In this document: in pieces, positions 1 through 64,000 of the stretch
Layout of the letters: the number at the start of each line of letters is the position of its first letter
Numbering within the stretch: position 1 is the stretch's first letter
Origin: Fibrobacteria bacterium AD312
GTDB lineage: Bacteria; Fibrobacterota; Fibrobacteria; Fibrobacterales; Fibrobacteraceae
Reading direction: 5' to 3'
DNA: 64,000 nucleotides
Assembly (NCBI GenBank): GCA_001462345.1
Contig: LIUM01000023.1
Span: forward strand, 1 to 64,000
Program-made: the position numbers and the translations under genes
The notes under the pieces: generated by a model
The model's input: the letters and a program-made list of their open reading frames with translations, nothing else
What the model was told of the DNA's origin: nothing
Databases searched by the model: none

Positions 1-40
1 TTCTTCATAAAAAAAACTCGGTTTGTTTAGATGAGCTTTT
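1..40. repeat. Direct repeat, copy A
   Basis: About 40 bp starting at TTCTTCAT and ending GATGAGCTTTT, closely matched by 473-511; a third partial copy of its A-rich middle lies near 522-538. It flanks the hairpin array on the left, as the second copy does on the right, so the pair may mark the edges of one inserted or duplicated unit. No coding potential is seen. Confidence 0.6.
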
Positions 41-64
41 CTTTTTTTCAGAAGAGCTCATCTA
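28..64. repeat. Long inverted repeat (hairpin)
   Basis: The arms 28-42 and 50-64 (TAGATGAGCTTTTCT against its reverse complement) match at 14 of 15 positions around a 7-nt loop. There is no clean T-run on either side, so it is not a convincing terminator. It could be the end of a mobile or cassette element lying to the left of the window. Confidence 0.5.
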
Positions 65-155
65 TAACAGCCATTTCCGTCGGCTATGCAACTATTGTTA
101 TTTAATTAACTGAATTGTTTTTTGTCATTTGAGCCTGCGCTATTGAATTTACAAT

Positions 156-191
156 AACACGAACACTTAGTAGTTTACTACTTACGTGAGA
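156..191. repeat. 36-bp direct repeat, copy 1
   Basis: Identical to 272-307. It contains the palindrome AGTAGT-TT-ACTACT followed by TTACGTG. Confidence 0.85.
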
Positions 192-258
192 AACACGTAC
201 ACTTGCGCTTTTACGTGAAACTTAGCGGTTCACCGCTGTAGTTGAACCATGCATAGCT
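191..258. repeat. 68-bp direct repeat, copy 1
   Basis: Identical to 358-425 over 68 bp. It contains the hairpins CACGTA..TACGTG and AGCGGT-TC-ACCGCT and ends in ATGCATAGCT. Confidence 0.9.
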
Positions 259-271
259 GCGCTTAGTAAGA

Positions 272-307
272 AACACGAACACTTAGTAGTTTACTACTTA
301 CGTGAGA
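272..307. repeat. 36-bp direct repeat, copy 2
   Basis: Identical to 156-191. Here it is followed by the TACC/TCCC mini-hairpins rather than directly by the 68-bp block. Confidence 0.85.
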
Positions 308-357
308 GTGATACCCTTGTGGTAGTGATCCCCTTGCGGGAATGATACCCTTGTGGT

Positions 358-425
358 AAACACGTACACTTGCGCTTTTACGTGAAACTTAGCGGTTCAC
401 CGCTGTAGTTGAACCATGCATAGCT
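358..425. repeat. 68-bp direct repeat, copy 2
   Basis: Identical to 191-258. The exact identity points to recent duplication or ongoing recombination. Confidence 0.9.
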
Positions 426-472
426 AGTACTTAGCGAGAATGATCCCTTTATGGGACAAATTAAACGCTTGA

Positions 473-511
473 TTCTTCATGAAAAAACTGGGTTGGGTTA
501 GATGAGCTTTT
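473..511. repeat. Direct repeat, copy B
   Basis: Close copy of 1-40. It contains GTTAGAT at 497-503, which fits the GTTRRRY core of integron recombination sites, but no matching partner box was found, so it is reported only as a repeat. Confidence 0.6.
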
Positions 512-607
512 TATTGTCTCTGCATGAAAAAACTCGGTCACCCAAGTGCATTGGATCTTAGGTAATCGGGATTCTGGCATCTCCCGATTTCGGATTTTCA
601 CCGATTG

Positions 608-1656
608 TTAGGCCTCATCTGGTATTATTATCTTTGCTTTTATACCGACTTGATCCAATAAATAGAGCAATCCATTTCCGTCTATTAGTTCAATTGGTTT
701 TGAATTTGAAAATTCATATGCATCAGGCCCATATCCACTTGTAGCGACCAAAATTCCTTTTGCGGCCCCTTCATTTATCATTGTACCATACAAGTCTCGA
801 ACTGCTGAAACACCAACGGTATTCTTATATCGTTTAGCTTGGATAACAACTTTTCCACCAAGTATTGGCCTAAGATCGAAGGCTATTGCGTCAACTCCGC
901 CATCCTTTGATGATCTTGTCTGTTTTGTTTCTAACCCCATTTTTGAGAATAAATTGCTAACCAAATTTTCAAATTCAAATGGATTCAATTCCATCAAATT
1001 TGGTCTTGAATCCATTGAAGAAGCGACATCTTGTTCTGGAACATAGCGCTTATCAACCATTGAAAATTCGCGAATTGGTTTAACTGGTAATAATTCTGAT
1101 GGGGATGGAGAAAATGACGAAGATATATTCTTAACTGCTTTAATGGGGTCTATTTTATCAAGAACAAGTTCATTGAAGAAATCTTTACTTACAGAAATAC
1201 TTAGTAATACTGGAGATACGTTTTTCCCAGTTTTTTCGTCAATTGAGTTGACATATCCATTAAAATCTATAATCGATATAGCATCTGCTTGATCTGATTC
1301 GACCAATTCATGTATAGTTCTTAGCGCTAAGGAACAAATTAATCTACTATATGCAGTTTGTATTTCCTTTGGCTTTCGCAGTTTCTCAACTATCTCATTC
1401 TTTGCCTTTACATATTTATACCCTTTGATTCGTATGTTAAAGCTCCAACTTTTTCCTGCTGAGATTGAAGATAATCAATTTTGGCTTGTTTTATAGCTTC
1501 TTTCTCCATTCGAGCATTATCTCTAATATCGGCTTTTATGGATCGAATTCGAGCTGCTTCCATTCTTCGTTGATTCGCTTCAGCCTGTCGTGCTGCTCTT
1601 GCACTTGCACGAGCGGCAGCAATAACAATTCCTGTAAATCCACTACGTCGTCCCAT
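608..1656 (-). pseudogene. Mrr-type restriction endonuclease, frameshifted
   Basis: Two overlapping minus-strand frames together spell one protein. Frame 1 (1656 to 1408) starts MGRRSG and is a basic, Ala/Arg-rich helical N-terminus; frame 2 (open from about 1474 to 608) carries on with the rest and has no good start codon before the conserved part (first usable is TTG at 1306). Frame 2 contains an Mrr_cat-like domain: LNPFEFENLVSNLF, then DGGVDAIAF and VIQAKRYK, i.e. the D...QxK catalytic core of the PD-(D/E)XK fold, then GILVATSGYG. From memory of the family, both halves belong to one restriction-endonuclease type. Joining needs a -1 shift near 1420-1475. Either a 1-nt loss has broken it or it is read by frameshifting at A-AAG-GGT (1426-1420). 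The stop codon lies inside GCCTAAC (613-607), as in an integron cassette. Confidence 0.75.
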
Positions 1657-1693
1657 AATTTTCTCCGAGAAACAATGAGATCACAATTTGTAG

Positions 1694-1752
1694 GCCTAAC
1701 ATTTGCTTAACCTGTGTGACATAGCCTAGTAAGGTTGAAGCAGTTGTTATAT
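1694..1752 (-). other. attC recombination site (59-bp element)
   Basis: On the minus strand the site reads ATATAAC (outer box, one mismatch to RYYYAAC), spacer AACTG, CTTCAACC, a 20-nt loop region, GGTTAAG, spacer CAAAT, GTTAGGC (perfect GTTRRRY). The inner arms CTTCAACC and GGTTAAG pair except for one extra base, the extrahelical base typical of attC sites. The total of 59 nt is the classic size. It overlaps the stop codon of the upstream gene (1747-1749) and ends 37 bp before the start of the next one, as between two integron gene cassettes. No integron integrase is present in the window. Confidence 0.8.
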
Positions 1753-2709
1753 TATTTTTTTTGCTTGAATATAAGCATCCATTTTATCATCACTCAAAAC
1801 TTCATCATAATTACTTTTTATTTTTGATAGCTTAATATCTTCTGTTAAATCAGAAATAAACTTTCTAAAATCAGGAGATTCTTCTGATAACCGATTAACA
1901 GTATCCCAATCAATGGCCTTCTTATATTCTGCAGGAAATATTACTTCGGACTCATTTATTGAAAGTGTATTTAGTCGAATAACACCAATACCAAATGCAT
2001 TTGAAAGTCTTTGAAGTTCGTTTTTAAAATCAGGATCTTCATCCATTTTCATACACACTAAATAACCTTCATTCGCCCAGCTTGCATTGGATACTGCTTG
2101 AAAGAATGATTGTCTTAGGTTTGAAAAACTAAGTGCAATTTTCATTTCGAATGCAAATAGGTTTATTGAATTAACATTTAAATGCGATTGCAATTCTCTT
2201 GTTTCGATTGAGTAATCATTAAAAGGGAAATATACACCAACCAAATCTGGATGTAGCCATTCATTAGCACCTTTTGTTTTTTTATTAGAATTCTCATGGA
2301 AAATTGTCTTTGCATAACAACTAAAATGCGGATCAGAAAAAACATATTTTACTAGTAATGGATGTAATTCTCTTTCATTAAATTTGCTTTTTTCGATTGC
2401 TTCATCTTTCTTCTTAATCTGTTGTTCAATTATTTGCTGTGTTTGAATAGGATTAGTGTACTGACTACGAAGAATAAACTTGGAAGGTCTTTTTGATACT
2501 TGAATATACTCACTAGAATCATGCTGCTCTTTTATATTTGTATATAGCCGTGCACCAATTGTTGCCCACGGAGTTTTCCCTGTTGAACCGAGTTTTTTAT
2601 CCAAAGACAATTCTGCTGCTTTTTCCCAAATTTCTTCTGGAGTCATTGGTGTTTTAGTTGAATTAAAAACATCATTAATAAGATCAATGAATGTGTATTG
2701 AGCTTCCAT
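1747..2709 (-). CDS. HrgA-like protein: HARE-HTH plus PD-(D/E)XK-like domain
   Basis: 320 aa. The N-terminal 80 residues (FIDLINDVF, TPEEIWEKA, WATIGARLYTNI, KRPSKFILR) look like the HARE/HB1-ASXL restriction-endonuclease winged helix. The C-terminal part has HPDLVGVYFPF followed by LFAFEMKIAL; the D and ExK are spaced as in PD-(D/E)XK nucleases. The architecture resembles the COG2958/HrgA group, in which HrgA replaces a restriction gene in Helicobacter pylori. A role in restriction or DNA defence is inferred. The start ATG has GGAGAAA just upstream, preceded in turn by a small hairpin (TTGCCC-CTTC-GGGCAA, about 2719-2734). It sits directly upstream of the attC site and is probably cassette-borne. 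Confidence 0.7.
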   Translation of the reverse strand: MEAQYTFIDLINDVFNSTKTPMTPEEIWEKAAELSLDKKLGSTGKTPWATIGARLYTNIKEQHDSSEYIQVSKRPSKFILRSQYTNPIQTQQIIEQQIKKKDEAIEKSKFNERELHPLLVKYVFSDPHFSCYAKTIFHENSNKKTKGANEWLHPDLVGVYFPFNDYSIETRELQSHLNVNSINLFAFEMKIALSFSNLRQSFFQAVSNASWANEGYLVCMKMDEDPDFKNELQRLSNAFGIGVIRLNTLSINESEVIFPAEYKKAIDWDTVNRLSEESPDFRKFISDLTEDIKLSKIKSNYDEVLSDDKMDAYIQAKKII

Positions 2710-2738
2710 ATTTTCTCCTTTGCCCGAAGGGGCAACCC

Positions 2739-2775
2739 ATCACCCCATTTTACTCTTAAATTGCAACTATAATAT
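2739..2775 (-). promoter_or_regulatory. Duplicated promoter/leader segment, copy 1
   Basis: 37 bp matching 3647-3683 at 34 positions. On the minus strand it contains TATTAT, usable as a -10 box, about 60-70 nt before the HrgA-like gene. The same segment precedes the next gene upstream, so the two genes probably share promoter and control. Confidence 0.55.
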
Positions 2776-2976
2776 ACGCTATAAAAGCAGAAAATCATTC
2801 AAGAATAGTTAAAAACATTTATATAAAATCAAAATTTACTCACAAGATTCTTTGAAAAGATTATTATAATGGGAAATTCAAGTCCAATAGAGCCGCTCGC
2901 ATTATAGGAAAGGAAAAATAATCCATTAATGAATTGCCGACTGGAGCGAACGATCTACGAGACGACTGTATCAGCC

Positions 2977-3621
2977 TTACATTCTCAATGGATTTTTAGC
3001 GGAACGCCCTAATAAATCATACCATTTATAATCAGTATTTTTAAGTTTTATTCTTTTCTTCTCTTTATGTATTGAAAGTGGAATACCTGGATTAATGCTA
3101 CTGTAATCTATCTTTGAAATATTGTCTGTACGAGAGATGCAATGAATAATTCCAACATTATATTTTGGTGGATCATAATTAGTAACCCAACAAACGGCTA
3201 ACGTATCGCCTTTTTTGTATGCAAATGGAGTAAACAATGGAATAAAGTCATCTGAGTCAGAGAATATCTCTACTTGGTTGGTATCATTAAAATCAATGGA
3301 ATCATTGGCTTTTATTTTTTCCAAATTAATAAGACTATAAAGCGTGTCTTTGCTAATAATACCTTTAATACAAGTGGCGCCAGGATCTGCTAGACAACCT
3401 ATTACGCCATATACAATATTTCCTTGTATTGTATCCAGATCAAATTCGAAAATATACGATTCTCCTAATGTGTCTGCTTCACATGTGGTAACATCTATTG
3501 ATACGGCTATCCATGGAGATAATGAAAATGAACATTCATTTGAGTGTGTATATGATGAAATAGAAAATATTAATAGAATTCCAAATAGCACTTTTTTTGA
3601 ACTACTTATTTTATTTTGCAT
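2977..3621 (-). CDS. Secreted protein of unknown function with YDLLGR tail
   Basis: 214 aa. The start is the ATG at 3621, preceded by AGGAG 7 nt upstream; the frame is open back to a GTG at 3651 but that has no ribosome site. Residues 1-28 form a signal peptide (basic KKV, hydrophobic LFGILLIFSISS). The mature part has five or so cysteines and reads like a beta-rich domain. The C-terminus ends YKWYDLLGRSAKNPLRM; Y-D-L-x-G-R tails close many secreted Fibrobacter proteins, but here the tail seems cut short. No family was recognised. It lies between the duplicated promoter (3647-3683) and the HrgA-like gene, 267 bp away. Confidence 0.6.
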   Translation of the reverse strand: MQNKISSSKKVLFGILLIFSISSYTHSNECSFSLSPWIAVSIDVTTCEADTLGESYIFEFDLDTIQGNIVYGVIGCLADPGATCIKGIISKDTLYSLINLEKIKANDSIDFNDTNQVEIFSDSDDFIPLFTPFAYKKGDTLAVCWVTNYDPPKYNVGIIHCISRTDNISKIDYSSINPGIPLSIHKEKKRIKLKNTDYKWYDLLGRSAKNPLRM

Positions 3622-3646
3622 GGCTTGCTCCTGATTGTTGTGGCCT

Positions 3647-3683
3647 ATCACCCCGTTTTACTCTTATATTGCAATTATAATAT
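3647..3683 (-). promoter_or_regulatory. Duplicated promoter/leader segment, copy 2
   Basis: 34/37 match to 2739-2775. On the minus strand TATTAT/TATAAT-like bases lie about 55 nt before the ATG at 3621. Sequence outside the 37 bp is unrelated between the two copies. Confidence 0.55.
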
Positions 3684-3725
3684 TAATATAGGCTATTTTT
3701 GGAAACAGTAATCCTCAAAAAACAT

Positions 3726-4442
3726 TTAATTATTTGAATCGAGCAACTCCCGAAAATGATTGAAATTTTGCTCCAATCTCTTTATCAATCGGTTGGCTGT
3801 TTCTTCTGGAGGGGTTTCTTTTGGGGCAAAGGTTTCATCTGCATCTGTTTCAAATTCAAAACGTTCTTCAGGGATGTTTTTCAAAAAGAGGGCTAAGTCG
3901 TTTCCTTTAAAACTATCTTGGTGCAAAGAAATGTGGCATTGGAGCGAGAGTACAGGTTCTAAAAGGTGCTTTTTGGGTGCAAATCGATGTAAATGTATAG
4001 GGGAGTCGCTACTTGGATAACCAAGTGAAGATAATATTTGAAATAATCGTAAATAATCACCAACGCAATGGATGATTAAAGGGCGTTTGAATTCCAAGGC
4101 TACTTTTGCTTGAAATATAAAGACCGACTCTTGTTCTTCTTTAGGTGCATACCCTGGAAAACGTCTATCTATTCCTGTTTCTCCTACTTTTGAATCAGGA
4201 TTTTGTTTTAGGTAATCCAAGCATTTTTCTAAATCTTTTTGGTAATTTGAGCCAATTTCGTAGGGGTGTAATCCATAAGCGGCTTCAATATTTTCAAAAG
4301 AACGGCTTAATTTTTCAAGAATAGGCCATTCCCAAGGAGCACAGGCACTAGAAACGGCAGCAACTTTTTTCGATTTTAATATGGAAACCGTTTCAATAAA
4401 ACTAGGAAGTCTAGTCATATGGACATGTGCATCTCTTAACAT
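3726..4442 (-). CDS. TatD-family metal-dependent hydrolase
   Basis: 238 aa, a little shorter than typical TatD (about 260). The fold's metal ligands are visible: DAHVHM at the N-terminus (HxH), GLHP, KVGETGID (bridging Glu), LIIHC, HLHRF and ETDAD near the C-terminus. TatD proteins are cytoplasmic metal-dependent DNases/phosphohydrolases of the amidohydrolase superfamily. The exact substrate cannot be told; QatD-type and other TatD paralogues exist, but no defence partners are next to it. Monocistronic, with a hairpin at 4526-4565 upstream. Confidence 0.8.
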   Translation of the reverse strand: MLRDAHVHMTRLPSFIETVSILKSKKVAAVSSACAPWEWPILEKLSRSFENIEAAYGLHPYEIGSNYQKDLEKCLDYLKQNPDSKVGETGIDRRFPGYAPKEEQESVFIFQAKVALEFKRPLIIHCVGDYLRLFQILSSLGYPSSDSPIHLHRFAPKKHLLEPVLSLQCHISLHQDSFKGNDLALFLKNIPEERFEFETDADETFAPKETPPEETANRLIKRLEQNFNHFRELLDSNN

Positions 4443-4525
4443 TTGTATAAAATAACTAGAATCTTTTTTTTAGAGTTCTTTTTTTATGGAAAAAGTGTAC
4501 TTTAAGCTAATATTGTTTTAAATGA

Positions 4526-4565
4526 ATTTTCTAAAAAGGCTTTATTTAGAGCTTTTTTAGAAAAT
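4526..4565. terminator. Long AT-rich hairpin
   Basis: Arms 4526-4541 and 4550-4565 pair at 15 of 16 positions around an 8-nt loop. It lies between the divergent TatD-type gene and the small gene at 4598. A bidirectional terminator or leader structure is possible. Confidence 0.4.
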
Positions 4566-4597
4566 TAAGATTGTATTCTCATTTAGGAGTATAAAAT

Positions 4598-4804
4598 ATG
4601 CGTGATCTTATCGAAAAAGCATTACAGTTAGGCTTAGCCATATCTTTTTCAGAAGAGGGAGGATATCCAATTATTCGACTATTTAGGGGAGAAGATCGTG
4701 TTACTCCCGTTGCTAGCTGCAGTCTAGGAGTAGGGCAGTTTAAGGATACCGTAGAGGATTCTCTCCAAGAATTGCTTTTAGACATAGAACGTCATGGTGT
4801 TTAA
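4598..4804 (+). CDS. Small conserved-looking protein, unknown function
   Basis: 68 aa, starting MRDLIEKALQLGLAISFSEEGGYPIIRLFRGEDR. The start has AGGAG 9 nt upstream, so translation is credible. It is acidic and soluble, with no signal peptide or membrane segment: an N-terminal helix, a few probable beta strands, then a C-terminal helix. No family is recognised. A strong terminator (4836-4862) follows at once, so it is probably a single-gene transcript. Confidence 0.6.
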   Translation: MRDLIEKALQLGLAISFSEEGGYPIIRLFRGEDRVTPVASCSLGVGQFKDTVEDSLQELLLDIERHGV

Positions 4805-4835
4805 CTCGTATTATTTAAAATAATTTCCTATCTTT

Positions 4836-4862
4836 GGCCTCGTTAATACGAGGCCCTTTTTT
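4836..4862 (+). terminator. Intrinsic terminator touching the prfC start codon
   Basis: GGCCTCG-TTAATA-CGAGGCC followed by C and six Ts; the T-run ends directly at the ATG of prfC (4863). The perfect 7-bp GC-rich stem plus T-run is a textbook terminator for the small gene upstream. It also occupies the place where a prfC ribosome binding site would be, so it may act as an attenuator or translational control hairpin. Confidence 0.8.
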
Positions 4863-6428
4863 ATGAATCCAGAAATTGAAAAAAGAAGAACATTTGCTAT
4901 TGTCAGCCATCCTGATGCTGGAAAAACAACGATTACAGAAAAGTTTTTGTGGTATGGTAATGTGATTCGAGAAGCTGGCCATGTGCGCGCTAAGTCTAAT
5001 CGTAGTTACACTGTCAGTGACTGGATGAAAATTGAACAACAGCGTGGTATTTCTGTTTCTAGTTCAGTGCTAAACTTTCCCTTTGAAGGCTGCCAGTTTA
5101 ATCTAGTCGACACCCCGGGGCATCAGGACTTTTGTGAAGACACTTATCGAGCTTTAACAGCAGTAGATGCTGCTCTTGTCTTAATTGATAGCGTAAATGG
5201 TGTAGAACGCCAAACGATTAAGCTCATGGAAGTATGTCGAATGAGGCATACGCCGATCATTACGTTTATCAATAAAATGGATTTAGATGGCCGTAATGTT
5301 TTAGAGCTTCTCGATGAAATTGAAAATATTCTTCAAATAAAAGTAGTGCCTTTTACCCTTCCTATAGGAGTGGGTAAGTTATTTAAGGGTGTCTACGATA
5401 TTCATGATAATACCTTTCATACTTTCAATAAAGAAGAAGGTAAACAAGAAATTATCCAAATGAGTGGGGTAGATGACCCTAAATTATTGGAAATCAGTGG
5501 TGAAAACTGGTATAATGAGTTTAAAGAGCAATATGAAATGGTGACTGGTGCCATGGATCCTTTTGATCGAGATCGTTTCCTTAAAGGGGAGATGTGCCCT
5601 GTCTTTTTTGGTAGTGCTGTTAATAATTTTGGGGTTCGCCAGCTATTAAATGCTTTTGCAAAATTAGCCCCTCCTCCAATGGTTCGTGAAACAGATGTTC
5701 GCTCCGTTCATCCAGATGAGCCTAATTTTAGTGCTTTTGTGTTTAAGATTCAAGCCAATATGGACCCAAAACATCGTGATAGAACTGCTTTTTTACGTAT
5801 TTGTTCTGGAAGTTTTACACGAGGCGAAAAGGTTTATCACTGTCGATCTGGCCGAGAAATCCGTTTAGCGGCTCCAACTGCGTTTCTTGCAAAAGATAAA
5901 GAAGTTATTGATAATGCATGGGCTGGAGATATTGTAGGCATCAACGACCCTGGTTTATTTCATATCGGAGATACATTGACCGATGGTGAAAAAATAAATT
6001 TCACAGGCATTCCAGACTTTGCTCCAGAATATTTTGCTCGCGTAACTTTATTAAATCCATTAAAATCAAAGCAAATGAATAAGGGTTTAGAGCAACTTTC
6101 AGAAGAAGGGGCTACTCAATTATACCAACCTTTAAAATCTCCAGTACCTATCATTGGGGTTGTGGGCGAGCTTCAGTTTGATGTGATGCAGTTCCGCTTG
6201 TCTTCAGAATACGGAGCTGAAGTCCAATTAGACCGAATTCCTGCTTATGGCATTCGATGGGTAATGGGCCCAGAAACAGCTGTTCAATCCTTTGTAAATG
6301 AATATGCTATGGACTGTATGTTTGATAAAGACAATCGTTTAGTCTGCTTATTCCCAAATGAATATCGATTGAATTTAGCAACCAAAAATTACGAGACTTT
6401 GACCTTTAGTAAAACGTCATTAACTTAA
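4863..6428 (+). CDS. prfC: Peptide chain release factor 3 (GTPase)
   Basis: 521 aa, close to the usual 526-529. RF3 recycles RF1/RF2 from the ribosome after termination using GTP. G-motifs are clear: SHPDAGKTTITEK (G1), DTPGHQDF (G3), NKMD (G4); the region EQQRGISVSSSV is the switch I segment and FKIQANMDPKHRDR a hallmark of RF3. The start at 4863 is needed to reach KRRTFAIVSHPDAGKTT with a normal N-terminus, yet no Shine-Dalgarno is present: the preceding bases are a terminator hairpin and T-run. Confidence 0.95.
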   Translation: MNPEIEKRRTFAIVSHPDAGKTTITEKFLWYGNVIREAGHVRAKSNRSYTVSDWMKIEQQRGISVSSSVLNFPFEGCQFNLVDTPGHQDFCEDTYRALTAVDAALVLIDSVNGVERQTIKLMEVCRMRHTPIITFINKMDLDGRNVLELLDEIENILQIKVVPFTLPIGVGKLFKGVYDIHDNTFHTFNKEEGKQEIIQMSGVDDPKLLEISGENWYNEFKEQYEMVTGAMDPFDRDRFLKGEMCPVFFGSAVNNFGVRQLLNAFAKLAPPPMVRETDVRSVHPDEPNFSAFVFKIQANMDPKHRDRTAFLRICSGSFTRGEKVYHCRSGREIRLAAPTAFLAKDKEVIDNAWAGDIVGINDPGLFHIGDTLTDGEKINFTGIPDFAPEYFARVTLLNPLKSKQMNKGLEQLSEEGATQLYQPLKSPVPIIGVVGELQFDVMQFRLSSEYGAEVQLDRIPAYGIRWVMGPETAVQSFVNEYAMDCMFDKDNRLVCLFPNEYRLNLATKNYETLTFSKTSLT

Positions 6429-6621
6429 TTTTTATTATTGCGCATACGTTTTTTGGGCTAGTTCCAATTAGCTTATGGTACGTTTTTAAAGTCCATTTTA
6501 TAACGAAGTTTATTTCCAAATAATCAGGATATTTTACCTGAAGCGTTTTTTATTCCTGATAAATTTATTGTCACCACAAAATGGTAAGTTATTCAAAAAT
6601 ATATGAGTTATGGCGTTATAA

Positions 6622-7092
6622 TTACAATGATTCTTGTTCTAATAATAACTGCTTGAGTCTGTTTCCAAAAGCATAACCACCACTGATTCCGCTCTTTAAA
6701 ATGACTCGATGGCATGGGATAATAAAAGGGAGAGGATTTTTATTTAAGGCTAAACCAACTGCGCGAGACGCTTTTTCGTTACCTATGATTTGAGCTATTT
6801 CTTGATATGTTTTTGTATGGCCATAGGGGATTTCTTGAACCGCTTTCCACACCTTTTCTTGAAACTCAGATCCATGAAATTCTATAGGAAGGGTAAAGTT
6901 TTGCCTTTGTCTTGAGAAATACTCATGCAATTGTTCTTCGGCTTTTTCTAAAAGAGGGCAAGTACGAAAAACCTCTCTATTATCATTTTCATTGATTAAA
7001 GAAATCGATTTCAGGTGATCTATTGAACTCACGAGTAAAAAAGAACCGACAGGAAAACTTACTTTTTTAGAGAATAAATCGCTATTTATCAT
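6622..7092 (-). CDS. ogt: Methylated-DNA-[protein]-cysteine S-methyltransferase
   Basis: 156 aa, normal for Ogt-type proteins. It repairs O6-alkylguanine by suicidal transfer of the alkyl group to a cysteine. The active-site IIPCHRVI is intact, with FQEKVWKAVQEIPYGHTKTYQEIA (winged-helix DNA-binding part) and SRAVGLALNKNP before it. No Ada-type regulatory domain. Monocistronic, convergent with prfC. 'ogt' is a family-level name. Confidence 0.92.
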   Translation of the reverse strand: MINSDLFSKKVSFPVGSFLLVSSIDHLKSISLINENDNREVFRTCPLLEKAEEQLHEYFSRQRQNFTLPIEFHGSEFQEKVWKAVQEIPYGHTKTYQEIAQIIGNEKASRAVGLALNKNPLPFIIPCHRVILKSGISGGYAFGNRLKQLLLEQESL

Positions 7093-7167
7093 AGAATAGG
7101 GGTGATTTGCTAGATCATTAAATTTATTGATTAAAGTTATACAAGGGAGTTTAGTTTTGTCGTTGTG

Positions 7168-7752
7168 CTAGGGATCGAATAAGCTATATCTTGGAAGGGA
7201 TAAGTCAAATGTGAACGTTACAAACATATTTTCCTTATTGACGAGATAACCCACCTCAATATCAAAAAACATAAATATGTCAAGACGAAAGGAAGCACCG
7301 TAATCAAAGCCACTGGAACTAAACCAACCCACCTTGGGTCCCACTGCAACACCCAAAAAAAATTTCAGATACTGAATATTGGGATACAAAAGAAACCCGC
7401 TTTCGTGATCTGTATAATCATAGACATATTGTGTGCGAATGGACCATACCAAAGCGTAAATGGGAGGCCACATTCCTTCCTTATCATCTGGCTTGTGCTT
7501 CATGTAGATGGCGGGACTGAAATGAAGCGACCACCATTCAAGGCCCAGCACAAACGAAGTTCCTTCACCTATTTCAATACCATACGGTACAAGGAGTGGA
7601 AATTTCGGACGATCTAAAACAGACGAATCCGTCACCGCATTATCAAGAACAAGAGAATCTTGTGCAACAGAACCCTCTACTACAGCATCTTGCGCCATCG
7701 AAGGCTCATTAAAAAGCAACAAAACGAGAAGAAAACCCCAAAAGAAATTCAT
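7168..7752 (-). CDS. Probable outer-membrane or periplasmic beta-rich protein
   Basis: 194 aa. A signal peptide (MNFFWGFLLVLLLFNEPSMAQ) is followed by a low-complexity stretch of DSxVxDxAV-type repeats, then strands with alternating aromatic residues (GLEWWSLHFSPAIYMKH, SFRLDIFMFFDIEVGYLV) and a C-terminal SLPRYSLFDP. This pattern suggests a small beta-barrel, but the family is not recognised. TATACT lies only about 10 nt before the ATG and there is no ribosome site, so the mRNA may be leaderless or the start may be off. Confidence 0.55.
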   Translation of the reverse strand: MNFFWGFLLVLLLFNEPSMAQDAVVEGSVAQDSLVLDNAVTDSSVLDRPKFPLLVPYGIEIGEGTSFVLGLEWWSLHFSPAIYMKHKPDDKEGMWPPIYALVWSIRTQYVYDYTDHESGFLLYPNIQYLKFFLGVAVGPKVGWFSSSGFDYGASFRLDIFMFFDIEVGYLVNKENMFVTFTFDLSLPRYSLFDP

Positions 7753-7843
7753 AATGGGAAGTATAGATTATTTTTTATGATTCTAATTCCATAATTACAA
7801 GCATTTCCGCTGGTGTTACGATATTCGACAGCAAAGGGAAATA

Positions 7844-7878
7844 AAAAGAGAGCTCGCTGATTAGGCGAGCTCTCTTTT
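7844..7878. terminator. Bidirectional intrinsic terminator
   Basis: Arms of 14 nt (AAAAGAGAGCTCGC with its complement) around a 7-nt loop. On the minus strand it closes the GH51 gene ending at 7895, with a T-run after the stem. Confidence 0.85.
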
Positions 7879-7894
7879 CATACGTTAGAATTAA

Positions 7895-10800
7895 TTATTC
7901 TACAGTGATAAGAACGAGTGAACGCTTAGGAACTTTAACTCCCTTAGACACATCAATCGCCTTAGCTTTCTTTTCAGGATCATTCTCAAAGCCTGGTTTC
8001 AACTTTTCAGTAGAAGCATCAAGAACTTGCATTTTGGCTTTTCCAGAAAATTCAGGAATATCTAACTTAAAGTCATAATCACTATAAGGGCTCTTATTGA
8101 CAACTAATAGGGATTTCTTATTCCCTTTTTGAGTCAAATAAGTGGTAATCATAGCTTCTTTATCGCCTTCTACTGTGGTCTTTACAAGCTTACCACGAAG
8201 AGCATCGGAAGCCATCTTAAATGCCCAGTAACTTGGACGAGGACAGTTGCCGCAGCCTTCTTCATAAGAACGAGTTAAATAACCATAGTCACCGCCTTCT
8301 GGTGTTAAATCGTTATGAATATCCCAATATTGTGCGTTATCTGCACCTACTTGAGCTAACATACCGAGATAATCAGCCACAAAAAGGCCGTTCACAATAG
8401 AAAGAGTTTGTACGCCAGGATTGAAATCCACAGAGTTCCATTCGGTCAACCAGATTTCTAATTGCTTATCTTTATTCTTGCTGTGTTTTTTAACAACATT
8501 ATGCAAGCGTTCATAGATTTTATCTAAGGTTTGAGGAGAAGATAATAGAGCAAAGTCATTTTCTTCACCAAAATGTTGTGGGTAATGGTGAACAATAATA
8601 CCATCAGCCACGTCAGCCGTGTGCTTTAATACTTTTTCATTCCATTCACCTTCAAGAACACCAAGAACAGCAACTTTAATGGTTGGATCTACTTTTTTCA
8701 TTGCAAGAATGAATTCGCGAGCGCGTTTACCGTAGATGTCACCACCATCTTTACCATATTTTTCATAGTAAGGATGCCAGTTTCCGTAGACTTCGTTTCC
8801 AATTTCCCAATACTTAATATTGGCTTTCTTGGTCACGTTGGTATGTTTAACCCAAGCAGCAGCTTCTTCTGCAGTACCGCTACCAAAGTTAACTGTAAAC
8901 ATGGCGTTAGCACCTGTTTTCTTTAACCATTCAAGGAATTCATCTGTGTCGACCATCCAGTCTTTATTATCGAGAATTTCTTTCCAATGGTCATCGTCTG
9001 CACGTAAACCACCAGGATAACGAATAATACCATGGTTAACACGTTTTACATATTCTGCGGTTTGTGTTTTTGCACCACGAGCTTCTAATAAATCGCCATC
9101 CCATAGAGCAGCATTGATACCAAAGATACCACCTGCAATTTCTGGGTTAACCACTTCATTAAAGTTACCCTTAATGGTTCCTTTTACTACAGCAGGACGT
9201 TCCACTTTAGGTAATTCGCGTTTGTTTGTTAAGCGAATGTTATCTACTTGGAAGTTACCACTAGTACCTTCACCACTTGGTTTAAAGTCAAGGCTAATTA
9301 CACTTTTAAGATCAAATAAACCATTTTCTTTTGCATCGGGTGGTTGATAGTAAGGGAACTTAGAGAAGGAACGGAATGGAACAAGAACGGTAGTTCTGCC
9401 CTTAGGAACACCTGTATTAGATACAAATATTTCATTTCCGTCATCACTGATTTGAACAGTGATAGATTGCCATGCCTTATCTGAATAGACATCAAACATG
9501 ATGCCCCAGTGCTTGGTCCAATCACGGAATTTTGCTTCACGGTTGCGTTTTTTCATATCAAGAACAACGTCAACCCAGTCAGCGAGAAGATAATGTTCAA
9601 CGTTCAAGCTGTTTCCATCAAGATTACCTTTGCCAATGGAATGCTTTAATTGAGACTTAGGACCAGTAGAAGGTTCCCATAATTCAGTAGCAAATTTCCC
9701 TTCAAAGTCAGAAATAACTAAGTCAGGAGCGTTGGATTTGAAGGAATCCCATTTCTTATCTGGGTCAACCCAATCAATATTGGAGGTAAATGTAATTTGG
9801 TCAACATAAACACTTACAGGAGCTGGTTTACCAGGTTCGCCTGCATTTTCACCTTTACCTACAGAGAAACGAATTTCTTGAATTTTATTCCATTTAACGT
9901 CTTTAGCTACTTCAGCTTGCTTATTAGCATCCCAAGCTTTACCTTTATCCATAAATTTCTTTAATGGAATTTTTACGAGCTGCCAATCTTTGCTGACTTT
10001 GATCCAGTCATTTAAAGCAAGCTTGGTTTGGCTCTTCACATCGTTACCTTGGTTATCCATGATACCGATATAAAGTTTTTCGCCACCATTTTTGCCCTTA
10101 ATCCAGAAATACAAGCCACCGTCATTACGTACTTTAGAAAGGTCAATGAATTTACCTTCACCTAATGAGTAAGTAACACCAGACCAGTCATTGTTATCAA
10201 TATACATGGCAAGTACATTTGAATTGCCAGCTGTTTTGGAGTCAATTTCTTTTTGAGCAGTTAAACCACCATAAACATAGCTGAATCCTTTCATGCCATT
10301 GTCATAGAAGGTTGCAATAGGTTTTGCCTTTCCATCCAATTTTTCTGGATTTTTAGGGCCATTAACCACTTCGTTATTTTCATCCCAATAAACGACTTTT
10401 GGCTTTGGTTTTGCTTTTTGATTTCCCTTGACGATTTCAATATTATCTACGAAAATGTCAAAAGATGGGTTAGTTCCCTTATCAATGGAGAAGCGAATTT
10501 CAGCAATTTTATTCCAATCAATACGAGCAGGAAGTTCTGTCTTTTTCGTTTGATCCCAATAGAGACCACGATCTGGGAAATCGATTAAAGGAATAGAAAC
10601 TTTTTGCCAATCTTTTGTGATTTGAACATATTTATTCAATGACATTTTGACTTGAGTCTTTTTTCCATCGGAAACTTCTTCATCTAGAAGACCAATGAGA
10701 AGTTGTTCGCCACCGTTTTTACCCTTGATGTAGAATTCAAGTTTTGAATCTAACATATATTTAGATAAATCGAAAGATTCGTTATATAAGCAAAGAGAGG

Positions 10801-11044
10801 CACCAGAATAATCTTTTGGATCAAGATTAATTTGAACGGCAGCTTTTGATTTATAACCACCTTCTTTTGTAATTGTGACACCTTTACTTTTTCCACCGTA
10901 TGCGTAATCATAACCACCTTGACGATATTGCTCGTCAAAGAATTTATAAACTACGAGACGCGGCGGTCTTGGCTGAGCCATTGTTGTAGTCACAGCCATT
11001 CCGAGAAGAACGATTGAGGCTACTTTGAACATTTGCTTTATCAT
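7895..11044 (-). CDS. Secreted GH51 endoglucanase-like enzyme with three binding modules
   Basis: 1049 aa from the ATG at 11044 (AAGGAAG 8 nt upstream; a GTG 12 codons earlier has no ribosome site). Signal peptide MIKQMFKVASIVLLGMAVTTTMAQ. Two related jelly-roll modules (about residues 35-205 and 240-420; both have YIKGKNGGE/WIKGKNGGE, W.KVSIPL and EIRFS) and a third one (about 440-605) resemble CBM11/CBM30-type cellulose-binding modules. The C-terminal (beta/alpha)8 domain has YWEIGNEVYGNW (acid/base Glu about 751) and IWLTEWNS (nucleophile Glu about 868), as in GH51. Size and layout match Fibrobacter succinogenes endoglucanase F (CelF) as I remember it. An arabinofuranosidase activity is the main alternative. 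Exported; acts on plant-wall glucans. Confidence 0.8.
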   Translation of the reverse strand: MIKQMFKVASIVLLGMAVTTTMAQPRPPRLVVYKFFDEQYRQGGYDYAYGGKSKGVTITKEGGYKSKAAVQINLDPKDYSGASLCLYNESFDLSKYMLDSKLEFYIKGKNGGEQLLIGLLDEEVSDGKKTQVKMSLNKYVQITKDWQKVSIPLIDFPDRGLYWDQTKKTELPARIDWNKIAEIRFSIDKGTNPSFDIFVDNIEIVKGNQKAKPKPKVVYWDENNEVVNGPKNPEKLDGKAKPIATFYDNGMKGFSYVYGGLTAQKEIDSKTAGNSNVLAMYIDNNDWSGVTYSLGEGKFIDLSKVRNDGGLYFWIKGKNGGEKLYIGIMDNQGNDVKSQTKLALNDWIKVSKDWQLVKIPLKKFMDKGKAWDANKQAEVAKDVKWNKIQEIRFSVGKGENAGEPGKPAPVSVYVDQITFTSNIDWVDPDKKWDSFKSNAPDLVISDFEGKFATELWEPSTGPKSQLKHSIGKGNLDGNSLNVEHYLLADWVDVVLDMKKRNREAKFRDWTKHWGIMFDVYSDKAWQSITVQISDDGNEIFVSNTGVPKGRTTVLVPFRSFSKFPYYQPPDAKENGLFDLKSVISLDFKPSGEGTSGNFQVDNIRLTNKRELPKVERPAVVKGTIKGNFNEVVNPEIAGGIFGINAALWDGDLLEARGAKTQTAEYVKRVNHGIIRYPGGLRADDDHWKEILDNKDWMVDTDEFLEWLKKTGANAMFTVNFGSGTAEEAAAWVKHTNVTKKANIKYWEIGNEVYGNWHPYYEKYGKDGGDIYGKRAREFILAMKKVDPTIKVAVLGVLEGEWNEKVLKHTADVADGIIVHHYPQHFGEENDFALLSSPQTLDKIYERLHNVVKKHSKNKDKQLEIWLTEWNSVDFNPGVQTLSIVNGLFVADYLGMLAQVGADNAQYWDIHNDLTPEGGDYGYLTRSYEEGCGNCPRPSYWAFKMASDALRGKLVKTTVEGDKEAMITTYLTQKGNKKSLLVVNKSPYSDYDFKLDIPEFSGKAKMQVLDASTEKLKPGFENDPEKKAKAIDVSKGVKVPKRSLVLITVE

Positions 11045-11201
11045 GCAGCGCTTCCTTGTTAGGTTTGTTGAGTTGAACACTTAAAAGTCAAAATAATAAT
11101 TAAGACCTTTTTTTAAAACATTTGAATAAAAGTTTTGTATACAAAAAAGCATTTAATCTGTTTTCATGAAAAAAAACGTATTAAAAATGCTTTTTTTCGT
11201 A

Positions 11202-11939
11202 TTATTTCTTTTCTTGTAACATCTTTTCTACTAATTCTACACTGAAACGATCTTGACGTTTTCCATTGATATAGAAGTTTGGAGTTCCTTGAACGCCTAC
11301 TTTAACACCCAATTGAAATTCTTCATTAATTCTTTTTTGCTTAGCGGAGTCAAGAACCATGTCTTTTTTGAATTTTTCCATATCTAAACCAACTTCTTTG
11401 GCAACTTTTTCAAATGTTTCTTGGGTGAGATCTCTAAAATGAGGAGCTAAAGCATAGCGGAATTCCCAGAACTTGCCTTGATTTTGAGCAGCTATACTTG
11501 CAGCAGCAGCAGCAGGGGCATTCGCATGGAAGCTTAGAGGAAAGTGTTTGTATACGAATTTAATGTCGTTAGGATATTTTTTCATTAAACCTTCAATCAC
11601 AGGAGCTACATTGCTGCAATAAGGGCATTGAAACTCAGTGAATTCAACAATAGTGAGTTTTGGATTCTTTGTATTTCCAAATACAGGGCTCTCGGCATCT
11701 GGAATATCCCAAATTTTATTTGCTTGTTCCATTTCAATGCGAATCTCATCAATTGAAATTCCTCTTTTTTCTAAACCATATTTTAAAACATCAAAATCAG
11801 CTTTGAGTGTTGCTAATTCTTTAGATAGACTATCTACTTGATTACTGAGTTTTTTAGTGGAACCACTTTGAGCTGCTGATGAACAGGCCGAAAGTGAAAA
11901 AATAAGAGCCGCAGAGGCGAGTAAAGAAAGAGATTTCAT
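11202..11939 (-). CDS. DsbA-like thioredoxin-fold lipoprotein
   Basis: 245 aa. Lipobox LSAC at about residues 16-19 predicts a lipid-anchored periplasmic protein. A coiled-coil-like stretch (LSNQVDSLSKELATLKADFDVLKYGLEKRG) precedes the thioredoxin fold with active site FQCPYC and cis-Pro segment VQGTPNFYINGK. It resembles DsbA/BdbD-type (Thioredoxin_4) disulfide oxidoreductases that form or shuffle disulfides in exported proteins. Positioned between the nuo operon terminator and the GH51 gene; whether it serves secreted cellulases is only a guess. Confidence 0.85.
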   Translation of the reverse strand: MKSLSLLASAALIFSLSACSSAAQSGSTKKLSNQVDSLSKELATLKADFDVLKYGLEKRGISIDEIRIEMEQANKIWDIPDAESPVFGNTKNPKLTIVEFTEFQCPYCSNVAPVIEGLMKKYPNDIKFVYKHFPLSFHANAPAAAAASIAAQNQGKFWEFRYALAPHFRDLTQETFEKVAKEVGLDMEKFKKDMVLDSAKQKRINEEFQLGVKVGVQGTPNFYINGKRQDRFSVELVEKMLQEKK

Positions 11940-11979
11940 AAGTTTCCTTTAAGATATGATGCAAAAAATATATAAAAGA

Positions 11980-12002
11980 CTAAGTCCAAAGATTGGACTT
12001 AG
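11980..12002 (-). terminator. Terminator of the nuo operon
   Basis: Perfect 9-bp stem CTAAGTCCA/TGGACTTAG with a 5-nt loop, followed on the minus strand by TCTTTT. Located 44 bp after the nuoN stop. Confidence 0.75.
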
Positions 12003-12045
12003 AATCAAAGACAGGGCTGAAAATAGGCTTTTTTTCATTGATATT

Positions 12046-13470
12046 TTAATAATTCATGATTCTAAAAATATTGTCATTTAAAAATGGTAACATGGCACCA
12101 AAAAGAATTGCTATAGAAAGTAAAAAAATCCATATTTTTTGCCTTAAATTGACAATTAAATGGAATAATGATGAATCTGGAGGGTCAACCCAAGCACTTT
12201 TTAGAATCTGTATATAATAATAGAGTGCTAATACGTTATTTAATATGGCAAAAGTGATCAAAATATAATGATGACTTTGTGCTGCACTATAAAATAGTTG
12301 GAACTTTCCTAAGAAGCCAGCTAGAGGTGGTATACCTGCTAAGCTAAACAAGGCGATAGCCAAAGCCACTGCAAGGAATGGACTCTCTTTAGATAAGCCT
12401 CTTAGGGAATCAAAGGTTTCTGGGCGGTTACGTTCAATGACTCCAAAGATAAAGAACGCCAGAAAGTTTGAGAATGCGTAAATAAATAAATAATAAACAA
12501 TCGAAGAGAGGGCGAGTTCAAAAGGACCAAGGACTGCGATTAATAAATAACCTGCTTGAGAAATAGAACTATAAGCCATGAATCGTCTTAACTTGTATTG
12601 TTTTAATGCACCTAAGTTTCCAACGAATAGGGTAATGCCAGCTAATAAAGAGAGAAATGGAGCCATTTGCTCTTTAATCCCATAAAGAGGGCCAAAAACT
12701 AAAATGGAAACAAAAGAAATAGCAACTGCTTTAGATGTAACGGAAAGAATGGCGGTTACAGGGGTAGGGGCCCCTTCATAGACATCTGGGGCCCAAGTAT
12801 GAAATGGGAAAAGGGTGAGTTTAAACCCAATACCCGAAAGTAAGAATAGTACGGAAATCCAAAGTAAAGGAGACGATGGGTTTAATACTACTTTGGCTGC
12901 AATTTCTGAAAAAAGCATGGAACCAGAAAAACCATAAAGATAACTGAATCCAAAAAGTTCAAAAGCCGTGGCAACAGATCCCATCAAAATATATTTAGTG
13001 GCCGCTTCTGAACCAATGGAGTCTTTTTTGTTCCAAGCGGTTAAGGCATACATAGGAATTGTGGCGAGTTCTAAACCTAAAAAGAAGGTTAACAAATCAG
13101 AAGCAGAGAGAACGACAATGCCTCCAAAAGTCGCCATAATAACCGTTGCCATAAATTCTGAAAGCTGGTGCATTCTTGGCGTGAAATCAGAGCTATAATT
13201 GAAATATTCTTTTGAAAAAGAAATGCCCATTAATGCGGCAAGCACAAGAAATTCTCGCATTAAAATGCCAAAACGATCGACTTTCCAGTTGGATAAAAAT
13301 AAATGAGTTTCACCAACAGAAATGCAATTCAAAAGAATAAAAATAATGGACAATCCAAAAACAGCTATGTACCAAGGCAAAAGAGAGCGTTTTGGAGAAA
13401 AAAGACGTATGGTGACAATCAAGAAGGGGAGAAATAAAAGTAAAATATCAGGGAGTAGAAAATGGATCAT
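12046..13470 (-). CDS. nuoN: NADH-quinone oxidoreductase subunit N
   Basis: 474 aa, about 14 membrane helices, normal for NuoN. Antiporter-like proton-pumping subunit of respiratory complex I. The central signature GIGFKLTLFPFHTWAPDVYEGAPTPV holds the key Lys and the TM7-8 loop, and AYSSISQAGY marks TM10. Last gene of the nuo cluster, 5 nt after nuoM; a terminator follows at 11980-12002. Confidence 0.95.
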   Translation of the reverse strand: MIHFLLPDILLLFLPFLIVTIRLFSPKRSLLPWYIAVFGLSIIFILLNCISVGETHLFLSNWKVDRFGILMREFLVLAALMGISFSKEYFNYSSDFTPRMHQLSEFMATVIMATFGGIVVLSASDLLTFFLGLELATIPMYALTAWNKKDSIGSEAATKYILMGSVATAFELFGFSYLYGFSGSMLFSEIAAKVVLNPSSPLLWISVLFLLSGIGFKLTLFPFHTWAPDVYEGAPTPVTAILSVTSKAVAISFVSILVFGPLYGIKEQMAPFLSLLAGITLFVGNLGALKQYKLRRFMAYSSISQAGYLLIAVLGPFELALSSIVYYLFIYAFSNFLAFFIFGVIERNRPETFDSLRGLSKESPFLAVALAIALFSLAGIPPLAGFLGKFQLFYSAAQSHHYILITFAILNNVLALYYYIQILKSAWVDPPDSSLFHLIVNLRQKIWIFLLSIAILFGAMLPFLNDNIFRIMNY

Positions 13471-13475
13471 AATGA

Positions 13476-14978
13476 TTACCTCATTAAATGAGTGTAAATA
13501 GGGGAAATACTTGAATCAATCCATTCAGAAAAACCATTAGGGAACAGACCGATGCTCAATAAAGAAAGAACCAAAATGATAATGGTGATTTTCTCTTTAA
13601 CATTCGCATCTTGGAGCGATTCAAATGCAGGTTGTGTTATTTGTCCATGAAGCATTCTATTTGCCGTTTGTAATACATAAATGGCAGTCACTGTAATGGA
13701 TAAGATGGCTAAAATGGTGACGACTCTCATCAAAGAGGAATCATTTTGAAAGCTACCAATGAATATTGTTGCTTCGGCAATAAAGCCAGAAAAACCAGGC
13801 AAGCCTAGGCAAGCAAATCCAGCGATTACAAAACCGACACCAATAAATGGAATCTTTCTCATTAAGCCACCCATTTGAGTGATGTCTCTAGTATGAGTCC
13901 TTGAGTAAATCATTCCTATGGTGGCAAAGAAAAGACCTGTTAAAAAACCATGACTTAACATTTGTAGAACTGCTCCTCTTAATGCAAGAGGAGTCATCGC
14001 AGCCATACCTAAAAAGATTAAGCCTAAGTGAGAGATAGAGCTATAAGCGGTTATATATTTGAGGTCTTTATGGCGAATGGCAATAAATCCAGAGAAAACG
14101 ACATTGAAAATAAGTAAGTAAACTATATAGGGGAGGTATATACGAGCGGCTTCAGGCATTAAATAGAGGGCTACTCGAAGGCAAGCATAAGGCCCCATTT
14201 TCATCATGACACCAGCAGCAAGCATGGAAACGGCGGTGGGGGCTGCCGAGTGGCCATCTGGAGACCAAAAATGGAAAGGGAAAAGGGATCCAGAAACTGC
14301 AAAACCCATAAATAGAAGAGGGAATGCCCACATTTGAAGAGACATGGGGAGTACGACTTCGCCGAGTTTTAGCAAATTCCAACTATGAATTCCTGACTCC
14401 ACATAGATTCCAAGCAAGGCTGCTAAGACCATTGAGGAACCGAGAGCTAAGGTCAGTGTTAATTTTTTTCCACCGTAATCTTTGTTACCAGAACCAAATC
14501 CACCAATCATTAAGTACATGCATAAGGCTTCCATTTCATAAAAAATGAAAAACAGAAACAAATCAAAACTCATAAACACGCCATAAATACTTGTCCCTAA
14601 AATTTGTATTAAAGCGAAAAATATTTTGGTGTTTCCTGCAATAGACCAACTGACAAGCATTCCTGTGAATACAATAATCGCTGTCAAAAGAATCATTAAA
14701 AGACTTAAAGCATCGGCACCCATGAAATATTCAGCACCAATGGCGTTCCACCATGAAAACTGAGTTATAAAGCTTAATGAAAAGGAGTTGCCAGAAGGTA
14801 AAGCACCTTGAAAAAATGTTTTAATCGTAAGATAAAGAGCAATCCCAAGAACAATAACAGCTGAACCTAAATGAATGCGTTTAATCGCTTCACTATGACG
14901 TACGCCTATTGGAATACATATTGCCGTTGTTAATAAAGGAAGAATCCAAATAAAATTAAATAGTAATGTATCTATCAT
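13476..14978 (-). CDS. nuoM: NADH-quinone oxidoreductase subunit M
   Basis: 500 aa, multi-helix antiporter-like subunit. Seen: FIFYEMEALCMYLMIGGFG (conserved Glu in TM5), SLFPFHFWSPDGHSAAPTAVSM, and AYSSISHLGLIFLG. Pumps protons together with NuoL and NuoN. Ten nt after nuoL and five before nuoN, so cotranscribed. Confidence 0.95.
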   Translation of the reverse strand: MIDTLLFNFIWILPLLTTAICIPIGVRHSEAIKRIHLGSAVIVLGIALYLTIKTFFQGALPSGNSFSLSFITQFSWWNAIGAEYFMGADALSLLMILLTAIIVFTGMLVSWSIAGNTKIFFALIQILGTSIYGVFMSFDLFLFFIFYEMEALCMYLMIGGFGSGNKDYGGKKLTLTLALGSSMVLAALLGIYVESGIHSWNLLKLGEVVLPMSLQMWAFPLLFMGFAVSGSLFPFHFWSPDGHSAAPTAVSMLAAGVMMKMGPYACLRVALYLMPEAARIYLPYIVYLLIFNVVFSGFIAIRHKDLKYITAYSSISHLGLIFLGMAAMTPLALRGAVLQMLSHGFLTGLFFATIGMIYSRTHTRDITQMGGLMRKIPFIGVGFVIAGFACLGLPGFSGFIAEATIFIGSFQNDSSLMRVVTILAILSITVTAIYVLQTANRMLHGQITQPAFESLQDANVKEKITIIILVLSLLSIGLFPNGFSEWIDSSISPIYTHLMR

Positions 14979-14988
14979 ATTTTTAACC

Positions 14989-16950
14989 CTATACAGGAAG
15001 ATTTCCTAAAAAGCGCCATAATAAAAGACCTACCACTAATGTACCTAAGTAGAAGGGAGTAAAGCCTGATTGAGATTCTCTTACTAATTCGCCAGCTTTT
15101 TTAATAATAAAGACAGAACCTTTTACAGCCCCACCAATAACGTAGTCTTCAAAAAAGCGAACGAAGGCAGAAAAGCCCCTAAAAATAAACTGTCTAACAA
15201 AAGCGTAATAGATTTCATCAAAATAAAACTTATGATAAATCCATTTGTAGAATTGATTTCGATTCGTTTCATCTAAAGCTTTCTTAACATTGGCGTATGG
15301 TCTTCCATAAGAAACCCAGGCGAACACAATTCCAATGAGGGCGACTAAGGAGGCGGCAAAAGGAACCCAATGCACTGAAATAGAGGATGAGAAGATGTCT
15401 GATGCAGGTAAATAGCCTGGTAAATAGAATTTCAAAAAGACTTTCTTAAATAAATAGCCGCCTAAAAAAGATGGAATGGCTAACATCACAATAGGGAATG
15501 TCATGGAGAAACTTTCTTTGATATGGCTTGCGTGAGGAGAGCGCATATTCCCGTGAAAAGCAAGGAAGAAGAGTCGGAACATATAAAAAGCGGTTAAACC
15601 ACTAGTAAATAAAGCAAGCCCAAAAACAATAAAATGTTTGCCTTCTAATGTTGCAATCAGAATTTCATCCTTTGAGAAAAAGCCCGAAAATGGTGGGATT
15701 CCAGAAATAGCAAGGCAACCAATTAATGTGGCTGCATATGTCCAAGGCATTTTTCTTCCTAATCCACCCATTTGATCAAGATCATTACTGTGTACCGCGT
15801 GGATTAAAGAACCAGCTATTAAAAACAACATGCATTTGAAGAAGGCATGAGTGAAAATATGAAATACAGAAGCACTATACCCTAGAGTATTAATAGCAGC
15901 TTGCCCTTCAATAATGACACTCGTGGAACCTAAAGCAAACATCATATAGCCAAGCTGACTTAATGTAGAATAAGCTAAGATACGTTTAATGTCTTTTTGG
16001 GTACATGCAATGACAGCAGCAAAAACAGCCGTGAAAATTCCAACAACCATGATTAAGTGGAGTGTATCAGAGAATAAGGAGAAGAAAGGAAACAAGCGGG
16101 CTACTAAATAGACACCAGCAACCACCATGGTCGCACTATGAATAATAGAAGAAACTGGCGTTGGACCTTCCATTGCATTGGGAAGCCAAATATGCATTGG
16201 AAACATGGCGCTTTTACCCCAACCACCAATAAAAACCAAAATAGAGGCGACAAATAAAGCCTTCGCTTTTGTAATGGTGATAATCCCTAAATTGATTTCT
16301 CCAAGAAAAGAACTGAGTGATAAGGTGTTCAAATCATAAAAATCAAAAGAGCCAATAATAAAACTAACTAGAATAATGCCAAGCAAAAAGAAGCTATCAG
16401 CAAAGCGAGTTAAAATAAAGGCTTGCTTTGAAGCGGATACTGCCGCAGGTTTTTCATACCAAAAACCAATTAAAAGGTAACTCGAAATACCAACTAACTC
16501 CCAAAAGAAAAAAGTTTGAAATAAATTGGGCGCAACAACTAGGCTAAGCATGGAAAAAGTAAATAACGATAAGAATGAAAAGAAGCGTGTAGTGGAACGG
16601 TCTTCTTTCATATAACCGATACTATAAATATGAACAGCAAATGAAATAAAGGTAATGACAACAAGCATCATTGCAGAAAGAGGATCTAGAAGAAGACCGA
16701 CGCTGGCGATTAAAGACGGGGCAAATGATAAGAAGTCTTTTTGCCATAAAATCATTCGGCCTGGTGCTACACCGCTTTGGAAATAATTGAAAGCAAGGTA
16801 TATTGCAATGAGAGCAGCAGCCCCATTCAGAGCTACGGATAAGAAACCAGCGAGCTTTTTATGGGATTGTTTTAGAAATAAGCCATTGATTATAAAGCCT
16901 AGGAATGGAAGTAAAAAGATAAAATAACTGAGAGTGGTTAACTTATTCAT
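14989..16950 (-). CDS. nuoL: NADH-quinone oxidoreductase subunit L
   Basis: 653 aa, within the normal NuoL size range. Seen: FFFWELVGISSYLLIGFW (TM5 Glu), KSAMFPMHIWLPNAMEGPTPVSS, AYSTLSQLGYMMFALG and the C-terminal extension forming the lateral helix. The largest proton-pumping membrane subunit. Overlaps nuoK by 8 nt, which implies translational coupling. Confidence 0.95.
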   Translation of the reverse strand: MNKLTTLSYFIFLLPFLGFIINGLFLKQSHKKLAGFLSVALNGAAALIAIYLAFNYFQSGVAPGRMILWQKDFLSFAPSLIASVGLLLDPLSAMMLVVITFISFAVHIYSIGYMKEDRSTTRFFSFLSLFTFSMLSLVVAPNLFQTFFFWELVGISSYLLIGFWYEKPAAVSASKQAFILTRFADSFFLLGIILVSFIIGSFDFYDLNTLSLSSFLGEINLGIITITKAKALFVASILVFIGGWGKSAMFPMHIWLPNAMEGPTPVSSIIHSATMVVAGVYLVARLFPFFSLFSDTLHLIMVVGIFTAVFAAVIACTQKDIKRILAYSTLSQLGYMMFALGSTSVIIEGQAAINTLGYSASVFHIFTHAFFKCMLFLIAGSLIHAVHSNDLDQMGGLGRKMPWTYAATLIGCLAISGIPPFSGFFSKDEILIATLEGKHFIVFGLALFTSGLTAFYMFRLFFLAFHGNMRSPHASHIKESFSMTFPIVMLAIPSFLGGYLFKKVFLKFYLPGYLPASDIFSSSISVHWVPFAASLVALIGIVFAWVSYGRPYANVKKALDETNRNQFYKWIYHKFYFDEIYYAFVRQFIFRGFSAFVRFFEDYVIGGAVKGSVFIIKKAGELVRESQSGFTPFYLGTLVVGLLLWRFLGNLPV

Positions 16951-17248
16951 GTAAACTCCTCAATTCATTTACATCAAGACTATGGCGCCTACGATACATA
17001 GAAACCACAATGGCAAGAGCAATAGCCATTTCACAAGCGGTCACTGCAATTACAAAAAGGTTGAAAACAGCTCCAGCAGAAGAGTCTTCTGCAGAAAAAT
17101 AGGCAAATGTGATGAAATTCATGTTGGCTGCATTTAACATGATTTCAATCGAGATTAACATCGCCACCAAATGACGACGTCGAAGTAAACCAAAAATACC
17201 AATTCCAAAAAGAATAAAAGACAGTAATAGGCAATTCAGTAAAGTCAT
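16943..17248 (-). CDS. nuoK: NADH-quinone oxidoreductase subunit K
   Basis: 101 aa, three helices, standard size. LISIEIMLNAANMNFITFAYF holds the membrane glutamate of the E-channel, and ACEMAIALAIVVSMYRRR the second conserved Glu. Overlaps nuoJ by 4 nt and nuoL by 8 nt. Confidence 0.95.
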   Translation of the reverse strand: MTLLNCLLLSFILFGIGIFGLLRRRHLVAMLISIEIMLNAANMNFITFAYFSAEDSSAGAVFNLFVIAVTACEMAIALAIVVSMYRRRHSLDVNELRSLHE

Positions 17249-17778
17249 TTGTTATCCTTTGATTTACGAGCAATCGTAATAGAGCAAATAAGTGTTACTA
17301 ATAAGAGTAGGCTAATCAATTCAAAAGCAATCACAAAACCGTCAGATTGAACACTTAAAAGACGCAATGCCATGGATTCTAGAGAAGCATAATTGTTTTG
17401 CGCCTCTGGAACTGAAGTGATTAAAGAAGAATCCTGTAGTAAAAAACGCAGCATGATAAAGACTAAGCTTAATGATATAATAGCTGAAATAAATGTTCTT
17501 GGGATTTTAATTGAAAGATTCGTTTCCCCTAAACGACTCGTCAGCAAAATGGTAAATATGACAAAAATTACGACGCCACCAGCATAAACCATCACTTGAG
17601 AAATTGCAATAAATTCAGCGTGAAGCATTAAATAAAAAACAGCTGTTCCAATAAAAGAGAATATTAGAAAGATTGCACTTTGAAGAACATTTTTTGCAGT
17701 GACTGTAAAAATAGCTGTAATGATAATTAAAGCAGAAACGATATAAAAAAAGATATCTGTTATCTCGATAGGAAACAT
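17245..17778 (-). CDS. nuoJ: NADH-quinone oxidoreductase subunit J
   Basis: 177 aa, five helices. The segment MLHAEFIAISQVMVYAGGVVIFVIFTILLT is the typical NuoJ TM3 region with its pi-bulge Tyr. Start codon overlaps the nuoI stop by one base (TAATG-type junction). Confidence 0.95.
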   Translation of the reverse strand: MFPIEITDIFFYIVSALIIITAIFTVTAKNVLQSAIFLIFSFIGTAVFYLMLHAEFIAISQVMVYAGGVVIFVIFTILLTSRLGETNLSIKIPRTFISAIISLSLVFIMLRFLLQDSSLITSVPEAQNNYASLESMALRLLSVQSDGFVIAFELISLLLLVTLICSITIARKSKDNK

Positions 17779-18260
17779 TAGCTTCGTCCCTCCTTTTTAT
17801 TTAAGATGAGTTCAAAAGAATCAACCGATTCGCTAGATAATTCGAATTCTTGATTCATACGGATTGCACCAAAAGGACATGCTTCTACACAAAGCCCGCA
17901 TTGAGTACAAGAACCTAAATGATATAGATATCTCCCAAGTATTTTTTTACCCGCCATGTTTTTAGTACATAATATGTTAATGGAGGCATTTGGACAAGCT
18001 TTTTCACATATGCCACAGGCAGTACACAAATTTTCTCCATTTTCATCTTCGATTAATTCCAATCGACCTCGATAACGGGGGTGCATTTTTAAGGTTTTTT
18101 TATTTTCTGGATATTGCTCTGTAACAATTTTATGAGGACTAAAGAAATAACGAATGGTTACAGATAATCCCATTAAAAGGCTAATGGGGCCAGTGATACA
18201 ACGTTTCAGATAGCGTTTGATATAATTAAAAGCAGAAATAGGAGTTTCTTTTTGTTTCAT
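17778..18260 (-). CDS. nuoI: NADH-quinone oxidoreductase subunit I (2x[4Fe-4S])
   Basis: 160 aa. Two ferredoxin clusters are ligated by CTACGICEKACP and CTQCGLCVEACP, the N6a/N6b relay to NuoB. The N-terminal amphipathic helix packs on the membrane arm. In complexes lacking NuoEFG, this subunit side faces the alternative electron donor. Immediately follows nuoH. Confidence 0.95.
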   Translation of the reverse strand: MKQKETPISAFNYIKRYLKRCITGPISLLMGLSVTIRYFFSPHKIVTEQYPENKKTLKMHPRYRGRLELIEDENGENLCTACGICEKACPNASINILCTKNMAGKKILGRYLYHLGSCTQCGLCVEACPFGAIRMNQEFELSSESVDSFELILNKKEGRS

Positions 18261-18262
18261 AA

Positions 18263-19339
18263 TTAACCTAATACAGCAATATATGTTGCTCCTAAAGCGA
18301 GTAGAAGTAAATTAGCAGGTAATAAAAACTTCCATTCAAAATCCATTAATTGGTCTACTCGAGGACGAACAAATGTCCAACGAACAACCATATAAGCAGA
18401 AATCATGAAAACGACTTTGGCTGCGAACCAAATAAAACCAGGCACTTTCATCATTAACAAATCGACACTTTCAATACCAATGAGCGGAGGTAAGAAACCA
18501 CCTAAAAAGCAAGTGGTTGCTAAAGAAGATGTAGTCACTAAATTGATATATTCGGCAAGATAAAACATGGCAAAAGCAGTTCCATTGTATTCTGTATGGT
18601 AACCACCAGTTAATTCTTGTTCTGCTTCTGCAATATCAAAGGGAGCACGATTGAGTTCTGCTGTAGATGAAATAAAGAACATGATAAAAGCGATAAAACC
18701 AAGTACTGGAATCTTAATAATCCACCAATCGAGAATCGTTCCAGATTGGCTTTGAGTGATTTCCATTAGATTAGCAGATCCAGAAACCATCACTACAAAT
18801 AATAAAACGAGTGCAAATGAAATTTCATAACTAATCATTTGTGCCCCGCTTCGAAGGGATCCAAGTAATGAATATTTGTTATTGGATGCCCAGCCTCCAA
18901 TGAGAATGCCTAATATACCAAAGCCATTGACAGCAATAATAAAGGGAATTCCAACGGATAAGTTAGCCACTTGTAGATTATGATCAAAAGGAATCATCGT
19001 TAATGCAAGAAATGGGGCAGTCAAAGAGATCATTGGAGCGAGATAGAAAAGAAATTTATCAGCGCCTTTAGGAGCATAGACTTCTTTGAAAAGTAACTTC
19101 ATCACATCGGCTATTGTTTGTAATGTCCCATGAAAGCCTAGACGCATTGGCCCTAAGCGACATTGGATGTGGGCGCAAATCTTACGTTCCATATAAATCA
19201 AAATTGGAGCAGTACCTATAGCCACCGCACAAATAGCGATAATTGAAATTATGCTATTGATTAAAAAGGAAACCTCTGGAAAAGGAATCACTTCACGAAT
19301 AAAATTTCCCAAAGGGTGCGAAATTACTGGATTCATCAT
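18263..19339 (-). CDS. nuoH: NADH-quinone oxidoreductase subunit H
   Basis: 358 aa, eight helices. Seen: YMERKICAHIQCRLGPMRLGFHGTLQTIADVMKLLFKE, the quinone-cavity loop, and AEAEQELTGGYHTEYNG. Joins the peripheral and membrane arms. Overlaps nuoD by 4 nt. In 14-subunit operons nuoE-F-G lie between D and H; they are missing here. Confidence 0.96.
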   Translation of the reverse strand: MMNPVISHPLGNFIREVIPFPEVSFLINSIISIIAICAVAIGTAPILIYMERKICAHIQCRLGPMRLGFHGTLQTIADVMKLLFKEVYAPKGADKFLFYLAPMISLTAPFLALTMIPFDHNLQVANLSVGIPFIIAVNGFGILGILIGGWASNNKYSLLGSLRSGAQMISYEISFALVLLFVVMVSGSANLMEITQSQSGTILDWWIIKIPVLGFIAFIMFFISSTAELNRAPFDIAEAEQELTGGYHTEYNGTAFAMFYLAEYINLVTTSSLATTCFLGGFLPPLIGIESVDLLMMKVPGFIWFAAKVVFMISAYMVVRWTFVRPRVDQLMDFEWKFLLPANLLLLALGATYIAVLG

Positions 19340-20478
19340 CTGTCAATCTCCGGAATCACAGGATCTAACGTTGCTAAAATAGAAACCAGATCCGATATTT
19401 TATGCCCTTGCACCATTGTATTTAAGGCAGCTAAGTTTGCAAAGCTTGGGCCTCTCGTATGAATACGGTAAGGCTTGTCTCCAGAAACGGCGACAACATA
19501 AGTAGCATAAAGTCCTTTTGCTGTTTCTGTGGCACTATAATAAGAGCCTGGTTTTAATCGAATGGATGCTTTTTCTTGGCCTCTATAAGGCCCTTCAGGG
19601 AATTGCTTTATGCATTGTCTAAGGATTTTTATGGATTCGTGAATTTCTGCAATACGAACCACATAGCGATCGTAAGTATCCCCATTATAAGTCACAGGAA
19701 CATTAAAATCTAGTTGAGAATAAATACCATATGGGTCATTTTTTCTCACGTCATAAGAAACACCCGAAGCTCTTAAGACTGGGCCAGAACAGCCATACGC
19801 AATGGCATCTTCTTTTGAAAGGATGCCGATTCCTTTTGTTCTTTCCAAAACAATGATGTTTTTAGATAAGAATCGTTCGTAATCCACCATCGTTTTTTCA
19901 AGGTGTTTTAGAAAGGAAGTCACTCTAGGAATAAAAGTTTCTGGAACGTCGTGAACAGAACCACCAGGCCTAAAGAAATTGGTCGTTAACCGTGAACCAG
20001 TGACTTCATCTAAAATATCATGAATCATTTCACGTTCCTTAAACCCAAACAATAGAGCGGTTTGACCACCAAGATCACCACCAAAGCAAGCATAAAAAAC
20101 AAGATGAGAAGCAATGCGGCCAAGTTCAGCAAGCATCACTCGAATGTATTCGCCCCTTTCAGGAACTCCGATTCCAAGACCTTTTTCAAAGGCAAGGCAT
20201 ACACCCCAGTTATTTTGAATGGCTGTTAAATAATCTTGTCTGTCCGAGAGTGCGATATATTGCAAATAGCTCATGGACTCCGCTTGCTTTTCTATACCAC
20301 GGTGAATATACCCAAAATGAGGAACGACTTCAATAATGGTTTCACCATCTAAGCGAAGAGCAAGCCTTAAAGCACCATGCGTACTTGGGTGCTGTGGCCC
20401 CATATTCACAAAAAATTCTTCTGTATCTAAATCGATAATTTCTTCACGAAATCCAGGAGGCAATCTTCTTAAACTCAT
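19336..20478 (-). CDS. nuoD: NADH-quinone oxidoreductase subunit D
   Basis: 380 aa, standard for separate NuoD. Seen: [25 protein letters not shown] with the quinone-site His, [12 protein letters not shown], and the C-terminal DPVIPEIDR. It forms the quinone-reduction chamber with NuoB. Its ATG overlaps the NuoBC stop by 4 nt (ATGA). Confidence 0.97.
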
Positions 20479-21725
20479 ACAGGCCTCTTCATAATATGTG
20501 GATGAGTAAAATCTTTTCTTAAAGGGTAGCCCTTAAAGTCATGATCTACAAAAAGACGACGTTCATCAGGATGATTTTCAAAATGAATGCCGAACATATC
20601 AAAAACTTCTCGTTCTTTCCATTCAGCAGCAGGGTAGAGATGGCAAATAGAAGGAATTTCGGCTAAAATACTTGTCGCCCGTTTTTCTTCTTCTATGGAA
20701 TCGTCTTTAGGTAAAGAAACACGAACAAAAAATTTATGCCCTTTTTCAATACTCATTAATTGTGTGATGACATCAAAATGAGACTCCCAATCGACAGCGG
20801 TAACATCTATATAATAATTCAGATTCGTTCTTTCATCATTTTTAAGAAAAGAAATCAAATCGACATATTTTTCTTTTGAAACAATGATATCGAGCGGCAT
20901 ATCGTTTGGTCTATCTGGAGAAATCTCTTTAGAATCCGAGTTATAAAGAGTAATCGAAGGATCGTGTTCTAAAGCAATAGAAAAAAGCTCTGACGCTGAT
21001 AACCCAATTACAGGGGCTACTGGACGCGGAACTTCTGGAAAAGCGTCTTTTTTTACACGAACCGCTTTGTAAGAGGATTTGTAATCTGGATTATTTTCCT
21101 TAAATTGACGACGCGCTTCGGCTTGTTCTTCATCTTTAATTCTTTCTAATTCAGCCCAAGCTTTGCATGCTTCTGTCCAACGATCAGCATAAGGCTGATC
21201 AATCGCTTCGCCTTCTTTCCAAGGAGTTCTAAAAGATTCTCTTAGAATTTTATCACGTAATGTTAAAAGACCATGGAATAAAGCTTCTGGGCGAGGGGGG
21301 CAACCAGGAATAAAAACATCTACTGGAATTAAAGTATTAGCCCCACGTACTACAGAATAATTATCATACATAAAAGGGCCGCCAGAAATAGTGCAAGCAC
21401 CCATAGCGATCGCGTATTTTGGCCCAGGAATTTGATCCCAGAGCATTTGTAGAGCAGGAGCCATTTTGGCGGTAATGGTACCAGCAATAATGAAAAGATC
21501 AGCTTGACGAGGGGAGGCTCTAAAAACTTCAGAACCAAAGCGAGCAATATCATACCTGGCCATAGAACTTGACATCATTTCAATGGCACAACAACTTGTT
21601 CCGTATGTTAAAGGCCATAAAGAATTTGCTCTTGCCCAATTAGTCACATAATCAAGCATATTTACAATTTGCTTGCCGCCAGGAATAGGATCTAATATTC
21701 CTGGAACTACATTCATTATTCCCAT
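20475..21725 (-). CDS. nuoBC: Fused NADH-quinone oxidoreductase subunit B/C
   Basis: 416 aa from the ATG at 21725, which has AAGGAA 8 nt upstream inside the nuoA coding end; a TTG seven codons earlier is less likely. Residues 1-165 are NuoB with the N2-cluster cysteines ([18 protein letters not shown]). After a charged linker (about 165-235, rich in E/K/R) the rest is NuoC ([42 protein letters not shown]). NuoCD fusions are common in enterobacteria; a B-C fusion is rarer. No frameshift or internal stop occurs at the junction. Confidence 0.93.
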
Positions 21726-22102
21726 TTTAAGATTCCTTTTTTCCAAGCATAAGCTAAGCCGAATGTTAAAATTGCAACAAAAATGACAATATCAATAAAA
21801 ACGATGAAAGGCACTAAAGGCGTTTCCCCTGCCATAATAGTTTTAAATTGAGTGAGGATTGGAAATAAAAATAAAGCCTCAATATCAAAGATTAAAAAGA
21901 GAAGAGCAAATAAGTAATAACCCACTTTAAATTGAATGCGAGCATTACCATAGGTTTCCATACCGCATTCATAGGGAGCAAATTTGTTTTTAGAGTCTTT
22001 AGAAGCAAACCCTAGTAGCTTGCCTATAATAATAGCGGCTGCGGCAATAAAGGCGCCTAAAAACAAAAAGAATCCTAACACAAAATATTCTGAAAATTCC
22101 AT
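21716..22102 (-). CDS. nuoA: NADH-quinone oxidoreductase subunit A
   Basis: 128 aa from the ATG at 22102 (GAGG 7 nt upstream); the frame opens 4 codons earlier at a TTG. Three helices. [42 protein letters not shown] is the family signature, including the flexible TM1-2 loop. It begins 8 nt after the stop of the unknown gene at 22111 and overlaps nuoBC at its end. Confidence 0.95.
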
Positions 22103-22110
22103 GAAAAGCC

Positions 22111-22695
22111 TCAATAAAAATGTTGTAACTCTTGTAAAGTCCCAAAGACGGCGTTTCCAATTTGAAAACGTTCTCTCAAGTGACTAGTTAAGTCTAAAAA
22201 TTCTTTAACCGTTGCTTTATTTAATGCATCTAAGTTTTTCTGCAGATTACTAATAAAGCCTGTAATCTGAGGATGAATCACTTTGAGTTGCATGGAGATA
22301 TCAAGTTCTTGAAGGACATGGTCTGTATCAAGCCTAGTTCCAATATATCGAATTGTAGATAAAAGCTCTTGTAAGAAATAAACGATAAATATTTCTTCTT
22401 GTAAAATGCCCCAACGTTTATCGGTAGAAAAAGAACTCATTTTTTCTGTTTTTCCATAGAAAATAGAAGCTTGAGCATATTCTAAACAGGTTACTAAAAT
22501 GGTCTCATATTTTTGAATCTGTAATGACATTTGTGAATGCCATATTTCTTTTTGATCTGTTGTCGCAAGTTCAGATAGAATGGGCTCAAGAGCTCTAAAC
22601 GCATAATAAACTTCTTCGTAATATCGATTTCGCATTCGGCAATTAAAGGCCCTATTGCGAGTGGTATAATCCGATTTGTGTTGTATTATGCTCAT
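22111..22695 (-). CDS. Helical protein of unknown function between relA/spoT and nuoA
   Basis: 194 aa. Its ATG overlaps the stop of the relA/spoT gene by 4 nt (ATGA), and its stop lies 8 nt before nuoA, so it is in one transcript with both. No signal peptide, no clear membrane helix; it is mostly amphipathic helix with many Gln, Leu and Tyr, and could be an all-alpha bundle (ILSELATTDQKEIW, LQELLSTIRYIGTRL, FISNLQKNLDALNKA). No family recognised. Possible roles (complex I assembly, stringent-response partner) are pure position-based guesses. Confidence 0.7.
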   Translation of the reverse strand: MSIIQHKSDYTTRNRAFNCRMRNRYYEEVYYAFRALEPILSELATTDQKEIWHSQMSLQIQKYETILVTCLEYAQASIFYGKTEKMSSFSTDKRWGILQEEIFIVYFLQELLSTIRYIGTRLDTDHVLQELDISMQLKVIHPQITGFISNLQKNLDALNKATVKEFLDLTSHLRERFQIGNAVFGTLQELQHFY

Positions 22696-24836
22696 GATTT
22701 AATAACCTCTTTAACACCAGGTATTTTTTCAATGTTTTTCATAATAGTATCTACTTGCTCTTTTCTAAACGCCTTAAAAACAACGCGAATTCGCCCAGAA
22801 TATTTTAAAGAAGAAACAGTCATTTTTTCTAAGAATATATTGGATTTAGTAAGTACGGTTAATACATCTATGGTGATTCCTTGACGATTTTCTGTATTAA
22901 TTAACAAATTTGTTTTAAAAGAATCCGAAAGTTCTGCATTCCATTCCACAGCTAAAAATTGTTTAGATGAAAAACCTTCAAGAGTTTTACAATTTGTATT
23001 GTGAACATCAATTCCTCTTTTAGGAACAAGAACTCCAACAATAGGTTCACCTGGAATAGGAGAGCAGCATGAGGCAAAGTGAATTAATAAATTAGAACCA
23101 TGCCCAATGAGAATAGGCATTTGGTCTTTATCGTCTTTTTTGTCTTTAGGAAATAAGAAGAGCTTTAAAGAATATGGATTTTTACTACGAGTAGCAGATG
23201 TCTTGGTTTCAATAAATCGTTCTAGATCTGAAAGAGGCATTTCTCCTTGACCCAAACGACTAAAGAAATCATCCATTGAAGAAGCCCCAAAATAGCGGCA
23301 AATGTCTTCATTTGATGGGATTTCTTGAGCCTGTATTTTAAATAATCGAAGCTCACGTTCCCAAATTTCTTTACCTAATAATTTTGCTTGTTGAATGATA
23401 CTTGTTCTCATCCAGCGGCGGAGCTCTTGTTTTGCTTTGATTGTTTTTACAAGTTCAAGCCATTCTGGACTAGGTTCTTGTTTCGGGCTTTTAAGAATAT
23501 GAACCGTTTCTCCATTCTGTATTATCTTATCTACGCCAACGACTTTCTCATTAATTTTGGCACCAATACAATGTAAACCAAGTTCTGTATGAATAGCAAA
23601 AGCAAAGTCTAAAACAGAAGCCCCTTCTGGAAGTTCAATGGAATCTCCTTTAGGGGTAAAAACGGTTATCCCTTCAGGTTTTAAGTCGATATGTAAAAAT
23701 TCTAGAAATTCAACAGAGTCGGAAATTTCAGATTGTAACTTAGCCATCCGTTCAAGCCAACCAAGTTCTTCACCACTTCGTTGAGTCTCTAGCTTATAAG
23801 CCCAATGAGCAGCAAAACCTTTTTCAGCCGTTAAATCCATATCTTTTGTACGAATCTGCACTTCCACCATTTTATTTTCAGGACCAATGACTGTTGTATG
23901 TATACTTTGGTACAAGTTTGGCTTAGGTGTAGCGATGTAATCTTTAAAACGACTTTGAAGCGGGGTCCATAAATTATGAACATAACCCAATGCTAAGTAG
24001 CATTCAGGAATAGATTCTACAATAATACGAATTGCAAAAATGTCAAAAATATCGTCAATCTGACAGCTGCGGTTGACCATTTTATTATAGATGCTATAAA
24101 TATTTTTTGTGCGGCCTTGGATGATACAGTCAAAATCTTCTAGAGCTAATTTAATTTGAAGAGGCCCAATCACCGACTTGATATAATTTTCACGATCTTC
24201 TTTACTTAAAAGTAAGCTATCGACAATTTTCTTATATTCATCTGGATTGATATACTGAAAGGATAAATCTTCAAGCTCTGATTTAAAACGATATAAACCA
24301 AAACGGTGGGTGAGAGGTACATAAATATCAAGCGTTTCTTGAGCGATGATTTTACGCTTCTCAGGCTTCATATAGCGTAAAGTACGCATGTTATGAAGTC
24401 GGTCAGCGATTTTAATCATAATGACCCGAGGGTCTTTAGCCATCGCTGCAATTAACTTTCTATAAGTTTCTGCTTTTTGTTCGGATTTAGAATTTTTTTG
24501 TACAGCCGATATTTTAGTAACGGCATCTACCATAAAGGCGGTTTCAGTGCCAAACTTAGTAGAGATTTCCTCAAGGGTATGAGGTGTATCTTCAACAACA
24601 TCATGAAGAAGGCCAGCTAAAACCGAAGAAATATCGAGACGTAAATCAGCTAAAATTTTAGCTACTTCATAGGGATGTTCTGTATAGGGCATTCCGCTTT
24701 TTCGATATTGCCCTTTATGTGCCTCAGCAATAAAGGTAACAGCGGTTCTAAGAAGAGTCTCATCCAATTCGGGATTCTTTCTAATAAGAACTTCGATTAT
24801 ATGTTCTTGATTGGATTTAAGACTAATCGTTTCCAT
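22692..24836 (-). CDS. (p)ppGpp synthetase/hydrolase, RelA/SpoT family
   Basis: 714 aa from the ATG at 24836; the frame is open to a TTG at 24875 and another ATG at 24863, so the start is uncertain. Order: HD hydrolase domain (HPYEVAKIL, GLLHDVVEDT intact, so hydrolysis is likely), synthetase domain (GRTKNIYSIYNKM, IDDIFDIFAIRII, FKDYIATPKPNLYQS, VEVQIRT), TGS (ITVFTPKGDSIELPEGASVLDFAF), a helical/zinc-finger-like region with CCSPIPGE, and a C-terminal ACT domain. Both active centres look complete, i.e. a bifunctional Rel. It makes and degrades the starvation alarmone. Heads the transcript that runs into the unknown gene and nuo. Confidence 0.93.
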   Translation of the reverse strand: METISLKSNQEHIIEVLIRKNPELDETLLRTAVTFIAEAHKGQYRKSGMPYTEHPYEVAKILADLRLDISSVLAGLLHDVVEDTPHTLEEISTKFGTETAFMVDAVTKISAVQKNSKSEQKAETYRKLIAAMAKDPRVIMIKIADRLHNMRTLRYMKPEKRKIIAQETLDIYVPLTHRFGLYRFKSELEDLSFQYINPDEYKKIVDSLLLSKEDRENYIKSVIGPLQIKLALEDFDCIIQGRTKNIYSIYNKMVNRSCQIDDIFDIFAIRIIVESIPECYLALGYVHNLWTPLQSRFKDYIATPKPNLYQSIHTTVIGPENKMVEVQIRTKDMDLTAEKGFAAHWAYKLETQRSGEELGWLERMAKLQSEISDSVEFLEFLHIDLKPEGITVFTPKGDSIELPEGASVLDFAFAIHTELGLHCIGAKINEKVVGVDKIIQNGETVHILKSPKQEPSPEWLELVKTIKAKQELRRWMRTSIIQQAKLLGKEIWERELRLFKIQAQEIPSNEDICRYFGASSMDDFFSRLGQGEMPLSDLERFIETKTSATRSKNPYSLKLFLFPKDKKDDKDQMPILIGHGSNLLIHFASCCSPIPGEPIVGVLVPKRGIDVHNTNCKTLEGFSSKQFLAVEWNAELSDSFKTNLLINTENRQGITIDVLTVLTKSNIFLEKMTVSSLKYSGRIRVVFKAFRKEQVDTIMKNIEKIPGVKEVIKS

Positions 24837-25049
24837 ATTCTTATAATTTATGAAAAAAAGCATTTTTTGGCTCAAATAACCTTAAAATAAACTAGAAAAG
24901 ACAGTATTATATTTACGATTATTTTTTTCATGTGTAGAGAAGTGAAAGAAAAAAAATAAAAGCAACTATTGTTGATTTTAATTTCATTTTAGGCTTTAAA
25001 AAACATATGTTTAGTCCTTAATATCAAATGCAATCAGTTTTATTTTTAA

Positions 25050-25087
25050 AAAGAAAAAGCCGCTATAACATAAAATGAAATAACGGC
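25050..25087 (-). terminator. Terminator after the hemolysin-III-type gene
   Basis: On the minus strand GCCGTTAT..ATAGCGGC (one mismatch, about 13-nt loop) is followed by TTTTTCTTTTT, 35 bp past the stop at 25122. Confidence 0.65.
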
Positions 25088-25121
25088 ATAAATACAAATA
25101 ATTGTTGTTTATGAAAAAAAA

Positions 25122-25817
25122 TTACATAAGGGGCGTTCTACTGTGAAGAACAGCGAGTAAAACAGACACATAATGACAAACGGCTGCAGCAAGAACAAAT
25201 AAATGCCAGATCACATGATGCCATACCCATTTTTTATTCAAGTAAAATATTGTTCCAAGAGTATATATACCGCCGCCAACAAGAAGCATGACAATAACAG
25301 AAGTTGGAAGAGTCAAAAAGAAAGTCTTACCACCAACAAGAAGCATCCATCCCATGGCGATATAAATCATCGTGCTTAAGAATTTAAAACGCCCTGCAAA
25401 GAATATTTTGAAAAAAATTCCAATAAAAGATAAGCCCCATAAAATAGAAAGCAGGGTAATTCCAAATCCATTCAACATATAAATTAATAGAAATGGGGTA
25501 TATGTCCCTGCGATTAAGAAATAAATAGAAATATGATCTAATACTTTTAAAACTCTTTTTGCTTCTGGATGTGTGGTCGCATGATAAAGAGTACTAAATA
25601 CAAAGAGCATAATAAATGAAAAGGCATAAATCGCTGCAGCTACAATCGCTGAAGGTTTATCCACTTTAGTAGAAATCGCTGTTACCACAGGAAGGCTTGC
25701 GATTCCAATTAAAACACCAAATCCATGAGTTATAGCATTAGCCATTTCTATTGTTAAAGGATTTACTTCCTTAACATTTGCCGTAAGGGTATCCCCAGTT
25801 TTATTTTTTTTATTCAT
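25122..25817 (-). CDS. Hemolysin III/TrhA-type seven-helix membrane protein
   Basis: 231 aa with seven predicted membrane helices. EMANAITHGFGVLIG at the N-terminus, SFIMLFVFSTLYHATTHPEAKRVLKVLDHISIYFLIAGTYTPF and the late WHHVIWHLFVLAAAVCHYVSV are the PAQR/hemolysin III signatures, with conserved His and Ser/Asp residues that bind a metal in the superfamily. Role in membrane-energy/fatty-acid homeostasis is known only for some members. Monocistronic. Confidence 0.9.
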   Translation of the reverse strand: MNKKNKTGDTLTANVKEVNPLTIEMANAITHGFGVLIGIASLPVVTAISTKVDKPSAIVAAAIYAFSFIMLFVFSTLYHATTHPEAKRVLKVLDHISIYFLIAGTYTPFLLIYMLNGFGITLLSILWGLSFIGIFFKIFFAGRFKFLSTMIYIAMGWMLLVGGKTFFLTLPTSVIVMLLVGGGIYTLGTIFYLNKKWVWHHVIWHLFVLAAAVCHYVSVLLAVLHSRTPLM

Positions 25818-26436
25818 GCCCGCAAAAATACAAAGATTTATAAAAAAAAGTAAGTTAATAATTATATTTTCAATTATCTAGTTTACATAATGTTGATTAT
25901 CGGAAATAAATAGTGGACTTGAATTACACCTTAATATAGGTGCTTTTATGGCTTTATATAGATTTTCTTTTATAGCAAAATGAATATCGTCTTCTAGGAT
26001 TATACAATACGTGATGATTTTTTCTCATTTCTAGAAAGACATTTCGTTTCCAAACTTCCATTTAATCATCTTAAGAAAATCATTTCGTTCCCCTATACGG
26101 CCATGGAACCATTTATAAATATTTTTTTCTAGGATTTAGGTTCTACTTGTATACAATTACATTTTTTGTGCGTCATTTTGTAAAACGTATCCTGAAATAT
26201 CTACAGGATTTTTTTATGACGACCATTCTCCATTAATACATCCTAAACATTTTTTTATAAAAAACATTTTATAACATGGCTATTTCCAGTCTCTTAAAAA
26301 GACCAAATACCAAATAGATATGATGTTTTTAAGTGTATTCATGCGATAATTCACTACTAATTTTTTGAAAATCCTTTTCTTTTTAATTGTTCTCTAATAA
26401 AGGATTTAATCCATTTCCGAAGATCATAAAAAATTA
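25818..26436. other. Gene-free AT-rich intergenic region
   Basis: No open frame with a ribosome site on either strand. It holds a plus-strand terminator-like hairpin at 26189-26215, a TTGTATACAA palindrome at 26148-26157, and a partial copy of the TTTACA-N5-TGTAAA motif at 26156-26172. Otherwise nothing recognisable; it is unusually long for this window and may carry a small RNA or distant enhancer sites for glnB. Confidence 0.5.
26189..26215 (+). terminator. Orphan terminator hairpin
   Basis: ATCCTG-N9-CAGGAT followed by a run of Ts on the plus strand, with no gene upstream on that strand. It may end a short untranslated RNA. Confidence 0.45.
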
Positions 26437-26453
26437 TTGGCATGCATTTTGCA
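26437..26453 (+). promoter_or_regulatory. Sigma-54 promoter of glnB-amtB
   Basis: TTGGCATGCATTTTGCA: GG at -24 and GC at -12 with the required 10 nt between them. Transcription would start near 26464, about 65 nt before the glnB ATG. No competing sigma-70 box is obvious nearby. Confidence 0.85.
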
Positions 26454-26528
26454 AAATGTGAAGTGCGATTACAAGGACATGATATGCCCCATGTAAAGCG
26501 GTAAAGAACCTTAAAAAAGGATGTCAAC

Positions 26529-26870
26529 ATGAAGCTAATAACAGCCTATATACAACCCGAAACGCTCACCAGCGTCAAGCAGTCGCTGTACGAGAAGAAA
26601 ATCTTTAAAATGTCCATTACTAATGTTCTTGGTTGCGGGCAACAAAAAGGATTTACAGAGGTTTATAGAGGTGTCGAAACCGAAGTGAATTTACTCAAAA
26701 AAATCTGCATTCGTATTGCTGTGAACGATAACTTCGTACAGCCATGCATTGATGCCATCATCTTGGGCGCTCGAACGGGCAAAATTGGTGATGGAAAGAT
26801 CTTTGTGACAAATCTTGAACAATGTATTCGTATCCGTACTGGCGAAACTGGCCCTGATGCGATTGGATAA
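26529..26870 (+). CDS. glnB: Nitrogen regulatory protein PII
   Basis: 113 aa, standard PII size. It senses 2-oxoglutarate, ATP/ADP and binds partner proteins through the T-loop. Seen: [16 protein letters not shown] (T-loop), [14 protein letters not shown] and [14 protein letters not shown] (nucleotide-binding B and C loops). Residue 46 is Tyr, but residue 51, the uridylylated Tyr in enterobacterial PII, is Thr, and residue 49, the phosphorylated Ser of cyanobacteria, is Val. So modification at these sites is not expected. AAGG-type ribosome site; 15 nt before amtB, so the pair is GlnK-AmtB-like. Confidence 0.95.
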
Positions 26871-26885
26871 AGGAGAAAAAAAATA

Positions 26886-28181
26886 ATGGATACACTTTCT
26901 TTGATTACTCAAGGTCCCTCTGTTGCCGATTCTATTTTTATGACAGAGAACATATGGATAATGATTAGCGCCATGCTAGTTTTTATCATGAGTCTAGGTT
27001 TCGCCTGTGTTGAATCAGGTTTATGTCGCGCAAAAAGTGCTTCAAATATCTGCTTTAAGAACATTGCTGTTCCTGCAATTGGCATCACGGTTTATGCATT
27101 CATTGGCTTTGGTCTCATGTACCCAGGAACTTTCAATAGCGTACTTGGATTCCGTGGTTTTGGCATTGGTGATTGGTTAAATGCTCAGAACTTTACCTCT
27201 TCTTATAATGGCCACTTCACATTGTTTTCAGATTGGCTTTTTCAAGCGATGTTTGCTGCGACTGCAGCGACTATCGTTTCAGGGGCTGTTGCGGAACGTA
27301 TCAAGCTTAATGCCTTTCTTCTGTTCACCTTGATTTATATCGCTTTCGTTTACCCCATTGTTGGGTCATGGACTTGGGGCGGTGGATTTTTGGCGTCAAC
27401 GGAAGGCTGGTTAAGTGTTAACTTCGGTCATGTGTTTCATGATTTGGCTGGTTCTTCACTTGTACACTCTGTTGGTGGATGGGCCGCTCTTGCGGGAGTC
27501 ATGATTTTAGGGCCTCGTATTGGCAAGTATAAGAACGGGAGGACTTATGCTATTCCTGCTCACAATGTTCCGCTCGCCACAATTGGTGTATTTATCTTAT
27601 GGTTTGGTTGGTGGGGTTTCAATGGCGGTTCCGCTTTGTCTGGAAATCCATTTGATACCTCTTATATTCTAGTGACCACCAATCTTGCTGCAGTTGCTGG
27701 TATTATTACTTCCACTGCTACCTCTTGGATTATATCAAAAAAGCCAGATGCAACCATGGCATTAAATGGCTGTCTTGCGGGTCTTGTAGCCATCACTGCT
27801 GGAGCGGATACTGTATCCCCTATGAGTTCATGGATTATCGGTGCTATTGCTGGTATTCTTGTTGTTCTTTCGGTGTTTATGTTTGATAAGCTTCATTTAG
27901 ATGATCCTGTTGGTGCTCTATCCGTTCACCTTGTCAATGGAGTTTGGGGAACTTTAGCTGTTGGTATTTTCGATTATACAGGACGCTTTGGAATACTTAC
28001 CCAAGCAATCGGTATTCTTGTCTATGCAGTTCCATGTTTCCTTGCGGCAAGTGCAATATTCCTTTTTATTAAGAAGACGATAGGTCTTCGTGTAAGTGAA
28101 AGAGAGGAACTTCGTGGACTTGATTTGGGAGAACATGGTCAAGAATCTTATGGAGGATTCCAAATTTTCAACAACACCTAA
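26886..28181 (+). CDS. amtB: Ammonium transporter
   Basis: 431 aa, eleven predicted helices. Seen: FVYPIVGSWTWGGGFL, GSSLVHSVGGWAALAG (first pore His), FGWWGFNGGSALSG, and LSVHLVNGVWGTLAVGIF (second pore His). Imports ammonium/ammonia; gated by the T-loop of PII, whose gene precedes it in the same sigma-54 transcript. AGGAG 8-9 nt before the ATG. Confidence 0.96.
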   Translation: MDTLSLITQGPSVADSIFMTENIWIMISAMLVFIMSLGFACVESGLCRAKSASNICFKNIAVPAIGITVYAFIGFGLMYPGTFNSVLGFRGFGIGDWLNAQNFTSSYNGHFTLFSDWLFQAMFAATAATIVSGAVAERIKLNAFLLFTLIYIAFVYPIVGSWTWGGGFLASTEGWLSVNFGHVFHDLAGSSLVHSVGGWAALAGVMILGPRIGKYKNGRTYAIPAHNVPLATIGVFILWFGWWGFNGGSALSGNPFDTSYILVTTNLAAVAGIITSTATSWIISKKPDATMALNGCLAGLVAITAGADTVSPMSSWIIGAIAGILVVLSVFMFDKLHLDDPVGALSVHLVNGVWGTLAVGIFDYTGRFGILTQAIGILVYAVPCFLAASAIFLFIKKTIGLRVSEREELRGLDLGEHGQESYGGFQIFNNT

Positions 28182-28204
28182 TTCACTATTATCAATGAAA
28201 AAAA

Positions 28205-28233
28205 AACATCGGCTCGTGACCGATGTTTTTTTT
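28205..28233. terminator. Bidirectional terminator between amtB and the sigma-54 activator gene
   Basis: AACATCGG-N7-CCGATGTT followed by Ts on both strands. Closes glnB-amtB on plus and the gltB operon on minus. Confidence 0.9.
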
Positions 28234-28247
28234 GTTATAATGAAATC

Positions 28248-29762
28248 TTATTTACTATTAATTCCAAGTTTGTTCATTCGATAATTCATCATTCGGGGAG
28301 ATATTCCGAGTTCACGACCCGCTGCAGAAATGTTTCCATCGTTACGCTTAATCGCTTCTGTAATGAGTTCCTTTTCATAATTGCACATCATCGCCTCTAA
28401 TGGAGCGTGATCAACAACAATCTTCTCTGCACCAGTACTTAGGCTCGTTTGTAATGACGGAGGCAAATTATAACTATGGATGCAATTATCCGATGCCGTG
28501 AGAACAGCACGTTCGATGCAGTTTTCCAGTTCGCGTACATTTCCTGGCCAATGATAAATCATCAATAAATTGATTGCAGTCGTTGAAAGACGAACGATTT
28601 TTTTATTGTACTTGAGATTCATTTTTTCAATAAAATGTTCAGCAAGTAAAATAATATCGCTCTGGCGTTTGGCAAGATCTGGCATAGAAATTGGAAAAAT
28701 ATTCAAACGGTAGAATAAGTCTTCGCGAAATAATTTCTTTTCCATTAGTTCTTCTAGATTTCGGCTTGTAGCGGCCAAGAATCGTACATCTGAATGAAGC
28801 TCCTCATTACTGCCCACGCGGCTAAAAGTACGTTCCTGTAAAAAACGTAACAACTTGACTTGCGTTTGCATTGTGAGATCGCCTATTTCATCTAAAAATA
28901 ACGTTCCACCGTCGGCAATTTCGGCGCGCCCCTTGCGCATGGTGATGGCTCCTGTAAAAGCTCCTTTCTCGTGACCAAAAAGTTCACTTTCTACAAGATT
29001 CTCTGGGAGTGCGGCGCAGTTTAGTGTGACAAAAGGCTTGTCTTTTCGGTTCGATAATTCCACAATGGCACGAGCCAATATTTCTTTACCAGTTCCACTT
29101 CCACCACGGATAAGAACTGTGGCGTTAGAGGGTGCCACTTGTCGAATTTGTTCATAGACCATTTGCATTTCACGGCAGTTTCCTACAAGATCACCTGGTC
29201 TTTTGGTGAGTATGTCGCGTAGTTTCTGGTTTTCGTCGAGGAGAGACTGATGCTCTATATGCATTTTTTGACATTCACTAGCAGCATCCCCTATAATACT
29301 TGCAATGATTTCAAGAAGAGCTATATCTCGATCTAAATCTGTTGCAACATCAACGGGACGATCGACAGAAAGTGTACCAATCACCTTTTGGTCGTGAATG
29401 AGAGGAACACAGATAAATGCTACTTGAGTATCGTAATTGCGTGTTCCTGTGCGATTGAGAAATCTTGAATCTTTACGCAAGTCGGGAATGACATGGCTTC
29501 GACCAGTTTCTGCAACATGGCCTGTAATACCTTCTCCCATTTTATAATGACCTAGTTGCTTTTTCTTTTCATCAAGGCCATGAGAGGCTTCGATTTTTAA
29601 AATATTGCCAAATAACAAGGTAAAAGTCCCGTGCAGTAAACCCATCTCTGTATCCAGAATGGTTAAAACGTTTTCAAGAAGATTATCAACGTTTCGCTCA
29701 TGGATAATAGCGGCACTTATCTTTTGAAGAACTGAAATATCTGGACCAATTGGTTGTTTCAT
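28248..29762 (-). CDS. Sigma-54-dependent activator, NifA/NtrC-like (GAF-AAA-Fis)
   Basis: 504 aa. GAF domain about residues 20-165 (MGEGITGHVAETGRSHVIPD), AAA+ domain about 195-420 with Walker A GGSGTGKE, the sigma-54 contact loop GAFTGA, and Walker B GGTLFLDEIGDL, then a Fis-type HTH (NISAAGRELGISPRMMNYRMNKLGI). There is no receiver domain, so it is NifA-like rather than phosphorylated. The GAF domain may sense a small molecule such as 2-oxoglutarate, as in some NifA proteins, or bind PII; inferred. Last gene of the gltB operon (52 nt after dapL) and the probable driver of the four sigma-54 promoters in this window. Confidence 0.92.
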   Translation of the reverse strand: MKQPIGPDISVLQKISAAIIHERNVDNLLENVLTILDTEMGLLHGTFTLLFGNILKIEASHGLDEKKKQLGHYKMGEGITGHVAETGRSHVIPDLRKDSRFLNRTGTRNYDTQVAFICVPLIHDQKVIGTLSVDRPVDVATDLDRDIALLEIIASIIGDAASECQKMHIEHQSLLDENQKLRDILTKRPGDLVGNCREMQMVYEQIRQVAPSNATVLIRGGSGTGKEILARAIVELSNRKDKPFVTLNCAALPENLVESELFGHEKGAFTGAITMRKGRAEIADGGTLFLDEIGDLTMQTQVKLLRFLQERTFSRVGSNEELHSDVRFLAATSRNLEELMEKKLFREDLFYRLNIFPISMPDLAKRQSDIILLAEHFIEKMNLKYNKKIVRLSTTAINLLMIYHWPGNVRELENCIERAVLTASDNCIHSYNLPPSLQTSLSTGAEKIVVDHAPLEAMMCNYEKELITEAIKRNDGNISAAGRELGISPRMMNYRMNKLGINSK

Positions 29763-29814
29763 AGGATAATATCTTTTTTAAACGTTCTACATAAAATGTA
29801 ATATAAGTCAATAG

Positions 29815-31023
29815 TTAAAGCATTTCACGAATTCTTTTCAGAGCAATTTTAGTTTGCTCTCGATCACCAAAGGAGGTCAAACGGAAATACCCCTCCCCAC
29901 ACGGACCAAAACCACTCCCTGGTGTTCCAACCACCTCGCATGTTGAAAGAAGATGATCAAAGAAATCGAAAGATTTTTGACCTTTTGGTATTTTCCACCA
30001 AATATAAGGGGCATGTTCACCACCAAAGACTGTGTAACCGCAAGAAATAAGCTCATTGCGAATCATCGAAGCGGTTTCCATATAATCATTAATGATAGCC
30101 TTTGTCTGTTTCCATCCTTCTTTGGAGTAAATCACTTCGGCAGCGCGTTGCGTAATGTAATTTACTCCATTGAATTTAGTCGTCTGGTGCCTTAACCACA
30201 TAGAATGGAGTTTTGAAAGTTCTAATGGAACAATTGTGTAGGCACATCGAATACCAGTAAATCCAGCCGTTTTGCTAAAACTTCGAAATTCAATTGCACA
30301 AGTGCGAGCACCTGGAATTTCATAAATAGAATGAGGTAAACTTTCGTCACGGATGTAGCAGTTGTAGGCACCATCAAAGAGGATGATTGCTCCTTTTTCA
30401 TTTGCATAATCCACAAATTTTTGTAAAGTATCGCGAGATAGAACTGTTCCCGTCGGATTGTTTGGGCTGCAAAGGTATATTAATTCTACAGGACTTTTAG
30501 GCAAAGCGGGCTGAAATTGATTTTCGGCATTTGAAGCAAGATAGGTTACTTTGGAAAAACGCCCGTCGGACTGTATTATTCCTGTGCGTCCAGCCATGAC
30601 ATTACTATCTAAATATACAGGATAAACGGGATCTGGAATCGCAATTTTAATGTGTGTCGAAAAAAGATCTTGAATGTTTGCCACATCGCATTTAGAACCA
30701 TCGCTAACAAAAACTTCGTCTGGATCCATACTGATTCCGCGCGGAGTATATTCCCCACGTATAATAGCTTCGCGAAGAAAACGGTAGCCTTGTTCTGGAC
30801 CGTAACCATGGAACGTCTCCTTGACACTCATTTCATTAACAGCTTTATGCATTGCTTCAATGACGGCAGGAATTAAGGGAGATGAAACGTCGCCAATACC
30901 TAGCCGAATAATATCAGCTTTTTCGTTATGTATCTGGTATTCTTTGATTTTTTTTGCAATTGTTGAAAATAGATAACTGCCAGGTAAACGATCGTAGTAG
31001 GAATTTATAATAGTATTATTCAT
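29815..31023 (-). CDS. dapL: LL-diaminopimelate aminotransferase
   Basis: 402 aa. PLP fold-type I enzyme converting tetrahydrodipicolinate and glutamate to LL-2,6-diaminopimelate in one step, bypassing DapC/D/E. Seen: RLGIGDVSSPL, FVSDGSKCD, YLCSPNNPTGTVL, and SFSKTAGFTGIRCAYT with the PLP lysine. It uses glutamate as donor, which suits its place in the glutamate synthase operon, 67 nt after dapF. Confidence 0.93.
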   Translation of the reverse strand: MNNTIINSYYDRLPGSYLFSTIAKKIKEYQIHNEKADIIRLGIGDVSSPLIPAVIEAMHKAVNEMSVKETFHGYGPEQGYRFLREAIIRGEYTPRGISMDPDEVFVSDGSKCDVANIQDLFSTHIKIAIPDPVYPVYLDSNVMAGRTGIIQSDGRFSKVTYLASNAENQFQPALPKSPVELIYLCSPNNPTGTVLSRDTLQKFVDYANEKGAIILFDGAYNCYIRDESLPHSIYEIPGARTCAIEFRSFSKTAGFTGIRCAYTIVPLELSKLHSMWLRHQTTKFNGVNYITQRAAEVIYSKEGWKQTKAIINDYMETASMIRNELISCGYTVFGGEHAPYIWWKIPKGQKSFDFFDHLLSTCEVVGTPGSGFGPCGEGYFRLTSFGDREQTKIALKRIREML

Positions 31024-31090
31024 AATGGATGTGGTTGGTGATTAGTGAATAAATAAGAAGAGATAAATGATTTCATTTTGAGTTTACATT

Positions 31091-31909
31091 TCATTCATAA
31101 GTTCCTTTAAAACATTCTTTTGCAGGGCCTGTCATAAAGATGGAACCTCCCTCCTCGTGCTTAATATGAAGTGTTCCTCCATCGAGAATAATGTCTGCTT
31201 CAACACCTACGCGACCTGTACGTTGTGCCGCCACAAGAGTAGCACAGCTTCCTGTTCCACATGCCATTGTAACACCACAACCTCGTTCCCAAACCCTCAT
31301 GCAAATCGTGTTTCGATTTATTACCTGTGCAAATTCAATGTTACTTCGGTCTGGAAAAATACGATTTACTTCAAGAATAGCCCCCCATTTTTCGAGTTCA
31401 ATTTTTTTTATATCGTCAACAAAAATCACTGTATGTGGATTTCCCATCGAAACTGTTTCGCCAGTAAAATCAAAGGTATCTGCCGTAAGTTTTATTGTTC
31501 CAAGGAAAGAACGAGGGAGCCCCATATTAACGCAAACGTTACCATCTGATAAAATGGTTGGCTTTACTAAGCCGCTTTTAGTATGTAAAAAAAAGGTATT
31601 CTCTTGACTAAGGCCTCGACTTTGAATAAACTTTGCCACGCATCGAGTAGCATTCCCGCACATGGCCGCTTCAGAACCGTCTGCGTTGAAAATTCGCATT
31701 TCGAAATCAATATTATTGCCAGTTCCGTTTCTTTGTGGTAAGGGAGTTACAATTACAACACCATCTGCCCCGATTCCAAATCGTCTATCACAGATTTCAA
31801 TAACTTTATTTTCTAGAGCCTCTCCAGAAGTTAAATCGAAAAATTCGCCAGGTTCTATAAGTACAAAATCATTTCCAAGTCCAGTCCATTTTGAAAAATT
31901 AAATGACAT
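31091..31909 (-). CDS. dapF: Diaminopimelate epimerase
   Basis: 272 aa. Converts LL- to meso-diaminopimelate for lysine and peptidoglycan. Both active-site cysteines are present: MCGNATRC and MACGTGSCATLVAA. Preceded by gltD (21 nt) and followed by dapL, the enzyme supplying its substrate. Confidence 0.95.
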   Translation of the reverse strand: MSFNFSKWTGLGNDFVLIEPGEFFDLTSGEALENKVIEICDRRFGIGADGVVIVTPLPQRNGTGNNIDFEMRIFNADGSEAAMCGNATRCVAKFIQSRGLSQENTFFLHTKSGLVKPTILSDGNVCVNMGLPRSFLGTIKLTADTFDFTGETVSMGNPHTVIFVDDIKKIELEKWGAILEVNRIFPDRSNIEFAQVINRNTICMRVWERGCGVTMACGTGSCATLVAAQRTGRVGVEADIILDGGTLHIKHEEGGSIFMTGPAKECFKGTYE

Positions 31910-31930
31910 AAAAAAATTCCTTTTTTGAAC

Positions 31931-33310
31931 CTAGAATACCGATACAACTTGTTTTGCACTGGCCATGGCTCGAACAACAAGAGACGGGCCGTTCGAACAA
32001 TCCCCCACGGCATAAATATTACGGGAAGGATCAGATACAATAGTTGTCCTTGGCGTTAATTGTAATTTAAGGTCGTTCACAATTCCTTCGGCAGGAACTC
32101 CAGTAAAACCCATCGCCAGTACAACGAGATCAGCCTCAAGGATTTCTGTAGAATTCGGTACTTCCACTGGTTTGAGTGGCTTTCCTGTTGGGGACATTTC
32201 CCACTCGACGTGTATCACCTCAACTCCAGCAACATGACCATTTTTGACGATAAACCGTTTTGATGAAATGTTCCAAAGAAACTCTCCCCCTTCATGATGA
32301 GCGTAACTTGAACGCTGTTGATACGCCCAATCTGGCCATGGTGTTGAAGGGGATCGTGTTTCAGGTGGTTTTGGCAAAAATTCCACTTGTAAAACACTTT
32401 TGCATCCTTCACGAATAGATTTTCCAACGCAGTCGTTACCCGTATCGCCTCCGCCAATAATGAGTACACGTTTATCTTTAGCGTTAAAGCGTTTAGGATT
32501 ATTTTCCCCTTCCATACTAGAACCATGAAGAAAGTCAAGAGCAAGGTATATGCCTTCCGCTTCTCGACCAGGAATATTTAAGTCGCGTGCTTTCGTGGTT
32601 CCGATCGCAAGAAATACGAAGTCAAAATTACGATGAATGTATTCAGCAGAAATATCCTTTCCAATTTCCGTATTACAAATAAACTTGATTCCAGCTTTTT
32701 CAAGCAATGCAATGCGACGGTCGATAACGTTCTTTTCGAGTTTCCAGTTTGGGATGCCATAGCGTAGAAGCCCGCCCACTTTTGGGTTCTTTTCAAAAAC
32801 AGTCACAATATAGCCTTTACGACGTAAAGATTCAGCCGCATAAAGTCCAGATGGACCAGAGCCAATAACAGCTACCGTTTTTCCATTTGATTCAGCCGCT
32901 TTTGGTTGCTCAACCCAGCCTTCTTCAAATGCGGTTTCAATAATGAATTTTTCCGTTTGTCGCACCATCACCGCTTCATCATTGAGGTTTCTTGTGCATG
33001 AGGATTCGCAAAGTGCGGGGCATACACGTCCCGTAAATTCGGGAAAAAAAGAGGTCTTTGAAAGAATATCGTATGCTCTGAATACGTCGTGAGCGGCAAC
33101 AGCTGCGTTAAATTCGGGAATAAGATTGAAAAGCGGACACCCTGCACCATGGCAAAAAGGAATGCCACAATTAGAACAGCGTTTCGCTTGCGCGAAAATT
33201 TCGATATCACTTAAACGGCGTTCTACTTCATTCTCATCTTTCACACGTTCTTCGACAGGACGGTAAACATTTTGAATTCTTTGTTCTATTTCCATAAAAC
33301 GTTTCTCCAT
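31931..33310 (-). CDS. gltD: Glutamate synthase small (NADPH) subunit
   Basis: 459 aa. N-terminal [4Fe-4S] cysteines CSNCGIPFCHGAGCPL and CPALCESSCTRNL, then two Rossmann folds: AVIGSGPSGLYAAESLRRKG (FAD) and VLIIGGGDTGNDC (NADPH), and the late YAVGDCSNGPSLVVRAM. It feeds electrons from NADPH to GltB. Starts 2 nt after the gltB stop; a second ATG at 33295 has GGAG 8 nt upstream and could be the real start. Confidence 0.95.
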   Translation of the reverse strand: MEKRFMEIEQRIQNVYRPVEERVKDENEVERRLSDIEIFAQAKRCSNCGIPFCHGAGCPLFNLIPEFNAAVAAHDVFRAYDILSKTSFFPEFTGRVCPALCESSCTRNLNDEAVMVRQTEKFIIETAFEEGWVEQPKAAESNGKTVAVIGSGPSGLYAAESLRRKGYIVTVFEKNPKVGGLLRYGIPNWKLEKNVIDRRIALLEKAGIKFICNTEIGKDISAEYIHRNFDFVFLAIGTTKARDLNIPGREAEGIYLALDFLHGSSMEGENNPKRFNAKDKRVLIIGGGDTGNDCVGKSIREGCKSVLQVEFLPKPPETRSPSTPWPDWAYQQRSSYAHHEGGEFLWNISSKRFIVKNGHVAGVEVIHVEWEMSPTGKPLKPVEVPNSTEILEADLVVLAMGFTGVPAEGIVNDLKLQLTPRTTIVSDPSRNIYAVGDCSNGPSLVVRAMASAKQVVSVF

Positions 33311-33312
33311 TT

Positions 33313-36300
33313 TTACTTCTGTGTTCCCATTGCCAAGGCGTTGCGATAATCGACTGGAAAGACCTTCACGAATTTGGGGCGGGCATCGTTCCAGTTCGCA
33401 ATAATGTTTTTAGCCTTTGCTGAATCCGTAGCTTCAATATGCTGATAAATGATGTCAAGCAGTTCGTGCTCACTATCCGATTCTGGAAGTACACTTTCAA
33501 GATCCACAGAATCCACATTGCAGCTCAAGTCAAAGTGACCCGTTTCGTCATAAACGTAGGCGAAACCACCCGTCATACCAGCAGCAAAGTTGACGCCCAC
33601 ACGACCTAGGACAACAACGCGTCCCCCAGTCATGTATTCGCAACCATGATCACCGACGCCTTCCGAAACAAGGAGCATTCCAGAATTACGAATGCCAAAT
33701 CGTTCTCCAGCAAGACCGTTGATGAACACCTTACCACTCGTACCACCATAACCAATGACGTTACCAGCAATAACGTTATCTTCAGCCTTAAATGTGGCAT
33801 TGTGAGATGGATGGACTATGATTTTTCCACCACTCAATCCTTTCGCCAAAAAATCATTTGCTTCGCCTTCTAAGTCAAGCGTAATGCCTGGCGCTAAGAA
33901 TGCCCCAAAACTTTGCCCTGCGACGCCTTGCAAGTGGATTTTAATGGTGTCTTCAGGAAGTCCCTTTGCCCCATAAAAGTCATTCACGTAACCAGAAGTT
34001 TCTGTACCAACCGTGCGGTCGATATTGTGAATCATGGCGGAAATCTCTATCGGTTTTCCAGTCTTGAGTGTATCCTGAACAAAAGGAAGAATTTCACGAC
34101 GATCAAAGTTGACAAGCTCTTCAGATACAAAATTTTCATCAAAAGACTTGGAACCCTCAACCACCTGAAAGATTTTACTGAAGTCAAGATTCTTCGCTTT
34201 GTAAAAATCGATGGCTCGGTTTACATCAAGTAAATCGCTACGACCACATGCTTCGTGAAGACTTTTAAGTCCAAGGCTTGCAAGAATTTCTCGAACTTCA
34301 TCTGCAATGAAGAAGAGAAAATTCTTTATATATTCTGGCTTTCCTTTGAAATGCTTACGAAGTTTTTCGTCTTGTGTGGCAAGGCCCATGGGGCACTGGT
34401 TTGTATGACAACGCCTATCCATGATGCAACCAAGAGCCACTAGTAAGTTTGTTGCAAAACCAAACTCATCAGCACCAAGAAGGGCCGCTATCACGACATC
34501 ACGACCAGTCTTAAGTTGGCCATCGACTTGGAGTTTTACACGATTACGAAGATTGTTGAGAACAAGTGTTTGTTCTGCTTCAGCAATGCCAAGTTCCCAA
34601 GGAAGGCCCGCATGTTTGATCGAGGTAAGCGGAGATGCTCCTGTACCACCATCATGACCAGAAATAAGAATAGATTCGGCATGTGCCTTGGCAACACCTG
34701 CTGCAATGGTTCCAACACCCACTTCGGACACGAGTTTTACGGAGACGCGAGCCTTTGGATTTGCGTTATGTAAATCGAAAATGAGTTGTGCTAAATCTTC
34801 GATGGAATAAATATCATGGTGAGGTGGCGGCGAAATAAGAGATACATTCGGAGTGGAATGACGAACTCTAGCAACAAATTCGTTTACTTTATGGGCTGGT
34901 AATTGCCCTCCTTCACCAGGCTTTGCACCTTGCGCCATCTTTATTTGCAAGTCCTTTGCTTTGCGTAAATAATCAATAGTCACGCCAAAACGACCAGAAG
35001 CAATTTGACGAATCGCACTGCTGCGATTTTCTCCATTTGGTCCAGGAATATTACGGTCTGGATCTTCACCACCTTCACCACAGTTACTCATAGCACCAAT
35101 GCTATTCATTGCTATCGCAATGCACTCATGTGCTTCAGGGCTTAAAGAACCTAGACTCATAGCACCAGAAACAAAACGCTTTACAATTTCTTCTCGAGAT
35201 TCGACTTCAGAAATGTCAATTGGCTTTGTTTCCTTGAACTTGAAGAGGCCACGAAGCGTTGCCAAATGTTCGGACTGGTCATCAATTAACTTGGAATACG
35301 TTTTGAACTTTTCATAATCAGAAAGCTGTACTGCCTGACGGAAGGCTGCGAGAGATTGCGGAGTCCACAGGTGATTCTCCCCTTCCTTACGATAGCGATA
35401 CTGACCTCCTTCTTTGAGTTCGAGGCTTGCGTCTGCAAACGCTATTTGATTCCGAGCATCTACCTCTGTCGCCATTTCATTGAGACCAATACCCTCAATG
35501 CGACTTGCTGTCCCAGAAAAGTATTTCTCTACAATCACATGATTTAGTCCGACGGCCTCGAAAATTTGGGCGCTGCGGTAACTTCGAAGCGTCGAAATAC
35601 CCATTTTTGACATGATTTTCAATAATCCCTTGTCTACAGCCTTGATATAATTTGCTGCCGCCGTAACACTATCCACATCAAGTTCGCCCTTATGACACAT
35701 GTTTGAGATACTTTCTAGAGCAAGGTAAGGATTGATGACTGTCGCCCCATACCCAAGCAAAAGTGCAAAGTGCATCACTTCTCGAACTTCACCTGATTGC
35801 ACAATGAGTCCAATTTCTGGACGTAATCCTGCTTCGACAAGCGTACGATTCACGCAAGCCGTCGCGAGAAGTGAAGGCATTGGTACATAACCCCAGTCGA
35901 CATTCTTATCCGAAAGTACGATAATGTTGAAACCATCTTGTACGGCACGAACTGCATCGTTTGCAAGCTTTTGAAGTGATTCTTCAAGCACAGAGCCATT
36001 ACCACCAATAGGAAACAGCATTTTCAAAACTTTGGCCTTGAAGCTTTTGTCACCAATATTTTCAAATCGACGAATTTCATCTTCAGTCACAACTGGACGC
36101 GGAATCTTAATTAAGTGAGCCTGTTCTGGAGTTTCTTCCAGAATATTCCCGTGATTACCGATGTAGGTCGTTAAGCTCATCACGAGTTCTTCTCGAATTG
36201 GGTCAATAGGTGGGTTCGTTACTTGTGCAAAAAGCTGTTTGAAATAATTAAAAAGTGGCTGAGGCTTATCCGAAAGCACAGCAAGAGCCGCGTCATTCCC

Positions 36301-37734
36301 CATAGAACCAATCGGTTCTGCACCCGTCTTAGCCATTGGCATAAGAATGACATTCAAGTCTTCTGCAGAATATCCAAAACGCTTTTGTTGGATGAGCAAA
36401 TCGGGTGGAACATCGGCTGGATTTATTTCGCTAAAAAGTCCACGTACACTTAACTTATTTTCAGAAATCCAGCGGCGATAAGGTTTGCTACGTGCAACAA
36501 GTGCCTTCATCTCAGCATTTTTTAAGATGCGATGATTTTCAATATCTAGGTAGATGATTTCGCCAGGCTTTAAACGGCCTTTTTCTTCGACTTGGTCATC
36601 GTCAATATCCAAAACGCCTGTCTCAGACGCCATCACGAACAATCCGTTTTTACAGAGAGTATATCGAGCTGGTCGTAGCCCATTACGGTCAAGAATCGCA
36701 CCTGCATTCACTCCATCACTAAACGCGACAGCGGCAGGGCCATCCCACGGTTCCATGAGCATAGATTCATATTCAAAAAAACCACGTACATCACGGCCCA
36801 AGTAATGCTTTTCTCCCCAGGCTTGTGGCATCATCATCAGCATTGCGTGCGGAAGCGTGCGTCCAGCAGTAACCAAAAGTTCAAACATGTTATCTAGGCA
36901 GGCGGAATCACTTTGACCTGCAGAAATAAGAGGCAAACACTTCTTCAAATCGTCACCAATGCGATCGCTTTTCAGGTATGGTTCACGAGCCTTTAGGCTA
37001 TTCAAATTTCCACGAAGGGTGTTGATTTCACCATTGTGCGCTAAAAATCGAAACGGATGCGCCAATGGCCAAGTAGGAAAAGTGTTTGTGGAATAGCGCT
37101 GATGAACAAGAGCTATGGGACTTTCAAAATCTTTGTCTTGTAAGTCCTTGTAAAACGGTTCAATTTGAGTGGCGAGGAGTAACCCCTTATAAACTATAGA
37201 CTTCGAACTACAAGAACAAACGTAAAGATTCTCGATCGATTTTTCAATTTCTCGACGAATCACAAACAGCTTAATTTCAAAGTCTTCTTGACTTTTCAAA
37301 GCAGAACCGTCAAAGAAAAATTGTCGAATATACGGAAGAGTCTCACGAGCCGTGTTCCCAATTCCAGACGGATCAATAGGAACCTTACGAATGTTTAGAA
37401 TTGGAGCACCTTCTGCAGCGGCAATCTTTTCAATTTCTTTATCGGCAAAATCTTCCGCAACTGTATTTTCAACAAAGATCATCGCCACGCCATAGCATTT
37501 TGGAAGGTTCTCATTAATTTTACGGAAGAACTTATCTGGCATCGAGAATAATAGACCCGCGCCGTCACCAGTTTCAGGGTCCCCTCCGACGGCTCCACGA
37601 TGAATGAGACGTTTTAAAACATTTATTCCTTGGACGACGATTTCATGCGATGCCACATTATTAATATTAGCGATTAAGCCGACACCACAGGCATCATGTT
37701 CGTTGGCTGGATTATAAAGAGCTTTTGCTTGCAT
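33313..37734 (-). CDS. gltB: Glutamate synthase large subunit
   Basis: 1473 aa, full length. Makes two glutamates from glutamine and 2-oxoglutarate. N-terminal glutaminase with the catalytic Cys in DACGVGL (the leader of 15 or so residues is normally cleaved), central domain, FMN domain (QMAQGAKPGEGGQLPAHKV-type segment, SGHDGGTGASPLTSIKHAG), 3Fe-4S ligands RRCHTNQCPMGLA, and the C-terminal beta-helix (GGKIIVHPS, GRVVVLG). Leads the operon gltB-gltD-dapF-dapL-activator behind a sigma-54 promoter (37766-37782). AAGGA 7-8 nt before the ATG. Confidence 0.97.
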   Translation of the reverse strand: MQAKALYNPANEHDACGVGLIANINNVASHEIVVQGINVLKRLIHRGAVGGDPETGDGAGLLFSMPDKFFRKINENLPKCYGVAMIFVENTVAEDFADKEIEKIAAAEGAPILNIRKVPIDPSGIGNTARETLPYIRQFFFDGSALKSQEDFEIKLFVIRREIEKSIENLYVCSCSSKSIVYKGLLLATQIEPFYKDLQDKDFESPIALVHQRYSTNTFPTWPLAHPFRFLAHNGEINTLRGNLNSLKAREPYLKSDRIGDDLKKCLPLISAGQSDSACLDNMFELLVTAGRTLPHAMLMMMPQAWGEKHYLGRDVRGFFEYESMLMEPWDGPAAVAFSDGVNAGAILDRNGLRPARYTLCKNGLFVMASETGVLDIDDDQVEEKGRLKPGEIIYLDIENHRILKNAEMKALVARSKPYRRWISENKLSVRGLFSEINPADVPPDLLIQQKRFGYSAEDLNVILMPMAKTGAEPIGSMGNDAALAVLSDKPQPLFNYFKQLFAQVTNPPIDPIREELVMSLTTYIGNHGNILEETPEQAHLIKIPRPVVTEDEIRRFENIGDKSFKAKVLKMLFPIGGNGSVLEESLQKLANDAVRAVQDGFNIIVLSDKNVDWGYVPMPSLLATACVNRTLVEAGLRPEIGLIVQSGEVREVMHFALLLGYGATVINPYLALESISNMCHKGELDVDSVTAAANYIKAVDKGLLKIMSKMGISTLRSYRSAQIFEAVGLNHVIVEKYFSGTASRIEGIGLNEMATEVDARNQIAFADASLELKEGGQYRYRKEGENHLWTPQSLAAFRQAVQLSDYEKFKTYSKLIDDQSEHLATLRGLFKFKETKPIDISEVESREEIVKRFVSGAMSLGSLSPEAHECIAIAMNSIGAMSNCGEGGEDPDRNIPGPNGENRSSAIRQIASGRFGVTIDYLRKAKDLQIKMAQGAKPGEGGQLPAHKVNEFVARVRHSTPNVSLISPPPHHDIYSIEDLAQLIFDLHNANPKARVSVKLVSEVGVGTIAAGVAKAHAESILISGHDGGTGASPLTSIKHAGLPWELGIAEAEQTLVLNNLRNRVKLQVDGQLKTGRDVVIAALLGADEFGFATNLLVALGCIMDRRCHTNQCPMGLATQDEKLRKHFKGKPEYIKNFLFFIADEVREILASLGLKSLHEACGRSDLLDVNRAIDFYKAKNLDFSKIFQVVEGSKSFDENFVSEELVNFDRREILPFVQDTLKTGKPIEISAMIHNIDRTVGTETSGYVNDFYGAKGLPEDTIKIHLQGVAGQSFGAFLAPGITLDLEGEANDFLAKGLSGGKIIVHPSHNATFKAEDNVIAGNVIGYGGTSGKVFINGLAGERFGIRNSGMLLVSEGVGDHGCEYMTGGRVVVLGRVGVNFAAGMTGGFAYVYDETGHFDLSCNVDSVDLESVLPESDSEHELLDIIYQHIEATDSAKAKNIIANWNDARPKFVKVFPVDYRNALAMGTQK

Positions 37735-37765
37735 TCTATTTCCTTTTTTAATTCATGAAATAGAT

Positions 37766-37782
37766 TGCAAAAAGTATGCCAA
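37766..37782 (-). promoter_or_regulatory. Sigma-54 promoter of the gltB operon
   Basis: On the minus strand TTGGCATACTTTTTGCA, with GG and GC 10 nt apart. The start point would be near 37755, about 20 nt before the gltB ATG. Confidence 0.85.
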
Positions 37783-37907
37783 AAAATGAAAAATTGTACA
37801 GTAAATATTACAAGTTGTGAAATACTTTTCATTTTCGGCATAATTTGAATGAATTATACGTATTTGTTTTTGAAAGTTTAATTTTTTAAAAATCAAATCA
37901 ATAAGCT

Positions 37908-37954
37908 TTTCATTTTTTTGTAAAACAATATATTTCTTTTACATTTTTTGAAAA
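37908..37954. promoter_or_regulatory. Probable enhancer pair between gltB and glnN
   Basis: Two imperfect copies of TTTACA-N5-TGTAAA: TTTCAT-N5-TGTAAA (37908-37924) and TTTACA-N5-TGAAAA (37938-37954), exactly 30 bp apart. They are 62 bp upstream of the glnN -24 element and about 126 bp from the gltB one, so one pair could serve both divergent sigma-54 promoters. Same motif and spacing as upstream of pyrG. The rest of the 37735-38064 gap is AT-rich and empty. Confidence 0.55.
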
Positions 37955-38013
37955 ACAATATTTTAAAAATAAATGATCGACTATGATTTAAGGGGAAAAT
38001 GACAATGATAGCA

Positions 38014-38030
38014 TTGGCACGATTATTGCA
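38014..38030 (+). promoter_or_regulatory. Sigma-54 promoter of the type III glutamine synthetase gene
   Basis: TTGGCACGATTATTGCA, a full match to the TGGCAC-N5-TTGCA consensus. 34 nt upstream of the ATG. Confidence 0.92.
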
Positions 38031-38064
38031 AAAGCTCATGTTAAATTCACAATAGGAGTTATCC

Positions 38065-40185
38065 ATGAGCAACGAATACAGAATGAATGCGATTAAGAGA
38101 ATCACTGAGGAACCTGTTAGCAGTTTTATGCCAGCAGCAACCGCCTATATTGGCTTTTACGGTGAAGATTCTTTCAATACAGAAACGATGAAAGCCTACC
38201 TTCCGAAGGATGTTTCCAAAAAACTATTCGCCACCATTGAGAATGGCGCGACACTAGACCCAGATATCGCAAAAGATGTTGCTCATGCCATGAAAAAGTG
38301 GGCCATGGATCGTGGAGCCACTCATTATACACACTGGTTTCAACCACTAACTGGTTCTACCGCTGAAAAACATGATAGTTTTCTAGAACCCGATGGCGAC
38401 AAAGCCATTATGGCATTTAGCGATAAAAACCTAATTATGGGCGAACCAGACGCCTCTAGTTTCCCTTCGGGTGGACTCAGGTCCACATTTGAGGCTCGCG
38501 GTTACACAGCATGGGACCCAACTTCCCCTGCTTTTATCAAACGTCATGGAAACGGAGCAACTCTTTGCATTCCAACAGCTTTTTGCAGCTATACTAGCGA
38601 AGCACTTGATATGAAGACTCCGCTTTTACGCAGTTTACAGGCCCTGCAAAAATCAACTCGACGCTTGATGAATATATTTGAAATTCCAGAAGAAAAGCTT
38701 ACTGTTACCCTTGGTGCCGAACAAGAATACTTTCTCATTGATAAGCACTTTTATTTGCAGCGTCCAGATTTATACCAAGCTGGTAGAACACTCTTTGGCG
38801 CACCTCCTGCAAAGCACCAACAAATGGAAGACCATTACTTCGGAAGCATTCCCACACGGATACTGAATTTTATGAATGACGTGGAAAAGGAACTTTGGAG
38901 ATTAGGAATTCCTGCAAAAACGCGCCATAATGAGGTAGCTCCAGCTCAATTTGAACTTGCACCAATGTTTGAAAATGTAAACCTTGCTTGCGATCATAAT
39001 ATGCAAATCATGGAAATTTTACGCCAAGTGGCCGACCGTCATGGGCTTGTTTGTCTATTGCATGAAAAGCCTTTTGCAGGAATTAACGGATCGGGCAAAC
39101 ACAACAACTGGAGCCTTTCCTACGGTAAAACAAACCTTCTCAATCCAGGAAAGGATCCACACGAGAATGCTATCTTCCTCACAACTCTCTGTGCTTTGAT
39201 TTTTGCCGTGGATTCACATCCAGACCTTCTTCGTATGGCTGTTTCTGGAGCTGGTAACGACCATCGTCTCGGTGCCAATGAAGCGCCTCCAGCGATTATT
39301 TCTATGTATTTAGGTGATCAGCTTACTGACGTTATCGAACAGCTTGAAAATGGAGTTCCTAAATCAAGCAAACAGGCAGGAACGATGCGGATCGGAGTTG
39401 ATTTATTGCCATCCCTTCCTCGTGATGCCACTGATAGAAATCGCACGTCGCCATTTGCTTTTACAGGAAATAAGTTCGAATTTCGTGCACCTGGTTCGAG
39501 TCAAAGCTGCTCTGAGCCAAATGTTATCCTTAACACGATTGTCGCTGAAGCATTCGATAAAATTTCAGATGAACTAGAAAAGATTCCGTACGACAAATTT
39601 CATGATGGATTACAAAAGCTTCTACAAAATATTGTGAAGGAACATAAAAAGGTTATTTTCAATGGAAATGGTTACACTGAAGAATGGGTTCTTGAAGCAA
39701 AAAAGCGTGGCCTTCCAAACATCCACACCACTATGGAAGCTCTCCAGGCTCTTGTGAAAAAAGAAAATGTAATGCTTTTTGAAAAATATGGTGTGTTGAA
39801 TCATAGAGAACTAACATCTCGTTACGAAGTGAATATGGAGGAATATCACAAACGTATCCATATTGAAGGTGAAATTGCCCGTGACATGGCGAAGAACATC
39901 ATACTTCCAGAAGCTGTAGGGGCATATTCCAAAGCTCTCAAGGTAAACGAAATGGCTCTTAACCAAGGACTTCCTGGGGTTGATTCTTACGCGAAAACAC
40001 TTGGTGAAGGGATAAAAAAATTACTAGGATCCATCGAAATCATGGAAAAAGCTCTTCTCAGTAAGCATGAAGAGATTATTAGGGCGATGGACGATATGCG
40101 CGTAATCGTTGATTCGTTAGAGCAAATCGTTCCAGACGGAGAGTGGCCTCTTCCAAAATACCGTGAAATGTTATTTGTATACTAA
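38065..40185 (+). CDS. glnN: Glutamine synthetase type III
   Basis: 706 aa, the size of GSIII (about 700-730) rather than GSI (470). ATP-dependent glutamine formation from glutamate and ammonium. Seen: FPSGGLRSTFEARGYTAWDPTSPAF (GSIII signature), LGAEQEYFLID (metal Glu), RHNEVAPAQFELAPMFEN, GSGKHNNWSLS (metal His), and the type III insert FTGNKFEFRAPGSSQS. AGGAG 7 nt before the ATG. Faces gltB across a shared control region, so the GS-GOGAT pair is jointly controlled. A terminator follows at 40211-40250. Confidence 0.95.
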   Translation: MSNEYRMNAIKRITEEPVSSFMPAATAYIGFYGEDSFNTETMKAYLPKDVSKKLFATIENGATLDPDIAKDVAHAMKKWAMDRGATHYTHWFQPLTGSTAEKHDSFLEPDGDKAIMAFSDKNLIMGEPDASSFPSGGLRSTFEARGYTAWDPTSPAFIKRHGNGATLCIPTAFCSYTSEALDMKTPLLRSLQALQKSTRRLMNIFEIPEEKLTVTLGAEQEYFLIDKHFYLQRPDLYQAGRTLFGAPPAKHQQMEDHYFGSIPTRILNFMNDVEKELWRLGIPAKTRHNEVAPAQFELAPMFENVNLACDHNMQIMEILRQVADRHGLVCLLHEKPFAGINGSGKHNNWSLSYGKTNLLNPGKDPHENAIFLTTLCALIFAVDSHPDLLRMAVSGAGNDHRLGANEAPPAIISMYLGDQLTDVIEQLENGVPKSSKQAGTMRIGVDLLPSLPRDATDRNRTSPFAFTGNKFEFRAPGSSQSCSEPNVILNTIVAEAFDKISDELEKIPYDKFHDGLQKLLQNIVKEHKKVIFNGNGYTEEWVLEAKKRGLPNIHTTMEALQALVKKENVMLFEKYGVLNHRELTSRYEVNMEEYHKRIHIEGEIARDMAKNIILPEAVGAYSKALKVNEMALNQGLPGVDSYAKTLGEGIKKLLGSIEIMEKALLSKHEEIIRAMDDMRVIVDSLEQIVPDGEWPLPKYREMLFVY

Positions 40186-40210
40186 AAGCTTCTTTAGAAT
40201 AACCTCATAA

Positions 40211-40250
40211 AAAAAAGAATCTTAATCCGAAAGGGTTAAGATTCTTTTTT
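40211..40250. terminator. Terminator of glnN
   Basis: Perfect 15-bp stem AAAAAAGAATCTTAA with its complement, 10-nt loop, T-run within the right arm. Confidence 0.9.
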
Positions 40251-40287
40251 GAAATAAAATGATAAAAACTCTAATTATTGTCTTTTC

Positions 40288-40304
40288 TTTACATTTTTTG
40301 TAAA
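40288..40304. promoter_or_regulatory. Enhancer-like palindrome 1 of pyrG
   Basis: Perfect TTTACA-TTTTT-TGTAAA, 84 bp upstream of the pyrG -24 element: typical enhancer distance for a sigma-54 activator. Confidence 0.6.
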
Positions 40305-40317
40305 ACAAAAGGCGTTT

Positions 40318-40334
40318 TTTACACTTTCTGTAAA
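40318..40334. promoter_or_regulatory. Enhancer-like palindrome 2 of pyrG
   Basis: Perfect TTTACA-CTTTC-TGTAAA, exactly 30 bp from palindrome 1. Confidence 0.6.
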
Positions 40335-40385
40335 GCAAATTCTTATCCTAATGATAAAAAATCTTGAAAATCACATTGTTTTTGT

Positions 40386-40402
40386 TTGGCACAGTTGTTG
40401 CA
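40386..40402 (+). promoter_or_regulatory. Sigma-54 promoter of pyrG
   Basis: TTGGCACAGTTGTTGCA, full consensus. The start point would lie near 40413. An imperfect third palindrome (AATACA-N5-TGTAAA, 40418-40434) sits just downstream, next to the ribosome site. Confidence 0.92.
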
Positions 40403-40447
40403 AATACTCTTTGATAAAATACAGAATTTGTAAAACAAGGTAGAATT

Positions 40448-42118
40448 ATGGCTCTAAAGTACAAGTATAACGGTAAAACAAAGTTCATTATTGTCACTGG
40501 GGGCGTTATTTCTGGACTTGGGAAGGGAGTAGCGGCAGCGTCCATTGGGGCGCTGCTTTCTTCTAAAATGAAGGTTGTGCCAATCAAGTGCGATGGTTAT
40601 TTAAATACAGATCCAGGCACCATGAACCCCACAGAACACGGTGAAGTGTTCGTACTTGACGATGGCGGTGAATGTGACATGGATTTTGGACACTACGAAC
40701 GATTTTTAAATGTGACTGCAAAGAAAGATTGGAGCCTCACCATGGGGCGCATTTTCAAAATGATTTTGGAGAAGGAACGCCGTGGCGACTACCTCGGACA
40801 CACAGTGCAGTTCATTCCTCATGTGACGGACTTAATCAAAGAACAGTTCTACCGCATCGCAGACCAAGAAAAGGCAGACGTAGTTCTAATTGAAATTGGC
40901 GGTACCATTGGTGACTTAGAAAATCAATTCTACATAGAGGCCACTCGTCAATTGAGTCACGAAGTCGGTAATCATAACTCCGTATTTGTACACCTCACCT
41001 ACGTACCAATTCCATCTGGCGTAAACGAACAAAAGTCCAAACCTACGCAGATGTCTGTACGTGACTTGAATAGACTTGGTATCTATCCAGAAATAGTTAT
41101 CTGTCGTTGCGAAGAATATATTAAGTCCCATCTTAAGGAAAAAATTGGTCTTTTCTGTAATTTGCCTGCCGATCATGTAATCTCAGGTGTAGACGTGCAA
41201 CACGTTTACGAATGCCCCCTAGTGTTTGATGCTGAAGGTATTTCAGAAATTCTTTCAAAAACTCTAAGTATTTATGCTCCTCCAAAACTTGAACAATGGA
41301 GTAAACTCGTAGAAGCACTCAAAAGAAATCAGGTAAACCCTCGTAAGACTTTGACAGTAGCCATTTGTGGTAAGTACCTTGCACTTGAAGATTCTTATGC
41401 GTCGGTAATTGAGGCGATTAGCCATGCATCGGCACACCTTGATCTTTGTACAAAAATACACTGGGTTGATACAGAAAAAATAGAATCAGGAGCTATTTCT
41501 GCTGAAACAGCCCTCAAGGGTGTCTCCGCTGTGATTGTTCCTGGCGGATTTGGGAGTCGAGGGATTGAAGGGAAAATAGAGATTATTCGCTACGTTCGCG
41601 AAAATAAAATTCCATTTTTAGGCATCTGTTACGGTATGCAGCTTTCGGTCGTGGAATTTGCTCGAAATGTGTGTGGTATGAAGGGAGCGGGAACTATTGA
41701 AATGGAAAGCGAGAACAACCATGTTGAATTTCCAGTGATTGATTTATTGCCGAGTCAAAAAAATATTCAAGAAATGGGTGCCACCATGCGTTTGGGTGGC
41801 CATGACGTAATTATTAAGGATTCGAGTCGTGCTGCAGAAATTTATGGATCTCTTGCTATCCGTGAACGATTCCGACACCGTTACGAGGTGAATCCTAAAT
41901 ATGTTCTCCAGATTGAAAAAGGCGATATAAGTGGAGCCAAATCACAAAAGCTCTTTTTTTCTGGAAAAGCGGCAAACGAAGAAATTATGCAAATTATGGA
42001 ACTTTCGGAACACCCATACTTTATGGCATGTCAATTCCATCCTGAATTAAAGTCTTCGTTAATTCACCCTGCTCCATTATTTTTTGGATTATTGAAAGCC
42101 GCCGATGAAAAGAAATAG
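40448..42118 (+). CDS. pyrG: CTP synthase (glutamine-hydrolysing)
   Basis: 556 aa, slightly longer than the usual 540-545. Converts UTP to CTP with glutamine nitrogen. N-terminal amidoligase: VTGGVISGLGKGVAAASIGALL (P-loop), DPGTMNPTEHGEVFVLDDGGE. C-terminal class I glutaminase: PGGFGSRG, FLGICYGMQLSVVEFARN (Cys nucleophile) and CQFHPELKSS (His/Glu). AAGG before the ATG. Sigma-54 control of this nucleotide gene fits a glutamine-sensing role. Confidence 0.96.
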   Translation: MALKYKYNGKTKFIIVTGGVISGLGKGVAAASIGALLSSKMKVVPIKCDGYLNTDPGTMNPTEHGEVFVLDDGGECDMDFGHYERFLNVTAKKDWSLTMGRIFKMILEKERRGDYLGHTVQFIPHVTDLIKEQFYRIADQEKADVVLIEIGGTIGDLENQFYIEATRQLSHEVGNHNSVFVHLTYVPIPSGVNEQKSKPTQMSVRDLNRLGIYPEIVICRCEEYIKSHLKEKIGLFCNLPADHVISGVDVQHVYECPLVFDAEGISEILSKTLSIYAPPKLEQWSKLVEALKRNQVNPRKTLTVAICGKYLALEDSYASVIEAISHASAHLDLCTKIHWVDTEKIESGAISAETALKGVSAVIVPGGFGSRGIEGKIEIIRYVRENKIPFLGICYGMQLSVVEFARNVCGMKGAGTIEMESENNHVEFPVIDLLPSQKNIQEMGATMRLGGHDVIIKDSSRAAEIYGSLAIRERFRHRYEVNPKYVLQIEKGDISGAKSQKLFFSGKAANEEIMQIMELSEHPYFMACQFHPELKSSLIHPAPLFFGLLKAADEKK

Positions 42119-42153
42119 GTTTAAGGTGCTTAAAAAAAAATGAAAAAAAAGCA

Positions 42154-42182
42154 TTATCACAAAGTCCTTTTTATACTATAAT
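42154..42182 (+). promoter_or_regulatory. Sigma-70-type promoter of carAB
   Basis: TTATCA (42154-42159), 17-bp spacer, TATAAT (42177-42182). The same ACTATAATTG core precedes the tRNA-Ser gene at 49340. The start would be near 42189. Confidence 0.6.
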
Positions 42183-42188
42183 TGTGCC

Positions 42189-42443
42189 TATGAAATTGAA
42201 TTTCAGAACACTCAAGGCAAAAATTGCTCGTTCAATTGAAGCGCATAGGACAGATGCCGTTGAAGCGATTTCCTTGAGGAATCAGGGAATCGCATCAAAT
42301 ACTGTTCCCCATTTTCATATTTCAAATTTTATGGCAAAAGCTTCGTGCTTTTGCCTTTTTTTTTACCCTTATTCCATCAGCCGCTTTCATTTGGCAAAAG
42401 GGATTCAAAAAGATTTATTCTTCTATTTAATTAAAGGAAATAT
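42189..42443 (+). ncRNA. Structured carAB leader, probable attenuator
   Basis: A 255-nt untranslated leader. It has a hairpin GCGATTTCC/GGGAATCGC (42265-42273 with 42285-42293) extended by GATG/CATC, and the terminator at 42333-42364. GGCAAAA at 42216-42222 repeats the terminator's left arm and could pair with its right arm as an antiterminator. An 87-codon frame from 42184 has no ribosome site and runs through the terminator; I read it as chance. I could not match it to a known riboswitch (glutamine riboswitch core bases are absent). The ligand is unknown. Confidence 0.6.
42333..42364 (+). terminator. Attenuator terminator in the carAB leader
   Basis: Perfect 9-bp stem GGCAAAAGC/GCTTTTGCC, loop TTCGT, then nine Ts; 80 nt before the carA ATG. 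No gene ends just before it, so it regulates carAB rather than closing another gene. Confidence 0.85.
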
Positions 42444-43565
42444 ATGAACGAAAAATTCAACTGGAGAGCAAAGCGTGAAAGAAATGCTTTTATCGCACTC
42501 GCCGATGGAACTGTATTCCATGGATATGCTTTTGGTAAATTAAAGGATACCGAAGGTGAGGTGGTTTTTAATACAGGTATGGCTGGTTACAAGCAGATTA
42601 TTACGGATCCATCTTACGCAGGGCAATTTGTGGTGTTCACCACGGCGGAAGTCGGTGCGTATGCTACCCATTTTGAAAAGTCCGAATCACGCCAAGTGTT
42701 TTTAAATGGCATTGTCGTAAATTCACTTGATTGGGTTTCCAAAGAATTGAACGAAGAATCTCTTCATCACTTTATGTTAACACAAGATAAGCCAGGTATC
42801 GCTGGCGTTGACACACGTGCTCTCACACTACACCTACGTGAACACGGCGCACAAAAAGCGTACCTGCATGTTGAAGAATCGGAAATGAGCGAAGAAGAGG
42901 GAATCAAAAAGGCGAAGGAATGGATTGGCCTTGATGGTCAAGATTACGCCACCATGGTAAGCGACCCTAATGGTTATGAATTTTCGACCGAAGGAAAGTA
43001 CAAAGTGATTGCCCTTGATTTTGGTATAAAGACGAATATACTTCGTGACCTCCAAAGCCAAGACTTGAAAGTAACCGTAATGCCAATCTCTGCGACATTC
43101 GAACAGATTATGTCAAAAAAGCCAGATGGAGTATTTCTCTCCAATGGTCCAGCTGATCCAAATAGCCTCCTCCAAGTGGTCGCCGTTGTTAAACAGCTAC
43201 TCGGTAAGGTTCCGTTGATGGGCATTTGTCTAGGTAACCAGCTCCTCGGACTTGCTCTCGGTGCAAAAGTAACTAAACTCAAATTTGGCCACCACGGTTG
43301 CAATCATCCAGTAAAGAATCTAAAAAAAGACACTATAGAAATCACGAGCCAGAATCACAATTATGCGATTGAAGCAGACTCGCTCCCACCTGATGTCGAA
43401 GTAACACACATTAATTTAAATGATAACACCGTCGAAGGCATTCGCCACAAAAAACTCTCTGCATTTAGTGTGCAGTACCATCCCGAATCGGCTCCAGGGC
43501 CAAACGATTCATACTACTTGTTTGAAGAATTCAAGAAAATGATTGAGGAGGCTCACCATGCCTAA
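42444..43565 (+). CDS. carA: Carbamoyl-phosphate synthase small subunit
   Basis: 373 aa. Glutaminase subunit delivering ammonia to CarB. Seen: [59 protein letters not shown] (catalytic Cys), and [18 protein letters not shown] before the ATG. Its stop overlaps the carB start by 8 nt. Confidence 0.96.
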
Positions 43566-46500
43566 GCGTACAGATATTAAGAAGATTATGTTGATCGGTT
43601 CAGGTCCAATTGTAATTGGTCAGGGCTGTGAATTCGATTACTCTGGTGTACAGGCTTGCAAGGTTCTTCGTCACGAAGGATTCGAAGTGGTTCTTGTGAA
43701 TTCAAATCCAGCGACCATTATGACAGACCCAGAAATGGCAGACCGCACCTATATTGAGCCACTGAGCGTTGATATTTTGCATGAAATTATCCGTCGTGAA
43801 CGGCCAGATGCATTACTCCCGACTCTTGGCGGACAGACTGCTCTTAACCTCGCGATGGAACTTGAAGAAAAGGAAATTCTCAATCGCTATAATGTGGAAC
43901 TTATTGGTGCAAAAGCGGAATCTATTAAACGAGCTGAAGACCGCCATTTATTCAAAGAAGCGATGCTTAAAATAGGTCTCGATCTACCTTGTTCTGGTTC
44001 CGCGCACTCGATGAACGAAGCGATTGCCATTGCAAACACGATTGGAAGTTGGCCTCTCATCATCCGTCCAGGTTTTACGCTTGGTGGTACTGGAGGCGGA
44101 ATTGCATACAACTCTGAAGAATTTGAGACTATCGTGACGCGTGGTCTTGAGGCCTCGCTGAATAGCGAAGTGCTTATTGAAGAATCCCTCATTGGTTGGA
44201 AAGAATTTGAGATGGAAGTGATGCGCGATTGCAAAGGCAATGCTGTAATCGTTTGCTCCATTGAAAACTTTGACCCGATGGGTGTGCATACGGGTGACTC
44301 TATTACAGTGGCTCCTATCCAAAGTCTTGATGATCGTGCCTACCAAGCCATGCGTGATGACTCCCTAAAAGTTATGGAAGCGATTGGTGTTGAAACGGGT
44401 GGATCTAACGTACAATGGGCTATTGAACCAAATACAGGCCGTCGCATCATTATCGAAATGAACCCGCGTGTATCTCGCTCTTCAGCGCTTGCCTCAAAGG
44501 CTACGGGCTTCCCCATCGCTAAAATTGCAGCCCTCCTAGCAGTGGGCTACACGCTGGATGAACTTAGAAATGACATTACCCAGACAACGCCAAGTTGCTT
44601 TGAACCAGCACTAGATTACGTTGTTACCAAAGTACCTCGATTTACGTTCGAGAAATTTCCGAAAGCCGATTCTACACTTGGAACACAGATGAAGTCTGTT
44701 GGTGAAGCCATGGCGATTGGTTCCAATTTCAAACAATCCATTCAAAAAGCCCTACGTTCGCTCGAAACAGGATTTGGTGGTTTTGGTGCTTGCGCCAAGT
44801 GTGAACAGTTCCTCGCCTACAACGATGAAAAACTTGCAAAGGAAGTGGCATCCCCGAGTGCGGAACGTGTTTTTGTACTCTATGCAGCATTTCGTCGAGG
44901 ATGGGACATCGAAAAACTTTATTCTCTTACAAAAATAGACCGTTATTTCTTGCGTCATCTCGAAGAAATCGCCTGTTTTGAAGATGAAATTCGTGCTGTA
45001 GGCTCGCTAGAAAATCTCTGCAAAGATAAGCTTTTGTTCCGACAAGCCAAGGAATTCGGATTCAGCGACATCCAAATTAGCTACCTATTTCATAAGACTC
45101 CAGAAGAAGTCATGAAAGCCCGTAATGCGATTTCTCTAAAACCGAGCTACTACTCCGTGGACACTTGCGCTGGTGAATTCGAAGCTATAACACCATATTA
45201 CTACAGCTGCTATGCTGAGCATTCGGAGCCTGTTCGACAAATCGAAAAGAACAAGGGTAAAAAAAGGATCATGGTATTAGGGGGTGGCCCAAACCGCATT
45301 GGCCAAGGAATCGAATTTGACTACTGCTGCTGTCATGCCGCATTTACGCTAAGTCGAGAGGGTTATGAAGTTATTATGGTGAACTCGAACCCAGAAACGG
45401 TTTCCACCGATTATGATACTTCGGATAAACTCTATTTTGAGCCACTCACACTTGAAGATGTGATGGGCATTTACGAAAGAGAACAGTGTGCTGGTGTAAT
45501 AGTTCAATTTGGGGGGCAGACTCCGCTTAACTTAGCCATGCGCCTCAAAAAAGCAGGGGCTCATGTTTTGGGAACAAGCCCCGAAGATATTGATCTTGCT
45601 GAAGACCGAGACTTTTTTAAGCAACTAGTGGATAAAGTGGGCATCAAGCAAGCCGAAAGTGGTATTGCGCACAGCGTAGAGGAAGCTCTTGCCATTGTCG
45701 AAAAAATTGGCTACCCCGTTCTTGTCCGCCCGAGCTTTGTTCTTGGAGGGCGTGGTATGGTGATTGTCTACAAGGAAAAGTACCTTCGCCAGTTTGTTGA
45801 AGAAGCCGATTCTATTGGTGAAGGCAAGCCGATTCTCATTGATCGTTTCCTTGAAAATGCGACTGAACTAGACGTGGACTGCATCTGCGATGGTAAGCGT
45901 ACCGTGGTCGGAGCCATCATGGAACACGTTGAACCAGCAGGCATCCATTCTGGAGACTCTGCAAGCATCATTCCACCAATGACTTTGAGCAAGGAAATCC
46001 AGGATAAAGTTCGCTACTACGCGAAGGAATTTGCAAGAGAGCTTCACGTGGTTGGTCTTATGAACATGCAACTTGCTGTAAAAGATGGCGAAATTTACAT
46101 GATTGAAGTGAATCCACGTGCAAGTCGTACCGTTCCTTTTGTTTCCAAGACTATCGGAATTCCTCTACCAAACTATGCGAGCCGTTGCATGATGGGAGAA
46201 ACCCTCGAACAGATTGGTTTTACAGAAGAAGTTCATGTACCTTACGTGAGTGTTAAGGAAGCCGTGTTCCCATTCGTCAAATTTCCAGGGGTTGACATTA
46301 CACTTTCTCCTGAAATGAAATCCACTGGCGAAGTCATGAGCCTTGATCGCGATCGAGGTCTCGCCTATCTCAAAAGTCAACTTGCTGCAGGAAACAAGGT
46401 TCCAGCCCAAGGCTCTATCTTTGTATCCCTCAAAGACGAAGACAAACAGAAAGCAGTACCACTAATCAAACAGCTTGTAGGGCTAGGTTACAACATTTGT

Positions 46501-46833
46501 GCTACACGAGGCACTTCTACCGTGCTCTACAATGAGGGCATTAAGACTCGCGCGGTGTTCCGCATTTCCCGTGGTCGTCCAAACCTCTTGGATCTTATAC
46601 GTGATAAGGAAGTCCAGTGGATTGTGAACACAACCGAACCCAGCGCGGAAGCCATGGTCGATGAAATCCAGATGCGTTCGAAGGCCGTCATCTCGGGCGT
46701 TCCCATTACAACGACTCTCGCCGCCCTCACTTCCACCGTGGAAGGCCTTATGGACAAGTACGATTACGGTCGCTTTGAAGTCTGTAGTTTACAGGAATAC
46801 CATAGGCATATAAGACCCTCTTCGAAAAAGTAA
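43558..46833 (+). CDS. carB: Carbamoyl-phosphate synthase large subunit
   Basis: 1091 aa from the ATG at 43558 (GAGGAGG 6 nt upstream, inside the carA end); a TTG at 43543 opens the frame earlier but is unlikely. Duplicated ATP-grasp halves: [19 protein letters not shown] / [35 protein letters not shown] / [15 protein letters not shown], and [18 protein letters not shown] / [18 protein letters not shown]. The last ~140 residues are the allosteric MGS domain ([14 protein letters not shown]). Makes carbamoyl phosphate for pyrimidines and arginine. Confidence 0.97.
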
Positions 46834-46860
46834 AACAAGCATTCCTTTTGAAAATTCATT

Positions 46861-46896
46861 AAAAGAGTATCATTGTAATCGATGATACCCTTTTTG
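46861..46896 (+). terminator. Terminator of carAB
   Basis: GTATCAT-N8-ATGATAC stem extended by AAAAG/CTTTTT across a mismatch, then Ts. Confidence 0.8.
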
Positions 46897-46945
46897 TTTG
46901 CTGATTTCTTGCATCTGTGATTAGAATCTTTCCTATATTATCACC

Positions 46946-47608
46946 ATGGTTCAATATCGTCAAAAACTACTTTCACTTAGTCTTTTACTTTTCATTCTTG
47001 TTTCTCTCTCTGGCTGTGCGGCCTCAAAAAAAATTCAAGCGGGTAAAATTCTTTCTCAAACGAGTATGTCTTTTCAAGCCGTTCAACTGGATTCCATTGT
47101 TTTAGATCCAGATTTATTTGAAAAGATTAATTCCTTAAAGACTACTTTTTTCCCGAATCCTCAAGTTCTCGCCTTAATTCAAAAGCTAGCCAATGGAATT
47201 ATTGATTCAGAACTAGGCACTATATTTTTAGATATAGAGCTTCAAATAGACAATAAAAGCACAGATTCTCTGTGGTTGCACAGCTTAAATGCAGTTCTTG
47301 AGCTTGATTCCTCGGTGAAACTCCCCCTTAGTCTGCCAGCAAAAACTGTTTTAACGCCTGGTTCTCAATTGATTTCTGTAAAAACAAATGTTAAACTAGA
47401 TCAGAACCTATTAAAATTAATCCAGATAAAAAAAGCACGTATTATTGGGGAAATGAATGTGTCTTTAAAAGAGAGCGCTCCCCCTTTGCCTCTTGATTTT
47501 GACTACTCTAGAGATATTTCTCCTGAAGAAGTCGATTTATTACAACGTAAAGCACGTGAAACTATTATGAATCATATTGTAGGAGATTGGGTAAAAGCCA
47601 TTCTCTAA
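46946..47608 (+). CDS. Lipoprotein with LEA/WHy-like fold
   Basis: 220 aa. Signal peptide with lipobox LSGC (about residues 21-24). The middle (IFLDIELQIDNKSTDSLWLHSLNAVLELD, LPAKTVLTPGSQLISVKTNVKLDQNLLKLI) has the NxS-rich strand pattern of LEA14/WHy-type beta-sandwich lipoproteins, a tentative match. C-terminal helix follows. A TATTAT box lies only about 5 nt before the ATG and there is no ribosome site, so it may be translated from a leaderless mRNA; the start is fixed by the signal peptide. Nine nt before the M3 peptidase gene, hence likely cotranscribed. Confidence 0.6.
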   Translation: MVQYRQKLLSLSLLLFILVSLSGCAASKKIQAGKILSQTSMSFQAVQLDSIVLDPDLFEKINSLKTTFFPNPQVLALIQKLANGIIDSELGTIFLDIELQIDNKSTDSLWLHSLNAVLELDSSVKLPLSLPAKTVLTPGSQLISVKTNVKLDQNLLKLIQIKKARIIGEMNVSLKESAPPLPLDFDYSRDISPEEVDLLQRKARETIMNHIVGDWVKAIL

Positions 47609-47617
47609 AGGATATTT

Positions 47618-49300
47618 ATGATGAAAAAGCGTATTTTTGTCCCTGAAAATTTTAATTCAGATAATGCCACTGAAGTCAGTGATTTATACAAAAGCCTTGA
47701 AAGTGCTCAAATTAAAGAAAATAAAGAAGCTCTAAGAGAATGGATTATAAAATGGAGTGAGCTTGAATCCGTTCTTGCTGAGGTTTCTTCTAGGCGTTAC
47801 GTCGCTATGACGATGAATACGAAAGATGAAAAAGCGGCAAGCGATTACGCCTCTTTTATTGAAAATATCGATCCTATTATGAATGAGTGCAGTGACATTT
47901 TAAGAAAAAAAATGATGGCTCACTCATCTGTTTCTGACTTGGAATCTGAATTTGGAATTTGGTTTAAATCGGTTCGAATTGCCTTAGATCTATTTAAAAC
48001 AGAAAATATTCCTCTTGAAACTGCCGTTCATCAAGAAGTGCAGGCCTATCAAAAAATCACAGGGGCCATGAGTGTGGATTATGAGGGCAAAACATACACA
48101 TTGCCTCAAATGGCTCCATTTTTACAATCTCCAGATCGAAATCTTCGCCAAAAAACATGGGAATTAACTTCAGAAAGGCGTTTGTTAGATAAAGAAAGTT
48201 TAGACCTTTCTTTTGATAAACTTTTCAAACTTCGAATGCAGATTTCGAAAAACACAGGCTCTTCAGATTACTTGGATTATATTTTTAAAACGAAAGGACG
48301 TTTTGATTATACACCAAAAGATTGCAGAGATTTTCACTCCAGTATTGAAAAAATTATTCTCCCTGCTTTACGTGAAATCTATAAAAAGCGCAAAGAAGAT
48401 TTGGGAGTAAGTACTCTTCGTCCTTGGGATCTCCAATGTGATCCAAAATCTCTAAAACCCCTAAAACCATTCGAAAATGGCAAAGATTTAATTCAAAAGT
48501 GTAATTTGTTTTTTAAGAAACTACACCCTAAAACAGCAGAATGGTTTCAGATTATGGTCGATCAAAACTTAATTGATCCTGATAGTCGTTTAGGAAAAGC
48601 TCCTGGAGGCTACCAAATCGGATTTGATGAAAGCCGTCTTCCATTTATCTTTATGAATGCGGCTGGTACAGATAGAGACATGTACACCTTATTCCATGAA
48701 GGCGGGCACTCTTTCCATCAATTTGCAATGGCAGACCAACCCATTATCGCCTACCGAGATATCCCCTCTGAATTTGCAGAAGTCGCGAGCATGAGTATGG
48801 AGTTAATCGCCACTTCTGATTTAAGTGCTTTCTATTCAAAAGAAGATGCCAAAAGAAGCGTTTTTGGGCAATTAGAAGACGTTATTTGGCTGTTTCCTTG
48901 GGTCGCGAGTATCGACAGCTTCCAACATGAGCTGTATTCAAGACCAAATCATACTGCAGAAGACCGTAAAAACATCTGGCTTTCAATCATGGATCGCTTT
49001 GATTCAGGCGTTGATTATTCTGGCTACGATGATGTAAAGGCTTATTTGTGGCAAAAACAACTTCATCTTTTTGAAGTTCCCTTCTACTATATTGAATATG
49101 GTATTGCTCAATTAGGTGCGCTTCAAGTTTGGGCAAATTTCAAAAAAGACCCAGAAAAAGCTTTAGATCAATTATTTAAGGCTGAGTCACTAGGAAATAG
49201 CGTGTCTTTACCTGAATTATTCAAGCAAGCTGGTATTCGTTTTGACTTCTCCCCAAGCACCATTGAACCATTAATTGAAAATGTGCTTGAAAATTTATAA
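47618..49300 (+). CDS. M3-family oligoendopeptidase (PepF-like)
   Basis: 560 aa, usual for the M3B group. Zinc site FHEGGHSFHQF (His360, Glu361, His364) and the third ligand in EFAEVASMSMELIA downstream; YIEYGIAQLGALQVW near the C-terminus is typical of the family. Cytoplasmic (no signal peptide), degrades short peptides. Follows the lipoprotein gene by 9 nt; AAGGA before the ATG. Confidence 0.92.
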   Translation: MMKKRIFVPENFNSDNATEVSDLYKSLESAQIKENKEALREWIIKWSELESVLAEVSSRRYVAMTMNTKDEKAASDYASFIENIDPIMNECSDILRKKMMAHSSVSDLESEFGIWFKSVRIALDLFKTENIPLETAVHQEVQAYQKITGAMSVDYEGKTYTLPQMAPFLQSPDRNLRQKTWELTSERRLLDKESLDLSFDKLFKLRMQISKNTGSSDYLDYIFKTKGRFDYTPKDCRDFHSSIEKIILPALREIYKKRKEDLGVSTLRPWDLQCDPKSLKPLKPFENGKDLIQKCNLFFKKLHPKTAEWFQIMVDQNLIDPDSRLGKAPGGYQIGFDESRLPFIFMNAAGTDRDMYTLFHEGGHSFHQFAMADQPIIAYRDIPSEFAEVASMSMELIATSDLSAFYSKEDAKRSVFGQLEDVIWLFPWVASIDSFQHELYSRPNHTAEDRKNIWLSIMDRFDSGVDYSGYDDVKAYLWQKQLHLFEVPFYYIEYGIAQLGALQVWANFKKDPEKALDQLFKAESLGNSVSLPELFKQAGIRFDFSPSTIEPLIENVLENL

Positions 49301-49318
49301 TAAAACAATCATCATCCC

Positions 49319-49347
49319 TTGCTCTAATTACGTTTTTTTACTATAAT
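49319..49347 (+). promoter_or_regulatory. Promoter of tRNA-Ser
   Basis: TTGCTC, 17-bp spacer, TATAAT (49342-49347), 15 nt before the tRNA. Confidence 0.55.
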
Positions 49348-49362
49348 TGGGCCACATCCTAT

Positions 49363-49447
49363 GGAGGGATGGCCGAGTGGTTGAAGGCGCACGCTTGGAA
49401 AGCGTGTTTACTTAATTGTAACGAGGGTTCGAATCCCTCTCCCTCTT
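49363..49447 (+). tRNA. tRNA-Ser(GGA)
   Basis: Cloverleaf is clear: acceptor GGAGGGA with TCCCTCT, D-arm GGCCGAGTGG, anticodon stem CACGC/GCGTG with loop TTGGAAA (anticodon GGA), long variable arm typical of class II tRNAs, T-arm GAGGGTTCGAATCCCTC. The CCA end is not encoded. Confidence 0.96.
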
Positions 49448-49474
49448 CTAAAACTTTTCTCTAGAGGTAATCAT

Positions 49475-49792
49475 ATGTCCGATCAAAGAGTCTTTCTAGA
49501 TGATATTTATGCTAGCGAGAAATGTGGCGGTTCTGTATTCAGAGCTGTTGTCATGATGGCGCATGAAGCTCGTTTCATCAACGAACAAGCTCGTCTAGGT
49601 TATCTTCAGTTGACCAAGAAGCCAACTACGATTGCCATGTACAAGTTCAAAGAAGACAAATTGAGCATTAAGGAAAAAGTCGACGAACCAGAAGTAACTC
49701 TCGAAGCCGATTCTTTAGCTCCAGCCACTTCTGATATTGATCTCTCTTCTGAAAAAGTAGACGAAGCCGCAGACGCTGCTTTTGGTGAATAA
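49475..49792 (+). CDS. rpoZ: Probable RNA polymerase omega subunit
   Basis: 105 aa. The N-terminal half (CGGSVFRAVVMMAHEARFINEQARLG, then KPTTIAMYKFKEDKL) fits the omega fold, where the helix with R(F/Y)xLVxxAxxRARxL docks onto RpoC. The usual N-R before the helix is replaced by G-S-V-F-R. The C-terminal ~40 residues are a disordered acidic tail. GAGGT before the ATG. Sits 27 nt after the tRNA gene and may share its promoter. The family call is good but divergent. Confidence 0.7.
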   Translation: MSDQRVFLDDIYASEKCGGSVFRAVVMMAHEARFINEQARLGYLQLTKKPTTIAMYKFKEDKLSIKEKVDEPEVTLEADSLAPATSDIDLSSEKVDEAADAAFGE

Positions 49793-49812
49793 TCTTTATT
49801 CTTAAAGAAATT

Positions 49813-49841
49813 AAAAAAAGACTCTTTTCGAGTCTTTTTTT
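49813..49841. terminator. Terminator after rpoZ
   Basis: AAAAAAAGACTC-TTTTC-GAGTCTTTTTTT, perfect 12-bp stem with T-run. Confidence 0.9.
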
Positions 49842-49952
49842 GTTTTAAAGACGGTTTGATCTTTGAAAAATGGGCAAAACGTCAAAATTTGCCCTACCCT
49901 ATTCCCATTCAATTGTTTCTAATTCATTAAAAACGCTCAAAAACATCTACTT

Positions 49953-50293
49953 CTAATCATTACATTTGCATTGTATCTGTTCATCGCCCTTCGTTCCGTC
50001 TGCACATTCAACATATCCTTGCAAATACCTTTTGTGTATTTTGCAGTAGATGCTTTTATGCCATTCTTACAATATCCTTTTTTTCAGCCTTCGCGTTTTC
50101 CATTTATAAAAGGAATTTTACAATAACCATTATAAGTGGCTTTTCCTTTAAGGCAAATGGTGCTATTTCCAACTTTAAATGATTCAGTCATAACAACATC
50201 ACAATCTTCATCATCATCACATTTTGTTGAAGTTGCTGCACCACTCCAGCTGAATACAGCAAGAATAAAAATCATGATTTTGTCAAAAGACAT
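49953..50293 (-). pseudogene. Decayed small secreted Cys-rich protein
   Basis: An intact start (MSFDKIMIFILAVFSWSGAATS, signal peptide) leads into KCDDDEDCDVVMTE and CLKGKATYNGYCK, then stops at TGA (50084-50086). The same frame goes on as KKGYCKNGIKASTAKYTKGICK, and after a one-base shift near 50020 as GYVECADGTKGDEQIQCKCND and a stop (49953-49955). Cys spacing and Gly/Lys pattern continue across both lesions, so one ~110-aa gene with a nonsense codon and a 1-nt deletion is the simplest reading. A sequencing error or a short real 69-aa product cannot be excluded. Family not recognised. Confidence 0.55.
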
Positions 50294-50380
50294 ATTGAAT
50301 ATTCTCCTTATTAGGTTTTCTATACACGAAATAAGTTTAAGATTATATGGTTACTATTTATCATTTTATTAAGATCTTAC

Positions 50381-51685
50381 TCAAAAATTTTGAGTGCCGA
50401 TACTCAAATTCAGGCGTCCGTATTTTGAAACGGCGATATAGTTTCCAGCAGGTATTTTTTTGAGCGAAACACTTTTGCCTGTTTTTAGTGTGAAGCTTTC
50501 GATAGTCTTTCCGTTAACTGTTTTTATTTGAACTTCAAAATCATGCTTATTAGAATTGGTCATAAAAAGCCCATTCTTATAACTAAGCCAAGGCGTCTTT
50601 TCTATAGGTTGCATTATCATGGCGTTTGAAGTACCAAACAAAGACGACGCTAAAGCCTCGATGTTTTTCTGCGGTTCGTTTTCTATGTAATCGAGAGATA
50701 TTTCCCAAATCATAATGCCAGCGTAATGGTTCTCCTTTACAAATTCCGCTTTAGCAGCTGCAGATTCTGGATTATCGAACGTTACAAAGCGATTTTCAGA
50801 TATTCCATAAGGAACTTTCGCTATACTATCGAAATAGATAATCCACGATGGATTCTTTGAAACCTCGGCAAAACTAGTGTACGTCACATCGTTTGAATTA
50901 AAACTAGATGCTGGGCCTGTTGCAGCTCCAAAATCAAAGCCAAAAGAGGCAAAACCAAAGACCATTTTCGACGCATCTATATTTCGGCCACTCCAATAGG
51001 TTGCCGTTTCTTCCCAAGACCAAGTCGTATTCGGTGGATTTGGATACAAAGGCGAATTAAATCTAGCAAGGTCGTCCCAAGAACCAGTAATATCGTAAGT
51101 CATAAAACCAATCCAATCTAAATCGTCAATAAAACCTTCTACCGAGAAATACTTTCCGTAATACGGTGAGCAAGGAACAGCAGCTGAGAGCGATTTGTCT
51201 TTAGGTAAAGCAGCTCTTAAATCGTGAACTAATTTTGTATAAGCGGAAGTATCTGCAGCAGGAACTGGAACCGAAGAATATTCCCAATCTAAATCTAATC
51301 CGTCTAAATGATGAGCGTTTACAAACGAAATTAAGTTGTTAATAAAAATAGCCCTTAATGATTCGCTTGCAGAAACTGCAGCGAAATTTTCACATAATCC
51401 TGCGCCCCCTAATGAAAGAATCACCTTTGTATTTGCTTTGTGTGCTAAAGAAACCATCGAATCTAAATCGGTCGGAGAATCAACCGCATCACCGCGTAAA
51501 GAACCATCTGCGTTCGGAGAGACGAACGACCATAAAATATGAGTCAGCTTTTCGTACGGAATTTTATCGACTGTATATTTTGGGGTCATCCACTTGCCCC
51601 AATCAGGGTAATAACCCATTAATTTAGCAGGTTCTGCATTGGCGATAAACGCAAAAATAAAAACGATTGTTGTTAAAAACTTCAT
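50381..51685 (-). CDS. Secreted GH18 chitinase
   Basis: 434 aa. Signal peptide MKFLTTIVFIFAFIANA; (beta/alpha)8 GH18 domain about 20-350 with KVILSLGGAG and DGLDLDWEY (catalytic Glu about 135), IGFMTYDITGSWDD, and GIMIWEISLDY. The C-terminal ~70 residues form a separate beta module (KPxLSYKNGLFMT, VNGKTIESFTLKTGKSVSLKKIPAGNYIAVSK) resembling type-IX-secretion-style tails. No ribosome site; AT-rich leader, as in several secreted genes here. Probably hydrolyses chitin or related GlcNAc polymers. Confidence 0.9.
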   Translation of the reverse strand: MKFLTTIVFIFAFIANAEPAKLMGYYPDWGKWMTPKYTVDKIPYEKLTHILWSFVSPNADGSLRGDAVDSPTDLDSMVSLAHKANTKVILSLGGAGLCENFAAVSASESLRAIFINNLISFVNAHHLDGLDLDWEYSSVPVPAADTSAYTKLVHDLRAALPKDKSLSAAVPCSPYYGKYFSVEGFIDDLDWIGFMTYDITGSWDDLARFNSPLYPNPPNTTWSWEETATYWSGRNIDASKMVFGFASFGFDFGAATGPASSFNSNDVTYTSFAEVSKNPSWIIYFDSIAKVPYGISENRFVTFDNPESAAAKAEFVKENHYAGIMIWEISLDYIENEPQKNIEALASSLFGTSNAMIMQPIEKTPWLSYKNGLFMTNSNKHDFEVQIKTVNGKTIESFTLKTGKSVSLKKIPAGNYIAVSKYGRLNLSIGTQNF

Positions 51686-51889
51686 TTTATTAAAATAAGA
51701 TTAAACAGAGAAAAAAGCTTTAAGACACCATAATAAAAAGGCTTAATGAAAAGTACAAAATCGAAATTATAAGAAAATACTTTAGATAATTTGATGTTAT
51801 TTCATAAACATCAAAAAACGTCGTTTTATCGTTCAAGATTCCAGGATTCTCTTGTACGCCAATCGTAAATTTCGTGATCGCTCAAAATG

Positions 51890-52480
51890 TTAGGGATCCT
51901 TTTCGATTTCCATGAAAACAAAGGGAATCGTTAAGGTAGTTTTGCCATTTGACTTGTCAAATTCCCAGCGATTCACGGCTAAAGCAATTTTTTCATCAAA
52001 TTCCTTAAATTCTGTCGTTGAGGATTTTATCGTAGTTTTGGCAACAGAACCATCATCGGTTATGGTAAGAGTAAGAAAGAGATTGCCAGCAAAGCCAGGT
52101 TTCTTTCTCAGGTACTTATTGTATATATGACGAAGGCCTGGATTGCGCTGTTTGAGAGTCTTCATGATTGAGTCGACTGCGAGATTTCCTCCAGAAACGA
52201 TTTCAATGTCTGATTTCTGAGGAGTTTGCGCAAATCCTTTAGGCTTTTTTCTAGTAGAATCATTAACCATTGTGGAGCCATAAAGATAACCCGCAAGGCC
52301 AGACATTCCTTCATAGGATTCTTTTGCCCGAACTATACTGTCAAATTTTGCAGTCGCTGAACTAGACAAAACAGGTTTTTGCTGTTCCGCAGACTCTTCC
52401 TTGTCATTGCACCCCACCCACAGAACGGCAGCTACCATCAAAACGATTTTACCCAAATATTTGCTAAAGAATTTTGTCAT
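51890..52480 (-). CDS. Lipoprotein with AgmX/PglI (TonB-like) C-terminal domain
   Basis: 196 aa. N-terminal hydrophobic segment with lipobox-like WVGC, low-complexity linker, then a domain from about residue 95 (VDSIMKTLKQRNPGLRHIYNKYLRKKPGFAGNLFLTLTITDDGSVAKTTIKSSTT..FDEKIALAVNRWEF) that follows the AgmX/PglI C-terminal pattern: a TonB-type fold joining inner-membrane machinery to envelope partners. Partners are not in view. Monocistronic. Confidence 0.75.
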   Translation of the reverse strand: MTKFFSKYLGKIVLMVAAVLWVGCNDKEESAEQQKPVLSSSATAKFDSIVRAKESYEGMSGLAGYLYGSTMVNDSTRKKPKGFAQTPQKSDIEIVSGGNLAVDSIMKTLKQRNPGLRHIYNKYLRKKPGFAGNLFLTLTITDDGSVAKTTIKSSTTEFKEFDEKIALAVNRWEFDKSNGKTTLTIPFVFMEIEKDP

Positions 52481-52707
52481 TCCATATCCTTATCACATTT
52501 TAGATAATAAATATAGGACATTGTATACCTATGATGTTTAGATACCAATGTAAACTTTTTCGGGTAAATACCGCGGAAATTGCAAACGGAATCGCGTCGG
52601 TATTTCTAAACCCATACACATTTGGATAGGATTTATACATAATAGGGATACATTATCCTTCTCTACTAATTAATATATCTTCTTTATTTTCAACAACTTA
52701 TAGCTTT

Positions 52708-53799
52708 TTAATGAGAATAAATGTCGATTAGTTTTTGATACTTTATTTTCTTTTGGCTAGGGACTACCCTACCCTTCAAATCCACATAATAAGGCTTCGT
52801 GTTTTGATTGGTATTAACGAGTTTGTTATTAAGAATAGAGATAGGAGGTTCTTCACCCAATGGCATTAAAGTCCATTTTTGGTTTTCGCTACTACTTTTT
52901 ACGACTTGGAAAATACGATCATTTTGTGCTTCTAGATATAAGTCAGCATGATTCATTTTTATGGTCACTGTTCCATCAGAAGTGGAATCGAAAACGACTC
53001 TTTGGTGATTTTTGCCATTCCATTGGTATAAACCAACTTCTGTATTTGGAGCTGTGGTTTCATTAGGGATATCTATAACGAGGTTTCCAAATTCTAATCG
53101 ATAAGTGTATGGAGCGGCATCTCCTAATTGAATAATCTTCACAATAGCCCCTGAATCATCACAATCGCCTAAACGAAGCGAATTCTCGATTTTTACCATA
53201 CATTGGCCATTACTAGATTTGATTTTGCCCGTAAAGTATAATTCTTCTTTGAATAGGTCTTTATAAATAGCATCCATAATTAGGCAATGGCGAATTAAAT
53301 CTTCTTCTGATTTGACTTCACTTGTGTAATTTAAGCCATAAGGCCAAAAATGAGTTCCATCGCCTTTGATGACTGCATTCGGATCACTTTCAATTTCTTT
53401 AATTTTAGCGGTGGTTTGAGGGCCTTGAAATACACCACCCACGATTAAATTTTTGTACTCTGAGGTGGTTCCAACGCCAAAAACGTGGCCCATTTCGTGC
53501 ATGGCGGTAATGACTACCATATAAGAACGGCTAGATCCAAAACTGATGACGCCATCAAAATTGGCTTGTGCTGTTGGCACTCCTGTATCATAATAGACAT
53601 TGATTTTCTTTGATAACGAGGTGTATTTATTGTACATAAATACGGCAGAATCCATTGCAGCTTCTATTCGAGCATAAGCATCTAATTGATCTTCTGTGGG
53701 GTTCGATGCTTTATGAAGAGTATATGAGACATTCCCTTCTGCATAAATAAAGCTAAATGCAAAGGATAAAAGAATAATAAAGATTCTTTTTGTATTCAT
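52708..53799 (-). CDS. Secreted zincin-type protease with ricin-B-like domain
   Basis: 363 aa from the ATG at 53799 (frame opens 5 codons earlier at 53814; the later start gives a cleaner signal peptide, MNTKRIFIILLSFAFSFIYA). Zinc motif MHEMGHVFGVG (HExxH, with a Gly after it as in metzincin-like peptidases). The second half (about 200-330) has QxW-type repeats (VGLYQWNGKNHQRVVFD, SSENQKWTLMPLG) as in ricin-B/CBM13 lectin folds. The C-terminus holds YYVDLKGRVV, a Fibrobacter-like tail. Exported; substrate unknown. Confidence 0.75.
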   Translation of the reverse strand: MNTKRIFIILLSFAFSFIYAEGNVSYTLHKASNPTEDQLDAYARIEAAMDSAVFMYNKYTSLSKKINVYYDTGVPTAQANFDGVISFGSSRSYMVVITAMHEMGHVFGVGTTSEYKNLIVGGVFQGPQTTAKIKEIESDPNAVIKGDGTHFWPYGLNYTSEVKSEEDLIRHCLIMDAIYKDLFKEELYFTGKIKSSNGQCMVKIENSLRLGDCDDSGAIVKIIQLGDAAPYTYRLEFGNLVIDIPNETTAPNTEVGLYQWNGKNHQRVVFDSTSDGTVTIKMNHADLYLEAQNDRIFQVVKSSSENQKWTLMPLGEEPPISILNNKLVNTNQNTKPYYVDLKGRVVPSQKKIKYQKLIDIYSH

Positions 53800-54005
53800 C
53801 TTATTAAAATACATTAAATGTTTTTATCAATTAAGAAAAAATCTTTAGGTCTTTTCTAAAATGATTTGCAATGTTGATGAAGCCTTTCAATGGTCTATAT
53901 TATTGTGTTTTTTGTAAAGTATTTTTAGAGATGATCTTTATTTTGCTATTCTCTATAAATTTATGTATCTTTATATTATTCAACAACTTACGTTAATTAG
54001 CTAAT

Positions 54006-54407
54006 ATGAACTACGGCAATTATTCACCTAAAAAAATCTACTGGTCTTCTGCTGAAGTCGTCGAACTGACGGGAGTGCCCTCTCATACTCTTCGTTATTG
54101 GGAAGAAGTGGTTCCTTATCTTCAAGTTCCAAAAAATAGAGCTAAGAAGAAGATGTATCGACAACAAGATATTGATTTTATTTTGGCTTTAAAAGCGGAA
54201 CTGGAACTCCTAGATGGAAAAGAAACCATCTCTTCTGTTGGGGAAAAAGTCGTTTCTAAAACTAGGGAAAAGCCTGTTTTAGAAGAAATAGTACCCCAAA
54301 AACCAGTCATTGAAGAGCGAAAACCTAATCAAGAAGTGTTAAAAAATCTTAGATCCGAATTATTAGAAGCCATTTCTAGGCTGAATAGCACTAAAAAAGT
54401 TAGATAA
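54006..54407 (+). CDS. MerR-family transcriptional regulator
   Basis: 133 aa. N-terminal winged helix WSSAEVVELTGVPSHTLRYWEEVVPYL, then MYRQQDIDFILALKAELEL as in MerR/MlrA-type proteins. A Glu/Pro/Lys-rich linker and a short C-terminal helix follow; there is no metal-binding Cys set, so the ligand is unknown. Located 72 nt before the aldolase gene, same strand; whether it controls it is open. Confidence 0.85.
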   Translation: MNYGNYSPKKIYWSSAEVVELTGVPSHTLRYWEEVVPYLQVPKNRAKKKMYRQQDIDFILALKAELELLDGKETISSVGEKVVSKTREKPVLEEIVPQKPVIEERKPNQEVLKNLRSELLEAISRLNSTKKVR

Positions 54408-54479
54408 ATTGCCCTAAATCCATAGAACTTTTCTAAATTCTTCATGGAATTTTTCACCCACTTCTTAAGAGGTATATCA

Positions 54480-55475
54480 ATGGCTGTTTCTTATAAAGAT
54501 CTAGGTCTTGTCAATACAAAAGCAATGTTTGCTGATGCAATTAAAAACAAATATGCTGTTCCAGCTTATAATTTCAATAACATGGAACAAATGCAAGCTA
54601 TCATTCAAGCTTGTGTCGAAACTAGATCTCCTGTGATTCTTCAAGTTTCTGGCGGTGCACGTAAGTATGCTAACCAAACTTTATTACGCTACATGGCACA
54701 AGGTGCTGTGGAATTTGCAAAAGAATTAGGCTTAAATATTCCTATTGCTCTTCACTTAGATCATGGTGATACATTCGAACTTTGTAAGTCTTGTATCGAT
54801 ATGGGATTCTCTTCTGTCATGATCGATGGTTCTCATCATTCTTTCGAAGAAAACATCGCATTAACTAAGAAAGTTGTAGAATACGCTCATCAATTTGATG
54901 TTACTGTTGAAGCTGAACTTGGTGTTCTTGCTGGTGTTGAAGATGAAGTTTCTTCAGCTGTTTCTCACTACACTAAACCAGAAGAAGTGATTGAATTTGT
55001 AAGTCGCACTGGTTGTGACTCTTTAGCTATCTCTATTGGTACAAGCCATGGTGCTAACAAGTTTACTCCAGCTCAATGCACACGTAATGCAGATGGTGTT
55101 TTAGTTCCTCCTCCACTTGCTTTTGATATTTTAGCTCAAATTGAAGAAAAATTACCAGGCTTCCCAATCGTATTGCACGGTTCTTCTTCTGTTCCTCAAG
55201 ACAAAGTTAAAATCATCAACCAATACGGTGGCGCACTTAAGGATGCTGTTGGTATTCCTGAAGAACAACTCCGTAAGGCTGCTGCTTCTGCTGTTTGCAA
55301 AATCAATATCGACTCCGATGGTCGCTTAGCTATGACTGCTGCTATTCGTGAAGTTTTTGCAAAACAACCTGCTGAATTTGACCCACGTAAGTATTTAGGC
55401 CCAGCTCGTGAATCTCTTAAAGAGCTTTACAAGGCCAAAAATATTAACGTATTAGGTTCTGCTAACCGCGTTTAA
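54480..55475 (+). CDS. fba: Class II fructose-bisphosphate aldolase
   Basis: 331 aa from the ATG at 54480 (AAGAGG 8 nt upstream; the frame is open 12 codons earlier). Zinc enzyme of glycolysis/gluconeogenesis. Seen: AVPAYNFNNMEQMQAII, HLDHGDTFELCKSCIDMGFSSVMIDGSHHSFEENI (zinc His), VEAELGVLAG, SIGTSHGANKF, and VLHGSSSV. The gene uses a narrow codon set with many GCT/GTT/CGT, suggesting high expression. A terminator follows. Confidence 0.96.
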   Translation: MAVSYKDLGLVNTKAMFADAIKNKYAVPAYNFNNMEQMQAIIQACVETRSPVILQVSGGARKYANQTLLRYMAQGAVEFAKELGLNIPIALHLDHGDTFELCKSCIDMGFSSVMIDGSHHSFEENIALTKKVVEYAHQFDVTVEAELGVLAGVEDEVSSAVSHYTKPEEVIEFVSRTGCDSLAISIGTSHGANKFTPAQCTRNADGVLVPPPLAFDILAQIEEKLPGFPIVLHGSSSVPQDKVKIINQYGGALKDAVGIPEEQLRKAAASAVCKINIDSDGRLAMTAAIREVFAKQPAEFDPRKYLGPARESLKELYKAKNINVLGSANRV

Positions 55476-55491
55476 TAAGTCTAAACTTATG

Positions 55492-55527
55492 AAAAAGCTC
55501 CTGTTATTTTTATAATAGGGCTTTTTT
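55492..55527 (+). terminator. Terminator of fba
   Basis: AAAAAGC..TTAT/ATAA..GCTTTTTT hairpin with small internal loop, then T-run. Confidence 0.8.
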
Positions 55528-55700
55528 ATTTTAAAACGATTCAGAAGAATAAGGGTTAAAACAGTAAATCTCTATTCATTAGAAGGTATAATAGTCGATT
55601 AGACTCATGTAGATATTCTTTTCTTAGTCTTTGAAATAGCGTTTAATAAAAACAAGATTTCTTCTTGCTTTTTTAAGATGAAAAAAAGTATCTTCATAAT

Positions 55701-55901
55701 ATGTTCTATTGTATTCGAGTATTGGGTGTAATTCTTATGCTTTTAGGAATTACTGATGCCTTTGTGCATCGTTTTTTTGATTTTCATTTATTTAATATTA
55801 CGGGAGTCCATTACTTCACTGGTCTACTAGGAATTCTATTAGTTGAAATTAGTGCTTTCTTTAATTTTAAGAATACTAGTCGGTGGAATCATGACCGATA
55901 A
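55701..55901 (+). CDS. Small two-helix membrane protein
   Basis: 66 aa. Two hydrophobic segments (IRVLGVILMLLGITDAFV and YFTGLLGILLVEISAFF) separated by a His-rich loop (HRFFDFHLFNITGVHY). No family recognised. Its last codons overlap the start of the zinc-ribbon gene, which supports real translation and coupling. Confidence 0.55.
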   Translation: MFYCIRVLGVILMLLGITDAFVHRFFDFHLFNITGVHYFTGLLGILLVEISAFFNFKNTSRWNHDR

Positions 55902-56139
55902 TATTTGCCCTCATTGTGGCTTTCGTCTAAAAGAAAATGCCATTTCATGCCCTGAATGTGGTTCTGATATTAATACAGGGTGGTCTGATCAAGCGTCTGC
56001 AGATTGGCTTTTACCAGATTATGAAGAAATTATTCAAAATGAATTTGGAGCTCCCAAAAAAAATAATCTAATGATTATTATCATTTCTATTGCTTTATTA
56101 CTGGCATTAATTCTTGCTTTAGTGATATCTCTATTTTAA
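55891..56139 (+). CDS. Zinc-ribbon, tail-anchored membrane protein
   Basis: 82 aa from the ATG at 55891 (GGTGG 4-8 nt upstream), overlapping the previous gene by 11 nt. CPHCGFRLKENAISCPECGSD is a two-CxxC zinc ribbon; a charged middle and a single C-terminal membrane helix (MIIIISIALLLALILALVISLF) follow. Function unknown; the gene pair probably acts at the inner membrane. Confidence 0.7.
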   Translation: MTDNICPHCGFRLKENAISCPECGSDINTGWSDQASADWLLPDYEEIIQNEFGAPKKNNLMIIIISIALLLALILALVISLF

Positions 56140-56158
56140 TTTTCTTTTTCAAATACCC

Positions 56159-59100
56159 TTAAATAGATATTTTAAGAGTTTTTCGTATTTCTTTGATTTT
56201 CTTTCCAGCTTCGGTAAAATCAAAATCATTTAGGGAATCAGAAATTTTTTCCAATAACATGGTTTGTTCTTCATTATATTGAATTTCTGAAACTTTTTGA
56301 AGAGCTTCACGGCATTTGCCTGGAGAACAAAGATCCACTGATTTTTCTAATTCATCTAGCATGTTTTTTAATTTTATTTGGGATTCTGGATCTTCTATTT
56401 TCGTTTCTTTTTTTACTGGAGTGACGCTTGACAACCTAATTAAAGCGTCATTAATTTGGCTTACTAGATAGATTAGTAAAGATTCTAGTTCATTTAGATA
56501 ATCAGTAATATCTTCTTCTCTCTGATCGACTCGTTGTTCGATTATTGCAGCTGTATTTTGAAGAGATTCAGAGCCTATAGTGCCTCCAATACCCTTTATT
56601 GTATGGGCTACTCTCTTTGCTGATTCTATATCATTGGCATTATAATAGTTTCGAAGTTTAGAACTACCAGAACTAAAATCAAGAATAAAACGCTTTAATA
56701 CCTTTTGATAGATGTTAATATTCCCCATTGAGCGATATAATCCCATGGAGGCATCAAAGTATTTGATATGCTTAAAATAATCTAAGAAAGAGGTTTCTTT
56801 TTCAGAAAGTTCATCCGATAATGATTGCTGTTCTGGTTGTTCTATGTTCTTTTCAGTTTTACTCCCATCGGCTACAGGAAGCCATTTTGCAAGTTCCTCA
56901 TAGAGTAAATAAGGGTCGATAGGCTTTGTTATATGAGCATTCATCCCTTGATTAACAAAACGTTCTGTATCACCTCGTAAAGCATGTGCACTCATCGCTA
57001 AAATTGGAACTTGAGTCCAATAGCCTCCAAGTTCTCGAATTTCTTTTGTAGCTGTTAAGCCATCCATTATAGGCATTTGAATATCCATTAAAATCAAATC
57101 AAAATGATTTTTTTTCACCATTTCAATGGCCTTTGCGCCATTATCAGCAACAACTACAAGTAATCCTACACTGTTTAAAAGCGCAGTAGCTAATTCTTGA
57201 TTGGTTAAATCATCTTCTACTAAAAGAATAGAAGATTCTTCAAAAATAATCTTTTTATTTGAAGAACTCTTTTTCCTTACTGTTCCAGAATTTCCAACAA
57301 TACTTTCTAGTGTTTTATAAAGAGAATTAATTTGAATCGGTTTATTTAAGCATTCATGGAATCCTGTACTGAGAGCTTCTTTTTGAATTTTTTCTTCTAA
57401 CTGTATGGTATGCAACATGAGCTTATATATTTTTTCTGCAGAGGAAGGTAATCGATTTAAGAAGTGAATCGCATTCATTTCTCCTAAATCATAATTCACA
57501 ATTAGAAATTGAAAGGTATTATTTTCTATCAAAGCGATGGCTTCATCTGGATTTTTTGCAATCTCTGGTGTATAATGTAAAGCTTTAAGATATTTAGAAA
57601 TCGTTTTCTGAGTTGAAATATTTTTTTCTAGAATTAGAACGGAACCTAGTTGATGAGTTGTTTTTTCTTCCCATGGAAGAGGCTGAATATGTTCTCGATC
57701 AATTGGAATTTTTATAGTAAAGTAGAAGCAACTTCCTTCCCCACTAACACTCTTCGCCTTTAAATCTCCATTCATGAGTTCCACAAGTGATTTAGAAATA
57801 GCTAGACCTAATCCTGTTCCTCCATATTTTCGTGTAGTTGACCCATCTGCTTGAGTAAATGCCTGGAATAAACGGCCTAACTGCTCTTCAGTCATGCCAA
57901 TACCTGTATCTGATACACTAAACATTAAAGAAACATCTGATTCTGTTTCTTCTTTTTTTTCTATTTGAACAATAATCTCCCCTTTTTCTGTGAACTTGGA
58001 GGCATTATTGACGAGGTTAATTAAAATTTGAGAAAGACGTAAAGGGTCTCCTATAAGCGCATCGGGAATCGATGGATCTATATCTAAAATAAGTTCTATA
58101 GGCTTTCCCGCAATACGAACTTGAACTAAAGCGGATACTTCGTCCATCATTTCACTTAACGAGAGCGGGATATTTTCTAGTTCTTGTTTTTTAGCTTCAA
58201 TTTTTGAAAAGTCTAAAATATCATTAATGATTCCTAATAAAGCTTTTGCGGCTCGACTAATTCGATTGACAAATCCAAGCTGCCTTTCATTTAATTCGGT
58301 TTCCGAAATTAAATGAGACATGCCGATAATGGCATTCATAGGAGTTCTAATTTCATGACTCATATTAGCTAAAAATTCACTCTTCGCTTTTGTTGCTTTT
58401 TCTGCTTCTTCTCTTGCTTGAACAACTTCTGTAATGTCTGTTAAAGAGAACATGAATCCGACAATAGCATCTTGAGCTAAGAGAGGAACTCCTTCAGCAC
58501 GACACCATAATTGATTCACTTTTTTATTTTCCAGTAAAAAGATTTCTCTCCAGAAAGAATGTTCTTGTATTACTGTTTTTCTAGCGTTATTTAGTATTAA
58601 TTCTGGAAAGCCATATTGGGTTAGTTCTGAAACATCTTTTCCTAATAATTCGGTCCATTCAATGGAGAGATAATCGCCTATTTTTTTAGACACATAATTA
58701 ATCTTGTTGTCTTTATCAAAAATAATCATGATAGAATAGGAAGAAGACATCATCGTATCTAAAATGGAGTCTTTCTGAACAAGACTTGTATTATCAGAAA
58801 TTAAGAATAAAAAGCGTAAGGCCCCATCTTCTTCTACTAAAATTTTAAATGAGATGTGCCACCATTGAATTTGGCCATAATTATTTTTAACAGGCAATTG
58901 AATTTTGGCATCATTTTCTTCAATAGAATCTGCATTTTTAAGTACATACTGTACAAAATCTTTAAATTCATCATTTTTAATTATATCCCAAAGACTCTTT
59001 TTACGTACAGAAAATAAATCGGAATCTCCAGAGAATTCAGCAATGTTAGCACTAGCATGTAAAATATTGTATTCTGAATCTGTAAGAATTAAAGAGAAAA

Positions 59101-60133
59101 AACGTGTACCTAATAATGTGTCAAATAAAACACTCGATGTAACACTTTCATCTAGATCCTTAGCAATTTTGATTCGGAAAAATAATTGACTTATAAGCAA
59201 AGCAAGACCTAAAATACCAACTATCGAAAATGCGGTAAGAAGCATTAAATCAAAAAGCTGCTCTTTTAAACTAGCTAGAATTTTATTTTCGGGTAAGATA
59301 TGAACTAAATGGAAAGGGTACTTTTGTAAAGACATTACAATAAACGTATTTTTCTTATCTTCAATAGAAACATTGAAGCTACGAACCATTCCCATTCCTA
59401 GTGAATCGACACGATATTCCTGACGAATTAGTTCATATAAAGAATAAGCGCTATCTCTAGTAATTACACCAAGATTAGTTTCATATGGAAAGTGAGTTAA
59501 CAAACTATCATAATTATTTCCAATTAAAAGGGTAATCCCTCCATCTTTGGAAAGGGGTTTTAAAAATTCTCGAATAGCATCCACATTAATATCTTGAGCT
59601 ACAACGCCACTCACTTTTTGATTTTTTGCCCAAATCGGAAAAGATAACGTCAGAACTTGTTTTTTACTTTTTTCATGAATAGACGGCCCAGAATAAGCCA
59701 TTCCTTTATTTCTATTCGCTTCTAAATACCAATCTTTAGTACGAACTTCTTTTCTCTTTTTATCTAGATCCCCTCCACGAGAATTAATATATTGCCCTTC
59801 TGCACTCCCATAATAAGCGTCAACTACACTTTTTTTGTCTTTTAAGTAAGCAAATAATTGCTTTTTTAAAGGATAGCCTTTTAATTGCCTTTGTTGAATA
59901 CTTTTCGCTAAATTGAAAAAAGGCTTTTCGTAGTTTAAAAAACGATTTTCTAATTGAGATGAAACTTGTTTTAATACTAATTCAGATTCAGTATGAGCAG
60001 CATTAATTAGAATAGAACGGATATATAAAGAAAATAGAAGTATCAATAAAACAGCTACGCCACACATGGGTATGGCGTAAACTAAAAAAATTCTCCAACT
60101 TAAGGAACGTCTATTTTCTGTCGTATGGCTCAA
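56159..60133 (-). CDS. Hybrid sensor histidine kinase: Cache-PAS-PAS-HisKA-HATPase-REC-REC-HPt
   Basis: 1324 aa. TM about 16-38, extracellular dCache-like domain (about 40-290), TM 295-319, two PAS domains (about 335-450, 455-575), HisKA with MSHEIRTP (His593), HATPase (NLVNNASKF, DTGIGM, GGTGLGLAIS), a receiver-like domain (about 830-945), a full receiver (Asp1017 in LILMDIQMP) and HPt (His1177 in AHTIKGIGG). The first receiver has lost its acceptor: LILEKN for the acidic pocket and LIVNYDL with Asn880 where Asp is expected, so it is likely a non-phosphorylated docking domain. Its ATG overlaps the HD-GYP gene stop by 4 nt. Confidence 0.92.
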   Translation of the reverse strand: MSHTTENRRSLSWRIFLVYAIPMCGVAVLLILLFSLYIRSILINAAHTESELVLKQVSSQLENRFLNYEKPFFNLAKSIQQRQLKGYPLKKQLFAYLKDKKSVVDAYYGSAEGQYINSRGGDLDKKRKEVRTKDWYLEANRNKGMAYSGPSIHEKSKKQVLTLSFPIWAKNQKVSGVVAQDINVDAIREFLKPLSKDGGITLLIGNNYDSLLTHFPYETNLGVITRDSAYSLYELIRQEYRVDSLGMGMVRSFNVSIEDKKNTFIVMSLQKYPFHLVHILPENKILASLKEQLFDLMLLTAFSIVGILGLALLISQLFFRIKIAKDLDESVTSSVLFDTLLGTRFFSLILTDSEYNILHASANIAEFSGDSDLFSVRKKSLWDIIKNDEFKDFVQYVLKNADSIEENDAKIQLPVKNNYGQIQWWHISFKILVEEDGALRFLFLISDNTSLVQKDSILDTMMSSSYSIMIIFDKDNKINYVSKKIGDYLSIEWTELLGKDVSELTQYGFPELILNNARKTVIQEHSFWREIFLLENKKVNQLWCRAEGVPLLAQDAIVGFMFSLTDITEVVQAREEAEKATKAKSEFLANMSHEIRTPMNAIIGMSHLISETELNERQLGFVNRISRAAKALLGIINDILDFSKIEAKKQELENIPLSLSEMMDEVSALVQVRIAGKPIELILDIDPSIPDALIGDPLRLSQILINLVNNASKFTEKGEIIVQIEKKEETESDVSLMFSVSDTGIGMTEEQLGRLFQAFTQADGSTTRKYGGTGLGLAISKSLVELMNGDLKAKSVSGEGSCFYFTIKIPIDREHIQPLPWEEKTTHQLGSVLILEKNISTQKTISKYLKALHYTPEIAKNPDEAIALIENNTFQFLIVNYDLGEMNAIHFLNRLPSSAEKIYKLMLHTIQLEEKIQKEALSTGFHECLNKPIQINSLYKTLESIVGNSGTVRKKSSSNKKIIFEESSILLVEDDLTNQELATALLNSVGLLVVVADNGAKAIEMVKKNHFDLILMDIQMPIMDGLTATKEIRELGGYWTQVPILAMSAHALRGDTERFVNQGMNAHITKPIDPYLLYEELAKWLPVADGSKTEKNIEQPEQQSLSDELSEKETSFLDYFKHIKYFDASMGLYRSMGNINIYQKVLKRFILDFSSGSSKLRNYYNANDIESAKRVAHTIKGIGGTIGSESLQNTAAIIEQRVDQREEDITDYLNELESLLIYLVSQINDALIRLSSVTPVKKETKIEDPESQIKLKNMLDELEKSVDLCSPGKCREALQKVSEIQYNEEQTMLLEKISDSLNDFDFTEAGKKIKEIRKTLKISI

Positions 60134-61191
60134 TCTTTATGTTCCTCATAAAACGCAGGAAGATCGTGAGCGAAGGTTAAAAAAGCATCAACAACATCTG
60201 GATCGAAATGCTTTCCTCTTCCTTCAATAATTATAGCAACAGCCGTATTATGAGGAAATGCAGATTTATAAACTCTTTTAGAAACGAGAGCATCATAAAC
60301 ATCGGCAACAGCCATAAGTCTTGCTCCAAGAGGAATTTCCTCTCCTTTTAAACCTTCAGGATAACCAGTACCATCCCATTTTTCATGATGAGCTTTAGCA
60401 ATATTTGCAGCGACAACAACCATGGGATCATTTTTTAATTCTTTTGTTGCAGACAAAAGCACTTCATAACCAAGAGTCGTATGAGATTTCATTTGCTCCA
60501 TTTCATCATCGGTCAACTTACTTGGTTTTCGTAAAATGTTATCTTGGATTCCTACCTTTCCAATATCATGTAGTGGAGCTGCGGTCGCATAATGTTCAAT
60601 AACTTCTTGGTTAGGTAAATCTTTTTGATATTTTGGATTATGACGCAAAACTTCAGCTAATCGACGCACCAAAAATTGAGTTCGTCGAATATGTCCCCCC
60701 GTTTCGTTATCTCTATATTCAGCTAAAGAACCAAGACTCATCAGCATTACTTTTAAAGTCTTCTTTAAGGAGTCGGTTCGTTCTTCTACTAGTTCACTTA
60801 ATTTATCACGATGTTTCTTAAATTCTAATTGATTTTTGATACGTAATCGAACTAATGAAGGCGAAAATGGTTTTGTGATATAATCTACAGCACCCAAATT
60901 TAAGCCAGTTTCTTCACTTTTGGGATCCATTTTTGCCGTTAGAAAAATAACGGGAATGGAGTCGACCAAATGAAGTTCTTTTAGTTTAGTTAAAGTTTGA
61001 TAGCCATCCATTACAGGCATCATGATATCTAATAATATGATATCAGGGTTTATTTTAGGAGTTAATTCTACAGCTTTTTCTCCGTTTAAAGCAACATAAA
61101 CATCGTATTCAGCAGACAAAATGCCTTCTAAAACTTCGATGTTACTTTTAGTGTCGTCGACCACTAAAATTTTTAAACGTTGGTTGTTCAT
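60130..61191 (-). CDS. Response regulator with HD-GYP c-di-GMP phosphodiesterase domain
   Basis: 353 aa. Receiver (Asp55 in ILLDIMMP), a coiled linker (LSELVEERTDSLKKTLKVMLMSL), then HD-GYP with H208-D209 (PLHDIGKVG), HHEKWDGTGYPEG (GYP) and VADVYDAL. The complete metal site predicts hydrolysis of cyclic di-GMP. Translationally coupled to the hybrid kinase that follows, which very probably passes phosphate to it through the HPt domain. Confidence 0.94.
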   Translation of the reverse strand: MNNQRLKILVVDDTKSNIEVLEGILSAEYDVYVALNGEKAVELTPKINPDIILLDIMMPVMDGYQTLTKLKELHLVDSIPVIFLTAKMDPKSEETGLNLGAVDYITKPFSPSLVRLRIKNQLEFKKHRDKLSELVEERTDSLKKTLKVMLMSLGSLAEYRDNETGGHIRRTQFLVRRLAEVLRHNPKYQKDLPNQEVIEHYATAAPLHDIGKVGIQDNILRKPSKLTDDEMEQMKSHTTLGYEVLLSATKELKNDPMVVVAANIAKAHHEKWDGTGYPEGLKGEEIPLGARLMAVADVYDALVSKRVYKSAFPHNTAVAIIIEGRGKHFDPDVVDAFLTFAHDLPAFYEEHKD

Positions 61192-61282
61192 ATTCTATTT
61201 AATCTAGTCTGTTTAAGGAAAATCGAGTAAGTAAACATATTCCATTGTGGAATATGTTTTGATTATAAGGAATGAAAATAAG

Positions 61283-62902
61283 TTAGGCTGTTTTTTCTTT
61301 AATAACCAAGATGCCACTTTGTTCGATTTTTGGGTAAGGCCTCATGCCTTCTCCCCCATTGCCTTTCTCGAGAACCTCTAATAATTCCCCAGAAGAAGAA
61401 TAAAGATGGAGCTCCCATGGCGTATTTGGAGCATTAAAATAGCCAGAGTTTTTTTGCACATTGCGCATAAAACTACAATTGAGGCGCTGAGTCACACTTT
61501 TTGCTTGAATTAAACTGACTTCGGCAAGAGTCCAGTTAATCGGAGACCCTCCCATATCAAAAATAAGTACGGCTTGTTCGTCAGTAGGCTCTTTCATGGT
61601 AAATTTCCAGCTAAAATCCTGCCAACTTGTGCTTAAATCCAAAATACGCCCATTAGCATAGGGAATGTAGCTTTCAGAGTCTTTTTTTATGTCCACATTT
61701 AATGTTCTAGGCTTATCTGCTTTGGCTTTCATGCTAAATATGTAGGTGATTCCGTAACGTAAAGCTAAAGTTTGTTTCAGCTGAAGACTCCAACTATCTG
61801 TTCCACTTTCTTCAATCTTAAAATAAACCTGCTTATCCTCAAATTCCATAGTGACTTTACCACCCCAAAAATCGGCAGTCCAGTGATCTAAGGGGTTCTT
61901 TTCTTGAAATGAACCATTTAGAATAAGATTATTGCCTTTTCCAGAAGTCCCTGTGCAGAAATGATTATTTAAAATAAAAGAGGGAATCACGCTTGTATGT
62001 TGAATACTTAAAGAACTATCGGTACAAACCACTTTACCCCATCCAACTAACGTATTGAAAGAGCTATGAGTAGTCATGTCCATTTCTGGGCTATCATAAT
62101 TTCCTGGCCCCCAACTCCAAGCAAGCCAACCTATTTCTAAGCGTTCTGCTTCGGCCATAATATGCTTATAAGGGATTTCTCGAACACCTTTCACTGCGAC
62201 TGGTGCAAATTCACCTATAATCAGTGGGATTCCAAGTGCGACGGACTTTTCTAATTCCCCAGTGATTCGAGCTTCTACCGTTGGATACCCTGTTTTTATA
62301 GGGTCATGTTTTTCTGAAGGCCACCACATATGTACAGAAAACATTAAATTATGTTCTGGATCAGACTGTAATAAACGACGTCCCTGCTTCATAATATTAT
62401 TTGTAGATTGTCCCCATTCATCGGCATCTATAATGATTGGAACTCGAATCCTTGCAGCCCTCATTTTTGTAACTACAGTATTATAAGCATTAAAAAATTC
62501 TTCCGTATCAATTTCACCGTCGCCAATTTCATTTCCAAAATTAAGCAAAAGGTATTCTTGATGATTAGAAATCATCTGCAATACTTCATCTCGTAACCAA
62601 AAATCGAGAATTTGAGTTAATTTATCCCATGCTCCAGTTCCATCATGTAATTCTGGCATAGGAATCATGTTATTGGCGATACATTCTTGAATAATATTGT
62701 CTAAATCACTCACTCGACCACGCATATTCCACACAATTCGAACAACATTGGCACCTGTTTTTGCGATTTCAGGGATTGTTTTCCCTTCTCGATCGGTCCA
62801 TATAAACATATGGTTAATGCCACGGAGAATGACTTTTTCATTGTCTTTTGAAAAAAGAAAGCGATCTTGTACAAAAAAGCCTGGTTTCATTTGATTATGC
62901 AT
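61283..62902 (-). CDS. GH5 enzyme with CBM4/9-like module, no signal peptide
   Basis: 539 aa. Catalytic (beta/alpha)8 domain about 10-310: VILRGINHMF, LLNFGNEIGDGE (acid/base Glu125), HMWWP, PLIIGEFAP (nucleophile Glu231), WLAWSWG. These resemble mannanase-like GH5 proteins. A CBM4/9-like beta-sandwich follows (about 328-465; NLILNGSFQ, WTADFWGG, SLQLKQTLALRYGITYIFSMKAKADKPR), then a short tail. The N-terminus (MHNQMKPGFFVQDRFLF) has no signal peptide and no hydrophobic stretch is encoded further upstream in frame. Substrate uncertain (mannan or beta-glucan). Confidence 0.8.
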   Translation of the reverse strand: MHNQMKPGFFVQDRFLFSKDNEKVILRGINHMFIWTDREGKTIPEIAKTGANVVRIVWNMRGRVSDLDNIIQECIANNMIPMPELHDGTGAWDKLTQILDFWLRDEVLQMISNHQEYLLLNFGNEIGDGEIDTEEFFNAYNTVVTKMRAARIRVPIIIDADEWGQSTNNIMKQGRRLLQSDPEHNLMFSVHMWWPSEKHDPIKTGYPTVEARITGELEKSVALGIPLIIGEFAPVAVKGVREIPYKHIMAEAERLEIGWLAWSWGPGNYDSPEMDMTTHSSFNTLVGWGKVVCTDSSLSIQHTSVIPSFILNNHFCTGTSGKGNNLILNGSFQEKNPLDHWTADFWGGKVTMEFEDKQVYFKIEESGTDSWSLQLKQTLALRYGITYIFSMKAKADKPRTLNVDIKKDSESYIPYANGRILDLSTSWQDFSWKFTMKEPTDEQAVLIFDMGGSPINWTLAEVSLIQAKSVTQRLNCSFMRNVQKNSGYFNAPNTPWELHLYSSSGELLEVLEKGNGGEGMRPYPKIEQSGILVIKEKTA

Positions 62903-63278
62903 TTTATGAATCTCTTTATAATAATGAATCTATCCAATAGTTACTCTTGAAAGATAAATAATCCCTGCATTATAAGGTACGAAAAAATAAACATAGAAAC
63001 GTATATTTTACGTCTTTTTTACTCTTTCAACTCAAGGTCACCTTTAAAAGAGTGTTTTCATGGTTATCAGATTGAGGCTTACGACAAGTATTATTAGCAT
63101 ACAATTACTATGCAATAGTGATTTCCTTTTTTTGTAAAAATGTTTTATCATCATTGCTTTTTTTGCAAAAAAGAGACGTATAAAAAAATCATTACACTTA
63201 ATGCTTTTTTAGGAATCTATTTTGTTCGTCGGGATGTGATTTTGGGTTTGTAAAAACTTCAAAGGTAAGGGATTAAGA
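62903..63278. other. AT-rich divergent intergenic region
   Basis: About 375 bp between two divergent GH5 genes. It has many A/T runs, no open frame with a ribosome site and no obvious hairpin terminator. It probably holds both promoters; no specific operator was recognised. Confidence 0.5.
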
Positions 63279-64000
63279 ATGAAAAAAGTTCTTTTATGTT
63301 TGGCTATTGCTGCCACTTCTGTATTCGCAGTTTCAGCAACCAGAATCGGTCCAGTCAGCACGTATGGTGAGCTTAAGGCCAAAAATGGCCAGCTCGTTGG
63401 TAGCTGCCCACAATATGCAAGCACTGCCGTGCAAGTCAAAGGGATGAGCCTTTTCTGGAGCTCTGGAAACACCTACTCTACTGATTTTTATACCGAAAAA
63501 GGCATTAACCGCATGGTAGATGATATGGGCGTCGAAGTCGTACGCTTTGCTCTCGGTGCTGCTGATGAAAAATTTAACAGCTCGGGTCGTTCTTATACAA
63601 CTGGCGGCGAAGCCTTCCAGAAAGCGATGCTTAAAGCCGTGGTGAATGCCGCTATCGATAAGGATATTTATGTGATTATCGACTGGCATATCGAAAGTTC
63701 AAGTGGCTATACGAGCGATGCTGTCAAGTTCTTCGAATATGCAGCTCAAGAATACGGTGCGTACAACAACGTGATTTTTGAAATTTGGAACGAACCCACA
63801 GGCGATATGGGCACAGTAAAAAATCATGCCGACCAAGTAATTCCTGCCATTCGTAAGTATTCCGATAATTTAATTCTAGTTGGTAGCCCAGGTTGGTCTA
63901 GCCAGCCAGATGCTTGTGCCAATGCAGGCATTAGCGACAACAATTACGGTTGTACGCTTCACTTTTATGCCGCCTCGCATAAGATGGGTGGTTACGACAA
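63279..64000 (+). CDS. Secreted GH5 endoglucanase (3' end beyond window)
   Basis: First 240 codons. The ATG at 63279 has AAGGGA 8 nt upstream. Signal peptide MKKVLLCLAIAATSVFAVSA, then a GH5 catalytic domain: VQVKGMSLFWSS, VVRFALGA, VIIDWHIES, NVIFEIWNEPTGD (acid/base Glu), LILVGSPGWSSQPD, and TLHFYAASH. This strongly resembles GH5_2-type endoglucanases, such as those of Fibrobacter. The nucleophile Glu and any binding modules lie past the window. GC content is visibly higher than in the neighbouring minus-strand GH5 gene. Confidence 0.92.
   Translation, partial: MKKVLLCLAIAATSVFAVSATRIGPVSTYGELKAKNGQLVGSCPQYASTAVQVKGMSLFWSSGNTYSTDFYTEKGINRMVDDMGVEVVRFALGAADEKFNSSGRSYTTGGEAFQKAMLKAVVNAAIDKDIYVIIDWHIESSSGYTSDAVKFFEYAAQEYGAYNNVIFEIWNEPTGDMGTVKNHADQVIPAIRKYSDNLILVGSPGWSSQPDACANAGISDNNYGCTLHFYAASHKMGGYD

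Follow-up and report, generated by a model that had tools for sequence, protein, structure and literature searches.

Several described systems resemble the locus reported here. Clusters of attC cassettes without a functional integrase nearby are known as CALINs (Cury et al., IntegronFinder) and have been proposed to be degraded integrons. In Xanthomonas, sedentary chromosomal integrons hold chromosomal cassettes in a single frozen array with an inactivated intI, and in class 1 and class 2 integrons, delta-attI-type cassettes are flanked by an extra attI-derived copy (PMC12901181). Delta-attI pieces are usually short, for example 14–18 nt of attI1 and only rarely its full 65 bp, and they are located downstream of the gene, inside the integron (PMC12901181). 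A 2021 review listed 14 phyla with integrons, Fibrobacterota not among them (PMC8618304), and neither the IntegronFinder 2.0 paper nor the archaeal-integron paper uses the word Fibrobacter. Among the hits of our literature search, which covered freely readable article texts, there was no report of integrons in Fibrobacter, Fibrobacterota or Fibrobacteres. Here we analysed a 64,000-nt stretch of the AD312 genome (the window) and conclude that positions 2922–607 very probably represent a small orphan integron cassette cluster, now a relic, that has its own attI-like platform (Table 1).

Table 1 Features of the integron-like locus, in window coordinates
Feature	Position	Strand	Remarks
40-bp second copy of the end of the attI-like unit	3644–3683	-	GGGGTG↓ATAGGC; 90% identical
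224-aa open reading frame (ORF), possible older cassette	2977–3651	-	No confident family; between two relic sites
Decayed attC loop piece	2931–2966	-	92% identity with the attC loop at C14:6544-6252
attI/promoter-like unit, 182 bp	2741–2922	-	Homologous to the intI-attI intergenic region on C11
Cassette gene 1, HARE-HTH domain, HrgA-like	1747–2709	-	Stop codon within the attC outer box
attC recombination site, 59 nt	1694–1752	-	R″ ATATAAC (1752–1746), spacer AACT, L″ GCTTcAACC, loop, L′ GGTTAAGC, spacer AAAT, R′ GTTAGGC (1700–1694)
Cassette 2, Mrr-type (type IV-like) nuclease	608–1699	-	Begins TTAGGCCT after the G of the attC, finishes AGGCCTAA
82-aa ORF, probable N-terminal part of the Mrr cassette gene	1408–1656	-	Other frame
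Mrr-type nuclease open frame	608–1465	-	Mrr_cat 5.7e-32 (Pfam); PADLOC mREase_IV 9.6e-59
Outer box of a second attC	607–613	-	GCCTAAC; rest lost or damaged

The attC site between the two cassette genes fits the RYYYAAC consensus at 6 of 7 positions in its first outer box and GTTRRRY at all 7 in its second; strictly, its last 6 nt are part of the next cassette. The inner boxes pair with an extrahelical base between them, the arms CTTCAACC / GGTTAAG leaving one base unpaired, and folding of the bottom strand yielded the canonical hairpin with one extrahelical G. A loose box-and-stem scan with 6 pairs gave 42–51 chance matches per shuffled 64 kb, and because it was swamped by such matches we relied instead on covariance models and on strict criteria (8 Watson–Crick inner pairs around one bulge, at least 13/14 in the outer boxes and a length of 50–70 nt). 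Under the strict criteria the whole structure occurred once in the window and in none of 40 shuffled windows. This count speaks against reading the site as a chance inverted repeat or a terminator, a reading favoured by the ordinary frequency of the GTTAGGC box taken by itself (5 in the window, 3.84 expected) and by a folding energy that is on its own unremarkable (z of -1.6 to -1.8); that reading is refuted by the existence of sister sites that share the ends of the window attC and differ in loop and gene, and we consider it extremely improbable. An Rfam scan of the window matched only a tRNA (49363–49447), and direct blastn of the attCs against plasmids gave no matches.

For the covariance searches we used two models, R1, composed of ten attCs from class 1 integron plasmids, and R2, composed of seven plasmid attCs and five sites of the AD312 genome, with the window site left out. 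R2 matched the window attC with 27.9 bits and an E value of 9.9e-5; E values from this model are rough, and its training set includes five same-genome sites and one class 1 attC whose ends are similar. The window attC was the sole significant match in 64 kb (the runner-up scored 11.4 bits) and one of nine genome-wide, distributed over contigs C5, C14, C47 and C23; two other held-out sites on C14 scored 25.6 and 20.0 bits. The helices of the R2 training set co-vary, with 91.7% of cells paired compared with 75.2% after shuffling (0/500). R1, a class 1-only model that was too narrow, did not detect the window attC and detected the sister site on C14 (25.9 bits, E value 1.6e-4).

The sequence-only reading of the window had placed an integron-type attC at 1694–1752 in a Fibrobacter-like genome, and the boxes, arms, extrahelical base and spacers that it described were all found there; the upstream gene terminates inside the outer box (TAA, 1749–1747), as it had stated. 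Its assignment was borne out by the R2 match (the narrower R1 being negative at the site), by the sister sites and by an attC in a relative described below, and the phylum by the identity of a neighbouring protein: PrfC is 85–87% identical to Fibrobacter and Fibrobacteraceae proteins, which means that no stray contig is involved. Sequence alone could hardly make the identification of 1752–1694 as an attC site any firmer.

The first cassette encodes a protein that is 50.9% identical to a Persicobacter plasmid protein and 31% identical to Helicobacter HrgA; it had no relatives in the genome contigs searched and no match among solved structures. The same reading had taken both flanking genes for restriction-type nucleases, which held for the Mrr-type gene; the HrgA-like protein is at most a candidate nuclease. 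PADLOC classes the Mrr-type protein as a type IV methyl-directed restriction enzyme, and one near-full-length relative was found among 60 related genomes (41%, G056). The Mrr-type gene is split across two frames at 608–1656; the start ORF and the nuclease ORF do not share a reading frame, so the gene either has been frameshifted or contains a sequence error. We also compared the first bases after the crossover G of each cassette with the reverse complement of its last bases, and the two ends matched over 6–9 nt in 13 of the 15 cassettes tested in the genome. The Mrr cassette matched over 8 nt. The HrgA cassette, which starts with GATGGGT, matched over 0 nt, and its start is therefore mutated or rearranged.

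At its far end, the Mrr-type gene stops (TAA, 610–608) within a perfect outer box, as had been noted from the sequence, and the accompanying remark that no full second site is seen also holds, since there is an outer box with perhaps a damaged remainder at 613–550. We rejected 613–550 as a second full attC: it gave no significant model match, and the hairpin of this segment resembles C47 sequence near 11215–11249 of L076.

Cassettes elsewhere in the genome carry ORFs of similar kinds: HNH and Mrr_cat-like ORFs on C5, HNH and a kinase scoring with PD-T4-6 models on C14, and a type II restriction–modification pair on C43. Judged by such sequence matches, defence-type genes appear frequent among the cassettes of this genome, and the cassettes may serve phage defence.

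Upstream of the HrgA-like gene lies the 182-bp unit. Its identity is 85% both to a copy on C5 and to the stretch that separates intI from its first cassette on C11, and 72% to a copy on C14. Homology extends no further than the G of the predicted crossover point, G↓TT (G↓TTRRRY), where the junctions read GGGGTG↓TTAGAT on C11 and C14, ↓TTCGAT on C5 and ↓ATGGGT in the window. Full copies in the genome are confined to C11 (L011, 19261–19442), C5 (within L048, 8547–10662), C14 (within L049, 8246–773) and C23, the contig that starts with the window, and cassettes follow directly after each. An integrase gene, inactivated, stands beside the C11 copy only. On C5, a 20-bp piece resembling the DNA just 3′ of the C11 intI immediately precedes the unit, which suggests that intI was deleted there; no intI remnant was seen beside the C14 or C23 copies. 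We infer that deletion removed intI at some of the copies. Two relatives from the same family, G010 and G016, have one attI copy each in their incomplete genomes. A sigma-70-type promoter scan of the region gave sites that were not above those of shuffled sequence, so the promoter role of the unit is put forward conditionally. The unit would act as both attI and promoter, and the cassettes may be expressed from it.

The first half of the unit was also observed in G004, from another genus of the same family, at 75% identity over 97 nt (L077:6133-6236, on C50 of that genome), between amidase and glycosyl hydrolase genes and with no cassettes visible. This match is what would be expected if the unit were not an attI but a commonplace repeat, a promoter or an intergenic element, that precedes cassettes by coincidence. 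We judge that unlikely, as all four full AD312 copies immediately precede cassettes, one of them separates intI from its first cassette, and homology is lost at the very base predicted for the crossover. Beside the unit, the 40-bp second copy of its end, the 224-aa ORF and the decayed attC loop piece together suggest the remnant of an older integron (3683–2931). The unit, this older remnant and the frameshift in the Mrr-type gene had gone unnoticed in the sequence-only reading.

An integron-integrase model matched C11:94342-95028 and C43:31049-31279. The C11 gene carries a TAA stop and an in-frame loss between YEVDL and EAGVSI, and the absent segment comprises the IntI-specific helix and the HxxR box; of the C43 integrase, only 97 C-terminal amino acids remain. 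Matches on C27 and C49 are probably ordinary XerC/D-type recombinases, because the model fits them outside the IntI-specific region only. No integrase was found in the window by this model, in agreement with the sequence-only reading. A complete integron combines a functional intI with an adjacent attI and an array; the window lacks intI, and the C11 and C43 genes are broken. The assembly comprises 50 contigs, so that an intact intI could lie in a gap.

Other arrays persist in the genome, with two or more attC sites on each of C5, C14, C43 and C47. The C43 array (L012, 9995–18960) is of a different attC type, was identified by its matching cassette ends and follows the truncated integrase C terminus; the restriction–modification pair comes first in it. 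The starts of C14 and C47 share 60 bp within an IS3-like transposase (L049:1-676, L076:1-463), and this overlap inside an insertion sequence, in compatible orientation, indicates that the two contigs probably hold one array split by the insertion.

Contig C23 starts at window position 1, and positions 1–200 are a 64-copy genomic intergenic repeat that is frequent at contig ends. Units repeated within this left-end repeat extend to about 510. The contig start and the repeat make the Mrr cassette look like the last one. The sequence-only reading had offered two possibilities, an array that goes on leftwards or an orphan cluster. The contig start and the 64-copy repeat at 1–200 give the first no support; the second is supported, as the window has no integrase and the integron integrase genes found elsewhere in the assembly are broken. 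The window might alternatively hold the cut edge of an integron that is complete and active, with intI and more cassettes in unassembled sequence to the left of position 1: the window begins where the contig does, and repetitive attC DNA frequently breaks assemblies (PMC9024848). Against this, the left end consists of an intergenic repeat and no cassettes, the genome is 99.3% complete and the integrase genes found in it are broken. Moreover, the array reads away from the attI-like unit at 2922; this orientation predicts intI on the right-hand side, which is occupied by the chromosomal genes TatD and PrfC. We regard a broken edge as very unlikely.

Comparison with relatives agrees with cassette behaviour at the locus. 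G004 contains an almost identical 59-nt attC, loop included, after a pair of ORFs of DUF262/HNH type (assigned by eye), and a near-identical attC next to a different gene fits what is expected of cassettes. At the TatD–PrfC locus, an aldehyde dehydrogenase gene lies directly against TatD in G002, of the same genus, and mfd is found in G004; cassettes are absent from this locus in both. Full-length integron integrases occur in relatives, including the same-family G010 and G016.

We propose that the relic cluster runs from the attI/Pc-like platform through the HrgA-like cassette, the attC at 1752–1694 and the Mrr-type nuclease cassette to the attC stump. An integron integrase would once have recombined the bottom strand of folded attC hairpins into attI at G↓TT. 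The array would now be frozen, in a genome that keeps arrays on C5, C14 (probably joined to C47) and C43 and whose integrases are broken. The origin of the locus can be read differently. Cassettes may have been put into secondary chromosomal sites by an integrase encoded elsewhere, at a locus that never had its own intI; secondary-site insertion is one proposed origin of attC clusters without an integrase (PMC8618304), and it would agree with the absence of an intI remnant beside C14 and C23. Plain off-target insertion leaves unexplained the 182-bp platform copies that stand ahead of the cassettes at each of these places, and C5 retains 20 bp of the intI 3′ flank directly before its unit; we see this origin as unlikely. 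A multi-platform integron, in which several attI-Pc loci built their own small arrays with one integrase acting in trans that was later lost, is a reading that we hold to be equally unlikely. The orphan, relic cluster with its own platform remains our preferred description.

These results document integron integrases, attC sites and cassette arrays in Fibrobacterota, with full integrases in same-family relatives. The several restriction- and defence-type cassettes fit the view of integrons as stores of anti-phage functions, and the repeated attI-like platforms raise a testable question, namely how one genome acquires several of them. The window attC also shares its ends, AACAACTGCTTCAAC...GTTAAGCAAATGTTAG, with the attC of the clinical aminoglycoside-resistance cassette aac(6')-Iae in a class 1 integron (AP025671, L064:5248-5309), from which it differs in loop and gene. 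The resemblance may point to where the aac(6')-Iae cassette came from, and the shared ends make Fibrobacterota, or their habitat, worth including when the origins of resistance cassettes are traced.

Set beside the described systems, the locus belongs to a known kind of element, here in a phylum that is little documented, and the repeated platforms are its unusual part. It resembles a CALIN in having attC cassettes and no functional integrase nearby, and differs in that the attI/promoter-like platform is kept and that one complete attC and a stump fall below the default IntegronFinder 2 threshold of at least two attC sites without an integrase. With the sedentary chromosomal integrons of Xanthomonas it shares chromosomal cassettes, an inactivated intI and a frozen array; the single array there contrasts with the several platform copies and arrays at dispersed chromosomal positions here. 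As in delta-attI-type cassettes, an extra copy of putatively attI-derived sequence flanks the cassettes, but here it is 182 bp long and stands ahead of whole arrays at separate loci.
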